A stretch of 64,000 nucleotides of DNA, from assembly GCA_016789265.1 (NCBI GenBank), contig JAEUQK010000020.1, positions 62,001 through 126,000 on the forward strand, read 5' to 3'. Origin of the DNA: Blastocatellia bacterium. GTDB lineage: Bacteria; Acidobacteriota; Blastocatellia; Pyrinomonadales; Pyrinomonadaceae. The position numbers and the translations under genes are program-made. Under the pieces are notes generated by a model, which saw only the letters and a list, made by a program, of their open reading frames with translations, did not search any database and had not been told where the DNA came from. Shown here one piece after another: positions 1 through 64,000 of the stretch; the first letter of the stretch is position 1; each line of letters opens with the position of its first letter.

Positions 1-509
1 GCTCCGTTCTTGGAAAGTAGTCGGTAAGTTTCCTCGCCGCTGGATCGATAGCTTACCGCAACTACCAGTTTGTCCAGATTTCTGAAATTGCCCGTACCGG
101 CGTAAGCCGCTGAACGCTGGATCTGCTGTTTGACGACGAAATCGGGCATCTCTTCCACCGCTTCCAGTGTTTTCTTACGGGTCTTTTCTATAATTCCCGT
201 GACTTCCAATTCGGTCGGCAGTTTGACTGCAGCCGGGTTCTGTCGCCTCCGTTCAGCCTCTTCTAAAGCACGCTTGAGCTCGTCATCGTTGGCTCCTTTC
301 GATCTTGTAAGTCCGCGGATCCCATCCGTCACTACAAAATCTATCCCTCGGCGGCGGAGCGCATCTATCAGTTCGGCCTTTGTTGCTGGAGTCTTTTGAA
401 TCGCGTACAACATACGCACGTATTCGGCCTGAGTCAGCGGTTTTTCCTGCGCAAGTGCCGCAATGCAAAAAAAGGAAACGACCAAAAGATATCGAGCGAT
501 AAGTCTCAT
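1..509 (-). CDS. Hypothetical exported protein, 3' end outside window
   Basis: The frame is open from an ATG at 507-509 down to the window edge, giving 169 codons with no stop. The first 20 residues look like a signal peptide: a basic start (MRLIAR), a hydrophobic core, and an ALA-QE cleavage-like end. The mature part is charged. It holds an Arg/Glu-rich helix near residues 85-97 and an EEMPDFVVKQQIQR stretch that reads like a conserved block of acidobacterial secreted proteins of unknown role. I do not recognise a named domain. No neighbour hints at a function. Confidence 0.7.
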   Translation of the reverse strand, partial: MRLIARYLLVVSFFCIAALAQEKPLTQAEYVRMLYAIQKTPATKAELIDALRRRGIDFVVTDGIRGLTRSKGANDDELKRALEEAERRRQNPAAVKLPTELEVTGIIEKTRKKTLEAVEEMPDFVVKQQIQRSAAYAGTGNFRNLDKLVVAVSYRSSGEETYRLLSKNG

Positions 510-650
510 TGAAGTAGTAGATGCCAAATGACCGATAACTGTTGTAATTACACGGCCTGGATGGAAAAACACCGTGGAGCATGAAAGGAAAAAGCGGAGA
601 AAATGCCAATGCAAATCCTCCGCTAATCTAGTTTACGATAACCAACGAGC

Positions 651-1052
651 TTAGTTGACCCATTCCTCTTCGTAGTTAAGCTGCCAATGCCGCGTGACCC
701 ATGCCTGCGCGGCTTCCATCGCCGTTGTTTTCCACTTTTTCAGATTCTGAAGGATCGTGAGTGCTGCAAGCGGCTTACTAGGGTCACGTTCTACACGGAT
801 CACTTCTGTAGCTACTTCGATGATCGTCTTGTCGTCACCCAGGATCCGAAGCTTTACCTCAGCTCCGACCGGCGGGAGGACCTCGAGATTAACAAGTGCG
901 CTGTTTTCGCCCAGATTCTCCGTTGTTCCCTCGACTTTGACCTTTTTCCCGCTTTCCTCGTCTATCCAGCTTGCCTGCACCGGCATATTTGCCAGGATCC
1001 TGTGATGCAGCGGCGTCTTATATGATGATGTTGCGTATTCAATTTGTGCCAT
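651..1052 (-). CDS. PilZ-like domain protein
   Basis: This 133-aa protein has the size and layout of a single PilZ-type beta barrel. An N-terminal basic stretch (HHRILANMPVQASW) is followed by the turn ENLGENSALV, which resembles the D/NxSxxG element, then alternating beta strands up to about residue 100. PilZ domains bind cyclic di-GMP and often affect pili, motility or polysaccharide. Here the RxxxR motif is not clean, so nucleotide binding is uncertain. A Trp-rich C-terminal helix follows (KKWKTTAMEAAQAW). It lies alone between the partial exported protein and a long gap, with the pilus operon about 7 kb away. Confidence 0.5.
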   Translation of the reverse strand: MAQIEYATSSYKTPLHHRILANMPVQASWIDEESGKKVKVEGTTENLGENSALVNLEVLPPVGAEVKLRILGDDKTIIEVATEVIRVERDPSKPLAALTILQNLKKWKTTAMEAAQAWVTRHWQLNYEEEWVN

Positions 1053-1666
1053 ATCAAATTCCCCCTTTTTCGCTTCGCTTCCCCCTATTTTATCCCTTTT
1101 GTCGTAATTCCTGTTACAAAAAGAATCGTTACGTTAATGCATTATTACAAAAAAGTCAAGTTTCTTTCGCTGCCTTTATAAAACTTTACATTCTATCTCA
1201 GTTTTAGGCTCCTTGGCATACTTTTTATTCGATAAAATTCGGCATTTGGATGTTATTACATTATTGTTTGGATGTCCGCAGTGACCGTCCTCACTGAGCT
1301 GTCACGAATAATTCAACTTGTAACTCTGAATTAACCTACGCCTGCCATCATGCTAGATTCCAGGTTGATGGTAAGAACCCCTTTTCTTACTTGGGAACCC
1401 TATTTGCCTGAGACATATGGCCCTTAGATCTCTTTATTTGGCGAACAATTGGATCACTCTTGGTGAACCAAGCCGTTGGGGAATAAGTGTGTGCAAACAA
1501 TAGGCTTAACTGACAAGTCGGCTTTCGGCCCGCGCCGAACGGACCGACAGCAGATTTGCACATATCCGAAAAGCGGTACAAAAATCCAAAAATCGAGATT
1601 TTATGGCTAATTAAACAAGTTTATACAGGCATTATTTAACAATCTCACTAGAGGTCAAAAAAACAG
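1053..1666. other. Long AT-rich intergenic region before the TonB receptor
   Basis: These 614 bases hold no convincing gene. The first half (1060-1260) is AT-rich with long T and A runs. Around 1279-1296 CAGTGA and TCACTG form a 6-bp inverted repeat. The only open frame of note (1387-1581, minus) has no Shine-Dalgarno and unremarkable composition. The region probably carries promoters for the PilZ-like gene (minus) and the receptor (plus), but I cannot pick out clear -35/-10 pairs. Confidence 0.5.
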
Positions 1667-4600
1667 ATGAGTAAATTTCTTAATCTCAGATCGATCGCTC
1701 TTGTGGCGTTAATTTGTACCGTATATGTGATCGGTGCAATTGCGCAGGCGGGAACTGGCGGAATTGCCGTCACCGTTTCTGACGCGGCCGGCGCGGTCGT
1801 TCCGAACGCCACGGTCACGTTGACAAACAAAGCGACCAACCAAACGCAGACTGCGACCACCAGCGGCGCAGGTCTTTACAATTTTGTTTCGCTGCAGCCG
1901 GGAAGCTATACGCTCAAGGCATCGGCCGGCAGCTTTGCGCCGCAGACGCTGAACATTGAAGTTCAGGTCGGCCGAGTCACGGACGCTAACTTCACGCTTG
2001 GTGCGGGCGACGTTGCAGCCGAAGTGACTGTCACGGCTGAAGGCGTTCAGACCACACAAAGCAATTCCGACGCTGTCATTAGTGAAGCCGCTATAAGCAA
2101 TTTGCCTATCAACGGCCGACGCTTTCAGGACTTTGCTACCTTGACGCCGACCGCACAGGTTGACCCTTCGCGCGGCCAGATCTCGCTGTCGGGCCAACGC
2201 GGAATCAACGGCAACGTGAACGTTGACGGCGTGGACTTTAACCAGCCTTTCTTTGGCGGCATCCGAGGCGGCGAACGTTCGAACTCATCGTTCACTATTC
2301 CTCAGGAGTCGATCAAGGAATTTAACGTCGTCGCCGCAGGCTACAACGCCGAATTTGGCCGATCGACCGGCGGCGTGATCAACGTCGTGACCAAGAGCGG
2401 CTCAAACCAGCTTCGCGGTTCGGTCTTCTATCAGATCCGACCACAAGACCTGGCTCGCGGCCACTCGTTTGCAGACGCCCTTAAGGAACAGAGCCTGGGG
2501 CCACGCGGACTCGATGCTACCCTTGCCCCGACACTCCATCAGTTCGGCGGATCCATTGGCGGACCTATCGTTAAGGACAAGCTTTTCTATTTCGGAACCT
2601 ACGAGCAGCAGCGGTTCCGTGCACCTCGTCAGGTCCTGTACCCAAATATTTCAGGTTTAACGCCAACGGCAAGGCAAACGGAAGTATTTAACTTCTATAA
2701 ATCCCAGGAAACCCCGTTCCAGCAGACGAACGATGCATACGCGGCTTTGGGCAAGATCGATTGGCAGATCAACAATTCTAACCGCTTCAACACGCGTTTC
2801 AATTGGAGCCGCAACAAGGCTCTGAATGGCGTTTCGACCGGTGAAACCTCTTTCGACCCGACAACAAACCGTGCCTTAGGTACAAATGGAACTGAGAACG
2901 ACAAGAACTGGTCGAGCGTTAGCCAGTTGGTCAGTAATTTCAGCTCGTCGCTGTTCAACGACCTGCGTGTTCAGTACGCCCGCGAGGAGCGGCCGCGCGA
3001 TGCGAACGAGCTTTCTCCGAACGTATTTACCGGCATCGGCGAGTTTGGTACCCGAAATTTCCTTCCGACAACTCAATTCGATACCCGACTACAGTTCGCA
3101 GACTCTGCAACTATGATCGCCGGTGACCACACGATCAAGTTCGGCGGTGAATATAGCCGTATATTCGCTTCCCAGATCTTCGGCTTCGGTCAGACCGGCG
3201 AATACAGCTTGAGCATCGGTTCGACTTCGTCGGGAATACAAAACACACTCGATCAAATGTCGAATACTCGAGTCGGCACATTTTTGGGCAGGTTCGACAC
3301 GACGAGCGCGATCTATAGACAGCAGATCGGCAATCTTCAAGCCGATATCAAGGTTCAAGAGCTAGCTTTCTTCGGTCAGGATTCATGGCGCATCACGCCT
3401 AACTTCTCGCTGAACTATGGTCTGCGAGCCGAGCAGCAGTACAATCCCAATCCGGAAGTAAGCAATACCGACCTGGTAAATCTTGTTCGAAATGCTTCCT
3501 TCCCGCTTGCCGGCGGACGCGGTATCGATCCAACACAGATCCCGGACAGCGGCTGGCAGTGGGGCCCGCGTCTTGGTTTTGCCTGGGACCCGACGGGCGA
3601 CGGCAAGACCGTTATTCGCGGATTCGGCGGCGTCTATTATGCACGCACACCGCTTCTTTTGCTCGCGGACTCGGTCAACAACTATCGCCTTCCGCCCGGA
3701 AACGTACGTGCGATTCTTGGCAGCGGCGGCGTTTCCTTTAACCAGACAGCGTTCAACACGTTCCTGAACACGCCGGCGGCCGCACAGTACATCGCTATCA
3801 CGGGCTGTGTGCCGAATCAGACCCCGGTCAATCCCGCCTGTGTCGCGAACACGATCTATCGGCAGTTCGCGATCCTGGGGATCAATTTGAATAACGCCGC
3901 GATCGGAAGTCTTCCGACGTTGACCCCGGCGCAGGTTCAGCAGATCGGTTCGGCGATCAGCTCGTCGTTCAACCCGAACATCATCAACGGTATTCAGGTG
4001 ACGAGCCACGATCCTAATTTCAAGAATCCGGAATCGGTACAATTTGGTGTCGGAGCCGAACGCGAGTTCGCACGTAATTTCGTGATCGGTATCGACTATG
4101 CGCAGGTAAGGACGAACTTCCTTCAGAAGAACGTCGATTATAACCTGCCCGCTCCGGTCTTCGACGCAAGCGATCCGGCGGGTCGGCCTTTGATCGGCAT
4201 CACACGTCCTCAGGCGCTTCCGGCAGCCACTTCATGGACCAATCGTACGCGTCCTATTTCGACGCTGAGCAGCGTTCAGGTTCGTGAATCTTCGGGCCGT
4301 TCGTTCTTCCAGTCGCTGACCTTCCGCACGCGCCTGTCAAGGAGCTGGGGATTGATCAACGCCTACTACACGCTGTCCAGAAACCTTTCTGACGACGACA
4401 ACGAACGTGATTCCGGCGGTGTTCTTTACACCAATCCCTATAACCGCCGTGCGGAATTCGGACCGTCGCGTCTTGACCGTACACACCAGTTCGTGGCGAA
4501 TCCTGTATTCTTCCTGCCCTACGGTTTCGAAGTCTCCAGTGCGGTTCGTCTGCGTTCCGGCCAACCGTTCAATACGACGGTCGGAAGTGATATGAACGGC

Positions 4601-4987
4601 GACGGACTCAACAACGATCGTCCTTACCTTGTACCCGGAGTCGAACTTCCGAGAAACTACTTCCGCAACCGGAATGTTTTCGACATCGATCTCCGCGTTC
4701 AAAAGGGCTTCAACTTTGACGAGAAGAAGCGGCTGATATTCTTCACCGAGTTCTTCAATATCTTCAATATGTCGAACACGCAGTATGGCGGCGGTCAGAC
4801 CAACTACTGCAGCACCTCGACGGAAGCCGGCCGTATCCGATGCGGACTTGATGGCATCACAAACATCAACTTTGCTCAGGTTAGACAGCAGAATTCCGCG
4901 AGTTCGACGTTTGAGAAGATCATCATCTCGAACAATCCGGGAAGCCAGGTGTTCCAGATGCAGCTCGGAGCCAGGTTCCAGTTCTAA
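1667..4987 (+). CDS. TonB-dependent receptor, Oar-like, with CarboxypepD-regulatory-like domain
   Basis: An 1106-aa outer-membrane protein. Residues 1-27 are a signal peptide (ends AIAQA). Residues about 29-110 form a carboxypeptidase-regulatory-like beta-sandwich (AGAVVPNATVTLTN, LQPGSYTLKA). A plug domain follows (about 115-245, with INGRRFQDF, NVDGVDFNQPFFGG and GGVINVVTKSGSN). The rest is a large beta barrel ending in the outer-membrane signature LGARFQF with terminal Phe. Acidobacteria carry many such receptors, thought to import large or insoluble glycans or peptides; the substrate here is unknown. AGAGG about 12 nt before the ATG may serve as Shine-Dalgarno. The gene is a single unit closed by the hairpin at 5013. 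Confidence 0.93.
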   Translation: MSKFLNLRSIALVALICTVYVIGAIAQAGTGGIAVTVSDAAGAVVPNATVTLTNKATNQTQTATTSGAGLYNFVSLQPGSYTLKASAGSFAPQTLNIEVQVGRVTDANFTLGAGDVAAEVTVTAEGVQTTQSNSDAVISEAAISNLPINGRRFQDFATLTPTAQVDPSRGQISLSGQRGINGNVNVDGVDFNQPFFGGIRGGERSNSSFTIPQESIKEFNVVAAGYNAEFGRSTGGVINVVTKSGSNQLRGSVFYQIRPQDLARGHSFADALKEQSLGPRGLDATLAPTLHQFGGSIGGPIVKDKLFYFGTYEQQRFRAPRQVLYPNISGLTPTARQTEVFNFYKSQETPFQQTNDAYAALGKIDWQINNSNRFNTRFNWSRNKALNGVSTGETSFDPTTNRALGTNGTENDKNWSSVSQLVSNFSSSLFNDLRVQYAREERPRDANELSPNVFTGIGEFGTRNFLPTTQFDTRLQFADSATMIAGDHTIKFGGEYSRIFASQIFGFGQTGEYSLSIGSTSSGIQNTLDQMSNTRVGTFLGRFDTTSAIYRQQIGNLQADIKVQELAFFGQDSWRITPNFSLNYGLRAEQQYNPNPEVSNTDLVNLVRNASFPLAGGRGIDPTQIPDSGWQWGPRLGFAWDPTGDGKTVIRGFGGVYYARTPLLLLADSVNNYRLPPGNVRAILGSGGVSFNQTAFNTFLNTPAAAQYIAITGCVPNQTPVNPACVANTIYRQFAILGINLNNAAIGSLPTLTPAQVQQIGSAISSSFNPNIINGIQVTSHDPNFKNPESVQFGVGAEREFARNFVIGIDYAQVRTNFLQKNVDYNLPAPVFDASDPAGRPLIGITRPQALPAATSWTNRTRPISTLSSVQVRESSGRSFFQSLTFRTRLSRSWGLINAYYTLSRNLSDDDNERDSGGVLYTNPYNRRAEFGPSRLDRTHQFVANPVFFLPYGFEVSSAVRLRSGQPFNTTVGSDMNGDGLNNDRPYLVPGVELPRNYFRNRNVFDIDLRVQKGFNFDEKKRLIFFTEFFNIFNMSNTQYGGGQTNYCSTSTEAGRIRCGLDGITNINFAQVRQQNSASSTFEKIIISNNPGSQVFQMQLGARFQF

Positions 4988-5012
4988 TTCATTTCTCGAT
5001 CTTGAGAAACTC

Positions 5013-5047
5013 AGGCACGTGTGCATTGCATGCGTGCCTTTTTCTTT
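5013..5047 (+). terminator. Intrinsic terminator of the TonB receptor gene
   Basis: AGGCACG (5013-5019) pairs exactly with CGTGCCT (5033-5039). The inner bases extend the stem to 12 bp with two G-U pairs around a 3-nt loop. A TTTTTC tract follows at once. Confidence 0.88.
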
Positions 5048-5099
5048 CCGGGCGGCCGTAAGGAAAATCGGTCCAATTTGATATCATCGAACCGTTCAA

Positions 5100-6200
5100 A
5101 TGCGTATTTTGCATGTTTCATCTTCGCGGACGTTCGGCGGCGGCGAACGCCACGTCGTCGATCTTTGCCGCGGTTTACAGCAACGCGGACATGATGTCTT
5201 TGCCGCGCTGCGGCCGACCAACGAATGGCAGCACCGGCTGTCATTCCTGCCGCCGGAGCGGATAATGCATGTTTCCATAAGAAATTCGTTCGGGGTTTTG
5301 AGTTCTATGCGTGTTGCCGAATTCGTTAACCAGAACGAAATAGATATCGTTCATGCGCACGTTGCAAGGGACTACATACCCACCAGCATCGCGTGCCTTG
5401 CAGCAAAGTCCGCAAAGTTCGTTTTGACCCGTCACGTTCTGTTTCCGTTAAAGCCATTTAATCGATTTGCGCTGAAGAATCTTTCGAGAGCAATAGGCGT
5501 TTCCGAAACGGTCGGCGAGGGACTTCGAAAGGTCTTTCCTCCGTCAAAGGTCGCGGTGATCGAGAACGGACTTGATGTCAATAGCCTGACCGATGAAGCT
5601 AAGACTGCCCTGCGGCGGGAGTTTCGAAACTTTCACAATGTCCCTCAAGGCGCGCAAGTTGTTGGCGCCTTAGGCGAGCTGAAGGAGCTTAAGGGACAGC
5701 GCGATCTCGTTCTTGCGGCAAACGAGATCGCCAAGACACACCCCGAATGCTGTTTCATTATCGTCGGCAAGGACAATTCGGGTGACCGTGCGTTTCGGCG
5801 CGAACTGAGGCGGATGGTAAGAGTGTTCGGGTTGGAGGATCGATTCCTTTGGCTCGATTGGCTTGACGACACCGACTCGTTTTTCGCAGGCATAGATATT
5901 TTCGTGTCACCGTCACATACTGAGAGCTTTGGGCTGTCGCTGCTCGAAGCAATGGCCCAAGGTAAACCGGTCGTCGCTACCGCAACCGAAGGCTCGAAAC
6001 TCTTGCTGGGACAGGAGGCCGATCTCGCAAAGATAAACGAACCGGTCGAACTTGCCCAGCGGATCACCTGGTTTCTCGAAGATCAGGCTGCATGTAAAGA
6101 AAGTGGTGAACGAAACAAGCGTACCGCCGCGGAAAAGTATCCCCTTTCCCGAATGGTCGATGCGACGGAAAAGCTGTACCGCGAGATACTCGGTAAATAA
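5100..6200 (+). CDS. Glycosyltransferase family 4 (GT-B fold)
   Basis: The 366-aa protein has the two Rossmann-like halves of a GT4 enzyme, which transfers a sugar from a nucleotide-sugar donor with retention. The acceptor-side half starts with MRILHVSSS and the glycine loop FGGGERH (12-18). IENGLD near 155 marks the domain junction. The donor half has GALGELKELKGQ near 190 and the E-x7-E signature in SHTESFGLSLLEAM followed by GKPVVAT. No signal peptide or membrane helix is seen, so it is cytosolic or membrane-peripheral. It is followed after 58 bases by the debranching enzyme. The acceptor cannot be told from sequence; glycogen, trehalose-like glycans or lipopolysaccharide are all possible. 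Confidence 0.88.
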   Translation: MRILHVSSSRTFGGGERHVVDLCRGLQQRGHDVFAALRPTNEWQHRLSFLPPERIMHVSIRNSFGVLSSMRVAEFVNQNEIDIVHAHVARDYIPTSIACLAAKSAKFVLTRHVLFPLKPFNRFALKNLSRAIGVSETVGEGLRKVFPPSKVAVIENGLDVNSLTDEAKTALRREFRNFHNVPQGAQVVGALGELKELKGQRDLVLAANEIAKTHPECCFIIVGKDNSGDRAFRRELRRMVRVFGLEDRFLWLDWLDDTDSFFAGIDIFVSPSHTESFGLSLLEAMAQGKPVVATATEGSKLLLGQEADLAKINEPVELAQRITWFLEDQAACKESGERNKRTAAEKYPLSRMVDATEKLYREILGK

Positions 6201-6258
6201 TGGCCCGGCACTTAGCCGAGCGGAATAAGGCAAAGATGACAGGTGATATGTTCAGCAG

Positions 6259-8205
6259 ATGATCGAATTCGGAAAAGACATTTGCACTTCTTACGAAGAA
6301 GCGACGAGCCGCGAGTGGCTCGAGACCAACGGTATCGGAGGATTCGCGTCCGGCACTATCTCGGGTGCGAACACGCGACGGTATCATGGCCTTTTGACGG
6401 CCGCGACCAAACCGCCGCTCGGACGCATTACGATGCTCTCGAAGATCGAAGAAACGGTTACGATCGACGGCGAGGAATTCGAGCTATCCGCGAATCAATA
6501 TCCAGGCGCGGTCTCACCGCGCGGTTACCGATATCTCAACTCGTTTCGCCTCGATCCGTTTCCGACCTGGACTTACTCGCTTGGCAAAGTCGATATCGAA
6601 AAACGTATCTTCATGGTGAACGGCCAAAACGCCACGATCGTCCAGTATTCCGTCCGTTCAAAAACGCGTTTCAAGAAACCAGCCATCTCGTTGACCGTTC
6701 GGCCGATGCTGTCTTTCGTCGACTATCATCAACTCCAGCATCAGACCGATAGCTTTAACACCGATCTTACGATCAGCGATGGCTTGGTCGAGATAAGGCC
6801 AGACGCCGAAATGCCGCCGCTCTGGTTTTCGCACAATGGAGTTGAGGTCGAAAGGACCGGTTATTGGTACAGGAATTTCGAATATGCGATAGAACAGGAG
6901 CGGGGCTTCGATTTTAAGGAGGATCTTTTCCAACCGTTTGAGATCTCTTTCGATCTCGGTAACGCTGGTTCGATCGTCATATCGACGGAATCGAGAATTA
7001 GTGCTTCCGAGGCAGCCGGACTTGAAAGATCGGAGATCAAGCTGCGTAAGGCGCTGGTAAAAAGGGCTTCGGCAAAAAGCGCGTTTACGAAACAGCTGGT
7101 GCTCGCCGCGGATCAGTTCATCGTGAAGCGGGGCGAAGGGCATACGGTGATCGCGGGCTATCCCTGGTTTTCGGATTGGGGCCGCGACACGATGATCGCG
7201 CTGCCGGGTCTGACACTTTCAACGGGCCGTCCCGAGATCGCGCGAGATATCCTACTCGAATTTGCGCGCAATGTGTCGCAGGGAATGCTTCCGAACCGGT
7301 TTCCCGACGCCGGCGACGAGGCCGAGTACAACACGGTTGACGCGACGCTGTGGTTCTTTGAAGCGGTCAGGGCATATGTTGAGGAAACCGGAGACCTGAA
7401 ATTCGTTCGGCAAGATCTTTATGAGGTGATGGCGGATATCCTTGCCTGGCACCTTCGGGGAACGCGGTATGGCATTCATGTCGATACTGATGGCTTGTTA
7501 TATGCCGGCGAGCCCGGAGTCCAGCTGACCTGGATGGACGCTAAGGTCGGTGATCAAGTCATCACGCCGCGGACCGGAAAGCCGGTCGAGATACAGGCGC
7601 TATGGTATAACGCACTGAGGATCATGGAGGACTTCGCCCATCATTTCGGTGATGAGGAAGATAAGTCACGATACGATTCGATGGCCGACCTTGCCAAACT
7701 CAGTTTCAACGGTGCTTTCTGGAATAATGAGGAAGGCTGCCTGTATGACGTTGTTGAGAACGGACCGCGAGACGGTTCGGTTCGGCCCAATCAGATCTTT
7801 GCGGTATCGCTGCCGTATACGATGCTTGACGAAGAGAGGGCGAAGGGCGTTGTCGACAAGGTCGAAGCCGAATTATTGACTCCATTCGGGCTGCGGTCGC
7901 TGTCGCCGAGAGATCCGAAGTATATTCCGATATATATCGGATCGCCGATGGATCGCGATTCGGCCTATCATCAGGGCACGGTTTGGGCTTGGCTGATCGG
8001 CGGGTTTGTCGATGCATATAGAAAGGTCTATCCGGACCGAGAGGATCGGGTGGCAGAGATCTTATCGGGCTTTGAGCGACATTTGTACGAAGCAGGTGTC
8101 GGACAGATCTCCGAGATATTCGACGCGGAGCCGCCGCATTCACCGAGAGGCTGCCCGGCGCAGGCTTGGAGCGTTGCCGAGGTTCTTCGGGTGATGCCCA
8201 AGTAA
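6259..8205 (+). CDS. Glycogen-debranching enzyme, amylo-alpha-1,6-glucosidase (GH133-like)
   Basis: The 648-aa protein matches the archaeal/bacterial GDE type. The N-terminal beta-rich domain (about 1-270) starts with WLETNGIGGFASGT and NTRRYHGLL. The (alpha/alpha)6 catalytic domain (about 280-648) has AGYPWFSDWGRDTMI, NRFPDAGDEAEYNTVDAT and the C-terminal CPAQAWSVAEVLR, all signatures of this family. It removes alpha-1,6 branch points from glycogen. AGGTGATA lies before the ATG. With the upstream glycosyltransferase it may form a small storage-glucan unit. No signal peptide is present, fitting a cytosolic enzyme. Confidence 0.92.
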   Translation: MIEFGKDICTSYEEATSREWLETNGIGGFASGTISGANTRRYHGLLTAATKPPLGRITMLSKIEETVTIDGEEFELSANQYPGAVSPRGYRYLNSFRLDPFPTWTYSLGKVDIEKRIFMVNGQNATIVQYSVRSKTRFKKPAISLTVRPMLSFVDYHQLQHQTDSFNTDLTISDGLVEIRPDAEMPPLWFSHNGVEVERTGYWYRNFEYAIEQERGFDFKEDLFQPFEISFDLGNAGSIVISTESRISASEAAGLERSEIKLRKALVKRASAKSAFTKQLVLAADQFIVKRGEGHTVIAGYPWFSDWGRDTMIALPGLTLSTGRPEIARDILLEFARNVSQGMLPNRFPDAGDEAEYNTVDATLWFFEAVRAYVEETGDLKFVRQDLYEVMADILAWHLRGTRYGIHVDTDGLLYAGEPGVQLTWMDAKVGDQVITPRTGKPVEIQALWYNALRIMEDFAHHFGDEEDKSRYDSMADLAKLSFNGAFWNNEEGCLYDVVENGPRDGSVRPNQIFAVSLPYTMLDEERAKGVVDKVEAELLTPFGLRSLSPRDPKYIPIYIGSPMDRDSAYHQGTVWAWLIGGFVDAYRKVYPDREDRVAEILSGFERHLYEAGVGQISEIFDAEPPHSPRGCPAQAWSVAEVLRVMPK

Positions 8206-8234
8206 CTGTTCAGGTACACTTCGAAACAAGAAAA

Positions 8235-8260
8235 AGGCGGCCTCCGTAAAGAAGCCGCCT
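8235..8260 (-). terminator. Intrinsic terminator of the pil operon
   Basis: AGGCGGC (8235-8241) pairs with GCCGCCT (8254-8260). On the minus strand the stem is followed by TTTTTCTTG, a good U tail for pilC transcripts. On the plus strand the tail is poor, so it acts mainly on pilC. Confidence 0.82.
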
Positions 8261-8299
8261 GTTGCACGGGAAAAGGGAGAAACTTAGACCTCTGACTTT

Positions 8300-9535
8300 T
8301 TACTTTCCGCCCGGGCTTGCGAGTTTGCCGATGAGCGTGAAGAGCGGAAGGTACATGGAGATAACGATGCCGCCGATGGTGACACCGAGAAAAGCAATAA
8401 GTACCGGTTCGATCATTGCAAGAAGGTCGGCGATAGCGGTATCGACCTCTTCTTCGTAGAAGTCGGCGATCTTGCCGAGCATTGCATCCAGAGCACCGGT
8501 CTGTTCACCGACGCCGATCATCTGTCCGACCATGTGCGGAAAGACCTTGGTCGCCTTTAACGGTTCGACGAAGTTTTCACCGCGTTCGACGCCCGCACGG
8601 ACCTTCAAGATAGCGTCTTCGATCACGACGTTTCCAGCCGTTTTGGCTGTAATGTCGAGCGATTGGAGAATAGGTACACCCGAGGATAACAGTGTCGAGA
8701 GAATTCGCGAGAATCGCGCGACCGCGATCTTGCGAAGTATCGCACCGAAGATCGGAAGTTTGAGTAGAAGCGAATCGATCTGCCAACGGCCCTTTTCGGT
8801 CTTGTAGTAATAGCTTATCCCGACGGTCGCGCTGATCAGGAACGCCAACAGTCCAAGACCGCCCCAACCGGCAAGGAAGTTACTGATGCCCATGACAATT
8901 CGCGTAGGCAGCGGGAGAGCTTCGCCGGGCCCGAGCAAGCCAATGAAGATCTGCTCGAACTGCGGAATAACGACGATCATGATGACCGCGATCGCTCCGA
9001 TGGCGACGGCAATAACTGCCGCCGGATAGATCGAAGCGGAAACAATGCTGCGTTTCAATTTCACGACCTTTTCGATCAACGTCGCGAGACGCTGAAGAAT
9101 TAGATCGAGCACACCGCCCGTTTCACCGGCCTCGACCATGTGCGTGTAGAGCGAGTCGAATACCTTCGGATGTTTTTCTAGAGCCGCGAAAAGCGTCGTT
9201 CCTTCCTCGACATTTTGCCGAACCTGACGCAGCACGTCCTTGAAGAACGGGTTCTGCTGTTGTTCGGCGAGAATGTCCAGACACTGAACAAGCGGCAGAC
9301 CGGCATCGATCATCACCGAGAACTGACGCGTAAAGACGGCAAGCTCTTTTGCACCGACCTTTTTTCTGCGGCCAAGTTTTGGGATGGACACGACGTTGCC
9401 TTTCTCGGTCGCCTGCGTCATCGTGATCTGCTCACGGCGAAGCAGGCCGCGGAGTTCGTCCTGGCTGGCTGCCTCGCGTTCACCGGAAACGAGCTCGTTC
9501 AGGCGATTTCTTCCTTTGAAAACAAATGTTGGCAT
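8300..9535 (-). CDS. pilC: Type IV pilus inner-membrane platform protein PilC (GspF family)
   Basis: A 411-aa polytopic protein of the T2SSF family, the inner-membrane platform on which the PilB and PilT motors act. Residues 1-65 form the cytosolic N-terminal part. Two repeated T2SSF domains follow at about 75-195 and 278-400, each with the FTRQFSVMIDAGLPLVQ / RILSTLLSSGVPILQ pattern and a conserved Gly-Glu-x-(T/S)-Gly turn (GETGG, GEQTG). Hydrophobic helices sit near 170-195, 225-245 and at the C-terminus. It is the last gene of the pil cluster, 56 bases after pilT, and is closed by the hairpin at 8235. Confidence 0.93.
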   Translation of the reverse strand: MPTFVFKGRNRLNELVSGEREAASQDELRGLLRREQITMTQATEKGNVVSIPKLGRRKKVGAKELAVFTRQFSVMIDAGLPLVQCLDILAEQQQNPFFKDVLRQVRQNVEEGTTLFAALEKHPKVFDSLYTHMVEAGETGGVLDLILQRLATLIEKVVKLKRSIVSASIYPAAVIAVAIGAIAVIMIVVIPQFEQIFIGLLGPGEALPLPTRIVMGISNFLAGWGGLGLLAFLISATVGISYYYKTEKGRWQIDSLLLKLPIFGAILRKIAVARFSRILSTLLSSGVPILQSLDITAKTAGNVVIEDAILKVRAGVERGENFVEPLKATKVFPHMVGQMIGVGEQTGALDAMLGKIADFYEEEVDTAIADLLAMIEPVLIAFLGVTIGGIVISMYLPLFTLIGKLASPGGK

Positions 9536-9591
9536 TGCTTTTTCTAGCTCCTTTTCATTCGGAAAGCCGAAGGTTTCGGCAAAAAATCTAG

Positions 9592-10806
9592 CTATCTAAC
9601 AGGAGGACGCTGGCCGACGGGTCGTCCCTGAGCATATGGACTGCCGCCAGGTGCGGCCGGTGCCGCAGGCCGCGGTGTGCCGCCGCCGTAAGCCTGGTTC
9701 AAACCGGAACCGCGTTCGATCAGTTCGCGTAATTCGTCCGCGTTCGAGGTTCTGTTCATTGCCGCTTCGAGCGTGATGATCTTCTTGTGGTAGAGAGTAG
9801 CGAGCGACTGGTTGAACGTCTGCATCCCGAACTTGTCCTGTCCTGTCTGCATCATCGAATAGATCTGGTGGATCTTGTCTTCGCGGATGAGATTGCGGAT
9901 AGCGGCATTCGGTACGAGGATCTCGAGGGCCATTGCACGGCCGTCGCCCGAGGCTTTGGGAAGCAGGGCTTGGCACATGATGCCTTCGAGCACAAGCGAA
10001 AGCTGCGTACGAACCTGAGCCTGTTGGCCGGACGGGAAAACGTCAATGATACGGTTGATGGTCGAATAGGCAGAGTTCGTGTGAAGCGTGGCAAAGGTCA
10101 GGTGGCCGGTTTCTGCGATTCGCAGGGCCATCTCGATCGTCTCAAGGTCACGCATTTCGCCGACGAGCACGACGTCGGGATCCTGACGAAGTGCGGTTCT
10201 GAGCGCCGAGCCGAACGAATGAGTATCGGCGGCGACCTCGCGCTGGTTTACTACGCAGTTCTTGTGGTTATGGAGAAACTCGATCGGGTCTTCGATCGAA
10301 AGTATATGATCGTGACGTTCGATGTTTATCTTGTCGATCATCGCCGCAAGCGTGGTCGATTTACCCGAACCGGTCGGCCCGGTAACCAGCACAAGGCCGC
10401 GCGGCTTTTTGCACATATCCTGCACTATAGGCGGCAGACCCAATGCCTCGAACGATTTGATCTCGTATGGGATCGCACGGAACACGGCACCGACCGCACC
10501 TTTCTGGTTAAAGAGGTTGGCGCGGAAACGAGACATTCCCTTTAGGCCGAATGAGAAGTCAAGTTCGAGGTTTTCCTCAAAGCGGTGTTTTTGCGCGTCA
10601 GTCAAAACAGAGTAAGCAAGGCGCTTGGTGTCGGCAGGCGTCATCGGGCCGTATTCCGAAAGCGGTTTCAGATGGCCGTGAACGCGTATCTGCGGGGCTG
10701 AATTGGTCGTAAGGTGAAGGTCGGAACCGCCGGCGTCCGTCATCTTCTTGAGAAGTTCGGGCAGCGTGACCTGCGATTCGACTGAGGTTTGGTTTTCGAA
10801 ACTCAT
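9592..10806 (-). CDS. pilT: Twitching-motility ATPase PilT (pilus retraction)
   Basis: The 404-aa protein is a hexameric secretion ATPase that depolymerises the pilus. Walker A is GPTGSGKS at 143-150, the Asp box lies near 170, and Walker B is VVLVGEMRD at 212-220. The PilT-specific AIRNLIRE motif is present downstream. A Pro/Gly-rich tail (about 375-404) is extra. The frame stays open 27 codons further upstream, but that stretch is a translated repeat (see 10817-10888), while residues after the ATG at 10804-10806 match normal PilT N-termini. The chosen start has no clear Shine-Dalgarno. PilB and PilC lie in the same operon. Confidence 0.93.
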   Translation of the reverse strand: MSFENQTSVESQVTLPELLKKMTDAGGSDLHLTTNSAPQIRVHGHLKPLSEYGPMTPADTKRLAYSVLTDAQKHRFEENLELDFSFGLKGMSRFRANLFNQKGAVGAVFRAIPYEIKSFEALGLPPIVQDMCKKPRGLVLVTGPTGSGKSTTLAAMIDKINIERHDHILSIEDPIEFLHNHKNCVVNQREVAADTHSFGSALRTALRQDPDVVLVGEMRDLETIEMALRIAETGHLTFATLHTNSAYSTINRIIDVFPSGQQAQVRTQLSLVLEGIMCQALLPKASGDGRAMALEILVPNAAIRNLIREDKIHQIYSMMQTGQDKFGMQTFNQSLATLYHKKIITLEAAMNRTSNADELRELIERGSGLNQAYGGGTPRPAAPAAPGGSPYAQGRPVGQRPPVR

Positions 10807-10816
10807 GGTGTGTAAA

Positions 10817-10888
10817 AGGTGGTCGGTGGTCAGTGGACAGTGGTCAAGTGGGGACCGTGCCGCCACAGTCTTCTGACCACTGTCCACC
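10817..10888. repeat. Palindromic interspersed repeat upstream of pilT
   Basis: GTGGACAGTGGTCA (10833-10846) is an exact reverse complement of TGACCACTGTCCAC (10874-10887), separated by 27 bases. A shifted copy of the motif (GGTCGGTGGTCAGTGG) lies just before it. It fills the gap between the basic exported protein and pilT. Confidence 0.85.
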
Positions 10889-10896
10889 CTGAATAC

Positions 10897-11688
10897 TTAG
10901 TCTTCGCGGGTTGATGCCTGCTGCGTAGGACGCACGCGGGGCTGGAGTGAATTTATGACCTTTTCCGATTCTTCGGCAATACGGTCCGCCGAATCGACAC
11001 CGGTGTTCGTCGAAACGCTGTAGATGCGGCCCGCTACCTCGGTGAAATAGAACATACGCGAGTTAAGGCGTCCGCCGGCTTGCGACTGTGCGACGACGAC
11101 GTAAACCTTTTTGTCGCCTACCTCTTTCTGATAGTCGTTGACGACCCAGCCGTTCTCACGGATCATGCGGTTGATGACCTCGCGGCGAAGCGCCGATGTC
11201 GGTACGCCGCCTACGGTCCGATTGCGGCCGCTGTCAACAGTCTCGCCGGTTGCAGGGCCAACTACAGAGATGGCTGCCGTTCCCCGTCCGCCGTCAACAG
11301 AGAACTGGATCTCGCTGCCAGAAAGCTGACCGGGACGCCATCCTTCCGGTGCCGCTTGGCCCGACGGAAGCATTGCCGCTGCCTGGGTCTCTGCCGGTTT
11401 CGCGTTTGGAGCCGCTGCCGGCTTTGCCTTCGGATTCTGCAGCTTGCGAAGCCGTGCAAGCCTTAGCTGTCGAAGGCGAAGCGCTCGACGCCGAGCCTGA
11501 GCCGCTTTCTTGCGACGCTGATTTGCCCGGTATTGACGCCACCATGCCTTGGAATATTTCTTGTAGTGCTTTTTCTTGTAACGCTTGGTCTTGCGTTTTC
11601 CGGCCTCGACAGATTCCGTAGCCAGCGGAACTATCGCTCCGACTCCGATAAGGAGTGCCAATGAAAGTGCGATCGCTCTTATTACCAT
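10897..11688 (-). CDS. Basic exported protein of unknown function within the pil operon
   Basis: 263 aa. Residues 1-29 look like a signal peptide (hydrophobic IALSLALLIGVGAIVPLA). Residues about 30-85 are extremely Arg/Lys-rich (KRYKKKHYKKYSKAWWRQYR, RRKKAAQARRRALRLRQLR) and would bind nucleic acid, an acidic polymer or the cell surface. An Ala/Pro linker follows. The C-terminal 120 residues form a small alpha/beta domain (NRMIRENGWVVNDYQKEVGDKK, RMFYFTEVAGRIYSVSTNT) that I do not recognise. It lies 15 bases after pilB and about 90 before pilT, so a pilus-linked envelope role is likely by context only. Confidence 0.75.
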   Translation of the reverse strand: MVIRAIALSLALLIGVGAIVPLATESVEAGKRKTKRYKKKHYKKYSKAWWRQYRANQRRKKAAQARRRALRLRQLRLARLRKLQNPKAKPAAAPNAKPAETQAAAMLPSGQAAPEGWRPGQLSGSEIQFSVDGGRGTAAISVVGPATGETVDSGRNRTVGGVPTSALRREVINRMIRENGWVVNDYQKEVGDKKVYVVVAQSQAGGRLNSRMFYFTEVAGRIYSVSTNTGVDSADRIAEESEKVINSLQPRVRPTQQASTRED

Positions 11689-11703
11689 ATTTCCTCCAAT
11701 TCC

Positions 11704-13533
11704 TTACAAAACCGTTTCCTTTACAACTTCCTCGATCGTGGTGATGCCTTCCCTTAACTTTGCCAATCCTGATCCGCGCAGCGTGATCATTCCCAGCTCC
11801 ATCGCTTTCTTGCGAAGCTCGATGGCGCTTGCGCCGATTATGATCAATTCGCGGAGTTCATCGGTTACTTCCATTACCTCGTAAAGGCCAACGCGTCCCT
11901 TGAAACCCGTGCCAAGACACGTGTCACAGCCGCGGCCCTTGTAGACCTTCAGCGTCTTTGCTTCCTCTTCGCTGAAACCGATCTCAACAAGTGCTTCAGG
12001 AACGACATGCGTTTCCTCTTTACAATCTTTGCAGATGCGGCGAATAAGCCTCTGAGCCTGTATGAGGTTTACCGACGTCGCCACCAGGAACGGTTCGATA
12101 CCCATGTTCACGAGACGTGAAATGGTAGATGGAGCGTCGTTCGTGTGCAGCGTCGAAAGCACGAGGTGGCCGGTCAATGCGGCCTTGATCGCGATCTCGG
12201 CTGTCTCGAAATCTCGGATCTCACCGACGAGGATGATGTTCGGGTCCTGACGCAGGAAAGAACGAAGAGCGGCAGCGAAGTTAAGGCCGATCTGTTCTTT
12301 CATCTGCACCTGGTTGATGCCCTGAAGATTGAATTCGACCGGATCTTCGGCCGTCATGATGTTTGTCTCGGGGGTGTTCAGCGACTGAAGCGCCGAATAA
12401 AGCGTGTTCGTTTTACCCGATCCCGTCGGGCCGGTGACGAGCACCATACCGTATGGGTTTGCGATAGCACGCTGGAATTTTTCAAGGCTTTCCGGCTCAA
12501 ATCCAAGCTTCGTCATATCGAGCATTAGCTTGTCTTTATCGAGCAAGCGGAGCACGACCTTTTCGCCAAAGAGTGTCGGAAGGGTCGAAACACGAAAGTC
12601 GAGTTCTCGTGAGCGGTCATCGACCTTTACCTTGATCTTGATGCGGCCGTCCTGCGGCAGGCGTTTTTCCGATATGTCGAGTTTCGACATGATCTTCAAA
12701 CGCGAGATCAGCGGATCGCGAAGCTTCATCGGCGGATGCATCACGTCGTACAGCACGCCGTCGATACGAAAACGGATGCGGAAATCCTTTTCGTATGGCT
12801 CGATATGTATGTCGGATGCGCCACGTCGAAGCGAATCGACGAGCAGAACGTTCACAAGACGAACGACCGGAGCGTCTTCGCTTGCTCGGGCGAGCGATGC
12901 GAGATCGATCTCTTCGTTGTCTTCGACGACCTCGAACTCCTCGCCTTCGTGCGATTGAAAGTCGAACTCGTCCAATTTGACGTCCAGGTCGGCGTCCGAG
13001 ATGCGGTCGCCGTCGCCGCCACTCTTTCCCGCTTTTCCGTTCTTTCCGTTTCGCCCGACCTTCTCCGTCTCGAACGCAATTGCAGCGTCGAAAATATCTA
13101 TCTGAGTGGAGCCGCTATAGTACTTTCCGATCGCCATCTGTATCGAGGCTTCCGAGGCGATCACGGGTTCGACGTTTAGGCTCGTCATGAACTTTATATC
13201 GTCCATGGCGAAGACGTTTGTCGGGTCAGCCATAGCAAGAGTCAGCGTTGCACCGACCTTTGAAATGGGCAGGATCGTGTATTTGAGCGCGACTTCCTGT
13301 GAGATGAGTTTTATGACCTCATCTTCGATGTGAAAGAGGTCAAGATTGATCGAGGGAACACCATATTGGCGGGACAAAACTGCGGTAATGACATCGTCCG
13401 AGATCATGCCGAGCTTGACGAGATTTGAGCCAAGTCGGCCGCCGCTATTACGCTGGTAGTCCAACGCTTCACGAAGTTGCTGCGGCGTCACCAGATTTTC
13501 GCGGACAAGAATTTCCCCTAGTTTTGCTGACAT
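11704..13533 (-). CDS. pilB: Type IV pilus assembly ATPase PilB (extension motor)
   Basis: 609 aa, normal length for PilB, the hexameric ATPase that drives pilus extension from the cytosolic side. An MshEN/T2SSE-N domain covers about 1-150 and may bind cyclic di-GMP. A Gly/Lys/Asp-rich linker (160-210) follows. Walker A is GPTGSGKT at 368-375 and Walker B ILVGEIRD at 434-441, with the His box STLHTN just after. A zinc-binding tetracysteine is seen: CKDC at 501-504 and CDTC near 536-539. It is the first gene of the operon, with a strong promoter about 120 bases upstream. Confidence 0.95.
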   Translation of the reverse strand: MSAKLGEILVRENLVTPQQLREALDYQRNSGGRLGSNLVKLGMISDDVITAVLSRQYGVPSINLDLFHIEDEVIKLISQEVALKYTILPISKVGATLTLAMADPTNVFAMDDIKFMTSLNVEPVIASEASIQMAIGKYYSGSTQIDIFDAAIAFETEKVGRNGKNGKAGKSGGDGDRISDADLDVKLDEFDFQSHEGEEFEVVEDNEEIDLASLARASEDAPVVRLVNVLLVDSLRRGASDIHIEPYEKDFRIRFRIDGVLYDVMHPPMKLRDPLISRLKIMSKLDISEKRLPQDGRIKIKVKVDDRSRELDFRVSTLPTLFGEKVVLRLLDKDKLMLDMTKLGFEPESLEKFQRAIANPYGMVLVTGPTGSGKTNTLYSALQSLNTPETNIMTAEDPVEFNLQGINQVQMKEQIGLNFAAALRSFLRQDPNIILVGEIRDFETAEIAIKAALTGHLVLSTLHTNDAPSTISRLVNMGIEPFLVATSVNLIQAQRLIRRICKDCKEETHVVPEALVEIGFSEEEAKTLKVYKGRGCDTCLGTGFKGRVGLYEVMEVTDELRELIIIGASAIELRKKAMELGMITLRGSGLAKLREGITTIEEVVKETVL

Positions 13534-13654
13534 TTGGTTTGAGCGAGGTTCCTAAAGTGTTGGATAACTTGAGGAAGAGAGTAGTGGAATTTACTAGCTT
13601 TCTTTGGGTGTAGAGACTACAAAGACAACAATGCTAAACACTGTTGCACATCAG

Positions 13655-13683
13655 ATAATAGTTGTTTGTCACCGTCGTGTCAA
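13655..13683 (-). promoter_or_regulatory. Consensus sigma-70-type promoter for the pil operon
   Basis: Read on the minus strand: TTGACA (13678-13683), a 17-base spacer, then TATTAT (13655-13660). Transcription would begin near 13648 and leave a leader of about 115 bases before the pilB ATG. Confidence 0.75.
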
Positions 13684-13746
13684 GATTTCTTTTGCGCAGA
13701 ATGAACGGGAATCGGTCACATTGACCGAACCGCGTCCTCGGACAGT

Positions 13747-14802
13747 TCAAGGGTTTTCGAGCAGCCTTATCAAGGCTGATTCTTCCGGATCGAGCCCAGG
13801 ATGGATGCGTTTTATCGAGCGTGCCGTCTTAGGGCGATAATGCTCGATGGTTTTGCCCTTTAGGTAGGCGTCGATAACCGACGGATGAATATATGATGCA
13901 CGGCACACGGCCGGCGTGTTTCCCAATCGCTCGGCGACTTTTTTGATCGCCCGTACGAGGTTCTTTTTAGAATCAGCTTCTGTGTCGCCCGTACCGATCT
14001 CGGCAAGCTCGACAGCAGCTAGAAGCGTTCCGCCCCATGTGCGAAAGTCCTTCGCGGAAAATCGCGGATCGGTCGCTGCCTTCAGGTAGAAATTCAGCTG
14101 CGTCGGCGTAACAGCGCGAGCCTTTCCATCTTCACTTATGTAGCGAAACAATTTACGGCCGCCGCCGAGCGTGGCGATCTCTTTCACAACGGCTGAGAGC
14201 TCTTCATCCACCAGGACAAGGCGGTGGACGACGTGGCTCTTGCCGATAAAATCGAACCTGAGCTTTCCCCTCTTTCCGATCGTGAGGTGTTTCTTGTTAA
14301 GGGTAGTAATTCCAAAGGTCTTGTAATGTCGTGCGCTGCGATCGGTGCCAACACGAAAATAAAGCGAGTTAATAAGCCGCATAATGACGGCCAGGACTTT
14401 CTCCTTCGAAAGTCCCTCTGTTGAAAGATCTCGATTGGTTACCTCGTAAAACTTTGGAAGGAACTTACCGAACGATTCGATCTTGGCAAACTTGAGTTTC
14501 TGCTGACGCTTAGTGAACGATGGATGATACTTGTATTGAATGCGTCCACGTGTGTCCACGCCAACCGCCTGAAGCCGTCCTTTGGGTGACGGGCAGATAC
14601 GGACATGTTCCCAGGCAGGCGGAATGACGAGTGACGCGATGCGTTCGAGATCGTCTGGATTGGTGACCGACTTCCCGTCGGCATCGATATAGTTGAATCC
14701 GCGCGAACGCCCTCCATTTCGCCGCCACCATTTGGATCGCCGACCCCTTTCGATCGTCTCGACCGCCTTGTGTCTGTCCGCTTTGCTTACTTTCGTCTGC
14801 AT
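13747..14802 (-). CDS. DNA topoisomerase IB
   Basis: The 351-aa protein matches the poxvirus-like bacterial type IB topoisomerases, which relax supercoils through a 3'-phosphotyrosine bond. The N-terminal DNA-binding domain covers about 1-95 (LVIPPAWEHVRICPSP). The catalytic part has the expected Arg150 (YFRVGTD), a Lys-bearing beta hairpin (GKRGKLRFDFIGKSH), Arg254 (KDFRTWGGT) and Tyr304 (RASYIHPSV) as the nucleophile. It is a single gene, oriented with the pil operon but read from its own start. Confidence 0.93.
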   Translation of the reverse strand: MQTKVSKADRHKAVETIERGRRSKWWRRNGGRSRGFNYIDADGKSVTNPDDLERIASLVIPPAWEHVRICPSPKGRLQAVGVDTRGRIQYKYHPSFTKRQQKLKFAKIESFGKFLPKFYEVTNRDLSTEGLSKEKVLAVIMRLINSLYFRVGTDRSARHYKTFGITTLNKKHLTIGKRGKLRFDFIGKSHVVHRLVLVDEELSAVVKEIATLGGGRKLFRYISEDGKARAVTPTQLNFYLKAATDPRFSAKDFRTWGGTLLAAVELAEIGTGDTEADSKKNLVRAIKKVAERLGNTPAVCRASYIHPSVIDAYLKGKTIEHYRPKTARSIKRIHPGLDPEESALIRLLENP

Positions 14803-14937
14803 ATTTGTTCCGCAATATCAATTTAATTCACCAACACATGGGCCCGAGTCGTAAGCCAACAGCTCCGGCGTATGGCTTTAATACAATTCGATACCCGTTA
14901 AAAAGCTAAGCAATTGAAAAGCCAAAAGTTACCGAAT

Positions 14938-14953
14938 TGGCACGCACGTTGCA
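14938..14953 (+). promoter_or_regulatory. Consensus sigma-54 (RpoN) promoter
   Basis: The sequence TGGCACG-N4-TTGCA matches the -24/-12 consensus at every defined base (GG at 14939-14940, GC at 14951-14952). Transcription would start near 14964, 37 bases before the ATG at 15001. That position also rules out the longer frame starting at 14914. Confidence 0.82.
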
Positions 14954-15000
14954 GTAAGACGGGCACGAAGTTAGAGACAAATTCAGAGAGGAGAGATTTT

Positions 15001-15588
15001 ATGAAACAGAGAAATGAACTACTTTTGCAGGCTTTAGAAACGGAACTGGGCGGCGTTCAGATCTACACAAAAGCCATCGAATGTGCCGTGAACCGTGACT
15101 TAAAAAAAGAATGGGAAGAATATCTCGAGCAGACCACTCGACACGTTGAAATAGTAGAGCGTGTATTTGACGAGATCGGGCTTGACAAGGAAACGGAAAC
15201 GCCGGGCCGAATGGTCGTTAGGCACATCGGTGAATCGCTGGTCAAGGCCATGGAAATGGCCCTGCAGTCTGGTGACAAGAAAGGTGCGGAGTTAGTAGCC
15301 GCCGAATGTGTGACGCTTGCCGAGACAAAAGATCATCTGAACTGGGAGTTGATCGGCGAAATGGCTAAAAAGGAAACTGGTACCAGCGGAAAGGCCCTCA
15401 AGGCTGCCCACGAAGAGGTCGAGGACGAAGAGGACGAACACCTTTATCACACGACCGGCTGGTGCCGAGAGTTATGGATAGACTCGCTGGGCATGCCGGC
15501 AGTGCTGCCGCCTCCCGAAGAAGAAAAGCACGTTAAGACGGCGATCGGTGCCGCCCGTGCGAAACAGGCAAGGGCGAATATGTTGTAA
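15001..15588 (+). CDS. Ferritin-like four-helix-bundle protein (DUF892/rubrerythrin-like)
   Basis: 195 aa, mostly helical. The first three helices carry the Glu/His spacing of ferritin-like proteins: ALETELGGVQIYTKAIE near 10-26, EYLEQTTRHVEIVERVFDE near 40-58, and later ETKDHLNWELIGEM. This suggests a di-metal site and an oxidative-stress or iron role, but no activity is proven. The C-terminal third holds an acidic run (EEVEDEEDEH) and HLYHTTGWCRELW. An AGAGGAGAG ribosome site 7 bases before the ATG fixes the start. The gene is controlled by the sigma-54 site at 14938 and probably leads an operon with the two genes after it. Confidence 0.78.
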   Translation: MKQRNELLLQALETELGGVQIYTKAIECAVNRDLKKEWEEYLEQTTRHVEIVERVFDEIGLDKETETPGRMVVRHIGESLVKAMEMALQSGDKKGAELVAAECVTLAETKDHLNWELIGEMAKKETGTSGKALKAAHEEVEDEEDEHLYHTTGWCRELWIDSLGMPAVLPPPEEEKHVKTAIGAARAKQARANML

Positions 15589-15643
15589 GTGAACGAAAGG
15601 TCACTTGTGGTGCTAAACAAGGGGTTAAACAAGGAGGAAAACT

Positions 15644-15799
15644 ATGCTTTGGACGATCTTGATAATTCTGCTGGTATTGTGGGCTTTGGGCTTCGGATTT
15701 GCCGGTGCGGCCGTTGGCAACTTGATCCACATTCTGTTGGTGTTGGCGTTGGTCGTGTTGGTGATCCAGTTAATAACCGGGCGTCGCGCGGCACTTTAG
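15644..15799 (+). CDS. Small membrane protein, lmo0937 / DUF5670 family
   Basis: 51 aa. It starts MLWTILIILLVLWALG, has a central GAAVGNLIHILL, and ends ITGRRAAL. Two membrane helices and a short basic tail match the lmo0937-type stress-associated membrane proteins. AAGGAGGA 5 bases before the ATG is a near-perfect ribosome site. It lies 55 bases after the ferritin-like gene, inside the same putative sigma-54 operon. The molecular role of the family is unknown. Confidence 0.85.
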   Translation: MLWTILIILLVLWALGFGFAGAAVGNLIHILLVLALVVLVIQLITGRRAAL

Positions 15800-15868
15800 G
15801 AATTTTCCGATAGTAAGGCTTCGATCAATTTCGTGGCCTTATTATTTGGATTTAAAGAGGTAGAAGTT

Positions 15869-16336
15869 ATGTCTCTTAGACCACGCATTCTTTTCGTCGA
15901 CGACGACGATGCGAATTGCGAGATGATGAAATACTGGCTCGACGTGGATTGCGGGTATGACCTGACGGCCGTAAACGACGGCAAGACAGCATTTGAATTG
16001 ATAGAAGCGGAGTATTTTGACCTGTTTCTGCTGGATTACTGTCTGCCCGATACAACTGCGGTACACCTGTGCAGAAAGATCAGAGCGATCGACCCGAAGG
16101 TCCCGATCATTGTCTACAGCGCGTTGGACCGCGACATAGACAAAGAGAGCGCTCTAGCAGCGGGGGCGAACCGTTATTTGCTTAAGCCCGACGAACTGCA
16201 CCTAGTAAAGCCTCAGTTGGATAAGCTACTTGAACTCGGGGGAAAAGAACGTGAAGCCCGAACAATAGGCTTCAAAACGCGTACTGTTCACGTAAGCGTT
16301 CGGCAAAGCCGACGAAAGCCAACAGGAATCGTATAA
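15869..16336 (+). CDS. Single-domain response regulator (CheY-like receiver)
   Basis: 155 aa. A receiver domain covers residues 1-120: acidic cluster DDDD near 12-15, phospho-acceptor Asp in LLDYCLPD, Ser in VYSALD and Lys in YLLKPD are all present. It should therefore be phosphorylated by a histidine kinase. There is no output domain; the last 35 residues are basic (KTRTVHVSVRQSRRKP). AAAGAGG 8 bases before the ATG at 15869 supports this start over an upstream one. It follows the 51-aa membrane protein by 69 bases. No kinase is encoded nearby. Confidence 0.85.
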   Translation: MSLRPRILFVDDDDANCEMMKYWLDVDCGYDLTAVNDGKTAFELIEAEYFDLFLLDYCLPDTTAVHLCRKIRAIDPKVPIIVYSALDRDIDKESALAAGANRYLLKPDELHLVKPQLDKLLELGGKEREARTIGFKTRTVHVSVRQSRRKPTGIV

Positions 16337-16345
16337 AAAGTTCGC

Positions 16346-17239
16346 TCAGGACGGAAGTTCGAGGCCGGCGGCAGCCATTAGGCTGGGAGAGAATGCCGGT
16401 TCACTATGATCGAACACGGCGTCGAGTTCTTTTTCAACGCTTCCATGGCCGGCCGGGATCGCCTTGATCATCGGTTCGAAATTGCGGAAATCGTAAAGCT
16501 CGTTATCGAGCAGGTGCGAGCCGGTAACGTTGGTGAGCGCGGTCATGATCGTACTTCGGACGAACGGGATCTCTTTTTCCAGTTCAGAGACCAGGTTCTT
16601 GACCCGGGCACGTTTCAGATTCGGCTGCGAACCACAGAGATTGCAGGGAATGATCGGGAACTGCTGTTCCTCGGCATACTTTGCGATCTCTTTTTCCTGG
16701 CAGTACGCAAGGGGGCGGATCACAGTGTTTCGTTTGTCGTCACTGCGGAGAATGGGCGGCATCGCCTTTAACTGCCCTACATACAGCAGATTGAGTAAAA
16801 ATGTGGCAATGATATCGTCGGCATGGTGGCCGAGCGCGATCTTTGTGCAGCCTTCTTCGACGGCAATGTTATACAGAATGCCGCGGCGAAGGCGTGAGCA
16901 CAGCGAACAGAACGTCTTCCCTTCCGGGATGTGCTGCTTGACGATGGTATAGGTGTCTTCTTCGACGATGCGGTACTTTACGCCGATGCTTTCCAGATAT
17001 TCCGGCAGGACGTGTTCGGGAAAGCCGGGCTGTTTTTGATCGAGGTTAACGGCCAGGATCTCAAAATCGATGGGCGCGCGTTTTTGCACGTCGAGCAGCA
17101 GGTCGAGCAGTGTATAGCTGTCCTTTCCGCCGGAAAGACAGACCATTATCTTGTCGCCCTGTTCGATCATCGAGAAGTCGTGAATCGCCCTCCCGATCTT
17201 CTTCATCAATTTTGCTTTAGTCTTCGTTTCCACAAGCAC
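16346..17239 (-). CDS. ttcA: tRNA 2-thiocytidine(32) synthetase TtcA
   Basis: 297 aa. It adds sulfur to C2 of cytidine-32 in tRNA, using ATP and an iron-sulfur cluster. The PP-loop ATP motif is SGGKDS at 36-41. Two CxxC pairs expected to bind the cluster are present: C111/C114 (FCSLC) and C199/C202 (PCNLC). The GHHADDI motif lies near 137-143. Length and motifs fit the TtcA family. It converges on the receiver gene with a 9-base gap. Nothing looks broken. Confidence 0.93.
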
Positions 17240-17460
17240 CCTAATTTTCGACCGGCGAAACCTCTGATTTTGGCATTTACACGGGATTTTTACAACCTGA
17301 TAGAAAACGCTTTACACGGCAAGCGGCAGTCGTTTATTATTCGTGTGCAGGCACTTTTTCGACACTTACACTTCGCCAAAAGTGATTCCCTAAGTTCTTC
17401 ACGTCCTTCCAGGACAAGATTGCTGCCTCAAGTTTTAACGATTCCAAAAGGAGACTACCA

Positions 17461-18138
17461 ATGATCAGAATGGGAAGAAATTCCAAATCCGAAACGTCTG
17501 ATGCCCCGGAATTCCAATCGAGTTATCCCCAAACTCAGTCCAGTCCGTCCGCGCTATACGGAAGCGAAACGCCGAATACGGTCTCGCGTCCGGCAACAGA
17601 CAGCGAAAATATTGCCCGCGATATCAAGGATGGAAAGCTGAGCGGCTTCGTCGGCCACGGAACATCGCTGACCGGCGACACCTCGTTTCAAATGATGCTC
17701 CGCGTTGACGGACACCTTACCGGAACCGTCACATCGGACGGCGGAACACTGATCGTCGGCAACAACGGCCAGCTTGACGCTAACGTATCGGTCGGCGTTG
17801 CGCAGATAAATGGAACGATAAATGGCGACGTGGCAGCGACTGAGCGCATCCAGCTTGGCCGCACCGCCCGAGTCGTGGGCAATATCGCCACACCGAAGCT
17901 GGTCATTGAGGACGGCGCCATTTTCGAAGGCGGCTGTACGATGCTGAAAGCACGCGAAGCGCAGGAGAAAGAGGCTGCGTCGGCTTCGTCAACATCTTCT
18001 TACAGCTCTTCGTCGACTTCGTCGCCGAGCTACAGCAGCTCGAGCAGTTATTCATCGACATCGGCTTCCACGGCATCGGTTGCCGACGATGATGACGATG
18101 ATGCCGAAGACGAAAAGAGCGAAACAGCGACGGTTTAG
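17461..18138 (+). CDS. Bactofilin (polymer-forming cytoskeletal protein)
   Basis: 225 aa. The bactofilin right-handed beta-helix covers about 60-165, with regular repeats such as GTLIVGNNGQLDANVSVGVA and INGTINGDVAATERIQ. It should self-assemble into membrane-linked filaments that guide cell-wall or appendage placement. The N-terminal 50 residues are polar and disordered. The C-terminal tail is unusual: a Ser-rich stretch (about 172-207) followed by a run of six Asp and more acidic residues. AAGGAG lies 8 bases before the ATG, and a strong terminator follows. Confidence 0.92.
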   Translation: MIRMGRNSKSETSDAPEFQSSYPQTQSSPSALYGSETPNTVSRPATDSENIARDIKDGKLSGFVGHGTSLTGDTSFQMMLRVDGHLTGTVTSDGGTLIVGNNGQLDANVSVGVAQINGTINGDVAATERIQLGRTARVVGNIATPKLVIEDGAIFEGGCTMLKAREAQEKEAASASSTSSYSSSSTSSPSYSSSSSYSSTSASTASVADDDDDDAEDEKSETATV

Positions 18139-18161
18139 TTTCGCTGTAAAAATTGCTATCG

Positions 18162-18190
18162 AAGGCGGGAGTCCATTCCCGCCTTTTTTT
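18162..18190 (+). terminator. Intrinsic terminator of the bactofilin gene
   Basis: AAGGCGGGA (18162-18170) and TCCCGCCTT (18177-18185) form a perfect 9-bp stem with a 6-base loop, followed by TTTTTTT. Confidence 0.95.
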
Positions 18191-18271
18191 GTTTTCTTGT
18201 TACCGCATATAGAACCGAATATACTCGTAAGCGCAGCCGGTTTTTCAATTCTCGATCCAAGTGAGGTTTAT

Positions 18272-18691
18272 ATGTGGAACGATTTCAAGGCGTTTTTGGC
18301 GCGCGGCAATGTGCTTGATCTGGCGATCGGCGTGATCATCGGTGCCGCGTTCGGCAAGATCGTGACGACTTTTACCGAAGGCATCATCATGCCGTTCGTT
18401 GGGTTGGTCACGGGCGGAATGGATTTCAAAACGAAGTTTTATGACCTTAGCGGGAAACTCGGTTCCGGTGCAACACCGGAACAGATAGACGCCGCAGTTA
18501 AAGGCGGAGCACCGCTCCTGCGTTACGGTCAGTTGATAAGCGATATCATCACGTTTTTCATCGTCGGGTTCGTGATGTTCATCGTTGCGAAGATGGCTAT
18601 GAATTACTTCGCTAAGCTGGCTGCAGCTACGCCTCCGCCACCGCAGGAAGCATTGCTGACCGAGATCAGGGACATCCTGAAAGCAAAATAA
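18272..18691 (+). CDS. mscL: Large-conductance mechanosensitive channel MscL
   Basis: 139 aa, normal for MscL, the channel that opens under membrane tension in osmotic downshock. The N-terminal amphipathic helix and TM1 read FKAFLARGNVLDLAIGVIIGAAFGKIV. A periplasmic loop covers about 50-80. TM2 is near 90-112 (DIITFFIVGFVMFIVAKMAM), and a C-terminal helix follows a run of prolines (PPPPQEALLTEIRDIL). GTGAGG precedes the ATG at 18272. The frame is open further upstream, but that part crosses the bactofilin terminator, so it is not coding. Confidence 0.95.
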   Translation: MWNDFKAFLARGNVLDLAIGVIIGAAFGKIVTTFTEGIIMPFVGLVTGGMDFKTKFYDLSGKLGSGATPEQIDAAVKGGAPLLRYGQLISDIITFFIVGFVMFIVAKMAMNYFAKLAAATPPPPQEALLTEIRDILKAK

Positions 18692-18700
18692 AGAGGAAGA

Positions 18701-18815
18701 AATCAAACAGGATCTACAGTACAAACAAGATGGTATGGGAGATATGCAAACCGTCCGAGTTTTGGAGATAGCATATCGATATCCTGTATATCTCGTGCAT
18801 CCTGTTTTTGATCAC
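18701..18815. repeat. Imperfect inverted repeat of the ACAGGAT type
   Basis: The left arm (18701-18733, AATCAAACAGGATCTACAG) is matched in reverse complement by the right arm (18781-18815, ATCCTGTATAT...CATCCTGTTTTTGAT). It fills the gap between the convergent mscL and cyclo-ligase genes and may end transcripts from both sides. Confidence 0.75.
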
Positions 18816-18817
18816 CT

Positions 18818-19402
18818 TCACCTTTGTGCTTCAAATCGGTAAAGGCGGCCCGGAGTTACGCAACCGTTGAGAGGAACATCGCCGCCGTGAATATCGTCGA
18901 TCCTTTCGACCGGAGGAAAAAAACTCAAGCCGATCTTGAGGCAATCGGGCCTGCAGCGTGCAAGAAACTTGTCGTAGTAGCCCTTCCCGTAGCCGACGCG
19001 AAACCCGCTTTCGTCAAAACAAAGAAGAGGTACAAGCACGAGGTCGATCTTTTTGGGGTCGGCCTTTTGCGTGCCTGCGGGTTCGCGGATGCCCCACGAG
19101 TTTTCGAGCGTCTCCGACGGATCAGTGTACGGAAGATGTTCAAGCTCGTCGATCGAGCGATCCATTCGCGGTGCGAACGTATCAATGTTTGGGAAGTCGT
19201 TCCAAACATGTTGAAAGATGATCGACGTATCGATCTCGTTGAACTTAGAGATCGATATAAAGCAATGCAGCGTTCGGATCGCGGCAAGATCGAACGACAT
19301 GAATAGGCGGTCAGCTATAAGCAGGCTCATTTCCGCAACCTCTCCGGCGGTCAGAGCCTTTCGCTTTTCGAGATAGAGTTTTCGGAGTTCGGACTTGGTC
19401 AT
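18818..19402 (-). CDS. 5-formyltetrahydrofolate cyclo-ligase
   Basis: 194 aa. It converts 5-formyl-THF to 5,10-methenyl-THF with ATP in folate recycling. Family marks seen are an N-terminal KSELRKLYLEKRKAL helix, the ATP-site stretch LVLVPLLCFDESGFRVGYGKGYYDKFL near 120-146, and the C-terminal GGDVPLNGCVTP. It follows the small basic gene by 7 bases and is probably co-transcribed with mnmA. The start lies at the ATG 19400-19402. Confidence 0.9.
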   Translation of the reverse strand: MTKSELRKLYLEKRKALTAGEVAEMSLLIADRLFMSFDLAAIRTLHCFISISKFNEIDTSIIFQHVWNDFPNIDTFAPRMDRSIDELEHLPYTDPSETLENSWGIREPAGTQKADPKKIDLVLVPLLCFDESGFRVGYGKGYYDKFLARCRPDCLKIGLSFFPPVERIDDIHGGDVPLNGCVTPGRLYRFEAQR

Positions 19403-19409
19403 CAGCCGG

Positions 19410-19598
19410 CTACCCGCGTTTCTTGTCCGGGCGAGGTTTGTTTGCCGTTTTGTTGGTTCGAGGCGTCACGACCGACGCTTTGAATTCAGAACCGCTTTGA
19501 GATTCCCTGTCTGTCTTGGCGCCCAACAATTTCGAGTCGTTCACTATCTTCTGAGCCGCTTTAGCCGATTTACTCAGCCGTTTTTTTGGTTTTGGCAT
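19410..19598 (-). CDS. Small basic hypothetical protein
   Basis: 62 aa from the ATG at 19596-19598, which has GAAGG 8 bases upstream. It is Lys/Arg/Ser-rich (MPKPKKRLSKSAKAAQK, ending NKPRPDKKRG) and likely disordered, perhaps binding nucleic acid. A TTG-started version five codons longer is possible but would put its start at the mnmA stop. It sits tightly between mnmA (11-base gap) and the cyclo-ligase (7-base gap), which supports it being a real gene. I do not recognise the family. Confidence 0.6.
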   Translation of the reverse strand: MPKPKKRLSKSAKAAQKIVNDSKLLGAKTDRESQSGSEFKASVVTPRTNKTANKPRPDKKRG

Positions 19599-19609
19599 AA
19601 GACACCTTC

Positions 19610-20755
19610 TCAATCCTTAGCTATCCAACCGCCGCCCACGACCTCTTCGCCGGTCTCGGTGTCGTAGAAGATGGTGGCCTGGCCGGGTGTGATCGCACGC
19701 TGCGGTTCGTCGAAAACGATGCGTACTCGCGGGACCCGGACACCCTCGTCCGCATCTTCCGGATCCAGCGGATAGATGGTTGCAGCGGCCGGATCATGTC
19801 TGTATCGCACCTTGACCAAAGCGCGGACGGGCTCGGTCGGTTCTTCGAAAGCGACCCAGTTCACGCCCTTGGCAACGAATTCGTTCGATTCGAGTTCGTC
19901 CGCCTCACCGACAATGATCTGGTTCTTTGCGCGTTCGATCTGGACGACGTAAAGCGGCTTTTCGTGTGCGATGCCTAGGCCGCGACGCTGGCCGATAGTG
20001 TAGCGATGGATCCCTGTGTGCGACCCGACGGCCTCACCGGCAGTATTGACGATCTCACCACCCGCAGGCATTTCATCCAGCCGGTTTTCGTGATCAAGGT
20101 ATCGGTCAATGAACTCGGAATACTTGCCGTCCGGCACGAAGCAGATCTCCTGCGATTCCTGTTTTTCGGCAGTGTAAAGATTCGCCTCGCGGGCGATATC
20201 GCGGACCTCTTCTTTGAGCATTTCGCCGAGCGGAAAATACGCACGCGAAAGCTGTTCCTGCGTCAATTCCCAAAGGAAATAGCTTTGGTCCTTCCAATGG
20301 TTTTTTCCGCGGAAAAGGCGGTAACGGTTAGCAGATTCGTCATATTCGACGCGGGCGTAATGGCCGGTCGCGACCTTTTCGCATCCGAGAGAGACTGCCA
20401 TGCGGTCGAGCGACGCGAATTTCAGACGTGAGTTGCAGGCAACGCAAGGGATCGGGGTTTCGCCGGAAAGATAGCTTTGAACGAATGGCTCGACAACGTC
20501 ACGTTCAAAGTCTTTTTCAAGATTGAGAACGTAGAACGGAATGCCCAGGCTTCCGGCCACGCGGCGGGCGTCATAAACGTCATCGAGCGAACAACATCGC
20601 GACGGCAGCGGATCGCCGTTCTCGTCGACGCTGATGCCGCGCCGCTGATTCCACAGCTGCATCGTGAAGCCGACGAGTTCGTGCCCCTGCTCCTTCAGTA
20701 ACGCGGCCGCCGCCGAACTATCGACGCCGCCGCTCATTGCTATCGCGATCTTCAT
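19610..20755 (-). CDS. mnmA: tRNA-specific 2-thiouridylase MnmA
   Basis: 381 aa. It thiolates U34 of Lys, Glu and Gln tRNAs at position 2. The PP-loop SGGVDSS is at 8-14. Catalytic Cys104 (PIPCVACN) and Cys205 ([12 protein letters not shown]) are present, as is GHYARV for tRNA contact. The C-terminal third is the usual beta barrel. Length is normal. It heads an apparent three-gene operon ending with the formyl-THF cyclo-ligase. With ttcA nearby, two of the tRNA sulfur-transfer enzymes lie within 5 kb. Confidence 0.95.
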
Positions 20756-20809
20756 AAGGAATCTTAGATTATAACGGGGTGGGCAGAAGTTGTTAACTAA
20801 AGTGAACCG

Positions 20810-21922
20810 CTATTTATGGTTCAGGACCGCTGCAAGCTCGCGTTTGATCGCCTCGGCATATGCCCGCGAACCGGCAGGATTAGGGTGGCCGATGGCGGCG
20901 ATCTCGCACAATCGAACCGGATACTTGAGCCCGGTCGAGCTTTTTAATTCAGCCAGCGATGCGCGGCATTCCGTTCCGCGGGCTTCGAACAGAGGATCTT
21001 CCGTACGGCCTTTCTTCATGAGCCGGAACAGAAGCGTATTCGGCGTTTCGTATGCCGTATCTTCCGTGATCGGCGAGGGTATGAATATCGCTTGGTGTTT
21101 GCCTGCCTTTTCGTTCAGCCGATCGACCGCTGCCTTCAGGTAGCGAGCTGAATCTTCGGCCCATATCCGCGATCGTTTCATCGCCTTTTTTCGCACTGAC
21201 CCGAGAAACTGCCGGGTGAGAACGTTATTGGCAAGCGGTTTCAGCGGCCTTGGGAATTCGGAGGATTCCAGCCAGACGTTATAAAGCTTGCTCGAAGGCG
21301 TCTTTGGCGAGATCATCGGGTAATAGCCGATAACGGCGATAGTCGACGCCGGAAACTTCGCCGCGATCAGTTCGAGGACGTCGAACATGTGTTCGAAGCA
21401 ATACTTCTTGATCTTGGCGCGAAGCAGGTCGTCTTTCCCAAACGGATCGAGAATACCCGCTACTGAAATATCAGTAATACTTCCGGTCAACATCACGAGG
21501 TCGGCACCGCCGTTTCCCGCTTTCGAATATTCATCAGCCGCGACCTCGACCTGCTTCCAGATACTCGGAAAGGCTACGTTGACCTCCGGTTTGTAAGGAA
21601 ACGTCTCGTCGCGGTCCGCCTTTCGGTATGCCTCGGCCTCGTCCGGATGAAACTTCAGCGTCGAACCAGAATGTGCCTTGAGTTTCATAGAGACATTCTT
21701 TGGCGACCCGAACGCTTCGGTTTCGAGCCAGTTCTTGACGAGTGTGTAAAACTTATCTCTTTCCTCGAGGCCCTGTCCCCAGATGAGCGAATCGCCGACA
21801 ACGAGCAATTGAAGATCTCGGCTATTCTTCGCATCTGACGGAAATATTCGGCGCGGCAAAAGAGAGCTGAGCGACAAGCAAATAGCGGAACTTAGGAATT
21901 CTCGACGTGAAGGTGAACGCAT
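20810..21922 (-). CDS. SGNH/GDSL-type hydrolase, exported
   Basis: 370 aa. The N-terminus has a twin-arginine-like SRREFL followed by a hydrophobic stretch and an RR-I-F segment, suggesting Tat-style export. Block I of SGNH enzymes is VVGDSLIWGQG near 42-52, with the catalytic Ser. A Gly/Asn-type block lies near LMLTGSITD, and GHPNPAGSRAYAEAI near 345-359 gives the catalytic Asp/His region (H followed by PN). These enzymes cleave esters of lipids, glycans or peptides. The substrate is unknown. It is monocistronic, diverging from the DUF6624-VWFA gene. Confidence 0.8.
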   Translation of the reverse strand: MRSPSRREFLSSAICLSLSSLLPRRIFPSDAKNSRDLQLLVVGDSLIWGQGLEERDKFYTLVKNWLETEAFGSPKNVSMKLKAHSGSTLKFHPDEAEAYRKADRDETFPYKPEVNVAFPSIWKQVEVAADEYSKAGNGGADLVMLTGSITDISVAGILDPFGKDDLLRAKIKKYCFEHMFDVLELIAAKFPASTIAVIGYYPMISPKTPSSKLYNVWLESSEFPRPLKPLANNVLTRQFLGSVRKKAMKRSRIWAEDSARYLKAAVDRLNEKAGKHQAIFIPSPITEDTAYETPNTLLFRLMKKGRTEDPLFEARGTECRASLAELKSSTGLKYPVRLCEIAAIGHPNPAGSRAYAEAIKRELAAVLNHK

Positions 21923-22068
21923 CAGGTTTAGGGAGTGTTCGGGTACGAGTTTATTATCGGTAAAAATCTATAAATGTATAGCTCAAAATTCGTCCGGATG
22001 GAAAATTAATAATGAAGCCTTCCGGGACCTCTTTCCAGAAAAACTAGGGAATGCAGGCACCGGTAGAA

Positions 22069-22074
22069 TATAAT
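22069..22074 (+). promoter_or_regulatory. Candidate -10 box for the DUF6624-VWFA gene
   Basis: TATAAT lies 46 bases before the ATG at 22121. No good -35 box is visible 16-18 bases upstream, so this is only a candidate. Confidence 0.35.
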
Positions 22075-22120
22075 CCTAGTTCCCGGGAATATACGAATTC
22101 GAAGGTCGCCGGAAGTCTCG

Positions 22121-23809
22121 ATGTCAGTTGCATCCGTCAAAACCTATGGCTTGCTCGGTCACGCAAAGCTCTCTCTTGAGAATGGTGCGCGTAATAGCTG
22201 CGTAATAACCTTCATATTCTTGGCCTTCGTTCTCGCCGCTGCGCTCTCGGTTTCTGCCCAGGAAAAATGCCTTCAGCCCGGAAACTTGGCTCTGATAAGA
22301 AAGCAGATAACTGCCGGGGAAAAGCCGGAAGAAAACCTGAAACTGCGCGACGAACTGTTAACCGCAGGCAAAGAATTTGCGGTAATAAACCGGAAGGCAA
22401 CCATCAACTCGAGAGACGATAATAAGGTCGAAGAGGAATACCGGGCTTCGCAAAACGCGAACACCTCACGGATATGTTCGATCCTGAACTCGACCGGCTG
22501 GCCGGCCCGATCAGCAATAGGTGCCGAAGGCGTCGATTCATTTTTGTTTCTTATTTCCAAGGCAATGCCGATCTCGATGCAGCTTGAGATCTATCCGGCG
22601 GTCGCAGATGCGTTTCGAAAAGGCGAGATCGACGCGGGCGAGCTTATGGCCGGATACGTCGATCGTCTTCGACTGGCTGTCGGCCAAAAGCAGCTTTTTG
22701 GCACGCAGGTTTATGTTCGCGGCGGTTTTCTTGTAATGGCGCCGATCGATCGTCCGTCCAAGGTGGACGACCGTCGGCGTGAATTCAAGATGCAGCCGAT
22801 CAGGAATTACGAACGGTTTCTTGAGATCTCTTATCGGATGCCGCTGATACGCGCCGTGATGGAGCCCGTCGGTTCGGATGCGGCAAACCTGGCGAACACG
22901 GCCAACGCCTCCTTGACGTCGCTTGCCTCTGCCGATGACGCGGAAGAAAAGCCGGTCGTGAACATAGAGACCGCATTTGTTTCGGTGGATGTCGTCATTC
23001 CCGATGCCGTTGACCAGAACGCCGCCCTCTTGGAAAAGTCCGACTTTCGGGTATTCGAGGATGATAAACCTGTCGAGGTACTTTCATTCTCAAAGGCCCA
23101 GACGCCTTTTGATATAGTTCTGCTGCTCGATCTTTCCGGATCGACGGCCGATCAGGTCGGGTTGATCCGCAAAACAACGAAGCGTTTTGTAGAAATGAAG
23201 CGCCCGAATGACCGCGTGGCTGTTGTGTCTTTTCACGATACGCAGACGGTGGTCTCGGAACTGGAATCTAACAAAGAAGTTCTCCTGGAAAGGATAAAGA
23301 AGATCGAGGGCCGCGGGGCATCGAGGATCTGGGATGCCTTGAACTTCGGCCTGGGCATGCTCGACAAGAATTCTGAAAAAGGTAGGCGAAAGGCTATCGT
23401 TCTGATGTCGGACGGCGCCGACAATTCGCTGACATATTACTCACGGATCGGTTCGCGGATCGGTTTTGCCGACCTGGTAGAACAAGTGCAAAGAAGTTCC
23501 GCCGCCATTTTTCCTATTTACCTCGATACGGAAGGAAAAGACCCCGGAGCGAAAAAAGTTTACGCTGACGCACGGCTGACGCTTAACTACCTTGCAGATC
23601 AAAGCGCCGGCAATATGTATTACGCAAAGAAGATCGACGATCTCAGTACCGTCTACGACCGCGTATTAAAAGACGTTGGTACGGTTTACAGCCTCGGCTT
23701 CAGCCCGGATGACGAAACCGGTGAAAGCAAGTGGCGAACGCTCCGCGTTGAGATCCCTTCGCATCCCGGATTAAAGATAAAGTACCGGCCGGGATATTTT
23801 GTTAAATAG
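22121..23809 (+). CDS. Exported DUF6624 - VWFA (TIGR03436-like) fusion protein
   Basis: 562 aa. A long N-region leads into a hydrophobic signal segment (about 28-46) ending SVSAQEK. Residues about 60-240 resemble DUF6624: STGWPARSAIGAEGVDSFLFL, a Tyr/Asp-Arg turn (AGYVDRLRLAVGQKQLFGTQ) and late PIDRPSKVDDRRREF. Residues about 285-562 form an acidobacterial VWFA domain with the metal-binding DLSGST at 337-342 and LMSDGADN later. The VWFA half should bind a divalent metal and a partner protein in the envelope. DUF6624 has no known function. Its stop overlaps that of the convergent methyltransferase gene by 8 bases. Confidence 0.85.
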   Translation: MSVASVKTYGLLGHAKLSLENGARNSCVITFIFLAFVLAAALSVSAQEKCLQPGNLALIRKQITAGEKPEENLKLRDELLTAGKEFAVINRKATINSRDDNKVEEEYRASQNANTSRICSILNSTGWPARSAIGAEGVDSFLFLISKAMPISMQLEIYPAVADAFRKGEIDAGELMAGYVDRLRLAVGQKQLFGTQVYVRGGFLVMAPIDRPSKVDDRRREFKMQPIRNYERFLEISYRMPLIRAVMEPVGSDAANLANTANASLTSLASADDAEEKPVVNIETAFVSVDVVIPDAVDQNAALLEKSDFRVFEDDKPVEVLSFSKAQTPFDIVLLLDLSGSTADQVGLIRKTTKRFVEMKRPNDRVAVVSFHDTQTVVSELESNKEVLLERIKKIEGRGASRIWDALNFGLGMLDKNSEKGRRKAIVLMSDGADNSLTYYSRIGSRIGFADLVEQVQRSSAAIFPIYLDTEGKDPGAKKVYADARLTLNYLADQSAGNMYYAKKIDDLSTVYDRVLKDVGTVYSLGFSPDDETGESKWRTLRVEIPSHPGLKIKYRPGYFVK

Positions 23810-24416
23810 CCTCGAACAAAAAGTAATAGACCTTTCTTGATTCGTTTCCGCTCAATTTCCTTGCCCAGGTCGTTTCGAACTTCCGCCATTCATCAGGTTT
23901 GAGCTCCCGCCTTTCGATGTGTTGAAACCCGCATTTTGTGTATCTTGGAAACAATACTCTGTCGAAATGATCTGACGTCATTTCGGGAACGCCAAGGCGG
24001 TCGAGTTCAGAACGATCTCGCTGAATATCGACGCCGATCGCTATCTCGAGAAGGCATTTGTTTGACGCTATTCGGCGCAGCGATGAAAGAATTTCCGTAT
24101 CGCCGGCTGCCACTGCGCGCAGAAGACTGCCCCACGGAAAGTGGATGTGTATCTCGTCGGCTACGCCGTCAAATTCTTCGGGAAGATCTTCGACCGCGGC
24201 CTGCACGAACAGCGCGTTCGGCAAACCGCCCTTAGCAGGCTTCCTCGTCGCCTTCATCGACGGTTTCTCGAGCGGTTTCACGTTCGCGTCCACGCCGATG
24301 AAGAACTTGTTCGGATTTGCTTTCGCAGCCGCGGATACAAAGCGGCCGTCGCCCGTCCCGATGTCGATCACTATCCCTTCGCCGGTACGGTGCGATGATA
24401 TTGCAGAATTCTTCAC
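23802..24416 (-). CDS. KamB/NpmA-like 16S rRNA (adenine-1408-N1) methyltransferase homologue
   Basis: 204 aa from a GTG at 24414-24416. The SAM-binding motif is DIGTGDGRF (18-26). KGGLPNALFV, DLPEEFDGVADEI, HFPWGSLLR and TTWARKLSG match, as I remember them, the corresponding blocks of NpmA and KamB, which give aminoglycoside resistance. The two Trp residues used to hold the flipped adenine in NpmA have counterparts in W95 and W184. The N-terminal beta hairpin of the family is missing from this frame; a remnant of it is readable just upstream (24417-24459). No Shine-Dalgarno is seen before the GTG. It may be a working short form or a decaying gene. Confidence 0.78.
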   Translation of the reverse strand: MKNSAISSHRTGEGIVIDIGTGDGRFVSAAAKANPNKFFIGVDANVKPLEKPSMKATRKPAKGGLPNALFVQAAVEDLPEEFDGVADEIHIHFPWGSLLRAVAAGDTEILSSLRRIASNKCLLEIAIGVDIQRDRSELDRLGVPEMTSDHFDRVLFPRYTKCGFQHIERRELKPDEWRKFETTWARKLSGNESRKVYYFLFEAI

Positions 24417-24459
24417 GAGTCAGTTATCAGATCGTACTGCCGCGAATTTGTTTGATCAT
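24373..24459 (-). pseudogene. Out-of-frame remnant of the methyltransferase N-terminus
   Basis: Starting at the ATG 24457-24459, preceded by AAGGACGAGG, the minus strand reads MIKQIRGSTI, two stops, then LTREEFCNIIAPYRR before the frame must shift to join IVIDIGTGDG. This matches the pattern of NpmA/KamB N-termini (short start, G-x-x-T, L-S/T-x-x-E-F, then the SAM motif). Two stops and one frameshift separate it from the intact downstream frame. Confidence 0.5.
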
Positions 24460-24583
24460 ATTCCTCGTCCTTTTTCGCGTGTAATAGCTTGTACGCCGGA
24501 AATACTTCGGCATTCATCTGTGATGCACAGTGTTAACGAATGGTTTTTAGCCGTTCGAAACAAATTTGAACTTTTCAAGATCC

Positions 24584-24656
24584 TGAACCGTAAAGGTTCA
24601 CTTCCGATGCCGGTTTGTGGTAAGGTCGTGAGAATCATGCGTATAGAACTTGTCTA
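24584..24656 (+). promoter_or_regulatory. Candidate leader region with short upstream ORF before the MATE gene
   Basis: TGAACC-gtaaa-GGTTCA (24584-24600) forms a 6-bp hairpin that includes an AAGG site. Directly after it an ATG at 24606 opens a 16-codon frame (MPVCGKVVRIMRIELV) ending at 24656. The frame could be a leader peptide, though such short frames also arise by chance. Confidence 0.3.
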
Positions 24657-24657
24657 A

Positions 24658-24691
24658 TTAAGCCGCTCTTTCGTGTTCGTTAAGCCGCTCT
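24658..24691 (+). repeat. Two 12-bp direct repeats upstream of the MATE gene
   Basis: TTAAGCCGCTCT occurs at 24658-24669 and again at 24680-24691, 22 bases apart start to start, about two helical turns. The second copy overlaps a GCCGC...GCGGC hairpin. The arrangement could be a regulator binding site or an alternative pairing partner of the hairpin at 24717. Confidence 0.6.
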
Positions 24692-24716
24692 GAGGCGGCC
24701 GAGATCGAACTGTCCA

Positions 24717-24739
24717 AGCGCGATCCCGCGCTCGTTTTT
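24717..24739 (+). terminator. Terminator-like hairpin in the leader of the MATE gene
   Basis: AGCGCG (24717-24722) and CGCGCT (24727-24732) enclose a 4-base loop and are followed by CGTTTTT. It stands only 21 bases before the MATE ATG and no plus-strand gene precedes it, so it would act on the leader of the MATE transcript itself. Confidence 0.6.
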
Positions 24740-24759
24740 AATAATTTATTGGGGTTTAT

Positions 24760-26187
24760 ATGTCTTTCGAAGGTAATATACCGTCTTCGATGACGGAGAA
24801 TAATTCGTTTTTTTCGGTTTTGAAAGAGGCGTTCGTCGGCACGTCGCGTGATTTTACAAAGGGTTCGATCTTGTCGGCACTGATCATCCTCGCGATACCG
24901 ATGATCCTCGAGATGTCGATGGAATCGCTGTTTGCGATCGTCGATACGTTCTTCGTGTCGAAACTCGGCGCGGAATCGATCGCTGTCGTCGGGCTTACCG
25001 AATCTGTACTTGCGCTCGTCTACGCTGTAGGTGTCGGTTTGAGCATCGGCGCAACTGCGACGGTCGCGAGGCGGTTTGGCGAACGCGACCTTGACGGCGC
25101 TGCCCGAACGGCAACGCACGTGGTTTATCTCGGTGTGATCGTGTCGATCGTGATGGGTTTGGCGGGAGTGATCTTCGCGCCGAATATCTTTCATCTGCTC
25201 GGGGCCGAGCCTCACGTTGTCGAGATGGGGACACCGTTCATGCGGATAATGCTCGGCACGAACATCGTGATCGTGTTCCTTTTTCTGCTCAACGGTATTT
25301 TCCGCGGTGCTGGCGATGCGGCGATCGCTTTTCGAGTGCTTGTGATCGCTAACGGCCTGAACATCATCTTTTGTCCGCTGTTCATCTTTGGCATCGGCCC
25401 GTTTCCCGAACTAGGAGTTACGGGTGCGGCAGTCGCTACAGTTTGCGGCCGTGGGACCGGTGTGATCTTTGCGGCGTGGGCATTGTTCGGCAGGAAGAAA
25501 GGCCGTCTGGAAGTTTCACGCGAACACTGGACGTTCGACCCGAAACTGCTTTGGAGCATAATTTCGCTTTCAGCGACCGGCGTGCTTCAGTTTCTGATCG
25601 CGACGGCGAGCTGGACAGGGTTGGTGATGATCGTCGCCGGATTTGGCAGCATCGCGATCGCAGGTTATCAGATCGGGCTTCGCGTGATCATCTTCGTTAT
25701 CCTTCCTGCCGTTGGTCTGGCAAATGCAGCGGCAACGCTCGTCGGCCAAAACCTGGGTGCCGGACAGCCGGAGCGGGCAGAAAGGTCGGTCTGGATGGCG
25801 GGCGGGATCAACGCAGCCTTGCTAGGTGTGGCGGGCCTTTTCTTCGTACTGTTTTCTGACGCCGTGATAAGTATTTTCACGACCGATCCCCAGGTGTCGC
25901 AATTCGGCCGTGATTGTCTTCGGATAGTCGGCTACGGTTATGCGTTCTACGGTCTTGGAATGGTAATGGAAAGTTCGTTCAACGGAGCGGGCGACACTTG
26001 GACGCCGACGTATCTGAACTTCTTTATCTTCTGGATGTTCGAGATACCATTGGCCTACGTCCTGGCCGATCGTATCGGCTGGGGACCGCAGGGCGTCTTT
26101 TGGGCGATCACGCTTGCGTTCTCGCTGCTTGCGGTTACGGCGGCTCTGCTGTTCAAACGCGGGAAGTGGAAGCTGAAGGTCGTTTAA
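24760..26187 (+). CDS. MATE-family multidrug efflux transporter
   Basis: 475 aa with about 12 membrane helices in two homologous halves, as in MATE exporters that expel cationic drugs in exchange for Na+ or H+. Marks seen are ILALIPMILEMSMESLFAIVDTFFVSKLG-like TM1-2 text, a GVGLSIGATATVARRFG block, NGIFRGAGDA in the first half and the matching SSFNGAGDTWTP in the second half. The first 35 residues are polar and extra. GGGGTTT lies before the ATG. It diverges from the rRNA methyltransferase homologue and is preceded by a structured leader with a terminator-like hairpin, which suggests inducible expression. Confidence 0.93.
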   Translation: MSFEGNIPSSMTENNSFFSVLKEAFVGTSRDFTKGSILSALIILAIPMILEMSMESLFAIVDTFFVSKLGAESIAVVGLTESVLALVYAVGVGLSIGATATVARRFGERDLDGAARTATHVVYLGVIVSIVMGLAGVIFAPNIFHLLGAEPHVVEMGTPFMRIMLGTNIVIVFLFLLNGIFRGAGDAAIAFRVLVIANGLNIIFCPLFIFGIGPFPELGVTGAAVATVCGRGTGVIFAAWALFGRKKGRLEVSREHWTFDPKLLWSIISLSATGVLQFLIATASWTGLVMIVAGFGSIAIAGYQIGLRVIIFVILPAVGLANAAATLVGQNLGAGQPERAERSVWMAGGINAALLGVAGLFFVLFSDAVISIFTTDPQVSQFGRDCLRIVGYGYAFYGLGMVMESSFNGAGDTWTPTYLNFFIFWMFEIPLAYVLADRIGWGPQGVFWAITLAFSLLAVTAALLFKRGKWKLKVV

Positions 26188-26195
26188 CATTTGTC

Positions 26196-26267
26196 TACCA
26201 CAGAGGCCACAGAGAAAAACTTTGGTTTTTCCATGTGTACTCTGCGCACTCTGTGAACTCTGTGGTA
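26196..26267. repeat. Inverted repeat of the CCACAGAG type upstream of aat
   Basis: The 19-base arm TACCACAGAGGCCACAGAG (26196-26214) is matched in reverse complement by 26249-26267 except for two central bases. The repeat ends 10 bases before the aat ATG, so it forms nearly the whole leader of that gene. Confidence 0.88.
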
Positions 26268-26277
26268 AAACTCTTTT

Positions 26278-26994
26278 ATGGCCTCCGGCTTTCCTGACCC
26301 TCACACTTACGAATTTCCGGAATGGGTCCTTTTCGATGATTACTTCTACCACGCACGCGACGTGGTTTCTTTTGGCGACGAACTTTCGCTTGAGAACCTA
26401 AGGGACGCGTATCGAAAAGGCATCTTTCCATGGCACATAGACGGCATGCCGCTCCCGTGGTACTGCCCTGAAAAGCGCGCGATCTTAAGGTTCAAAGATC
26501 TGCACGTTCCCCGCAGTCTTGAAAAGGAAAGGCGGCGGGAACTATTCACGTTCACCATCGACAAAGCGTTTGGCGAAGTTATCGAAGAATGCTCTAAAGC
26601 TCCGCGTTCCGGGCAGAAGGGAACGTGGATAACGAGCGATTTTGTCGAAAAGTACACAAAACTTCATAAAGAAGGAATGGCACACAGCGTGGAGGCTTGG
26701 GATGCCGAAGGCGCGCTTGTCGGCGGGCTTTACGGCGTTGATGCTGGTGGCGTTTTCTGCGGCGAGTCGATGTTCTTCAAACTGCCGAATGCGTCGAAAC
26801 TCGCTCTGCTTTTTCTGATCGATCATCTCAAGAAACGCGGCTCGACCTGGCTCGACGCACAGGTAATGACGCCGCATATGAAAACGCTCGGCGCGATCGA
26901 GATCAGCCGTAACAAGTTTTTGCGAAGGCTCCGCGAAACGCAAGGGTTTGAACTGGATCTTTTCGATAAGAAGGCGAGGCGCGCTCCGCGATAG
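26278..26994 (+). CDS. aat: Leucyl/phenylalanyl-tRNA--protein transferase
   Basis: 238 aa. It adds Leu or Phe from charged tRNA to proteins with N-terminal Arg or Lys, marking them for ClpS/ClpAP. Family signatures are YRKGIFPWHIDGMPLPWYCPEKRAIL near 43-68, TWITSDFVEKYTKLHKEGMAHSVEAWD-type text near 122-148, GLYGVDAGGVFCGESMF, and LDAQVMTPHMKTLGA near the C-terminus. No Shine-Dalgarno is seen; the leader is a CCACAGAG repeat. It leads a tight operon with dinB-like, ywbE and saccharopine-dehydrogenase-like genes (gaps of 7-10 bases). clpA lies 27 kb away; clpS is not in the window. Confidence 0.93.
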   Translation: MASGFPDPHTYEFPEWVLFDDYFYHARDVVSFGDELSLENLRDAYRKGIFPWHIDGMPLPWYCPEKRAILRFKDLHVPRSLEKERRRELFTFTIDKAFGEVIEECSKAPRSGQKGTWITSDFVEKYTKLHKEGMAHSVEAWDAEGALVGGLYGVDAGGVFCGESMFFKLPNASKLALLFLIDHLKKRGSTWLDAQVMTPHMKTLGAIEISRNKFLRRLRETQGFELDLFDKKARRAPR

Positions 26995-27002
26995 GAGGAA
27001 AA

Positions 27003-27461
27003 ATGGAAACCGAGTTACGCAGGCATTTGCTGGAATTGCTCGAGGGCAAGTTTGCGCACATCGATCTGGAAACGGCTCTTCGCGGTTTTCCCGTCGAGCA
27101 TATAAATACGCGGATCGAGAATTCGCCGCATACGGCATGGGAGCTGGTCGAACACCTTCGGCTCGCGCAATGGGACATTCTCGATTTCAGCGTGAACCCG
27201 GGATATGAGGAAATGACATTCCCGGATGATTATTGGCCGAAGCAAGCGGGAACCGAAGATGCGTGGAATGCATCGGTCAAGCAAATACTCGCAGATCTGC
27301 AAGCCATGCGTGGCCTCGTAAGCGATGAGAAAAATGACCTATTCGAAAGGTTTCCTTGGGGTAGCGGGCAAACGCTCTTGCGCGAGGCGATGCTGGTCGC
27401 CGATCATAACGCATATCACCTTGGTCAATTGATGTTGTTGAGAAGAATTCTCGAACAGTAG
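27003..27461 (+). CDS. DinB-family protein
   Basis: 152 aa, a four-helix bundle of the DinB/YfiT type. The metal-binding His pattern includes a mid-protein His (WELVEHLRLAQW near 46-57) and the C-terminal HNAYHLGQLMLLRR. Members are thiol transferases or uncharacterised stress proteins. AGGAGGAAAA directly before the ATG is a strong ribosome site. It lies 8 bases after aat and 7 before ywbE. Confidence 0.85.
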   Translation: METELRRHLLELLEGKFAHIDLETALRGFPVEHINTRIENSPHTAWELVEHLRLAQWDILDFSVNPGYEEMTFPDDYWPKQAGTEDAWNASVKQILADLQAMRGLVSDEKNDLFERFPWGSGQTLLREAMLVADHNAYHLGQLMLLRRILEQ

Positions 27462-27468
27462 TTTCACT

Positions 27469-27663
27469 ATGCCGCACCGTGAACGAAAGAAGATTCGCCC
27501 GGGGCTAAAGGTCGCGGTCGTTCTCAAGCAGGATCAGCGAACCGGACGCGAGACGGTTGGCGTGGTCAAAGATCTTCTGACAAATTCCCCAACACATCCG
27601 CACGGAATAAAGGTAAGATTGGCGGACGGGCAGATAGGGCGAGTAATAAAGATACTCGATTGA
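27469..27663 (+). CDS. ywbE: YwbE-family protein
   Basis: 64 aa. It starts with a basic stretch (MPHRERKKIRPGLKVAVVLKQDQRTG) and continues ETVGVVKDLLTNSPTHPHGIKVRLADGQIGRV, the hallmark of YwbE proteins, which form a small beta barrel of unknown role. The Pro-His motif (SPTHPHGIKV) is intact. It is packed between the DinB-like gene and the NAD(P)-binding protein with gaps of 7 and 10 bases. Confidence 0.92.
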   Translation: MPHRERKKIRPGLKVAVVLKQDQRTGRETVGVVKDLLTNSPTHPHGIKVRLADGQIGRVIKILD

Positions 27664-27673
27664 GCAAACAGAG

Positions 27674-28726
27674 ATGGACAACACCTTTCTTATTTACGGA
27701 GCCAACGGCTACACCGGCGAGCTGATCACGCGGTTTGCGGCAGACCGCGGGCTGAAGCCGACCATCGCGGGCCGCAACGAAGCGGCAATAAAGCCGATCG
27801 CAGAAAAGTATGGTTTTGATTATCGCATTTTTGCCCTCGACGAGACCGAAAAGCTCGATGCGGCATTGAACGAGGTCGCAATGGTTCTGCACTGTGCAGG
27901 GCCGTTTTCGCTAACGTCGAAGGCGATGGGCGAAGCATGCCTCAGAACCAAGACCCATTACACTGACATCACTGGTGAGATCGCCGTTTTCGAGGCGTGT
28001 GCCGCCGCCGACCAGAAAGCGAAAGAGGCGGGGATCATGGTGATGCCCGGCGTAGGGTTTGACGTCGTCCCGAGCGATTGCCTCGCGATGCATCTTAAGG
28101 ATCGGCTGCCGTCGGCGACCGATCTTACGCTTGCGTGGTACGGCATGGGCCGAATGTCGCACGGCACGCAGGCGACGATGACGATGAACGTGGGCAAGGG
28201 AGGTGCGGTCCGCCGAGACGGAAAGATAATGCCCGTTCCGGCGGCGTGGCGAACGCGCGAGATCGATTTCGGCAATGGCGTTGTAAAGACCGGCGTGACG
28301 ATTCCCTGGGGAGACGTTTCGACCGCTTATCATTCGACCGGCATTCCCAACATCGAGGTTTATTCGGTCATTCCGGGCGACGGTATCAGGCTGATGAAGA
28401 TCAGCCGTTATCTCGGCTGGCTGCTTGCGACTAAGTTCGTACAAAAATACCTGCAGCGAAATATTCCGCCGGGCGGCCCGAGCGACCATGAACGCATGAG
28501 AGGTAAAACGCTGCTTTGGGGCGAGGCGAGCGACGATGGCGGCAACCGGGTTGAAGCGAGGATGCAGGCTCCCGAGGGCTACACCGTCACCGCTGTCGCG
28601 GCTCTGAACATCGCCGAAAAGATCCTCGCCGGAAACTTCACGCCGGGTTACCAAACACCGGCAAAAGCATATGGAGCCGACCTCATCCTCGAGATCCCAG
28701 GCGTCGAACGTCAGGACATTAATTAA
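27674..28726 (+). CDS. Saccharopine dehydrogenase-like NAD(P)-binding protein
   Basis: 350 aa. The N-terminal Rossmann fold opens with FLIYGANGYTGELITRFAADRGL (glycine-rich loop near 9-15) and continues with the Sacchrp_dh_NADP pattern (HCAGPFSLTSKAMGEACLRTKTHYTDITGE, GVGFDVVPSDCLA). These proteins are often trans-acting enoyl reductases or unknown oxidoreductases rather than true saccharopine dehydrogenases. No signal peptide. It is the last gene of the aat operon, with a terminator 120 bases further on. Confidence 0.88.
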   Translation: MDNTFLIYGANGYTGELITRFAADRGLKPTIAGRNEAAIKPIAEKYGFDYRIFALDETEKLDAALNEVAMVLHCAGPFSLTSKAMGEACLRTKTHYTDITGEIAVFEACAAADQKAKEAGIMVMPGVGFDVVPSDCLAMHLKDRLPSATDLTLAWYGMGRMSHGTQATMTMNVGKGGAVRRDGKIMPVPAAWRTREIDFGNGVVKTGVTIPWGDVSTAYHSTGIPNIEVYSVIPGDGIRLMKISRYLGWLLATKFVQKYLQRNIPPGGPSDHERMRGKTLLWGEASDDGGNRVEARMQAPEGYTVTAVAALNIAEKILAGNFTPGYQTPAKAYGADLILEIPGVERQDIN

Positions 28727-28845
28727 AGGCTAGTGAAATTCATTTCGGAACCGTTCGTCTGCTCCAATATGTTCACCTCCACATTCTCGGATATGCTCGG
28801 CGGACAGGTCATGGTGAGATAGCAGAACGATCCCTTGAACGCATG

Positions 28846-28877
28846 AAGACGCGGGCAACATCCCGCGTCTTTTCCTT
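28846..28877 (+). terminator. Intrinsic terminator of the aat operon
   Basis: AAGACGCGGG (28846-28855) and CCCGCGTCTT (28862-28871) form a perfect 10-bp stem with a 6-base loop, followed by TTCCTTT. Confidence 0.92.
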
Positions 28878-28970
28878 TCTCAGAAACAAACCGCCATGTT
28901 CGCTTGACCTGCTATCTGGTGACGGCCGAACCGGGTGATTCCCGCTGTCAGGGTCAAGCAGATGCGGAGA

Positions 28971-29372
28971 TCAGTTAACCGCGTCGCTAACAACGGCCGG
29001 TTTTGGCTCTCGGATCAGCTTGAACCAACTCACTGCAAACAGAATTCCGAGCAAAAGGTCGATCGCCGCTCCGTAAATGATCATCCCGGCAAGGCGGCCC
29101 TGAGCCAACAGGAACGCGGCGGCAATCACAAAACTGAACTTTTCGACGATCGAAGGCAGTATCAGCGGCCTGTATTTTTGCGGGTCGGTGGAAATGATGA
29201 TAAACACCAACTGAAACGCGATGGCCACGCCGACAAAACCGTAGAAATATTCCGGATGCGTGATCGCTGGCGGATTGTCGATACCGACCTGGTTTTCCAT
29301 GAAATACTGCGGAACCAGAGCCAACAACCCGTAAACACCCGCGATCAAGAATGTGTATCGTGCGAATTTCAT
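28971..29372 (-). CDS. Small integral membrane protein, unknown function
   Basis: 133 aa from the ATG at 29370-29372 (a GTG six codons earlier is the alternative). Four hydrophobic helices are visible: about 5-22, 43-62, 78-93 and 99-118. Between the first two lies a conserved-looking ENQVGIDNPPAITHPEYFYGF loop. The protein resembles short DoxX/DUF-type membrane proteins but I cannot name the family. It diverges from a truncated hydrolase gene whose similarity begins only about 35 bases away, so this gene's promoter probably lies at a rearrangement junction. Confidence 0.72.
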   Translation of the reverse strand: MKFARYTFLIAGVYGLLALVPQYFMENQVGIDNPPAITHPEYFYGFVGVAIAFQLVFIIISTDPQKYRPLILPSIVEKFSFVIAAAFLLAQGRLAGMIIYGAAIDLLLGILFAVSWFKLIREPKPAVVSDAVN

Positions 29373-29407
29373 TACATCACCATAATACACGCGAAATCGG
29401 CAGCAAT

Positions 29408-30261
29408 AATGTTTACTTCACGGGGTTTCGCCGACCGGCCAATTCATGCCTCGTGATTTTCCGCAGCATACAGAACGTGCGCTTGATGGCGTGATCGAAG
29501 AATGTCTCAGCAATGCCGAATGCAAGGCAGCGTTTCCCAATGTTCGTGCGGACAAGAAAGCCGTGCTCGCGAAATTGAAGAACGGGCCTGTCGAGGTAGA
29601 GGTTCGTGTACCGCCGGATCGGAGCAAGCCGACGCGCGTTCGTCTCTCCCGCGACCTTGCGGGCGAAGCCGTGCGTTATATGCTCTACAATCCCGGTGCC
29701 GCGAGCCGGATACCGCTCGCGGTCAGCGAGGCTGCAAAAGGAAACTTTGCACCGCTCGCCGAAGCGGCCATTTTTTACCGGCAGAATATCGTCGCGACTG
29801 GAGCGACCGGACTCTATCTTTCGATAACCTGTGCCGAAGATCTTCCCTTTACGGGAATGAGTGACGCTGCAAAGCAAAGGGCAGACGACGAAACATTTCT
29901 CGGTGACTACCGCCTTCGACAGCAGCGCGAAGCATGTGGCGAATGGCCGCGTGCGGCCGTCGAAAAGGGCTATTCGGAATTAGTACATTCTAAGGTTCCG
30001 GTGCTGATCATGACCGGTCTGTGGGACCCCGTGACGCCGCCGCTCTATGGCGACCGCGTTGCCAAAGGGCTTTCCAACAGTGTGCACGTCGTCGTTCCGT
30101 CGGGCGGCCATGGTTTCGGCGGGCTGAGAGGGACCGAGTGTATCGACAAACTTAAAACAGCATTTATCCGCACAGCAGATCCGAAAGGGCTGGAAACAAG
30201 TTGCGTCGGTTCGATCCGTCGAGATGGATTTGTTCTGAAACTGCCGGACGAAAACAGATAG
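29408..30261 (+). pseudogene. 5'-truncated alpha/beta hydrolase (TAP-like C-terminal part)
   Basis: The frame encodes the last half of a TAP-type secreted hydrolase. It has MPRDFPQHTERALDG, ECLSNAECKAAFP, ITCAEDLPF, then VPVLIMTGLWDPVTPP with the catalytic Asp, and SGGHGF with the catalytic His. The Ser nucleophile half (GxSxG, normally about 200 residues earlier) is missing. Family-like sequence can be read upstream of the ATG at 29446 (LLHGVSPTGQF) as far as a stop near 29405. Beyond it comes the unrelated divergent membrane gene. The remaining frame is intact for 271 codons from its first ATG, so the loss may be recent. Confidence 0.75.
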
Positions 30262-30300
30262 AACCGAACAGTAACCTTTCGGATGGAAAAAAGCGCAAAA

Positions 30301-30335
30301 ATGCGCCGTCTTTTTAAGTAATAAAGGCGGCGCAT
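30301..30335 (-). terminator. Intrinsic terminator of gyrB
   Basis: ATGCGCCGTC (30301-30310) and GGCGGCGCAT (30326-30335) pair except for one base. On the minus strand the stem is followed by TTTTTGCGCTTTTTT. Confidence 0.8.
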
Positions 30336-30348
30336 CGTGTTGCTGGTA

Positions 30349-32778
<2,430 letters not shown>

Positions 32779-32789
32779 TTAAATACCAA

Positions 32790-33299
32790 TTACTTCAGCG
32801 ACTCGACGCGAGCCTTTAATTTTGAATTCCAATCCTTTGCAAACGAATCCAGATCAAAAAACATGCCGATCAGGATCTTTGTGATCCACCCGTCCACTTT
32901 GTAACCGTCGGTCGTTTTAAGCCGTACACCGGTTGCGGTCGACGTCATCTCACCTTTCCAATGGCCGTGGAACGAATCGCCCATCGAATAGCCGAACTCC
33001 ATCGATTCCGGGCGCCGGTCGGCAACAAGCGAAAATCTGAGCGGTTCCTGCGAATCTTTGAGATTCTCGACCCAGTTCCTTTCGTCAATGACGTCAACCT
33101 TTTTGATCGAGGGCTGCCATTCCGTATAACGGCTTTTGTCCGTTATAACCTGCCAAACGCTTTCCGCAGTTGCCTCGATCTCGATCTCGTTCGAAAAGCT
33201 TCTTTCCGCTGGCACCAACAGCCCGGCAACCAGAAAGGCTGTCACCAATGAGAGACAAACTGCAGCGCTAATGCCGATCAACCATTTCAAAAATTTCAT
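32790..33299 (-). CDS. SRPBCC (START-like) protein with N-terminal membrane segment
   Basis: 169 aa from the ATG at 33297-33299, which has CCGGAG 6 bases upstream. Residues 3-28 are a membrane helix or uncleaved signal. Residues 33-169 form a polyketide-cyclase/SRPBCC fold: FSNEIEIEATAESVWQVITDKSRYTEWQPSIKKVDV is typical. These proteins bind hydrophobic ligands, and the role is unknown. It sits just before gyrB (26-base gap) and may be co-transcribed with it. Confidence 0.82.
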   Translation of the reverse strand: MKFLKWLIGISAAVCLSLVTAFLVAGLLVPAERSFSNEIEIEATAESVWQVITDKSRYTEWQPSIKKVDVIDERNWVENLKDSQEPLRFSLVADRRPESMEFGYSMGDSFHGHWKGEMTSTATGVRLKTTDGYKVDGWITKILIGMFFDLDSFAKDWNSKLKARVESLK

Positions 33300-33450
33300 G
33301 ATCACTCCGGCAACAGTCCAGAAAACGCTAAGTGATTGATAGTCAATCAAAAGCGAGACCGTGTAGGACAAAAGTTCGGCCCTCGGTCAAAAGGAAATTA
33401 TAGCATTTTGAGGCGTCATTAGGTAATCCCAAATGCCAAAGTTCAAGGGT

Positions 33451-35238
33451 TCAAAAGGGCCAGAAAAGAGGTACAAGGAGCATGGAAACCGTAAATACGA
33501 TGATGGTCAGGATCGTGCCGATCTTGACGAAATCCATAAAGCGGTATCGGCCCGGCGTATATACGAGGACGCATGCCGGTTCGAGCGGCGTGATGAACGA
33601 GAAGGAAGCAGCGTAAGTTACTGCAACAATGAAAGTTCGAGGATTTAGCCCGAGGCCGACCGCAGCCTTTACGGCAACAGGTAAGACGACCAAGGCCGCC
33701 GCCTGGTTCGACATCGGTTGGGTCATGATGACCGTGAGCAAAAAGAAACCGGCCAGGATCGCCGACGGGCCGAAAGCACCGAAATAATGTTGGATCAGCC
33801 CAGCCAGAAAGACGTCGGTCCCGGTCTTCTCCATTGCTACGCCAAAGCTCATCATACAGGCGATCAGTACAAGCAAACGGAAGTCAATGAGCGGGTACAT
33901 TTCGGCGTAGCGAATGGTTTTCGTTGCCAAAAGGAGCATGACACCGATCAGGACGCAAACCGCAAGGGGTATGTCGAAACCGATCACTATTTTGGAGAGT
34001 GAAAGGGACAGAAAGAGCAAAAAGGCGGCGACGGCCCATTTGCGTTTTTCTATGCGGAAATTTGCGGTCGAAAGGTCTTCAAGAAGCAAGACCTCGCGGT
34101 CAGCGACGAGCGGCTCGATCCCGTGACGCTTTCCCTGAACAAGCAGCACGTCACCGAATATCAGCATCACGTCGCTCAGCTTGTTTATGAAAGTGTCGCC
34201 GTGGCGGTTGATCGCAAGGACGGTGAGATCGTAATTCTGGCGAAAACGGAGAGTCTTTAGCGTTTGCCCGACAAGACGGGAATCCCGCATTACCATCACT
34301 TCAAACAGCTCGACATTGCCTCCTTCCAGAACCACATCGTTGAGCATGAAATCCGGCTTTATCTCTAGGCCGACAGCCTCCTTGACGCGAAGGATGTCGT
34401 TTATCTTTCCCTCGACGATAAGCGAATCGCGTCGCTGGATGCGTTCGGTCGGCGGCGGGCTGATAATGCGCTCGCCCATTCGGATAATACCGAGGACATT
34501 TAGCTCCAACTCAGTGCCGATGTTGGCTTCATCGAGGGTTTTTCCTACGAGCGGAGAATCAGGAAGCACAAGAAGTTCGGACACGTATTCTCGCATCTCG
34601 TACTGCTCCGTCAGCGATTCGCCGGCGCCGCGATTGGGCAGCATCAGCCGGCCGAAGAAGAGCATGTAACCCATTCCGACCGCGAAAGTGATCACACCGA
34701 CGGTAGTAAGCTCGAACATCGAAAACGGGGCCTGGCCGTAACGAACGATCGCGCCGCTTACAGCGAGATTGGTCGAAGTTCCGATAAGCGTACAGCTGCC
34801 GCCAAGGATCGCCCCGAACGCCAGCGGCATCAGGAGCTTTGAAGGTGCTATCTTCGCCTTTGCTGCAAGGCCGATGATCACCGGCAGAAACATTGCGGTC
34901 GTCGTTGTGTTCTTGAGAACAGAAGCGGAAATGGCCGCCGTCGTCATTATAAGAGCTGTTAGAACGAAGATGTTGTCTCCCGCAAGCCTGTGCATCCGGC
35001 GGCCGATGACATCCACGATGCCCGTGCGTATCAAGCCGCCTACCAAAAGAAACAGCCCGCCGATCGTGATGACCACATCATTGCCGAAGCCGGCAACAGC
35101 TTCCTGGACTGTAAGTACCTGCGTAAGTACCAGGGCGATCACAAGGATGATGCCGATAACGTCAACGGGAAGTTTCTCGGTCGCGAACAGAATGATCGCT
35201 AGAGTGAGGAGCACCAAAGTTATGATCACCGGGGTCAT
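33451..35238 (-). CDS. SLC13-family (CitT/NhaD-like) permease with two RCK_C domains
   Basis: 595 aa from the ATG at 35236-35238 (an upstream TTG would add 14 residues). Two membrane bundles (about 1-190 and 395-595) flank a soluble core with two TrkA-C/RCK_C modules (about 205-290 and 295-380: SPLVGKTLDEANIG, SRLVGQTLKTLRFRQ). Such proteins import anions such as sulfate, dicarboxylates or divalent oxyanions with Na+; the substrate is not evident. SNQAAALVVLP and TSTNLAVSG match the hairpin-loop Ser-Asn-Thr motifs of this superfamily. The gene stands alone. Confidence 0.9.
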   Translation of the reverse strand: MTPVIITLVLLTLAIILFATEKLPVDVIGIILVIALVLTQVLTVQEAVAGFGNDVVITIGGLFLLVGGLIRTGIVDVIGRRMHRLAGDNIFVLTALIMTTAAISASVLKNTTTTAMFLPVIIGLAAKAKIAPSKLLMPLAFGAILGGSCTLIGTSTNLAVSGAIVRYGQAPFSMFELTTVGVITFAVGMGYMLFFGRLMLPNRGAGESLTEQYEMREYVSELLVLPDSPLVGKTLDEANIGTELELNVLGIIRMGERIISPPPTERIQRRDSLIVEGKINDILRVKEAVGLEIKPDFMLNDVVLEGGNVELFEVMVMRDSRLVGQTLKTLRFRQNYDLTVLAINRHGDTFINKLSDVMLIFGDVLLVQGKRHGIEPLVADREVLLLEDLSTANFRIEKRKWAVAAFLLFLSLSLSKIVIGFDIPLAVCVLIGVMLLLATKTIRYAEMYPLIDFRLLVLIACMMSFGVAMEKTGTDVFLAGLIQHYFGAFGPSAILAGFFLLTVIMTQPMSNQAAALVVLPVAVKAAVGLGLNPRTFIVAVTYAASFSFITPLEPACVLVYTPGRYRFMDFVKIGTILTIIVFTVSMLLVPLFWPF

Positions 35239-35516
35239 GTTCGGAAAGGATATAGGAGATTCAAATAATTGAAAAGCCAAAGGTTCTTCGTCAATTAAAC
35301 AGCGGCCCCTTTCGTGTGCCGCCGTAACCGTCCCGAGACGAATGAGTAGAACCTAAAACTCACCTCAGAAGCTTGTGGAGGCTGCGGTACAAATGGAGAC
35401 CTTTACAATTGAACTGCTTCTGTCTCTTTGATCGAGTCGCAGAGATATTGCCAATTGTGCCTGCTCATTTTGAAGTTATTGGAAACCAAATGCAGGTGGG
35501 GGTTGTTGATCATCGG

Positions 35517-35843
35517 TCAAGGAAATGTGGAGATTTCTGAGACGTTAGTTTCGGTAATCTCCGGGCCGGAAAGCCTATCTTGACGGTGTCCGCGGCGTTC
35601 GATGAAATCGAAGAGAGAGATCACGCATACGCCGTCCTCACCGCCGGGCAAATGCTGTAAGTGCATGTTGTTCGTTCGAAATGTGGCCGCGAGCTCATCT
35701 TGAGCAATTTCAAAAAGGCGGGCAGCATCACGCAGCGAAACAAAGGCACGGTTTTCCAGGCAGGAAAAGCAGAATGCCGAGACCACGGCAGCCCGACGCC
35801 GGATCTTTTGAACACGCTCCAGTTCGATCACGATCTCACGCAC
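35517..35843 (-). CDS. Small conserved-looking hypothetical protein
   Basis: 108 aa from a GTG start. It opens MREIVIELERVQKIRRR, then a Cys pair (FCFSCLENRAFVS), then LRDAARLFEIAQDELAAT, which reads like a helix-turn-helix-style helix pair. I have the impression of a family common in Blastocatellia, but cannot name it or confirm that. The Cys pair might bind metal. No good ribosome site is seen. It stands alone between the SLC13 permease and the winged-helix hydrolase. Confidence 0.5.
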   Translation of the reverse strand: MREIVIELERVQKIRRRAAVVSAFCFSCLENRAFVSLRDAARLFEIAQDELAATFRTNNMHLQHLPGGEDGVCVISLFDFIERRGHRQDRLSGPEITETNVSEISTFP

Positions 35844-36048
35844 TGAATTTCTATCTGAACCGATCGGAAAATTTCAGCGACTTGGCTCAAACTCCTGACC
35901 TTGATGCGGACCTCATGCCGTTATCCCGCGGTTCTTTCCCCTTTTGTCGATCTTCCATTTGAGTTAATATCTTGCCTACTCACACTTATTTTTAGCAATT
36001 TCACGACGGGGTTTCATTAATTTCTGCTGAGAGTTTTCTGAATAAATT

Positions 36049-37836
36049 ATGAGAACTACGGGGAACGAGCGGGACGATGTTGTTTTCAGCTTTGCTGAAT
36101 TCGAACTTGACGCGGGGCAGCGCTCATTTTCGAAGGACGGCGTCCCGATCACTCTAGCCCCGAAAGCATTCGATACGCTTGTGATGCTTGTTAAAAATGC
36201 AGGCAAGGTGCTTAGCAAGGAACGAATGTTGGCCGAGATCTGGGAAGGCAGTTTTGTCGAAGAAAATAACCTTGCCCAGAACATTTCGATCCTCAGAAAA
36301 GCGTTGGGCGAGAACAAAGACCGAAAGCTGATCGAGACGGTTCCCAAATTCGGCTACCGATTCGCCGAAAAGGTGACGACGGAAGAAGGCAACATCGGTT
36401 CTGAAACAGAGACAAAGGTAACCGGCGCTCGAATTTACGTTACCGAAAGGGGCGAAACTGTGGATGAGAGACTGATCGGCGTGCAATTGCACGGGTCTCA
36501 GAACCCGAACCCTTACCTTTCACCACTTCGGCCTCGGACTCATTATGTACAGAACGGTGATGTGGATATCGCTTACCAGGTCGTAGGCGACGGGCCGATC
36601 GATATCGTTTTCGTGATGGGTTGGGTCTCACATCTGGAATACTTTTGGAAACATCACTTGTTCGCGTCGTTTCTGGAGAGACTCGCATCGTTTTCAAGGC
36701 TGATCTTGTTTGACAAGCGTGGAACCGGGCTTTCGGATCGAGTGCCGATTGACAGGCTCCCGACCCTGGAACAAAGGATGGATGACGTCCGGGCGGTGAT
36801 GGACGCTGTCGGCTCCGAGCGGGCCGTGTTGGTCGGTGTCTCGGAGGGCGGGCCGATGTGCGCTCTCTTTGCCGCAACCTATCCGGAACGCACGAGCGGT
36901 GTCGTGATGTTCGGCACATATGCGAAACGCATCTGGGATGCTGATTACCCTTGGGCACCAACGATCACGGTGCGTAACGCTTTCTTCGACTTGGTGAAAC
37001 GCGATTGGGGAACGCCGGTCGGTATCGAAGATCGGGCTCCGTCAATGGCAGCTGACCCGGAATTTCGGCGATGGTGGGCGGAGTACCTTCGTATGGGCGC
37101 GAGTCCGAGTGCCGCGGTCGCGTTAACGAAAATGAATGCGGACATTGACGTTCGCGACATACTCCCGCTGGTTCGCGTGCCGACGCTTGTGATGCACCGA
37201 AGCGGCGATAAGTGTCTGAAGGTGGAGGAAGGCAGGTATGTCGCGGAGAAGATATCGGGGGCGAGATTCGTAGAGTTAGATGGGATCGACCACCTGCCGT
37301 TTGTCGGCGATCAGGAAGAAGTACTTCGTGAGATCGAAGATTTCGTCGCGGGCTTAAACCCAGATGGAATGTACGACCGAGTCCTCGCGACTGTAATGAG
37401 CATCAAACTCGAAGATGTTGCGGCCTTTCGAAAGGACAAAGAACTCTCGGCGAAAACGCGGGAACTTGCCGGGCGAAAACTTGAATCGTTCAAGGGCCGC
37501 GAGGTCTCGTACGGCGATGGACGCCTGCTTGCAGCATTCGACGGGCCTGCGAGGGCGATCAGGTGTGCTTCGGCGATCGCGGAATCGGCCGCCAGTGCGG
37601 GAATAGCGATCCGCACAGGGCTTCACACAGGCGAATGTGACGTCAAGGGAAACTCGATCGGCGGATTTGCCGTAGAATTTGCTATGAAGATCGCGGACGA
37701 GTCGGATGTCGGTAAGATAATCGTTTCCCGAACCGTAAAAGACCTGGTCGCCGGATCGGGACTGGAATTTGAAGAGATCGGTCTTCGCTCGTTCGACGGT
37801 GTCGAAGGCGAATGGCGTATGTTCGCCGTTAAGTAA
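36049..37836 (+). CDS. Winged-helix / alpha/beta-hydrolase / degenerate class III cyclase protein
   Basis: 595 aa in three parts. Residues about 10-107 are an OmpR/CadC-type winged helix (LTLAPKAFDTLVMLV-like, NLAQNISILRKALGE, IETVPKFGYRF). Residues about 165-435 are an alpha/beta hydrolase with nucleophile Ser265 in GVSEGG, Asp387 and His415 (GIDHLPF). Residues about 443-595 match a class III nucleotide-cyclase homology domain (YGDGRLLAAFDGPARAIRCA, GLHTGECDVKG, VSRTVKDLVAGSG). The first metal-binding Asp position (FTDIV) reads SIKLE, and the usual Arg is Lys, so cyclase activity is unlikely. No membrane helix. The serine hydrolase follows after 23 bases. Confidence 0.88.
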   Translation: MRTTGNERDDVVFSFAEFELDAGQRSFSKDGVPITLAPKAFDTLVMLVKNAGKVLSKERMLAEIWEGSFVEENNLAQNISILRKALGENKDRKLIETVPKFGYRFAEKVTTEEGNIGSETETKVTGARIYVTERGETVDERLIGVQLHGSQNPNPYLSPLRPRTHYVQNGDVDIAYQVVGDGPIDIVFVMGWVSHLEYFWKHHLFASFLERLASFSRLILFDKRGTGLSDRVPIDRLPTLEQRMDDVRAVMDAVGSERAVLVGVSEGGPMCALFAATYPERTSGVVMFGTYAKRIWDADYPWAPTITVRNAFFDLVKRDWGTPVGIEDRAPSMAADPEFRRWWAEYLRMGASPSAAVALTKMNADIDVRDILPLVRVPTLVMHRSGDKCLKVEEGRYVAEKISGARFVELDGIDHLPFVGDQEEVLREIEDFVAGLNPDGMYDRVLATVMSIKLEDVAAFRKDKELSAKTRELAGRKLESFKGREVSYGDGRLLAAFDGPARAIRCASAIAESAASAGIAIRTGLHTGECDVKGNSIGGFAVEFAMKIADESDVGKIIVSRTVKDLVAGSGLEFEEIGLRSFDGVEGEWRMFAVK

Positions 37837-37859
37837 ACTTCATTTGTGAGATCAATATT

Positions 37860-39395
37860 ATGAAACGCATTCTCATCAATTTTGTCCTGATACTTGTATT
37901 TGTTCAGCTGGTCGCCAGTCAGACTCTCGACGAAAAGCTGAAAGAGATCGACGACTACGCAAAGGCCGTTTTGGCGACACACGGCGGGCCGGGAATGGCG
38001 ATCGCCGTCGTTAAGGACGACAAGACGGTGTTTGCGAAAGGCTATGGAACGCGCGAACTCGGCAAGGACGCGCCGGTCGATGAAAACACCGTTTTCGCGA
38101 TCGCATCCAATTCAAAGGCGTTTACTACTGCTGCTCTTGCGATTTTGATCGACGAGAAAAAGCTCAACTGGGACGACAAGGTCTCGCAATTCCTGCCTGA
38201 CTTTCAATTGTACGACCCCTGGGTAACGAGCGAACTGACCATACGTGATCTGGTCACCCACCGAGTCGGGCTCGACACGTTTAGCGGCGACCTTCTTTGG
38301 TACGAAACTACTTATAAACCCGATGAGATACTCGCCCGCGTTCGCTATTTGCCAAAGTTTTCGAGCTTTCGAACACGCTTCGGTTACCAAAACCTGATGT
38401 TCATCGCCGCAGGAAAGGTGGTCGAAAAGGTTTCGGGAAAGCCGTGGTGCCAGTTCATAACCGAGCGAATTTTGACTCCGCTCGACATGAAACGAACCGT
38501 TTGCAGCATCAATAATTTGCCGGATAATGCCGCCTGGCCGCACAACGAATCGGGCGGAAAGCTGCGCGTTCTCCACCGGGGAAATGTGGACGGCTCTTAT
38601 TCCGCGGCCGCACTCAATTCGTCCGTTGCCGATCTTTCAAAGTGGGTCCGAACGCAGCTTGGCAAGGGCAAATTCGAGGGCAAACAGATCTTTAGCGAAG
38701 CTCAAAGCTGGCAGATGCATCAGCAATGGCTGGCGCAGCAGGTCGGGCCATCGAACGCAGCGGGAGTTCAACCGCGGCATTTTTCGGGCGTAGGCATGGG
38801 ATGGTTCGTTTATGATTACTACGGCCGAAAGGTCATCAATCACAGCGGCGGTTTAGATGGCATGCTGTCATACACGGTCCTGATCCCCGAAGAGAACGCG
38901 GGATTTGTCGTCTTGACCAACAGCGAAGGTCCCGGGTTTGCGATCATGATGAACAAGATCCGGGATGTACTGGTGAACGCGCCCAAACGTGACTATAACG
39001 CCGAGGCCGCGGAGCGGGCGAAGCGCGACAAGACGGAGGCCGAAGCGGAAATGAAACGCGTGGATGCGACGCGAGTTCCGAACACCAAGCCGATGCTCGC
39101 ATTGTCTGCCTACGCCGGTAAATATAGCGATAAGATGTACGGAGATATCAGCGTCTCGGAAGAGAACGGAAAACTCGTGATGCGGTTTCTGCCATCGCCA
39201 AATTTTGTCGCCGATCTGGAACACTGGCATTTCGATACATGGGTGATCAAATGGCGGCCGAGCGTGGCATATAACTTCCCCCGCGGTTTCGTGACATTCA
39301 CCATCGACAAGAACGGAAGGCCCGACGAGATGAAGATCGACCAGCCTAATAACGATTTTTGGTTCTATGAACTTCACCCGAAACGTGCTAATTGA
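37860..39395 (+). CDS. Secreted serine hydrolase (class C beta-lactamase-like) with DUF3471
   Basis: 511 aa. The signal peptide is residues 1-20 (ends LVASQT). The beta-lactamase-like domain (about 25-380) has SxxK in ASNSK (near 80), YxN in GYQN (near 180) and HSGG (near 325). Residues about 410-511 form a DUF3471-type beta domain (YAGKYSDKMYGDISVSEENGKL). Members hydrolyse D-amino peptides, esters or beta-lactams in the periplasm; the exact substrate is unknown. It lies 23 bases after the winged-helix hydrolase and is probably its co-transcribed partner. Confidence 0.9.
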   Translation: MKRILINFVLILVFVQLVASQTLDEKLKEIDDYAKAVLATHGGPGMAIAVVKDDKTVFAKGYGTRELGKDAPVDENTVFAIASNSKAFTTAALAILIDEKKLNWDDKVSQFLPDFQLYDPWVTSELTIRDLVTHRVGLDTFSGDLLWYETTYKPDEILARVRYLPKFSSFRTRFGYQNLMFIAAGKVVEKVSGKPWCQFITERILTPLDMKRTVCSINNLPDNAAWPHNESGGKLRVLHRGNVDGSYSAAALNSSVADLSKWVRTQLGKGKFEGKQIFSEAQSWQMHQQWLAQQVGPSNAAGVQPRHFSGVGMGWFVYDYYGRKVINHSGGLDGMLSYTVLIPEENAGFVVLTNSEGPGFAIMMNKIRDVLVNAPKRDYNAEAAERAKRDKTEAEAEMKRVDATRVPNTKPMLALSAYAGKYSDKMYGDISVSEENGKLVMRFLPSPNFVADLEHWHFDTWVIKWRPSVAYNFPRGFVTFTIDKNGRPDEMKIDQPNNDFWFYELHPKRAN

Positions 39396-39492
39396 ACTTG
39401 AAACTCGACAAAACCGCGCGTTTTGTGTGAAAATTCTCGTTCTATTAACACTTTAGTATTAAGATAAGAGCAATAAGGAGTTAGTTTTTTTG

Positions 39493-39699
39493 ATGTCAGA
39501 AGAAGCAGTGAAAGCGGCCGAAGCGCCCGAAGAAGCGGCGGCAGAGGCGGCGATCGAAGATATTCATTATCAAGCGGTCGAAAAAGAAGGTTCGGTTACC
39601 GCGATCTGGGAAATGCAGGGACAAAAGCATCTCCGCACGATCGATCCTCGCTCAAGCGAAGGCAAACAGATCCTCGCCCTTTTCGAAACCGCAGCGTAA
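39493..39699 (+). CDS. Small acidic hypothetical protein
   Basis: 68 aa from the ATG at 39493; AAGGAG lies 12 bases upstream, and a TTG directly before is an alternative start. The N-terminal 25 residues are Ala/Glu-rich (EEAVKAAEAPEEAAAEAA). The rest is a short conserved-looking module (HYQAVEKEGSVTAIWEMQGQKHLRTIDPRSSEGKQILALFE). I do not recognise it. A strong terminator follows 20 bases later, which supports a separate, expressed gene. Confidence 0.65.
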   Translation: MSEEAVKAAEAPEEAAAEAAIEDIHYQAVEKEGSVTAIWEMQGQKHLRTIDPRSSEGKQILALFETAA

Positions 39700-39720
39700 G
39701 ATCCTCGAACAAAGAATCAG

Positions 39721-39764
39721 CACGAACGAACACGAAAGCCGTTTCGTGTGCGGTCGTGTTTTTT
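39721..39764 (+). terminator. Long-stem intrinsic terminator
   Basis: The arm 39721-39737 pairs with 39742-39758 (CACGA, CG and ACACGAAA blocks with single-base mismatches) around a GCCG loop, then TTTTTT. The stem also resembles a CACGAA-type interspersed repeat. Confidence 0.88.
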
Positions 39765-39820
39765 GCGCCCGCATCTTTTCACTGTTCACTAACCAAAGTC
39801 CTTTTATGTTTAGTGGACAG

Positions 39821-40573
39821 TCAGAACGGAAGCAGCCTCAACAAAGGATGTTCGGAGGTATCGAGTTGGCGGCCTTCGAATTCCGACACTGCAATGGCGC
39901 CCATACCCGCAGACGTGACGAAGATGCTATCGGCTGATCCCAGATCTCCGACTCCAGTTTCGACCTCTTCACAATCCAGATTCTCAAGAATGTACTCGCG
40001 AGTCGTTCCTGCGAGGCATCCGGTCTTTAGGCTTGGCGTAAATAGCTTCCCGTCTTTTGTCCAGAACACATTTGCCATGCACGCTGAAGCGATCTCACCG
40101 CGTTCGTTCCTGCGGACGGCTTCGTGAAACCCGCGCGCTTTTGTCTCGTCAAATGCGAGCAGGTGTTCGAGATAGTTGCATGACTTGATCCCAATGAGCG
40201 GGGATGTCGTATTGACGCGGTGCGGCGAGGTCGAAAGCCTAAAACTCGAGGCAACAGTTCGACGCTCAGCGATGATGATCGAAAGGCCGGTCTTCTTTAC
40301 AGTGCTTTGCGACCAGATAAGGCTTTGCGATTCATCGGAAAACGTAATGCGCGCACGTCCGTTTGCGATCCCGGTTTCGGAGATCGCATCCTGCAACGCT
40401 CTCAGGGTTTGTTCTTCGGGATATTCAGTAAGGTCGATGCCAAGCCTCGAAGCATTCTGAGTCAGCCGCCTCCAATGTTTTTTCCAGATGAATGGCTGGC
40501 CTCTGCAGATGGCGATGGTAGTAAAAACACCTTTGCCATAGAGAGTTGAGGACGTAAGAACATGTTCGATCAT
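39821..40573 (-). CDS. pabC: Aminotransferase class IV, probable 4-amino-4-deoxychorismate lyase
   Basis: 250 aa, a fold-type IV PLP enzyme. The start is close to LYGKGVFTTIAICRGQPFIWKKHWRRL, with the PLP Lys in GIKSCNYL near 150. The Glu of NERGEIASACMANVFW and the late GCLAGTTREYIL phosphate loop are present. Size fits PabC, which makes p-aminobenzoate for folate; a D-amino-acid or branched-chain aminotransferase is the alternative. Its ATG directly abuts the TGA of the hydrolase before it, implying coupled translation. Folate is also served by the cyclo-ligase at 18818. Confidence 0.8.
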   Translation of the reverse strand: MIEHVLTSSTLYGKGVFTTIAICRGQPFIWKKHWRRLTQNASRLGIDLTEYPEEQTLRALQDAISETGIANGRARITFSDESQSLIWSQSTVKKTGLSIIIAERRTVASSFRLSTSPHRVNTTSPLIGIKSCNYLEHLLAFDETKARGFHEAVRRNERGEIASACMANVFWTKDGKLFTPSLKTGCLAGTTREYILENLDCEEVETGVGDLGSADSIFVTSAGMGAIAVSEFEGRQLDTSEHPLLRLLPF

Positions 40574-41575
40574 TCAATCTTCTATACGCATCTGACCTGA
40601 TTGGTCGTCCTTAACATGGCCTTTTCGGTCACGACAGAATTCAGCAACCAAGTCTGCAAACAACCGGCTTTTCTCTTCCATCGGAACATGGCCGCAGTTT
40701 TTGAGAACGACGAGCCGCGAATGAAGGATGCGGTTGTGGAGCGTGTAGCCATCGGTGATCGGGATGACCTTATCATCCTCACCCCAGATGATCAGCGTTT
40801 GCTGGTTGATGAGATGCGCGTCGTAGGTGACCCTTTCCGCATGCCAGTTTCGCGACGTGGCAAGCAGCGCGTGATGGGCGTCCGCTGCGGCAAGAGGACG
40901 CACGATCGAATCGACGCGTTCTTCGGAGATCAGATCGTAGTTTGCCGGTGAAAGCGTCTGTTTCATTCGATGACGGTGAAAAGCCTTTGTGTCGGCAAGA
41001 AACGGCGTGATCGCTTCGCCGATGCCGGGTATCGACGCGAGCCGAAGTATGGGATGGTTTTTCAGATCGTCATTGGAAACCGCGTCTACAAGGACAAGCT
41101 TTTCGACGCGTTCGGCGTAATCAAGCGCGATCGTCGCCGCGACTGCGCCTCCATAAGAACTGCCAATGATAACGGCCTTTCCGATACCGAGGCGGTCCAT
41201 AAACCGCGTCACCATTCTTGCTTGCGAAGTGATCGAATACTCGAACCATCTCGGCTTTTCCGAATAACCGAACCCGAGCAGGTCGATGGCGATGACTCGA
41301 AACCCTGCTTCGGCGAGCATTGGCGCGACCGTTCGCCAAACGAAAACGGATGCCGTGTAACCATGGATCAGGACCATCGGCGGGTTGGCCGCATCGCCAA
41401 ACTCCTGATAATGAACACGTGCGCCGTCAACGGTTATGAAATGAGAATGATCGGAATGCTGGACCGCGTCCGATACATCGTCCCAGCTAACGGTTCCTGC
41501 TCGAGTCAACATCTTGACCGCAACCGCTGCACCGACCGCACCGAGCAAACCAATGGCAAGATCTCGTTTTTTCAT
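40574..41575 (-). CDS. Alpha/beta hydrolase, membrane-anchored
   Basis: 333 aa from the ATG at 41573-41575. A hydrophobic N-terminal segment (LAIGLLGAVGAAVAVKML) likely anchors it. The fold shows HGYTAS (oxyanion hole), DLLGFGYSEKP, nucleophile elbow GSSYGG, the acid in WGEDDKVIP and the His in NCGHVPMEEK. Substrate unknown; esterase, epoxide hydrolase or C-C hydrolase are possible. It lies between truB (20-base gap) and pabC (no gap), all on the minus strand. Confidence 0.88.
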   Translation of the reverse strand: MKKRDLAIGLLGAVGAAVAVKMLTRAGTVSWDDVSDAVQHSDHSHFITVDGARVHYQEFGDAANPPMVLIHGYTASVFVWRTVAPMLAEAGFRVIAIDLLGFGYSEKPRWFEYSITSQARMVTRFMDRLGIGKAVIIGSSYGGAVAATIALDYAERVEKLVLVDAVSNDDLKNHPILRLASIPGIGEAITPFLADTKAFHRHRMKQTLSPANYDLISEERVDSIVRPLAAADAHHALLATSRNWHAERVTYDAHLINQQTLIIWGEDDKVIPITDGYTLHNRILHSRLVVLKNCGHVPMEEKSRLFADLVAEFCRDRKGHVKDDQSGQMRIED

Positions 41576-41595
41576 AATCAGAACTTGGTCGTATT

Positions 41596-42501
41596 TTAGC
41601 CTAGAACGACTCTGGGCTGAATTACTTTTTCGCAATCGACGAACGTCCCGACGGCAACGAGTTCGCCGGCCGCGTCTATCATCTGAACGTTCTCGCCGTT
41701 TGAGAGTGTGCCGGAAAGCTCACGCGTGGACATTCCGTTTCGTGTTCTTTCGACACGGTCCTCGCGAAGTTCGAAAACGGGAAGATGCTCTACAGCCTCG
41801 CGAACGGGCCGAAGAAACGCGTACGGATCATCTGACGACATAAGTTCGTCCAAGCTGACGGCATCGTCTATCGCAAATCTGCCCGCCCGCGTTCGCCTCA
41901 GTTCGGTCAAATGCGCACCTAGGCCTACAGCACGGCCGATGTCTTCGGCAAGTGTGCGAATGTATGTTCCGGCCGAGCAAGTTACTCGAAAGCGGAGTTC
42001 AGAATGTAAAGCGTGCAGTTCCGATGCGGCGATCTCAAGCTTGTGTATCGTTACCGTAACCGCATTTCGCTCGATCTCGATGCCCTTACGGGCAAGTTCA
42101 TATAACCTCTTTCCCTCGACCTTTTTTGCAGAATACATCGGCGGCACCTGTTGGATCTCGCCTTGAAATTTCTGCAGAACCGAAACCCAATCCACCTTAT
42201 CGAGCATCGCGGCAACGTCTTCATTCCGCAGTCCGCAGTCCGTGGTCCGCGATCCCGTGACGTCGCCTGTGTCGGTCTCAAAACCGAAACGAACGGTCGC
42301 GGTATATTCCTTTTCGTCCTTGTCGAGAAATTGGGCAAGACGCGTCGCTTTTCCCACAAGCACGACCATTACTCCGGTCGCGAAGGGATCGAGCGTTCCC
42401 GTGTGACCAACACGCCTCGTTTTCAGAGCGCGTCGAACGCGGGCAACAACATCATGCGATGTGATCCCCGCAGGTTTATCGATAATGAGAATGCCGTCCA
42501 C
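41596..42501 (-). CDS. truB: tRNA pseudouridine(55) synthase TruB
   Basis: 301 aa, normal length. It makes pseudouridine at tRNA position 55. The start MDGILIIDKPAGITSHDVVARVRR and the catalytic motif GHTGTLDPFATGVM (Asp near 38) are intact, as are VPPMYSAKKVEGKRLYELAR and SAGTYIRTLAEDIG. One loop is odd: SRTTDCGLRNE (after GDVTG, near residue 82-92) is encoded by a tandem repeat and seems to replace the usual acidic linker. The C-terminal PUA-like part is present. Confidence 0.95.
   Translation of the reverse strand: MDGILIIDKPAGITSHDVVARVRRALKTRRVGHTGTLDPFATGVMVVLVGKATRLAQFLDKDEKEYTATVRFGFETDTGDVTGSRTTDCGLRNEDVAAMLDKVDWVSVLQKFQGEIQQVPPMYSAKKVEGKRLYELARKGIEIERNAVTVTIHKLEIAASELHALHSELRFRVTCSAGTYIRTLAEDIGRAVGLGAHLTELRRTRAGRFAIDDAVSLDELMSSDDPYAFLRPVREAVEHLPVFELREDRVERTRNGMSTRELSGTLSNGENVQMIDAAGELVAVGTFVDCEKVIQPRVVLG
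42225..42256. repeat. Tandem short repeat inside truB
   Basis: The plus strand reads CCGCAGTCCGCAGTCCGTGG then TCCGCGATCC: three close copies of a CCGCAGTC-type unit. It stays in frame and codes for a surface loop. Confidence 0.65.
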
Positions 42502-42573
42502 ACCTGAATTCTAAATTATTCATCGGCTATTCCTAATGGAACAAGATCATTGTGCTGTCGGCCGCGCGCCAAT

Positions 42574-42603
42574 TTGGAGTTGAGAATGTAGAATTAGGAG
42601 TTG
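42574..42603 (+). repeat. AGAATTAGGAGTT-type repeat at the recX start
   Basis: TTGGAGTTGAGAATGTAGAATTAGGAGTTG repeats the unit (T)GGAGTTGAGAAT with drift. It provides the only Shine-Dalgarno-like sequence for recX. Confidence 0.45.
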
Positions 42604-43155
42604 ATGTGGCGAAAGCGGCGCGAATCGATACCCGATCAAGAGCGGGTGATAAAGGACCCTGATCGAGCACGCGAACGGACAATGCACCGGGCGGTAAAAC
42701 TTCTTGCGGCCAAACCGCGTTCGGTCGGTGAGCTTCGCGAAAGGCTGCTTGAAAAGAACTGGACAAATGCTGAGATCGTCGACACGGTTATCGTAAAGCT
42801 CGAAGAATATAAATATCTCGATGATAGGCAATTCGCATCCGATCTCGCCGTTTCAAAACTTCGTCAAAAGCCGCAAGGAAAGCGAAAACTTCAGCAGTCT
42901 CTCTCGCAAAAGAAACTAAGTAAGGAAAATGTAGAAGATGCGATCAGAACAGCGTTCGAGAAGATGCCCGAAACCGATCTGATCGACAAAGCGATCGAAA
43001 AGCGTATCCGGTCAAAGGGCAAGCCTGAGACACGTGAAGATACGAAGAAGTTCTTCGATCATCTTCTTCGTCAAGGATTTGATCTCGACCTGATCCGATC
43101 AAGGTTGTCAACGCTTTCCAAGAAAGACCTCTTCGGTGATCTCATCGCCGAATGA
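42604..43155 (+). CDS. recX: Regulatory protein RecX
   Basis: 183 aa, slightly long for RecX, which binds RecA filaments and limits recombination. Three-helix repeats are visible: AVKLLAAKPRSVGELRERLLEKNW, VIVKLEEYKYLDDRQFASDLAVSKL and later DTKKFFDHLLRQGFDLDLIRSRL. Start choice is uncertain: AGGAG ends only 3 bases before the ATG at 42604 and derives from a repeat-like leader, and the TTG at 42601 is closer still; a start at the later ATG (42682) would still keep the core. recA is not in the window. Confidence 0.85.
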   Translation: MWRKRRESIPDQERVIKDPDRARERTMHRAVKLLAAKPRSVGELRERLLEKNWTNAEIVDTVIVKLEEYKYLDDRQFASDLAVSKLRQKPQGKRKLQQSLSQKKLSKENVEDAIRTAFEKMPETDLIDKAIEKRIRSKGKPETREDTKKFFDHLLRQGFDLDLIRSRLSTLSKKDLFGDLIAE

Positions 43156-43286
43156 ACACCCGACCCTTTTCGCCGCTGATGCTGTCAATTAATTTCTGAA
43201 TCCAAAGAACCCTTCCTCGCGAAAACCTCTGACATAGGGAACTTACCCTGTAGAAATATATTCAGAACGAACAACGGGAGATTGAT

Positions 43287-43805
43287 ATGAAAAAAGTATT
43301 CTTTGGTATTTTTGCGTTTGCCGTGCTTGCGATCGCTTCAGGTTCGGTTTCGGCTCAGAAAAAGACAATTGTTGACATTGCGGTCGGTTCGCCGGACCAT
43401 ACCACGCTCGTTGCTGCTATTAAGGCAGCGGATCTCGTAGGTACGCTTTCCGGCAACGGCCCCTTCACCGTATTTGCTCCGGTTAATAGTGCCTTTGACA
43501 AGCTGCCTGCCGGAACTGTTCCGACGCTTTTGAAAGCCGAAAATAAAGACATGCTGACGAAGGTCCTGACCTACCACGTAGTAGCAGGAAACCTTGATTC
43601 AAAGGCCGTGGCCAAGGCCATCAAGGCAGGCAACGGAAAGGCGGAACTCACGACTGTTTCCGGCGGAAAACTGTGGGCAATGTTGGAAGGTAAGAACGTT
43701 GTCCTCATGGATGAAAAGGGCGGCAAGGCAACTGTGACCGCGGTCGATCTAAAAGGCTCGAACGGCGTCATTCATGTCATCGATTCGGTCGTTCTACCTA
43801 ACTAG
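43287..43805 (+). CDS. Secreted fasciclin (FAS1) domain protein
   Basis: 172 aa. The signal peptide ends near residue 23 (SGSVSAQKK). One FAS1 domain fills the rest: H1 box SGNGPFTVFAPVNSAFDKLPAG, the YH motif LTYHVV, and H2 box NGVIHVIDSVVLP. FAS1 proteins mediate cell-surface adhesion. CGGGAG lies 7 bases before the ATG. A strong terminator follows. Confidence 0.94.
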   Translation: MKKVFFGIFAFAVLAIASGSVSAQKKTIVDIAVGSPDHTTLVAAIKAADLVGTLSGNGPFTVFAPVNSAFDKLPAGTVPTLLKAENKDMLTKVLTYHVVAGNLDSKAVAKAIKAGNGKAELTTVSGGKLWAMLEGKNVVLMDEKGGKATVTAVDLKGSNGVIHVIDSVVLPN

Positions 43806-43841
43806 CACTTGAAACCCAATGGTTTCTGATAACACATGGTT

Positions 43842-43894
43842 CGCGTTTCGGACAGCTTGGCATGATCGCCCGTCCGAAACGCGGACTATTTTTA
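43842..43894 (+). terminator. Intrinsic terminator of the fasciclin gene
   Basis: CGCGTTTCGGAC (43842-43853) and GTCCGAAACGCG (43872-43883) form a perfect 12-bp stem, followed by GACTATTTTTAG. Confidence 0.85.
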
Positions 43895-43944
43895 GTAGGG
43901 AATAGGATCATGGTTCTCTGGTATCTTTGTACGAGAGTTAAGTT

Positions 43945-44526
43945 ATGACCGGCAGAATTTTCATTGCGATAGCGTTACTTTTCGGAATAGCGGGTTCAAC
44001 ATTTTTAGCGAATAGATCGTCGGCAGAGCTGAAAAAAGTTGGTCCGGTTGCCGACCCAACGCCTGCACGAAGTAATAGCCGCAAGTTAACTACACAACGC
44101 GAGTTAGTATTTCTGGATACCTGGGACGGAACGAAGATCGCGAAGACGGATGCAGAATGGAAAAAGGAACTTTCTCCGATGGAATTTTATGTCCTTCGCC
44201 AACAAGGGACCGAACGTGCATATACCGGCGACCTGACGGACAACAAGAAGCAGGGCACGTATTACTGTGCAGCTTGCGGACTCGCGTTGTTCAGCTCAAA
44301 GCACAAGTACGATTCTGAGACCGGCTGGCCTTCGTTTTACCAACCTCTGAACAAGGCGAACGTCGGCGAAACGGAAGACAAGAGCATTCCGGAAGAGGTT
44401 CGCACGGAAGTCCACTGCAACCGATGCGGAGGGCATTTGGGGCACGTATTTGATGATGGGCCGGAACCGACCGGGCTAAGATACTGCATCAACTCAGCCG
44501 CCTTGCGGTTCAGGGAAAGTAAGTAG
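43945..44526 (+). CDS. msrB: Peptide-methionine (R)-S-oxide reductase MsrB, exported
   Basis: 193 aa. An N-terminal hydrophobic segment (residues 4-21) suggests export or anchoring. The MsrB domain covers about 68-190. Zinc ligands C108/C111 (YCAAC) and C158/C161 (HCNRC) and the catalytic Cys181 (RYCINS) are all present, with TGWPSFYQP and [11 protein letters not shown]. It reduces methionine-R-sulfoxide, here probably on envelope proteins. A terminator follows after 24 bases. Confidence 0.95.
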
Positions 44527-44550
44527 ATAGAAGTTTGTTTCTCCTCTTAC

Positions 44551-44579
44551 GGACGGTCTCGATAGGCCGTCCATTTTTT
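44551..44579 (+). terminator. Intrinsic terminator of msrB
   Basis: GGACGGTC (44551-44558) and GGCCGTCC (44565-44572) form an 8-bp stem with one G-U pair, followed by ATTTTTT. Confidence 0.87.
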
Positions 44580-44610
44580 GCGCCATTTCGCTGTGATAGA
44601 ATCGCAGTTT

Positions 44611-45459
44611 ATGACAGGAAACGAGATCCGCCAGAAGTTTCTGGACTACTTTGAGCAAAACGGACACAAGATCGTCCATTCGTCGCCGCTTTTGCCGGCG
44701 AACGACCCGACGCTGCTGTTCACTAACGCGGGAATGAATCAGTTTAAGGACGTGTTTCTCGGCATCGAGAAACGCGATTATACGCGGGCAGCGACCTCGC
44801 AGAAATGCATCCGCGCTGGCGGAAAGCATAACGACCTGGACGAGGTCGGTAAGACAGCTAGACATCATACGTTCTTTGAAATGCTCGGCAATTTCTCGTT
44901 CGGCGACTATTTCAAGGAAGACGCGATCAACTACGCTTGGGACCTGCTCGTTAACGAGTTCAAGCTCGATCCCGAACGACTTTGGTTTTCAGTTTTCGAA
45001 GGCGATGACGAGGTCGGGCCCGACGATGAAGCACGCGAGCTTTGGATAAAAGCCGGTGCGCGGCCTGAACGCGTTCTCGGATTCGGACGCAAGGATAATT
45101 TCTGGCAAATGGGCGACACAGGCCCATGCGGGCCGTGCTCTGAGATACATTATTATATGGGCGACGACCCGTCGGATCCCGAAAAAAACTCGCCGCATTG
45201 GGTCAACGGCCCCGGCGATACGACGATGGAGATCTGGAACCTCGTCTTCATGCAGTACAACCGCACGCAAAATGACGACGGATCGTTTACGCTGACGCCG
45301 CTGCCCGCTCCGTCGGTTGACACAGGCATGGGCCTCGAGCGAATGACCGCCGTAATGCAGCAAGTAAAAACGAATTACGACACCGACCTGATCAGACCGC
45401 TTGTTGAGTTCACCGCTGAATTGTCATTAACACCTGCGGCAGCGGTTGGTTCAAAATGA
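44611..45459 (+). pseudogene. alaS: Alanyl-tRNA synthetase, truncated after the catalytic core
   Basis: 282 aa against about 880 for full AlaRS. The class II aminoacylation core is intact: [64 protein letters not shown] and motif 3 GMGLERM (239-245). After [10 protein letters not shown] the protein diverges into a short unrelated tail ([14 protein letters not shown]) and stops. The tRNA-binding helical domain, editing domain and C-Ala are absent, and no remnants follow. recX lies 1.5 kb upstream, as it often does beside alaS. It may be a broken copy, a rearranged native gene, or a stand-alone core. Confidence 0.85.
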
Positions 45460-45494
45460 TGCTTGGAACTCGCGTCGGTGAAAGACTGCCGCAG
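45434..45494. repeat. 61-bp segment bounded by 9-bp inverted repeats at the alaS break
   Basis: CTGCGGCAG (45434-45442) is the reverse complement of CTGCCGCAG (45486-45494). The segment covers the aberrant alaS tail and ends just before the response-regulator gene. Confidence 0.5.
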
Positions 45495-45505
45495 TAGCCC
45501 TACTT

Positions 45506-46129
45506 ATGCCGACTCGTCTTCTAATTGTGGAGAACCAACCGCTGACACGAATCGGTATTTGTTCGGTCATCGCCCGGGAATCTGACGTCGAGTTGATCTC
45601 TGAGACTGACAATGCGGCGGACGGATTTACCAAGTTTCGCGAACTGCGTCCCGACGTCACTATCCTCGGCCTCCGATTTCCTGATTCCTGTTCGATCGAC
45701 GATCTCGACAACTACTTCATCGAAGATAGTAATGCGAAGATCATCGTTCTCGCCGAACACGCGGGCGACGCAGAAATTGCAAAGGCTTTGAAGAAAGGAG
45801 CTGCGGGATACATTTGTAAAGACGTGTCGCCGGAGGAATTGCTAAAGGCGATCCATACCGTCGCGGCTGGCAAGAAGTATATCCCCGCGGACATAGCACA
45901 GATCCTAAGCGAGAACATCGGTAAAGAAGAACTCACGCCGACCGAATCCACGATCCTGGGAATGATCGTCGGCGGGATGTCGAACAAAGAGATCGCCTTC
46001 GCCCTCGATATCTCGGAAAATACTGTAAAGACACACAACCAGAACATATATGGAAAGATAGGCGTTTCGGATCGAACATCCGCCGCGACAACTGCCATCA
46101 GAAGGGGATTAGTAAGGGTAGATCTATGA
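45506..46129 (+). CDS. NarL/FixJ-type response regulator with degenerate receiver
   Basis: 207 aa. A receiver-like domain (1-120) is followed by a LuxR-type helix-turn-helix (about 142-205: LTPTESTILGMIVGGMSNKEIAFALDISENTVKTHNQNIYGKIGV). The receiver lacks key residues: the phospho-acceptor Asp is Gly55 (TILGLRFPD), the acidic pair is Glu9-Asn10 (VENQP), and the conserved Ser/Thr is Ala83; Lys105 remains. It cannot be phosphorylated normally and probably responds to something else or is constitutive. Its stop overlaps the next gene's ATG (ATGA). Confidence 0.88.
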   Translation: MPTRLLIVENQPLTRIGICSVIARESDVELISETDNAADGFTKFRELRPDVTILGLRFPDSCSIDDLDNYFIEDSNAKIIVLAEHAGDAEIAKALKKGAAGYICKDVSPEELLKAIHTVAAGKKYIPADIAQILSENIGKEELTPTESTILGMIVGGMSNKEIAFALDISENTVKTHNQNIYGKIGVSDRTSAATTAIRRGLVRVDL

Positions 46130-46758
46130 TATTTACTGAAGAAATACAGGGTTACGCCGAACGGTTTACGTCCGACGAAAGCGAGGTGCTGCGGGAACTC
46201 AGGGAGCATTGCTACGCCCACTTCGAGGACAATTCGATGCTCTCGGGTTTTGTGCAGGGACGGATACTTTCAATGTTCTCAAAGATGATCCGGCCGAAAG
46301 TTGTGCTCGAAATAGGTACCTATCTCGGATATTCGGCGCTTTGCGTTGCCGAAGGTCTGGCGGAAGACGGGAAAGTAATTACATTGGATTTACAAGAAGA
46401 CACCAATAAAGTCGCAAGGTCCTTTGTTGAACGGTCAGAATACAAGGACCGGATCGAATTTCACCTTGGTTTTGCCACAGAGATCATTCCAACATTGCCC
46501 GAAACCTTCGACCTCGTTTTTATCGACGCCGATAAACCCAATTATACCAACTATTACGACCTCGTATTCGACAAGGTCTGCCCGGGCGGTTTCATTATCG
46601 CCGACAACGTCCTCTGGAGCGGAAAAGTGTTAGACGCCGATCAGGATGAGAATACAAAAGCGCTACATGAATTCAATCAAAAGGTGCGGAGCGACAGCCG
46701 TGTTTCAAATGTACTGCTCCCGGTCCGCGATGGACTTATGGTGATTACCAAAAAATAG
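46126..46758 (+). CDS. SAM-dependent O-methyltransferase, caffeoyl-CoA OMT family
   Basis: 210 aa. The SAM-binding motif is VLEIGTYLGYSAL near 60-72. The metal-binding signature FDLVFIDADKPNY (near 127-139) and the DNVLWSGKV motif are intact. These enzymes methylate catechol-type hydroxyls with Mg2+; the substrate in this bacterium is unknown. Its ATG overlaps the stop of the degenerate response regulator by four bases, which points to coupled translation. Confidence 0.92.
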   Translation: MIFTEEIQGYAERFTSDESEVLRELREHCYAHFEDNSMLSGFVQGRILSMFSKMIRPKVVLEIGTYLGYSALCVAEGLAEDGKVITLDLQEDTNKVARSFVERSEYKDRIEFHLGFATEIIPTLPETFDLVFIDADKPNYTNYYDLVFDKVCPGGFIIADNVLWSGKVLDADQDENTKALHEFNQKVRSDSRVSNVLLPVRDGLMVITKK

Positions 46759-46879
46759 GCCTGTAAACATAAAATGCCGTCGATCCTTCACCCAATAGTA
46801 TTAGACGCCGCACACCGCAATTGATGATTGATTCTACTTCGCCCTGGCGTAGACTTGAGTGATACGAGGAAACGCGAAT

Positions 46880-47770
46880 ATGGCAACAGCAACAAAAGGA
46901 ACGAAGTCGATCAAGGGAATTGAGAGAATTGTGGCACCGCCGCCGGTGCATTGGGTGGGCGACGGATTCAGGGTGCACGGTTTTCTTCCCCGAGGACCAC
47001 TGAACGCAGAACGGATGAGCCCGTTCTTTCTGCTCGACTACAATTCGAAACATATTTTTCCGCCGAGCACTAATTTGCTGGGCGTCGGGCCGCATCCGCA
47101 TCGCGGATTTGAGACCGTAACGATCGCTTACCACGGCAAGGTCGCTCACCATGACAGCATGGGCGGCGGAGGCGTGATCGGTGAGGGCGATGTGCAGTGG
47201 ATGACGGCGGGCGGCGGAATTCTTCATAAGGAATATCATGAAGAGAAATTCAACCATGAAGGCGGGCTTTTCCAGATGGTGCAGCTTTGGGTGAACCTGC
47301 CCGCAAAGTATAAGATGACGGATCCGCGTTATCAGGCGATCACGAACGCCGAGATGGGCAGATTCGAACTGCCGGAAGGCGGAGTGATCGAAGTGATCGC
47401 CGGCGATATCGACGGCATTGGCGGCCCGGCTTCGACGTTCTCGCCGGTCCATCTGTACAACGTAAAGCCGAAAAAAGGCGAAGAGACGACACTTCGCTTT
47501 CCGGCGTCTTACACGACGTCGATACTTGCGATCGACGGATCATCATCGATCAACGGTCTGCAGCTTCCGGCGGATCACCTAGCGGTTTTCGAGGATGATG
47601 GTGAAGAGATCGAGATCCGGGCAGATGAAGATTCTGTTCTGCTCGTGATGAGCGGCGAACCACTCAACGAACCGATCGCACAATATGGCCCGTTTCTGAT
47701 GAACACCAACGCCGAGATCGCTCAGGCGATTGACGACTATCAGCAAGGGAAATTCGGGTATTTGGAATAA
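46880..47770 (+). CDS. Pirin family protein
   Basis: 296 aa from the ATG at 46880 with ACGAGGA 9 bases upstream. The N-terminal cupin has the pirin signature PHPHRGFETVTIAYHGKVAHHDS with its metal-binding His residues, and QWMTAGGGILHKE. The C-terminal cupin covers about 180-290 (YGPFLMNTNAEI). Pirins act as quercetin dioxygenases or iron-dependent redox sensors. Monocistronic, ended by the hairpin at 47797. Confidence 0.94.
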   Translation: MATATKGTKSIKGIERIVAPPPVHWVGDGFRVHGFLPRGPLNAERMSPFFLLDYNSKHIFPPSTNLLGVGPHPHRGFETVTIAYHGKVAHHDSMGGGGVIGEGDVQWMTAGGGILHKEYHEEKFNHEGGLFQMVQLWVNLPAKYKMTDPRYQAITNAEMGRFELPEGGVIEVIAGDIDGIGGPASTFSPVHLYNVKPKKGEETTLRFPASYTTSILAIDGSSSINGLQLPADHLAVFEDDGEEIEIRADEDSVLLVMSGEPLNEPIAQYGPFLMNTNAEIAQAIDDYQQGKFGYLE

Positions 47771-47796
47771 GCTGCTATAAAGCTATCGAACAAAAT

Positions 47797-47830
47797 CGGC
47801 TTGTCCGTTCTTTCGGGCAAGCCGTTCTTG
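47797..47830. terminator. Bidirectional intrinsic terminator (pirin / serine hydrolase)
   Basis: CGGCTTGTCC (47797-47806) and GGGCAAGCCG (47815-47824) form a 10-bp stem with one G-U pair. T-rich tails follow on both strands (TTCTTGTTT, ATTTTGTTC). Confidence 0.8.
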
Positions 47831-47839
47831 TTTGGTTCC

Positions 47840-49057
47840 CTAATGCTTCAAACTCGCCATTACCTTTCCGATAAACTCATTGATCTTTCCACCTTCGATC
47901 CAGCGGGCGACGATCACGATATCGTTTTCGGGATCGATATAGATTATGTTCGAACCGTTGCCGACATGAACGAAGGCAGAAGCAGGAGCATTGGCGTAGT
48001 ATTTCTTATCTGTATTCAGGAACCAATTCATAAAGCCGTAGGTCGGTTCGACCAAAGTTGGTGTTTTTGCCTGGCGGATGAATTCTGTCGAGAGAAGTTG
48101 TTTGTTTCCCCACTTGCCGTTTCGCGATGTGAGCAGGCCGAAACGCGCCATATCGAAAGCGTTGATGAACATTCCGCCGCCCCAATGTCCGCCGCCGCTG
48201 ACGGATTGAACGATCTGGCCATCGATCACCACGAAGCTGTTTTCGTAACCGAACCAACGCCAGGTGTTCGACGCGCCGATCTCATCCATCACAAATTCTT
48301 TTAGTACGCCGGGCAATGGACGCCGCCAAACGTTCAGCGTCGCTAACGCGAGAGCGTTTACCCGCACGTCGTTGTATTCATAGGCAGACCCCGGTTCTTT
48401 TCGCGGCCTTATGAGCCAGGTCGAAGCGTCGCGGTCGGGCCGGTCGGCCCACTCCGGTTTGCCCCAGAGCGTGCCTTCCCAATCGCTCGTCTGGCGCAGC
48501 AAATGTTCCCACGTGATCTTCCGGTTATGTTCGGTGGCGAACAGGTCGATGAACGGCGACGTGCCAAACTTGTTAGTGTCGTCGAATTTTTGACCGGGAA
48601 CATATTGTGCGATCGGGGCAGTGTAATCGACGGCTTTATCTTGAAGGCTGCGGATCATTTTGCGGTCAAACGCCAAACCGACAGTCGTCGAAAGAAAGCT
48701 CTTCGTTACGCTGAAAGTCATATCTACATGTGACGGATCTCCCCATTCGGCGATGATGTAACCGTTTCGAATTATCAAGCCGGTCGCGGGGCCGCGGTCC
48801 TTGAACTGCCCGACCGGTTCGCCGTAAGGCTCGCGTCCGAAGGTCTGAAAATGCGCGAGTTCCAGGTTTCGGGGAGCCTTTGATTCGCTGGCGATCGCGA
48901 AATCGACGGCTTCTTTCAATTTTGCGGCGTCGAGTTTTGCTTGCTCCGGAGTTCGCCGGTCCCATGAGCCCGCGGGCGGCAAGTAATCGCGTTGCCCGTG
49001 CGAGATAACAACAAAAGTGATGATAAGAAGTAGAGAAGTAAATGCTTTTCGACTCAT
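47840..49057 (-). CDS. Secreted serine hydrolase (beta-lactamase family)
   Basis: 405 aa from the ATG at 49055-49057, which gives a clean signal peptide (AFTSLLLIITFVVISHGQ). A start 15 codons earlier would overlap the thrA stop as ATGA, so coupled translation is possible. SxxK is in FSVTKSFLS; the Tyr motif is AYEYND, and a late HVGNGSN replaces the usual HTG/KTG. The substrate is unknown. It follows thrA on the same strand and may share the threonine transcript. Confidence 0.87.
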   Translation of the reverse strand: MSRKAFTSLLLIITFVVISHGQRDYLPPAGSWDRRTPEQAKLDAAKLKEAVDFAIASESKAPRNLELAHFQTFGREPYGEPVGQFKDRGPATGLIIRNGYIIAEWGDPSHVDMTFSVTKSFLSTTVGLAFDRKMIRSLQDKAVDYTAPIAQYVPGQKFDDTNKFGTSPFIDLFATEHNRKITWEHLLRQTSDWEGTLWGKPEWADRPDRDASTWLIRPRKEPGSAYEYNDVRVNALALATLNVWRRPLPGVLKEFVMDEIGASNTWRWFGYENSFVVIDGQIVQSVSGGGHWGGGMFINAFDMARFGLLTSRNGKWGNKQLLSTEFIRQAKTPTLVEPTYGFMNWFLNTDKKYYANAPASAFVHVGNGSNIIYIDPENDIVIVARWIEGGKINEFIGKVMASLKH

Positions 49058-49098
49058 ATAGATCTGCAGCAACACGCGAAGTCTTGATCGCGGTCCGG

Positions 49099-51531
49099 TC
49101 ATCTGGCGGCTCGGATAATATCCGCAAAAACGCCCGCGGCGGTCACGTCTGCTCCCGCACCGGCACCTTTGATGACGAGCGGCTGGTCGGAGTAGCGATT
49201 CGTATAAAACAGCACCGCGTTGTCCTTTCCTGAGAGATTCGCAAAATTATGTTCCGGCCCGATGGATTGTAAACCGACTGACGCCTTACCGCCATCAAGT
49301 GATGCAATGTACTTCAGCTTCAAACCTTGAGCGGAGGCGTCATTGAGCAGTTTGCGGAAGTGCGGTTCTTGTTTCGTCATCTCAGCGTAGAAATCTTCGA
49401 CCGTTCCGGCGAGGCATGATTCGGGGAGGAACGCTACGTTTGTGATTTCAGACATCTCCATCGCGTAGCCGGCTTCTCGTGCAAGAATTAAGATCTTGCG
49501 GGCAACATCTGTCCCCGACAGGTCAAGACGCGGATCAGGTTCCGTATAACCTTCGTCCTGTGCCTGTTGAACAACCTCGGCAAATCTTCGCGTTCCGTCG
49601 TAGTTATTGAAAACGAAATTGAGCGTTCCGCTGAGGACCGCTTCTATGCGGTTCACCTTGTCTCCGCTGCTTATCAGGTCGTTGAGTGTATGAATGACCG
49701 GCAGCCCGGCACCGACATTTGTCTCGAAAAAGAAGTTCGCGTTGTACTCTCTCGCGAGATTTTTTAACTTGCGATAGCTTTCGTAATCGCTCGACGCGGC
49801 CACCTTATTACATGCGATAACGGAAACACTTCTCCGCAGAAGCTTTGGATACGTTTCAACTACATCCGCAGACGCCGTGATATCGACAAAAATAGAATTG
49901 CGCAGGTTTCGTTCGATGATACGATCGGTGAATTCATCTATCTTCATCGGCTGTGCCGCGGCGAACTGCGACTTCACATCGTCGAGAATAATTCCCTCTT
50001 CGGCAAACAATGCAGACTTGCTATTTGCGATACCGACAACCCGCAGGTTCAATCGCAGATCTTCCGCAATATGCGCATATTGCTGCGCGATCTGAGCGAG
50101 CAGTTTGCTGCCGACCGTGCCTACGCCGGCGATGAAGATATTTATCTGTTTATTACCGTCAGAGAAAAATTCTTCGTGCAAAGTGTTCACCGCTTTGCGT
50201 ACGTCGGACGAGCTGATGATCGCTGAGATGTTTCTTTCTGACGAACCCTGCGCGATCGCGCGTATGTTGACACCGTTGTGGCCGAGGGTAGAAAACATGC
50301 GGCCGCTGACGCCGGTGTGAGACCTCATATTGTCACCAACGAGGGCGAGGATGGAAAGGCCGGCCTCGACGCGAAGTGGATCGATCTTTCCAACCGCGAT
50401 CTCGTACTCAAACTCTCGGTCAACCGCAGCCTTCGCACGCTCACTGCTTTTCTCTTCGACGGCGACGCAGATCGAATGTTCGGACGAACTCTGCGTAATG
50501 AGAATGACATTTATTTGTGCACGTGAAAGAGCATCGAACAACCGACGCGAAAATCCCGGAACGCCGACCATGCCGCTGCCCTCGAGGTTGAGTATGGCGA
50601 TCTTGTCTATGCTCGAAATACCTCTGATGATCTCGCCGTCGCAATTTGTCTCGGACTCGATCAGCGTTCCGATATCATCGGGAGCGAACGTGTTCTTTAT
50701 CCAAACCGGAATTCCCTTTGCCATCACCGGCTGGATAGTCGGCGGATAAATGACCTTTGCGCCAAAATGCGAGAGCTCCATCGCCTCGCGATAGGTTATC
50801 CGCGGAATGTCGCGTACGTTTCTGACGAATCGCGGGTCGGCAGTCTTCATTCCGCTGACATCCGTCCAGATCTCCAGCACGTCCGCATCAAGCGCAGCAG
50901 CAAAGATCGCAGCGGAGTAATCCGACCCGCCGCGGCCAAGTGTCGTGGTATTTCCGCCGCCGTCTTTTGCAATGAATCCGGGAAGGATCGTGAGCCGTGA
51001 ACTACGGCCCGCGAAGTACCTGGCGACCCGTTCGTTTGTCGCCCGGAAATCGACGGCGGCAAAGCCAAAGTTTGAATCGGTTACGATCAGCTCGCGGCTA
51101 TCGGCCCACTCGCATTCGACGCCGATGGACGTGAGGTAAGCGGCCGCGATCTTTGTTGAGAGCAGTTCGCCGAAACTTAGAATATTGTCGAGGGTTCTCG
51201 CGCTGAGTTCACCAATAAGTTCGACGCCGCGGCACAGCCACTCCAGTTCGGCAAACCTATCGGTTATCTCATCTCTTATCTGCTGACCGTCACCTGCAAA
51301 CAGTTCGATGATCGTGGAGATATGAAGCGTTCGGATCTCATCGATCTTTGTTCGATAGCTTTCATCACCGCGTTCGGCTAGACGTCCGGCGTCGATAAGT
51401 TTATCGGTTGTTCCCTGCATCGCCGATAGCACAACAACGGCCGGGCCGTCGGTTGCTCGTAGGATCTCAACGACCTTTTTTATGTTCTCGGCGTTCGCGA
51501 CGGATGATCCGCCAAACTTCAAAACCTTCAT
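49099..51531 (-). CDS. thrA: Bifunctional aspartokinase / homoserine dehydrogenase
   Basis: 810 aa. Residues 1-290 are aspartate kinase (KFGGSSVANAENI; GFIAKDGGGNTTTLGRGGSDYSA). Tandem ACT domains (about 300-455) should give feedback control. Residues about 465-810 are homoserine dehydrogenase (IAGVGTVGSKLLAQ for NAD(P); GTLNFVFNNY; EGYTEPDPRLDLSGTDVARK). It performs steps 1 and 3 of aspartate-to-threonine synthesis. Its ATG overlaps the thrC stop by four bases, so the two are co-translated. Confidence 0.97.
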   Translation of the reverse strand: MKVLKFGGSSVANAENIKKVVEILRATDGPAVVVLSAMQGTTDKLIDAGRLAERGDESYRTKIDEIRTLHISTIIELFAGDGQQIRDEITDRFAELEWLCRGVELIGELSARTLDNILSFGELLSTKIAAAYLTSIGVECEWADSRELIVTDSNFGFAAVDFRATNERVARYFAGRSSRLTILPGFIAKDGGGNTTTLGRGGSDYSAAIFAAALDADVLEIWTDVSGMKTADPRFVRNVRDIPRITYREAMELSHFGAKVIYPPTIQPVMAKGIPVWIKNTFAPDDIGTLIESETNCDGEIIRGISSIDKIAILNLEGSGMVGVPGFSRRLFDALSRAQINVILITQSSSEHSICVAVEEKSSERAKAAVDREFEYEIAVGKIDPLRVEAGLSILALVGDNMRSHTGVSGRMFSTLGHNGVNIRAIAQGSSERNISAIISSSDVRKAVNTLHEEFFSDGNKQINIFIAGVGTVGSKLLAQIAQQYAHIAEDLRLNLRVVGIANSKSALFAEEGIILDDVKSQFAAAQPMKIDEFTDRIIERNLRNSIFVDITASADVVETYPKLLRRSVSVIACNKVAASSDYESYRKLKNLAREYNANFFFETNVGAGLPVIHTLNDLISSGDKVNRIEAVLSGTLNFVFNNYDGTRRFAEVVQQAQDEGYTEPDPRLDLSGTDVARKILILAREAGYAMEMSEITNVAFLPESCLAGTVEDFYAEMTKQEPHFRKLLNDASAQGLKLKYIASLDGGKASVGLQSIGPEHNFANLSGKDNAVLFYTNRYSDQPLVIKGAGAGADVTAAGVFADIIRAAR

Positions 51532-52820
51532 ATTCTGCTTAAGATCACTTCCTTGACTGTTTCTTGATCTGCCTCTATCTCTGTCGCTACTTTTTCCTTA
51601 TTTAATAGATCGAGGACCGAAGGCGGCGTTTCCACGGACACTTCTAGTATCTCACTGACTGAATCGAACTTCACGGGATGTGCGGTTTCCAGCACGATGC
51701 CTTTTTGACCCGGCCGATCCATTAGGTGATCTGCCAGAGCTTTGTATCCGACCGCACCGTGCGGGTCGAGAGTGTAGCCAGTTTCATCGTAAACCTTGAG
51801 CATCGTCGCGATGGTCTCTTCGTCAGTGACGCTTGCGGCTGAGAGGTTCTCTTTGAGCGTTGGGAATTCATTATTGAATATTTCCAGGATACGAACGAAG
51901 TTGCTCGGGTTGCCGACGTCCATTGCGTTCGATAGTGTGGCGATCGATGGCCTCGGGCGATAAATTGCTGTCTCGAGAAAATCGGGCACGACCGTGTTTG
52001 CATTGCACGCAGCAAGAAAGCCGCCCGCCGGCATACCGGAAACGTGGGCAAGTATCCCTGCGCAGATGTTTCCAAAATTACCGCTCGGAACCGAAAAGAC
52101 CGGGGGTTCGCCTTCCCATTGCTTCAGTGCGTAGAAATAGTAGAACTGTTGCGGAAGCCATCGTGCGACATTGATCGAATTTGCTGACGTGAGGAAAAGC
52201 TTTTCTTTAATCTCCGGGTCAGCGAGTGCTTGCTTTGCCAGCAGCTGGCAATCGTCGAATGTACCGCGAACTTCCAACGCTGTCACATTACCGCCAAGCG
52301 TGGTCAGCTGAAGTTCTTGTACGCGGCTCACTTTTCCCTTCGGATATAGGATCACTACTTCAATGCATTCGACGCCGTGAAACCCCGCTGCGACCGCTCC
52401 GCCCGTGTCACCCGATGTAGCTACGATCACGACGGTCTTTTGATCAGCTTCTTTTGCAAAATGCCGCAGGCACCTGCTCATGAACCTAGCCCCAACGTCC
52501 TTAAAAGCGAGTGTCGGACCGTGGAAAAGCTCAAGCGTTGAGATCCGCTCAGAGATATCCACGAGAGGAAAACTAAGATCAACCGTTTCTTTACATATAC
52601 TTAGGAGCGACTGTTCGTCGATCGCATCGCCGACGTAGGGCTTGATAACCTCGAAGGCGATCTGATCGTTCGGCATTTCTCGAAGGTCGCCTAAAAACTC
52701 ACGCGAAAGCTGCGGTATCACGCTGGGAAAATAGAGTCCCAAGTCGTCGGGCTGGCCGCGAAGCGTGGCCTCGCGAAAGTTGGTGAGAGGCGAGTGGCGG
52801 TTTGTGCTAAAGTATTGCAT
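51528..52820 (-). CDS. thrC: Threonine synthase
   Basis: 430 aa. It converts O-phosphohomoserine to threonine with PLP. The N-terminus (QYFSTNRHSPLTNFREATLRG, DDLGLYFP) is typical. The PLP Lys is in PTLAFKDVGARFM near 106, and the phosphate loop reads SGDTGGAVAAGF. It is the first gene of thrC-thrA and diverges from thrB across 54 bases that must hold both promoters. Confidence 0.96.
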   Translation of the reverse strand: MQYFSTNRHSPLTNFREATLRGQPDDLGLYFPSVIPQLSREFLGDLREMPNDQIAFEVIKPYVGDAIDEQSLLSICKETVDLSFPLVDISERISTLELFHGPTLAFKDVGARFMSRCLRHFAKEADQKTVVIVATSGDTGGAVAAGFHGVECIEVVILYPKGKVSRVQELQLTTLGGNVTALEVRGTFDDCQLLAKQALADPEIKEKLFLTSANSINVARWLPQQFYYFYALKQWEGEPPVFSVPSGNFGNICAGILAHVSGMPAGGFLAACNANTVVPDFLETAIYRPRPSIATLSNAMDVGNPSNFVRILEIFNNEFPTLKENLSAASVTDEETIATMLKVYDETGYTLDPHGAVGYKALADHLMDRPGQKGIVLETAHPVKFDSVSEILEVSVETPPSVLDLLNKEKVATEIEADQETVKEVILSRI

Positions 52821-52874
52821 CCTGAGATCGTCTGCCAGTCATAATGTTATTACTTTTGAAGTTCGATAAGAAAT

Positions 52875-53795
52875 ATGGATAGTGTCAGTGTTCAGGCTCC
52901 CGCAACAGTTTCAAACGTGGTCTGCGGTTTCGATTGTCTCGGCTTCGCGTTGAGCGAACCGTTTGACGAGATCACGGTTCGAAAGACCGACGAGACGGGT
53001 ATTACTATTATTCACAAGGACGGCTATGGATTGCCGACCGATCCGCATCGAAATGTTGCCGGTGTTGCGCTTCGCGCCATGCTGGACGCGTTGAATGCCG
53101 ACTTTGGTTTTTCGGCCGAGATCACAAAGAATATAAAGCCGGGAAGCGGAATTGGTTCGAGTTCCGCAAGTTCGTGCGGGGCGGTCGTTGCAGCAAACCG
53201 TTTGATCGGTGACAAATTCTCCAAACTCGAACTTGCTGACTTTGCGATGGAGGGAGAAAAGCTCGCTTCGGGCGCGAGGCACGCCGACAACGTCGCACCA
53301 AGTATCTTTGGCGGATTTACGCTTGTGCGATCCATCGATCCTCTGGATATTGTTTCGATAGACTTTCCGCCGTTGTTCGCTGCTGTCATACATCCTCAGA
53401 TCGAGATCAAGACCGCAGACGCACGCGCGATCTTGCCGAAAGACGTTCCGCTAGCTTCCGCCATCAAACAATGGAGTAATTTAGGATCGCTCGTTGCCGG
53501 CCTTTCAAAAGGTGAAATCCCACTCATTGCACGTTCGATGGAAGACTCTATTGTCGAGCCTGTACGGAAGTCGCTGATCCCGAAGTTTGACGAAGTAAAG
53601 GCCGCATCGATGGACGCAGGAGCGATCGGCGGCGGTATTTCAGGTTCCGGGCCGTCAATCTTCATGCTGAGCGATTCGATGGAAACGGCTGAAAGGGTCG
53701 CCGGAGCCATGCAAGACGTTTTTTTGCAAACCGATATCGAATTCAATATATATGTGTCCGCGATCGCCTCTGACGGCGTTCGGATCGCTGAGTGA
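52875..53795 (+). CDS. thrB: Homoserine kinase
   Basis: 306 aa, a GHMP kinase that phosphorylates homoserine. Marks are VQAPATVSNVVCGFDCLGFAL, the ATP loop KPGSGIGSSSASSCGAVVAAN near 93-113, and the C-terminal GGGISGSGPSIFML. It stands apart from thrC-thrA on the opposite strand, sharing a short divergent promoter region. clpA starts 50 bases downstream. Confidence 0.96.
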   Translation: MDSVSVQAPATVSNVVCGFDCLGFALSEPFDEITVRKTDETGITIIHKDGYGLPTDPHRNVAGVALRAMLDALNADFGFSAEITKNIKPGSGIGSSSASSCGAVVAANRLIGDKFSKLELADFAMEGEKLASGARHADNVAPSIFGGFTLVRSIDPLDIVSIDFPPLFAAVIHPQIEIKTADARAILPKDVPLASAIKQWSNLGSLVAGLSKGEIPLIARSMEDSIVEPVRKSLIPKFDEVKAASMDAGAIGGGISGSGPSIFMLSDSMETAERVAGAMQDVFLQTDIEFNIYVSAIASDGVRIAE

Positions 53796-53844
53796 GATGA
53801 GCATCTATTATTGAGCTTGGCAAACCTGTTAGAATCTAGTTGGA

Positions 53845-56091
53845 ATGTTGACCAGGGAATTAGAAGAAACATTGAGCTACGCGGTCGATCAGGCCGTTAA
53901 GTATAAGCACGAGTACGTGACGCTCGAACACCTTTTGTATGCGTTACTTGAGGATGATGCCGCGAGGAACATCTTGTTTCACTGCGGGGCCGATCTCGAA
54001 GAGATCGCTCGGGCGCTCGAAGACTATTTCAAAAACACGCTTGAGAAAATGCCGCCGGATTCAAAGCATATGCCGGAGCTGACGGCGACATTTCAGTCCA
54101 CGATCCAGTACGCGGTGCTGCAGGCTGAGGGCAGCGGTCAATCTTCGGTCGATGGTGGAAACATCCTCGCAGCGTTCTATCAGGCTGAACAAAGCTTTGC
54201 GGTTTACCTGTTGCTGCAGCAGGGCGTCACACGCCTCGATATTTTGAATTTCATTTCTCATGGGATCTCGAAAGTGGACTCGGGAGATCCGTTTCAGGAC
54301 GGATTTGACGATGAAGAGTTTCCGGGCGGGCCGACATCGGGGCAAAAGGCAAAGCCGCTTGAGAGTTTCACGACGGAGTTAGTCGCCTTGGCCAAAGAAG
54401 GAAAGATCGACCCGATCGTAGGACGTTCGGCGGAGATAGAACGAACGATCCAGGTACTATGCCGAAGAAAGAAAAACAATCCGCTTTATGTCGGTGAACC
54501 AGGGGTCGGCAAGACCGCGTTGGCAGAAGGCCTGGCGTTGAAGATAAGCGAAGGCGATGTGCCCGACGTTTTGAAAGACGCAAAGGTCTTTGCCCTCGAT
54601 ATGGGATCGGTGCTTGCCGGTACACGTTACCGCGGCGACTTTGAACAGCGGTTTAAAGCGATCATTACGGACCTTAAGAAAGAAGAGAATGCGATCCTCT
54701 TTATTGATGAGATACACACCATCGTGGGTGCCGGTTCGGTTCAGGGCGGTTCGATGGACGCATCGAATATTTTAAAACCGGCGTTGGCCGCGGGCGAACT
54801 TCGATGCATTGGTTCGACAACCTACAGCGAATATAAAGCTGCGTTCGAACGCGACCGTGCGCTTGCACGTCGCTTTCAAAAGATAGAGATCGGTGAGCCG
54901 ACCGTCGAAGAGACGTTTCAGATCCTTAAGGGCCTAAAACGTTTCTATGAAGAACATCACGGCGTAAAGTATTCGAATGAATCGCTGCGTACGGCGTCGG
55001 AACTTGCCGGCAAATACATCAACGATCGATATCTTCCGGACAAGGCGATAGACGTGATCGACGAAGTTGGCGCGTCCGTTAAGCTGCTGCCTGAGAACAA
55101 GCGGCCGAAAAAGATCTCCGTTCAGATGGTGGAAAACACTATCGCGCGAATGGCGAAGATACCGCCAAAGACGGTAGTTGCGGACGAAAAGCTCAGGTTA
55201 AAGTCGCTCCGCGAAGACCTTAAAAAAGTGATCTTCGGCCAGGATGAAGCGATCGACAAAGTAGTCGATGCCATTCAGATCTCGCGTGCGGGATTGGGAC
55301 ATCAAACAAAGCCGGTCGGATCCTTTCTTTTCTCCGGTCCGACAGGAGTTGGTAAAACAGAAGTTTCAAAACAGCTAGCCGAGATCCTCGGTGTTGAGTT
55401 CATTCGTTTCGACATGAGCGAATATGCCGAGCCGCACACGGTATCAAGATTGATCGGCGCGCCGCCGGGATATGTCGGCTTTGATCAAGGTGGCCTGTTG
55501 ACGGAAGCGATCATGCGAACCCCGCATGCTGTTCTTGTACTTGATGAGATAGAAAAAGCGCATCCTAATCTTTTCAATCTGCTGCTGCAGGTGATGGATT
55601 CAGCAACGCTTACCGACAACAATGGAAAGAAAGCTGACTTCCGAAATGTGATTCTGATAATGACAACGAATGCCGGAGCACGTGAATTGTCGTCGGGCGG
55701 CGTTGGCTTTCGAAATGCGTCCGATACAAAAGGAAATGCAAAAGGCGTTATCGAAAGAACATTCACGCCCGAGTTTCGCAATCGGCTTGATGCATGGGTT
55801 CCTTTCAAGCCGCTCGATATCGACATCATCAAACTCATCGTCGACAAGTTCATCAACGAACTGAACGGACAGCTTGCAGAGAAACGAGTGTTAGTTAAAT
55901 TGAGCGAAGATGCTCGCGAGTGGTTAGCTAAAAATGGTTTCGATGCTCGCTACGGAGCACGGCCGATGGCTCGCCTCATACATGAAAAGATCAAACAGCC
56001 TCTTGCGAATGAGATCTTATTCGGCCGCCTCGTGCATGGCGGAAGCGTCGTTGTCTCGAGTAAAGACAACGAATTGCATCTTGAGTTTTAG
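53845..56091 (+). CDS. clpA: ATP-dependent Clp protease ATP-binding subunit ClpA
   Basis: 748 aa. The Clp-N domain covers about 1-145. The first AAA+ module has GEPGVGKTALAEGLA and LFIDEIHTIVGAG; the second has SGPTGVGKTEVSKQLAE and LVLDEIEKAHPN. The short linker without a long coiled coil marks it as ClpA rather than ClpB or ClpC. It unfolds substrates for ClpP, including N-degron proteins made by Aat. clpS, usually directly upstream, is absent here. A strong terminator follows. Confidence 0.95.
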   Translation: MLTRELEETLSYAVDQAVKYKHEYVTLEHLLYALLEDDAARNILFHCGADLEEIARALEDYFKNTLEKMPPDSKHMPELTATFQSTIQYAVLQAEGSGQSSVDGGNILAAFYQAEQSFAVYLLLQQGVTRLDILNFISHGISKVDSGDPFQDGFDDEEFPGGPTSGQKAKPLESFTTELVALAKEGKIDPIVGRSAEIERTIQVLCRRKKNNPLYVGEPGVGKTALAEGLALKISEGDVPDVLKDAKVFALDMGSVLAGTRYRGDFEQRFKAIITDLKKEENAILFIDEIHTIVGAGSVQGGSMDASNILKPALAAGELRCIGSTTYSEYKAAFERDRALARRFQKIEIGEPTVEETFQILKGLKRFYEEHHGVKYSNESLRTASELAGKYINDRYLPDKAIDVIDEVGASVKLLPENKRPKKISVQMVENTIARMAKIPPKTVVADEKLRLKSLREDLKKVIFGQDEAIDKVVDAIQISRAGLGHQTKPVGSFLFSGPTGVGKTEVSKQLAEILGVEFIRFDMSEYAEPHTVSRLIGAPPGYVGFDQGGLLTEAIMRTPHAVLVLDEIEKAHPNLFNLLLQVMDSATLTDNNGKKADFRNVILIMTTNAGARELSSGGVGFRNASDTKGNAKGVIERTFTPEFRNRLDAWVPFKPLDIDIIKLIVDKFINELNGQLAEKRVLVKLSEDAREWLAKNGFDARYGARPMARLIHEKIKQPLANEILFGRLVHGGSVVVSSKDNELHLEF

Positions 56092-56109
56092 CCTGTATTT
56101 ATCGAATCA

Positions 56110-56145
56110 AAAAGCCCGGCGATAGGATCGTCGGGCTTTTTACTT
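56110..56145. terminator. Bidirectional intrinsic terminator (clpA / histone-like gene)
   Basis: AAAAGCCCGGCGAT (56110-56123) and ATCGTCGGGCTTTT (56127-56140) form a 14-bp stem with one G-U pair and a 3-base loop. T tails occur on both strands. Confidence 0.93.
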
Positions 56146-56171
56146 TTCCTTAGAAAGAGAGTTGAGATCAA

Positions 56172-56396
56172 CTACTTTTTCTTTGGAGCTGCTTTCTTGG
56201 CTGCCGGTTTCTTAGCTGCTGCTTTCTTCGGTGCTGCTTTCTTAGCTGCCGGTTTCTTAGCTGCTGCTTTCTTCGGTGCTGCCTTCTTCGCCGGAGCGGC
56301 CTTCTTAGTTGCCGCCGCTTTCTTAGCTGCCGGTTTCTTAGCTGCTGCCTTTTTCGGAGCCGCTTTCTTTGCTGCTGGTTTTTTGGTTGCTGCCAT
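56172..56396 (-). CDS. Histone H1-like Lys/Ala-rich protein
   Basis: 74 aa, built almost only of Lys, Ala and Pro in near-perfect repeats of a KKPAAKKAAPKKAAA unit (about four copies). Such H1/Hc1-like tails bind and compact DNA and are common in bacteria as stand-alone proteins. GGAGG 7 bases before the ATG supports expression. The repeat may change length by slippage. Stop and terminator (56110) fit a single-gene unit. Confidence 0.88.
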   Translation of the reverse strand: MAATKKPAAKKAAPKKAAAKKPAAKKAAATKKAAPAKKAAPKKAAAKKPAAKKAAPKKAAAKKPAAKKAAPKKK

Positions 56397-56635
56397 TAGT
56401 ATCCTCCGTATATGTTGTGGTGTTAAAAAACTACCGCACTAAATTTAGCATAATTCGTCAACTAGTTGTTAACAAAAAAGTGATGCGCACGAAACTTTTT
56501 TTAAAGTTTTTTTCAAGTGACTTTTACGTGATAAAAAATTGCCTCTCAAAACAGATCGAATGATCTGACGGATCGAAGAGTTGTTGATCACAAAACTCTT
56601 CTTTATCGTCGTTCACCATCACGCCGATCCAAGCT
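56397..56635. other. AT-rich promoter region of the histone-like gene
   Basis: A 10-bp palindrome CAACTAGTTG lies at 56459-56468. Read on the minus strand, TTGTTA and TATGCT are 17 bases apart over this palindrome, a weak promoter match. An A/T-only hairpin (AAACTTT...AAAGTTT, 56492-56509) lies further upstream. No gene is seen. Confidence 0.4.
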
Positions 56636-58030
56636 TCATTCTTCCTCGTCGAGACTCAACTCTGCGATCTTTCCGCTCTCATCGGTAACGACTTTCCAGA
56701 GAAAGATCCTCTGCGAAGTGTTTACGATGCAAGTGATCGTATCCTTTCCGTCGACGTTCTCTCGCTTTACGATCTCGATCGAGATCAGCGGTGCAAATTG
56801 TCTGATCCGTGCGCTCAGATCTTTAGCGCGCTGTGCGTTCAAGCTACGCGCGAGCTGTGCCGTGAAAAGTTGATCATCGATGCTTCCGTTGAAACGTCCG
56901 CGTATGGCGGCAGAGAGCTTTTCGGTAACGGCCGGATCCGCTGAAACCCGCGTAGTTACTGCCTTTAACGACATATTTGGAATGTATTGCTTTGCAACGT
57001 CCGCTGCAATGAGCGAACCCATTCCGGTCTCACCGAGATTGGTCAATACGATCACGGTAACGTCATCATCAACATAACGAAAGATCGCCGCACCGAATCC
57101 AGCGGTCTGTCCGGTGTGGCCGATAAGCTTGTGCCCGCGAACATCAGAGATGCGCCATCCAAAGCCATATGGAGAAAGTTTTCCGTTGTTGAATGTGAAC
57201 TGTGTCCAGATCATCTTCTTGCTTTCAGCGCTAAGAAATTTGTCTCCGCGTAGAGCAGCTTCCCACTTTGTCATGTCGTTGATCGTAGAAACGATCGAAC
57301 CTGCGCCCATCAAGTCAGTCAGGTTTCCGTCGCGACCGTTATGACGGTTGTCTCTCCACTCGTATCCGTTCGCACGCAGCGGAATAACAAATTGCGGATC
57401 TCGGTCCGCTGTCTTTGTCATACCGAGCGGAATAAAAATTCTTTCGCGCATAAAGTCGAAGTATCTTTTTCCACTTTGGGTTTCGATGATATACGCGAGC
57501 AGATTGAATCCGCTGTTGCTGTAGATGTTTTTTTCGCCCGGGATGAACTCGAGTGGATGAGGCGACAACTTCCTAATGAAGTCGGCCATCGACATTCGCT
57601 GAGAGAGATCGAAACCATCAAGGCCTGTGTAGCTTTTGATGCCGGAAGTATGGGTGAGCAGATGGCGAACGGTGACGTCCTTCCATGCTTCCGGAGTATT
57701 CGGCAAATATTTCGAGATGCGCTCATCAAGGTTCACCTTTCCGTCCTGAACAAGCAGCATTATTCCGGCAGCCGTCATTTGCTTTGAAACAGAACCGATC
57801 TCGAATACGGTCTCTGTTGTTACCGGTACACCAAACTCAAGACTCGCAACGCCATAGCCTTTCATACGAACCACGCGTCCGTTCTTGACGACGGCAACCG
57901 CGGCACCCGGAATGTGCCGCTCGGCCATGAACATCTTGACGCGATCGTCTATCTTGTCAGCAAACGCGACCGACGAAAGTACAACGGAGATCAGTGAGGC
58001 GAAAACGATCGAATTAAGTTTGTTTCTCAT
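56636..58030 (-). CDS. Secreted serine hydrolase (class C beta-lactamase-like)
   Basis: 464 aa. The signal peptide ends near 24 (SSVAFADK). The catalytic domain (about 28-370) has SxxK in GSVSKQMT (near 80), YSN in IYSNSGF (near 170) and HTGQ (near 305). The last 90 residues form an extra domain that includes a helical stretch (LFTAQLARSLNAQRAKDLSARI). It is the third protein of this family in the window, not closely similar to the others. Divergent from the FAD monooxygenase by 61 bases. Confidence 0.9.
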   Translation of the reverse strand: MRNKLNSIVFASLISVVLSSVAFADKIDDRVKMFMAERHIPGAAVAVVKNGRVVRMKGYGVASLEFGVPVTTETVFEIGSVSKQMTAAGIMLLVQDGKVNLDERISKYLPNTPEAWKDVTVRHLLTHTSGIKSYTGLDGFDLSQRMSMADFIRKLSPHPLEFIPGEKNIYSNSGFNLLAYIIETQSGKRYFDFMRERIFIPLGMTKTADRDPQFVIPLRANGYEWRDNRHNGRDGNLTDLMGAGSIVSTINDMTKWEAALRGDKFLSAESKKMIWTQFTFNNGKLSPYGFGWRISDVRGHKLIGHTGQTAGFGAAIFRYVDDDVTVIVLTNLGETGMGSLIAADVAKQYIPNMSLKAVTTRVSADPAVTEKLSAAIRGRFNGSIDDQLFTAQLARSLNAQRAKDLSARIRQFAPLISIEIVKRENVDGKDTITCIVNTSQRIFLWKVVTDESGKIAELSLDEEE

Positions 58031-58091
58031 TATTTGGTTCAGCGGCGGTCAAGGGGTTTTCAGATTCACAGTATAGGCATACTATTCCACT

Positions 58092-59627
58092 ATGCAAACA
58101 GATGTGCTCATCGTCGGTGCGGGGCCAACGGGTCTGGCCCTCGCGAATCAACTTGCGCGTTTCGGTGTCGATCTCGTGATCATCGACCATCGCGAAGGGA
58201 CTACGCCGCATTCTAAGGCGATCGGTGTACAAGCGCGAACGCTTGAGATCTACGACCAAATGGATATCGCTGAATCTCTGGTTTCAAAGGGTTGGCATGC
58301 GGAAAAAGTTCGGCTCGTCGGTGGGGGCGAGATCCGCGGCGAGATCGATCTTCGAAGTATCGGAAAGGGAATGAGCCCGTTTCCGTTTCTTCTTATTGTC
58401 GAACAAGGACTCCACGAGGCGCTTCTTTATGATCATTTGAAAGAGTCAGGCCGCGATGTAAACTGGCTGACCGAACTCTTGGAGTTTTCGCAAGATGAGG
58501 CAGTCGTTCGAGCGATCATCGGGGCCGGGGAGGGTCGCAAAGAGATCACCGCAAAGTATCTCGTCGGTTGCGACGGCGCTCATAGTCTCGTCCGGCATTC
58601 GCTGGGGCTCAAATTCGAGGGCGCGACGTTCGAGCGGCTTTTCTACGTTGCGGACGTAGAGATCGATTGGGAGTATTCACACGATGCGCTTCACGTCAAT
58701 CTTGGCGACGATACGTTGACCGCGTTTTTCCCGATGGTCGGCGACCGGCGCTGGCGCATAGTCGGTACGTTTCCGGAAGGGCATGAGAAAGACCCGAATG
58801 ACATCCTGTTCGAGGAGATCGAACACCAGGTTTCGCTCGACACATCGCTAAAGTTCGACATTACGAAAGTGAATTGGAATTCGGTCTATAAAGTTCACTC
58901 GCGCGCCGTCGAGCGCTTCAGCGTCGGACGCTGCTTTCTAGCCGGAGATGCGGCTCATATCCACACACCTGCAGGAGCGCAAGGAATGAATACCGGCATC
59001 CAGGACGGCTACAACCTTGCGTGGAAACTTGCCGAGGTAATGAAACATAATGCACCAGTGTCATTGCTCGACACATACAATGAGGAGCGGCTGCCGAATG
59101 CCAAGCGGCTGCTCAACACAACAGATCGTCTTTTTGATTTTGCGGCGAGCGAAGAATGGCTGACGTCTTTTCTGCGCAAAAACGTCTTCCCTTATGTTGC
59201 AAACTTTGCGTTGAGCTTTGAGGCTGTGAAGCGCTTCGTCTTCCCTCTGGTGTCACAGATCGGCATCAGTTATCGTGAGAGCTCATTAAGCGAGATCGTT
59301 GGCAGCTTTAGCGTAACCGCCGGCGACAGAATGCCATGGATCGAGATCGAAGGCCGAAGCATCTATGACGACCTGCACGCCCCCGTGTTTCATCTTGTCG
59401 TGTTCTCAGACGGCAAGGTAGAAATACCGCCGCTCCCGGACGAACTTATTCAGCGATGGAACGGCCGCATCGATTCGCATTTCTATTCGCTCAATGACAA
59501 AGCGATAGAAACATTCGGATGCGATCACACGTTCTTCATCATACTGCGTCCGGACAATTACATCGGTCTCATCTCTGATCAACTCTCACCTGAGCTTATT
59601 GAGAACTATCTGAGCAGGTTCGAATAG
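58092..59627 (+). CDS. FAD-dependent aromatic monooxygenase (PheA/TfdB-like)
   Basis: 511 aa. The FAD-binding Rossmann motif is VGAGPTGLALANQLARFG at the N-terminus. The middle DG motif (VGCDGAHSLVRHSLG) and the GD motif (FLAGDAAHIHTPAGAQGMNTGIQDGYNLAWKL) mark a class A flavoprotein hydroxylase. A C-terminal thioredoxin-like part (about 400-511) is as in phenol hydroxylases. The substrate is unknown; aromatic degradation or natural-product hydroxylation are both possible. Confidence 0.92.
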   Translation: MQTDVLIVGAGPTGLALANQLARFGVDLVIIDHREGTTPHSKAIGVQARTLEIYDQMDIAESLVSKGWHAEKVRLVGGGEIRGEIDLRSIGKGMSPFPFLLIVEQGLHEALLYDHLKESGRDVNWLTELLEFSQDEAVVRAIIGAGEGRKEITAKYLVGCDGAHSLVRHSLGLKFEGATFERLFYVADVEIDWEYSHDALHVNLGDDTLTAFFPMVGDRRWRIVGTFPEGHEKDPNDILFEEIEHQVSLDTSLKFDITKVNWNSVYKVHSRAVERFSVGRCFLAGDAAHIHTPAGAQGMNTGIQDGYNLAWKLAEVMKHNAPVSLLDTYNEERLPNAKRLLNTTDRLFDFAASEEWLTSFLRKNVFPYVANFALSFEAVKRFVFPLVSQIGISYRESSLSEIVGSFSVTAGDRMPWIEIEGRSIYDDLHAPVFHLVVFSDGKVEIPPLPDELIQRWNGRIDSHFYSLNDKAIETFGCDHTFFIILRPDNYIGLISDQLSPELIENYLSRFE

Positions 59628-59638
59628 TCTTTCAAAGA

Positions 59639-62128
59639 TCAGTTTCCTATCGGATCGCCGGGCGGCGTTGCAAGCGGCGTGGTCGCCTTTCGCGGTTCCG
59701 CGGGACGTGCGAGGAATTTCTCGATATCGTCAACGGTCGAACGATAATGCGCCGCCGTGTCGCCGGTCGAAGGAGTTCTTCTGAGCGACGCGGCCAATGA
59801 GCGAAGCGCTTCGGTCGCAACGGTTCGCACTTGCGAATTCGCGTTCGCGTTAGCAGCGAGATCCATTAATTTAGATACAACAACGCTTTGTACGGCTCTC
59901 TGTATCACGGCAACGTTTGCGTCAACTGAAACCGGCGAACGCCACGTCGCTTTGATCAGCGCATCGACGATCTCGCGGAAATGCGGGCTCGTCTTGTTTC
60001 GCGCGTTTTGGTTGATCGTTCGTGCGGCGCGATTCGGTTCGAGCAGACCGCCGATGGTAAAGTCGGCGGCGATCTCCGCTGCACCGATCGCGTCGAACAT
60101 CGGCGATGTTCGCCTGGCAAATAGTTCCGAGCGGCCCGAACCGTATCCGTAGGCGGTTGGCGGCATCAGGCGAAGCACATTCTCGGGTATCGTGAGTTCC
60201 TTCGGATCGATCGTTGCCAATAAAGCGTTGAGAGCATCGCGTTGTCGATCGGCCGGAACCGGTTCGGCGACGCGTGTGGGATTTGGCCCATCAGATTCGC
60301 GGACGGCGAACGTATAATAAACGCCGCCGATGGTCTTGGTCGCAGCGGTCACCTGATAGCGATGGTGCAGGTAAAGCGGTAGAAATTTAAGTTCGAGTTC
60401 GGACATCGGAGCTCCGGTCGGAATGTTTTGAATGCCGAATTGATCAAGCCCGATGCGGCGAACCTGCATTTCGTGACGAAGCATCGCGACCGGATCAGGC
60501 CCGTTGTCCCACAGATTCGCGAGCGGATTTGCCGCGCTCGCGGGCCGGGCGTCGCTGTCGGAGAGGAACAACATTCCGTTCGTGATGCCATCGCGGACTA
60601 TCTTGTTCAATTCCGCATCTTCATTCGAACCGGGTGCAAACTGAGCATAGGAATAGGTGACTGAAAACTTGTCGAACGCGCCGATGCCGACGGCATATGC
60701 GTTTGAAAAATCCAGCTTTCCATTTTTTATCTCGACCAGCGGTGCGGGGTAATCCATCACCGACCCGCGTCCATAAGTGCTGGCGGCAAAATTGTGTGTG
60801 AAGCCGAGAGTGTGCCCGACCTCATGTGCCGAAAGCTGACGAATACGTGAGTAAGCCATTGACGTGATCTCGGCGGCGGAACTGTCAGTCTCGAGATAAT
60901 CGACGTCGGGCATCAGACCGAAATCGCATGCGGCGCTTGCGTTCCTATATTGCGGCGACATACCCGCACCGAGCAGAAAATCCTGTCTGGCTCGCTGCGA
61001 ATCGAGCGTTACGTCGCCTTTTAGTATCTCGCCCGTACGCGGATCTACCACGCTGTCCCCGATCGACCATCCCCTTGTCGCACGATGTACCCAATTGATC
61101 ACGTTATAGCGAATGTCCATCGGATCTGCATCGGGCGGAAGCACGCGGACCTGAAACGCATTGCGGAAACCGGCGGCTTCAAATGCCTGGTTCCACCACG
61201 ACGCTCCTTCGATCAGAGCGTCCTGTATGGTTTTCGGCGCGCCGCTGTCGACGTAATACACGATCGGCTTGATCGGCTCGCTGACAGCGGCGTTTGGGTC
61301 CTTCTTTTCAAGTCGATGCCGGATGATCAAGCGCTTTTCGAGATCTTCGTTTATGTCCGTTCCGTAATCGTAAAAGCTTGTAGGTATCGCTCCTGTTCGC
61401 GGATCGAACTTCCTCGGCTTGTATTGATCATCGGGAAGCTCTACGAATGAATGCCGTTCGCGAACCGTTACATGTTTTCCGGTCGGCGCAACCTGGTTGA
61501 CGAGGTTGCCAGGCTCAGAGTTGGTCGTCAGCGTAACCGTCGCTTCGACCTCGGTGTTTTTTGGAAAGCCTTTCGTATTCGGCAGGTAAAGCGCGCTCCG
61601 GCTCTCGTCAAAACTGAAATTTCCTTGCCTTGCGCCGTTAATGCGTTCGGCCACGCCGTGGGCGTCGCGAATAAGAAAGTTCGTAGCATCTACCAACAAC
61701 CGGTCGCCATCGGCGGCTTCGATCTTGAAACCCCAGATCACCGAACGCGCGAATGATTCTTCGACCGACTTCTTCTGTTTTGCATCGCCTGTCGCACGGA
61801 AATCATAGTTTGGCTGAACGAGCAGTACCTTGTTTCCCGCGCGTTCAAACTGAACGACCTTTGTCGTTCCCAGCTGACCACGGTCGAGCCCGATCGGGTT
61901 TGACCCGACGCCGGTCGGCAGGCTGACAAGATAAAGGAATTCTTTATTGAACCGCGATATCTCGATAAAGATCTTGCCGTCGTCGCTGTTTATATAGAGC
62001 GGCACGAAGCCGTCGATCTTCTGCATTCTTTCCGTAAATGCCGTGATAGTTTTGCGTTGGGCCGACTGGGAGACAATGTGACCGGCGAGACACGCAAAGA
62101 TAGCGATGAATAGAAGCGTACGTTTCAT
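59639..62128 (-). CDS. Secreted zinc metalloprotease (DUF5117/DUF4953-type)
   Basis: 829 aa. The signal peptide ends near residue 21. An N-terminal DUF5118/5117-like region (about 30-240) precedes the protease core. The zinc site is HEVGHTLGFTH (His435, Glu436, His439, His445) and a later SVMDYPAP provides the Met-turn, so it is metzincin-like. The C-terminal DUF4953-type region completes the length. Such enzymes are abundant in Acidobacteria and Bacteroidetes and degrade peptides in the periplasm or outside. Confidence 0.92.
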   Translation of the reverse strand: MKRTLLFIAIFACLAGHIVSQSAQRKTITAFTERMQKIDGFVPLYINSDDGKIFIEISRFNKEFLYLVSLPTGVGSNPIGLDRGQLGTTKVVQFERAGNKVLLVQPNYDFRATGDAKQKKSVEESFARSVIWGFKIEAADGDRLLVDATNFLIRDAHGVAERINGARQGNFSFDESRSALYLPNTKGFPKNTEVEATVTLTTNSEPGNLVNQVAPTGKHVTVRERHSFVELPDDQYKPRKFDPRTGAIPTSFYDYGTDINEDLEKRLIIRHRLEKKDPNAAVSEPIKPIVYYVDSGAPKTIQDALIEGASWWNQAFEAAGFRNAFQVRVLPPDADPMDIRYNVINWVHRATRGWSIGDSVVDPRTGEILKGDVTLDSQRARQDFLLGAGMSPQYRNASAACDFGLMPDVDYLETDSSAAEITSMAYSRIRQLSAHEVGHTLGFTHNFAASTYGRGSVMDYPAPLVEIKNGKLDFSNAYAVGIGAFDKFSVTYSYAQFAPGSNEDAELNKIVRDGITNGMLFLSDSDARPASAANPLANLWDNGPDPVAMLRHEMQVRRIGLDQFGIQNIPTGAPMSELELKFLPLYLHHRYQVTAATKTIGGVYYTFAVRESDGPNPTRVAEPVPADRQRDALNALLATIDPKELTIPENVLRLMPPTAYGYGSGRSELFARRTSPMFDAIGAAEIAADFTIGGLLEPNRAARTINQNARNKTSPHFREIVDALIKATWRSPVSVDANVAVIQRAVQSVVVSKLMDLAANANANSQVRTVATEALRSLAASLRRTPSTGDTAAHYRSTVDDIEKFLARPAEPRKATTPLATPPGDPIGN

Positions 62129-62195
62129 GTTCGTATTGTGAATTGAAAAAAGTGTTGAAAACTTAACACTAATACGGATAGGAATACAAAGTTGT

Positions 62196-63377
62196 TTATT
62201 GTTTCTTTCGCAGAGTTACAAGTATCGCGTCGCCGATCCTTCGCTCGCCTTCTTTGTCGGACGGCGTGTTGACGACCTTGCCGTCAAGGTACATCGTCGT
62301 CGATCCGCCGCCGTCGAGGTTCATCGCGTCGACTGCTCCGAGCGAGAGAAGGTAATCGGCAAGGTCCTGAAGCGAAATACCGCCGCTCGATTCGCTTCGG
62401 CCATCGACAGTGATCATCAGAAACTTGCCGTCCTTCAGCTTCGCCACCGCCGTCCGCGGATGACGTGTTTCGACGAACGACTTGCTCGTCTTCTCCTGCT
62501 CCCATGTGATTTCGATCTTGCCGTCGCGGATCAGCTGTGGAATTCCGTTGGTGATGTCCTCGGCTCGCGAAAATGCCTGCGTCGTTCGATCGGTATCCTT
62601 ATTGGGAAAACCATTACTTCCTACGGTGAATGGAGTGGCAGCGTTTGCCCGCACTTTAAACCCTATACGAATAGACCTGATCCGGTCCGCCAATTTGCCT
62701 GAAGCTGAAAGCACATATCCATTTGGAGGGATCGGACTGCTGCCGCCAACAACGACCCTAACCACCTTTCCTTTTTCGACAATTATCTCAACACCATTTG
62801 GATCAGTCAGTGTAGTTCTTCCAAACTCGGATGTATATTCGATCAATTCGTCTGCCTTTCGTTCGCGGTTTATTCCCGACACACGAAATTCTTCAGAACC
62901 GATCTTTGCCAGAGTGTAAAGATCGAGATGAGCAAAATTGACGTTTGTGACATTCGGATCGAAATTGTCGATAAAGATCGCGATCCGGTTGTTCAAGCTT
63001 TCGCTTAGGGTTCTATGATCTATTACCAGGGTTCCTGCCGCTTCTCCCGCCCAAAGGCTGCTATCCAGCCTAAAGAACCCGGCGTTAATAGCAGCAACAG
63101 CGCCGTGGCGTTTTGCGATGGACGAGGTTTTCTCCATTCCGATCGCGGCGTCCATCGCATGACGGACATCGAGCCGCACTTGGGTCAGATCAAGCCTTAA
63201 GAGATTGATGTTTACGTTGAGGCCGCTGATCTCTTTTCTGACTTGGGCGTACTCGACGCCTGGGTGGAGTTGTTTGAAGTCTTGGGCTTGGGAATAGCCC
63301 CCTAGAGCACAGAGAACACAAAGGGTGAAAACCAGATTTGGCTTTGCAGCGAATTTAATGAAGTGTTTCTTTATCAT
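62196..63377 (-). CDS. Secreted phosphodiester glycosidase (NAGPA domain)
   Basis: 393 aa from the ATG at 63375-63377. The NAGPA domain (about 80-390) shows AAINAGFFRLD and the C-terminal AMNLDGGGSTTMYLDGKVVN. It likely removes phosphodiester-linked sugars from envelope glycans. The frame is open 26 codons further upstream, but that part encodes SEPPAYAGG from a GC-rich palindrome and is not coding. The signal-peptide core (FTLCVLCALGG) is encoded by a CACAGAG-type repeat. Confidence 0.9.
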   Translation of the reverse strand: MIKKHFIKFAAKPNLVFTLCVLCALGGYSQAQDFKQLHPGVEYAQVRKEISGLNVNINLLRLDLTQVRLDVRHAMDAAIGMEKTSSIAKRHGAVAAINAGFFRLDSSLWAGEAAGTLVIDHRTLSESLNNRIAIFIDNFDPNVTNVNFAHLDLYTLAKIGSEEFRVSGINRERKADELIEYTSEFGRTTLTDPNGVEIIVEKGKVVRVVVGGSSPIPPNGYVLSASGKLADRIRSIRIGFKVRANAATPFTVGSNGFPNKDTDRTTQAFSRAEDITNGIPQLIRDGKIEITWEQEKTSKSFVETRHPRTAVAKLKDGKFLMITVDGRSESSGGISLQDLADYLLSLGAVDAMNLDGGGSTTMYLDGKVVNTPSDKEGERRIGDAILVTLRKKQ

Positions 63378-63448
63378 TAGTATTGTTTGGGCTATTGCGA
63401 GCCGCCCGCCCGCATACGCAGGCGGCTCCGAACCCGGTGTTCTCTGTG
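63308..63448. repeat. Pair of inverted CACAGAGAACAC repeats enclosing a GC palindrome
   Basis: CACAGAGAACAC (63308-63319) and GTGTTCTCTGTG (63437-63448) are exact reverse complements. Between them GAGCCGCC (63399-63406) pairs with GGCGGCTC (63421-63428). The left arm lies inside the glycosidase signal-peptide coding sequence. Confidence 0.8.
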
Positions 63449-63475
63449 ACCTCATAGGCTATATATTAAAGGTAG

Positions 63476-64000
63476 ATGCGGATCAACGAAAGAGTTGTTC
63501 AGTTGAATGATAAAGCGCCGAATGCGAATGCGCGGTACGTTTTGTATTGGATGCAGATGTTCAAGCGGACGTCTTACAACCATGCCTTGATATGGGCGAT
63601 ACGGAAGGCGAATGAACTGAAGCTGCCACTCGTGGTTTACGAGGGGTTGAAATATTACTACCCGTGGGCGAGCGACAGGATCCACACATTTATTCTTGAG
63701 GGGGTTGAGGAAAAGCGAAAAGAGTACGAACGTCTTGGCATTCGTTACATCTTTTATCTTCAAAATTATGAAAGCTCACAGAAGAACACCGTTGCAGCGT
63801 TGGCGAAAGATGCTGCGTTGATCGTGACGGATGATTTTCCGTGCTTCATCATTCCCGGACATAATCGGCGCGTTGCCGAACGCGCTGAGATCCCGGTTCA
63901 CGCCGTCGATTCGAATGGCATCATTCCGATGTCAAAATTCGACAAGGAAGAGTACGCCGCCTATACGATTCGCCCGAAGATAAATAGACTGCTTGGAAAT
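63476..64000 (+). CDS. Class II CPD photolyase (deoxyribodipyrimidine photo-lyase), partial
   Basis: 175 codons run from the ATG at 63476 to the window edge without a stop. The N-terminal domain matches class II photolyases: RYVLYWMQMFKRTSYNHALIWAI, a PLVVYEGL strand, YYPWASDRIHTFILEG and VTDDFPCFIIPGH. These enzymes repair UV-induced pyrimidine dimers using FADH and light. AAAGGTAG precedes the ATG. The FAD-binding helical half lies outside the window. Confidence 0.9.
   Translation, partial: MRINERVVQLNDKAPNANARYVLYWMQMFKRTSYNHALIWAIRKANELKLPLVVYEGLKYYYPWASDRIHTFILEGVEEKRKEYERLGIRYIFYLQNYESSQKNTVAALAKDAALIVTDDFPCFIIPGHNRRVAERAEIPVHAVDSNGIIPMSKFDKEEYAAYTIRPKINRLLGN

Follow-up and report, generated by a model that had tools for sequence, protein, structure and literature searches.

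A palindromic repeat element across the start of a NAGPA gene as the probable source of its predicted signal peptide core

The NAGPA locus and its predicted signal peptide

The window, that is, the whole stretch of 64,000 nucleotides from a Blastocatellia bacterium that was analysed here, carries near its end a NAGPA-domain gene and, divergent from it, a DNA photolyase gene that served as a synteny marker for orthologues (Table 1). The Pfam match of the NAGPA gene to its domain (E 6e-38) reached 131 bits against a curated cut-off of 25. The start codon was chosen by inference and was preferred because an alternative in-frame ATG at 63455, inside the left-arm region of the element described below, yields a leader that is missing in orthologues. 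From this start the protein begins with MIKKHFIKFAAKPNLVFTLCVLCALGGYSQAQDFK, and its leader of 31 residues has a charged n-region, a hydrophobic core and small pre-cleavage residues, as scored by eye and with a home-made rule, with the putative cleavage site placed by eye before QDF. With this layout, the leader would be a Sec signal peptide.

Table 1. Features at the NAGPA locus, given in window coordinates
Feature	Position	Strand	Remarks
NAGPA-domain (phosphodiester glycosidase) gene	62196..63377	minus	PF09992; start ATG 63375-63377; predicted exported
Predicted signal peptide	63285..63377	minus	MIKKHFIKFAAKPNLVFTLCVLCALGGYSQA; A-Q junction conserved among orthologues
Complete palindromic element	63294..63462	.	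26-nt arms and 117-nt loop; encloses start codon and n-region
Right arm (pyrimidine-rich), 16 nt	63308..63323	minus	CTTTGTGTTCTCTGTG; in frame; reads LCVLC(A), the hydrophobic core
Left arm (purine-rich)	63433..63448	minus	CACAGAGAACACCGGG in mRNA sense; 5' leader, upstream of ATG
Second palindromic repeat	63400..63427	.	AGCCGCCCGCCCGCATACGCAGGCGGCT; nested in loop; family with 10 matches in this genome
DNA photolyase gene	63476..64000	plus	PF00875, E 3e-8; divergent; runs off window; synteny marker

An earlier, sequence-only reading of this DNA had proposed that the core of the signal peptide is encoded by an interspersed repeat whose inverted mate lies 117 bases upstream. The mate was indeed found: the 12-mer CACAGAGAACAC occurs exactly at 63308-63319 on the plus strand and again at 63437-63448 on the minus strand, where 0.18 matches with at most one mismatch would be expected by chance in the window, and the distance of 117 nt is that between two 26-nt arms that are 77% complementary. 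The coding claim held for the longer 16-nt arm, in which the in-frame segment CTT TGT GTT CTC TGT G begins at residue 19 and gives L-C-V-L-C plus part of A, and not for the 12-mer alone, which fully gives just V-L-C and covers the neighbouring C and A in part. That the core is coded by a repeat arm is thus confirmed as an observation, and the interpretation given to it is supported with the corrections described here. Since the mate sits in the 5' untranslated leader, the start codon falls inside the loop of the hairpin. The predicted RNA fold of 63284-63468 (minus strand) has an energy of -73.5 kcal/mol (z -5.76), and none of 200 shuffles was equally stable.

A degenerate and dispersed repeat family

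The word interspersed needed qualification. The exact 12-mer has two copies only in this genome, and its occurrences with at most one mismatch (22) were close to those of a reversed control (14); as an INTERSPERSED repeat it was rejected. A longer, degenerate consensus is dispersed. The best places of the 16-mer CACAGAGRACACAGAG in this genome were mainly inverted pairs between genes, and CTCTGTGTNCTCTGTG, with one mismatch, was present in 39 of the 41 genus genomes; one of them (G007) had 73 copies, and controls gave 0-2 per genome. Judged from its sequence, the arm is one member of a degenerate palindromic family that is dispersed within the genus.

The 94 element loci that were read comprised all matches listed for G001, G011, G013, G022, G024, G040 and G041 plus two from G017, two from G002 being excluded. 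The inverted pairs of this genome and the counts across the genus describe a multi-copy, dispersed family capable of forming stem-loops. Most elements were intergenic, in many cases immediately following a stop codon or preceding a start codon. A few copies lay in frame inside genes, namely in a PrmA gene (L158, with the PrmA match confirmed and the element within the open frame) and in two ABC-transporter-like frames (L126 and L179, identified by reading only). In a scan of the genome collection, the repeat sequence was found in many phyla among the matches listed.

Two side observations were made on these loci. In L344-L373, many elements start straight after TAA, TAG or TGA and continue with CCACAGAG, which suggests insertion at or near gene ends. 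In L126, L179, L158, L153 and L102, the element is read in frame as ATEnTE ... SVnSVA, in the manner of Rickettsia palindromic elements.

Besides this family (F1, with sense frames LCVLC, SVFSV and LCSLC), three further arm families were considered. The F2 repeat (CTCTGYGT) was present in 36 of the 41 genus genomes, the search for the F3 arm covered the genus only, and the F4 repeat (GCCTTTTTACTTTT...) had 2 to 11 copies per genome in five genomes, compared with 0 to 1 for its control, a low number that makes its status as a family weak. The palindrome nested in the loop at the NAGPA locus belongs to a family found in 34 of the 41 genomes, with zero matches for controls. Several orthologue leaders (L040, L047, L303) likewise have this second palindrome (CCGCCCGCnTACGCAGGCGG) inside the first one's loop, and in L052 it codes signal-peptide residues itself.

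Arm presence, register and codon use in NAGPA orthologues

Of 40 relatives, 25 had a NAGPA orthologue, as did 12 of 19 further genus genomes searched, three of these 19 that were negative in the first search having stayed negative. With up to three mismatches, the right arm was present in 20 of 34 same-genus orthologues and in none of the 34 gene interiors used as control; L052 carries a different palindrome instead, with 0 mismatches, which brings the total to 21 of 34. In the rows scored, and relative to the conserved G[VIL]E motif, the arm occupies -63 and/or -54 nt, the same 9-nt register, the exception being L306 at -71. The left arm frequently abuts the ATG, with an open-frame reading of ATEnTE or TTETQR.

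Codon use within the arm also pointed to the repeat. Leucine was encoded by CTC in 36 of 47 cases, compared with 28% in gene bodies (p = 7e-12), and cysteine by TGT in 30 of 42, compared with 38% (p = 2e-5), both p-values being subject to the non-independence of codons among related genes. The case named beforehand as evidence against a repeat-coded core, that of orthologues with these residues but unrelated codons, was not seen; those reading LCVLC or LCALC retained the repeat codons. Arm-less orthologues mostly had unrelated cores rich in A, L, F and V (e.g., TLAIFAAVFANFAVAQ), and two of them (L049 and L051) had degenerate, repeat-like cores.

These observations bear on whether the likeness to the repeat could have arisen by convergence, since cores of leucine, cysteine and valine are normal in signal peptides and at least one match of our scans, L239 from Prevotellaceae with LCVLCAL, could be a coincidence. 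Convergence on residues would leave unexplained the non-coding left arm in the leader, the codon bias and the near-fixed register, and shuffled sequences never attained the inverted-repeat scores observed; we therefore regard chance as a very improbable explanation.

Of the 36 anchored orthologues, 20 had the photolyase gene upstream: 16 among the 19 that scored as arm-bearing and 4 among the 17 that did not. These four orthologues with photolyase synteny and no recognisable right arm were L049, L051, L056 and L305. Orthologue leaders were too divergent for an empty-site comparison.

Matching of the two arms and their history

For the 15 orthologues in which both arms occur, pairing of a left arm with the right arm of its own genome had a mean of -38.6 kcal/mol, compared with -33.0 kcal/mol for mixed pairs, and an energy as low was reached in 1 of 20000 permutations. 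In L051 and L301, both arms were altered, to CATAG/CTATG forms. The mature NAGPA proteins have a median terminal branch of 0.64 changes per site, and with so large a divergence the passive survival of both arms seems unlikely.

One reading of this matching is that the mRNA hairpin itself is selected, the arms pairing around the start codon and thereby controlling translation or its coupling to export, with the encoded residues as a by-product. The co-variation of the arms, the stable fold of the window leader (z = -5.76) and the persistence of both arms despite the divergence of the protein all agree with it. It fits less well with loops that vary widely, in L039, L040, L047 and L303 by a second inserted palindrome, and with the 14 of 34 orthologues that lack this arm; moreover, correction of the palindrome at the DNA level would yield identical matching. 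This reading is unlikely, though of the alternatives considered it carries the most weight. Palindrome correction during replication and selection on RNA pairing would each account for two arms staying matched.

The presence of the arm together with the photolyase gene, placed on a poorly resolved tree, required 9 changes, at least 6 of which are forced by supported branches. Arm presence being scattered, a single clean insertion could not be shown on the orthologue tree, and with this scatter and resolution the pattern may reflect one insertion or else repeated loss or regain, erosion or transfer.

Repeat arms in other exported genes

The sequence-only reading had pointed to other exported proteins of this genome as places where the same repeat-coded core might recur. 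No such core was present among the 30 of 48 places that were read. One other exported protein of this genome, an M16 peptidase (G000:C40:48910), draws on another palindromic repeat.

Across the genus, 11 of the 25 best M16 loci carried, ahead of the mature part, an arm from one of the F1, F2 and F4 families. F1 arms were found in L449, L451 and L469, F2 arms in L450, L453, L456, L459, L461 and, weakly, L465, and F4 arms in L452 and L468, the latter from this genome. In L450, L453, L459 and L461, both arms lie in the signal peptide, the left one forming the charged part and the right one the core. Further M16 cores resemble what we take to be other repeats: RIADCGLRI (L466, L472), FQISHFRLQI (L465), SSIFGLWSFVI (L455), ILHFALCIF (L454) and SLSPCLLVF (L456, L462). 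Among these, a long inverted repeat was found in L454 alone. Viewed together, the M16 leaders (L449-L473) give the impression of one orthologous family whose signal peptides were built from several interspersed repeats.

Long inverted repeats reaching into the core (score of at least 12) were found in 13 of 34 NAGPA genes and 5 of 25 M16 genes, rates that are biased upward because both families were found through the repeat. Shuffles reached this score in 0 of 340, 0 of 250 and 0 of 180 cases for NAGPA, M16 and a neighbouring exported metalloprotease family, respectively. That neighbouring family gave 0 of 18 both by arm count and by inverted-repeat score, and by the latter its difference from M16 (5/25 vs 0/18) was marginal (p = 0.064).

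It could also be argued that the element was merely tolerated, having come to lie before or over the start codon of a protein that a nearby alternative start would export equally well. The intergenic location of most elements, often next to stop or start codons, is what such a history would leave behind. NAGPA and M16, however, have no other hydrophobic segment between the arm and the mature domain, and we accordingly hold mere tolerance to be quite unlikely.

The phylum scan covered 396 genomes, and its sense-arm figures rest on 86 places kept from the list. These gave 61 read-through pairs and 8 frames of at least 100 residues, 4 of which begin like signal peptides and belong to proteins of peptidase type: L379 (M16), L339 (M1, a weak match that misses the Pfam cut-off), L406 (M14) and L407 (M1 N-terminal domain). 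The antisense control, with 98 places, 64 read-through pairs and 11 long frames, gave 0 signal peptides, a difference with a Fisher p of 0.018 among long frames and a marginal 0.054 for read-through pairs (4/61 vs 0/64). The cross-phylum scan, over the 80 loci listed, had 86 ATG-arm pairs that led to 8 frames of at least 100 residues, and five or six of these carry export signals by reading, namely those of L221 (CcmH), L247 (sulfatase), L263 (SASA esterase), L196 (lipoprotein-like), L259 (glycosyl hydrolase 88-like) and L239 (hybrid sensor, possibly a coincidence).

The survey took in 464 kb with 338 called genes and 94 signal-peptide-like N-termini, as delimited by home-made gene and signal-peptide callers. 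A long palindrome into the core was convincing in 2 of the 94, the window gene and G047:C7 54430, compared with 0 of 244 other N-termini at level 13 (2 of 244 at 11 or more), a marginal difference (2/94 vs 0/244, p = 0.077). With just 2 convincing cases, the idea that many signal peptides of these genomes are repeat-coded was rejected. Repeat-coded signal peptides are rare overall, and recurrent and concentrated in certain genes. Two lax arm matches of the survey (G007 97837 and G000 22425) look like chance and were set aside.

Hydropathy and a proposed origin of the signal peptide

The three F1 sense frames are all free of stop codons and hydrophobic (mean Kyte-Doolittle values of 3.0 for LCVLC, 2.0 for SVFSV and 1.7 for LCSLC), whereas every antisense frame is polar (-2.0 to -3.8). 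F4 sense frames behave like those of F1 (1.8 to 2.4), F2 is weaker in this respect and F3 does not follow the pattern. Because the pyrimidine-rich arm is stop-free and hydrophobic in every frame and its complement polar or charged, an element lying over or just inside a start region readily supplies a core. The opposite hydropathy of the sense and antisense frames means that an F1-type palindrome tends to encode a polar and then a hydrophobic segment, which is the layout of a signal peptide; in general terms, a purine-rich/pyrimidine-rich palindrome over a start site might yield a charged n-region and then a hydrophobic core, since complementary codons are opposite in hydropathy.

The palindromic-repeat origin of the NAGPA core is well supported. 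Our main reading, to which we assign a probability of roughly three in four, is that a palindromic element across the NAGPA start supplies the signal peptide core and that its arms have been kept complementary. Under this reading, a palindromic repeat element would have come to span the 5' end of NAGPA at an ancestral stage within the genus. The purine-rich left arm would have become the 5' leader, with the start codon and n-region within the loop, and the pyrimidine-rich right arm would have been translated as the hydrophobic core. The arms may then have drifted while staying complementary through intramolecular palindrome correction or selection on the mRNA hairpin. Insertion as the origin, the Sec-signal function and the force keeping the arms matched are parts of this account that we infer.

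A broader proposal, offered tentatively and open to considerable doubt, is that bacterial palindromic repeats are natural generators of signal peptides, that NAGPA, M16 and other genes repeatedly swap their signals from several repeat families, and that the hairpin at the start is kept as a link between initiation and export. Signal peptides evolve fast, and where they came from can seldom be traced; in this case the source material can still be seen in the DNA, which suggests a simple route for new protein-export tags to arise. Repeat-derived signals recur in unrelated genes and phyla, the hydropathy of complementary codons offers a simple physical reason for a palindrome becoming an export signal, and dispersed palindromes, usually considered junk, gain an evolutionary use.

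Relation to known palindromic elements

The closest precedent is the Yersinia palindromic sequence (YPAL/RU-2), a 168-bp MITE that, in the parts of the literature available to us, supplies a portion of the signal peptide predicted for YPO1552, homologues in other genera having unrelated signal peptides (Delihas 2007, PMC2759123; PMC2229807). As in NAGPA, the element sequence lies within the reading frame of the signal peptide. That case, as far as those sources go, is one main case of a 168-bp MITE, whereas the present family is a palindrome with a 9-nt period, and the two were compared by description only. Unlike YPAL/RU-2 as described there, the present repeat is kept at one site across many species, other repeat families serve a second gene family, and the NAGPA gene has its start codon inside the hairpin loop.

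Rickettsia palindromic elements (RPE; Ogata et al. 2000 as cited) are described in the available parts of two papers as dispersed palindromes of ~100-150 bp in frame inside many genes (PMC2229807, PMC10969869). The present family likewise occurs in frame inside genes, as in the PrmA and ABC transporter copies. RPE are described there inside unrelated genes, whereas here the right arm is the core of an export signal, this comparison again being by description only. Bacterial MITEs and REP-type palindromes are characterised, in the part of the source available, as short, multi-copy, stem-loop forming and mostly intergenic (PMC10969869), traits that the present family shares.

Searches of open-access papers by sequence string and by term found no paper on this repeat family. 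A repeat-derived signal peptide (Yersinia) and in-frame palindromes (Rickettsia) were already known; new here are another repeat family kept at one site genus-wide, more families in a second gene family and a start codon in the hairpin.

Sequence ahead of the photolyase gene

At 63449-63476, an AT-rich TATATATTAAAGG stretch lies directly ahead of the photolyase ATG. Orthologues have TATAAT-like motifs so near that start that a leaderless transcript is possible.
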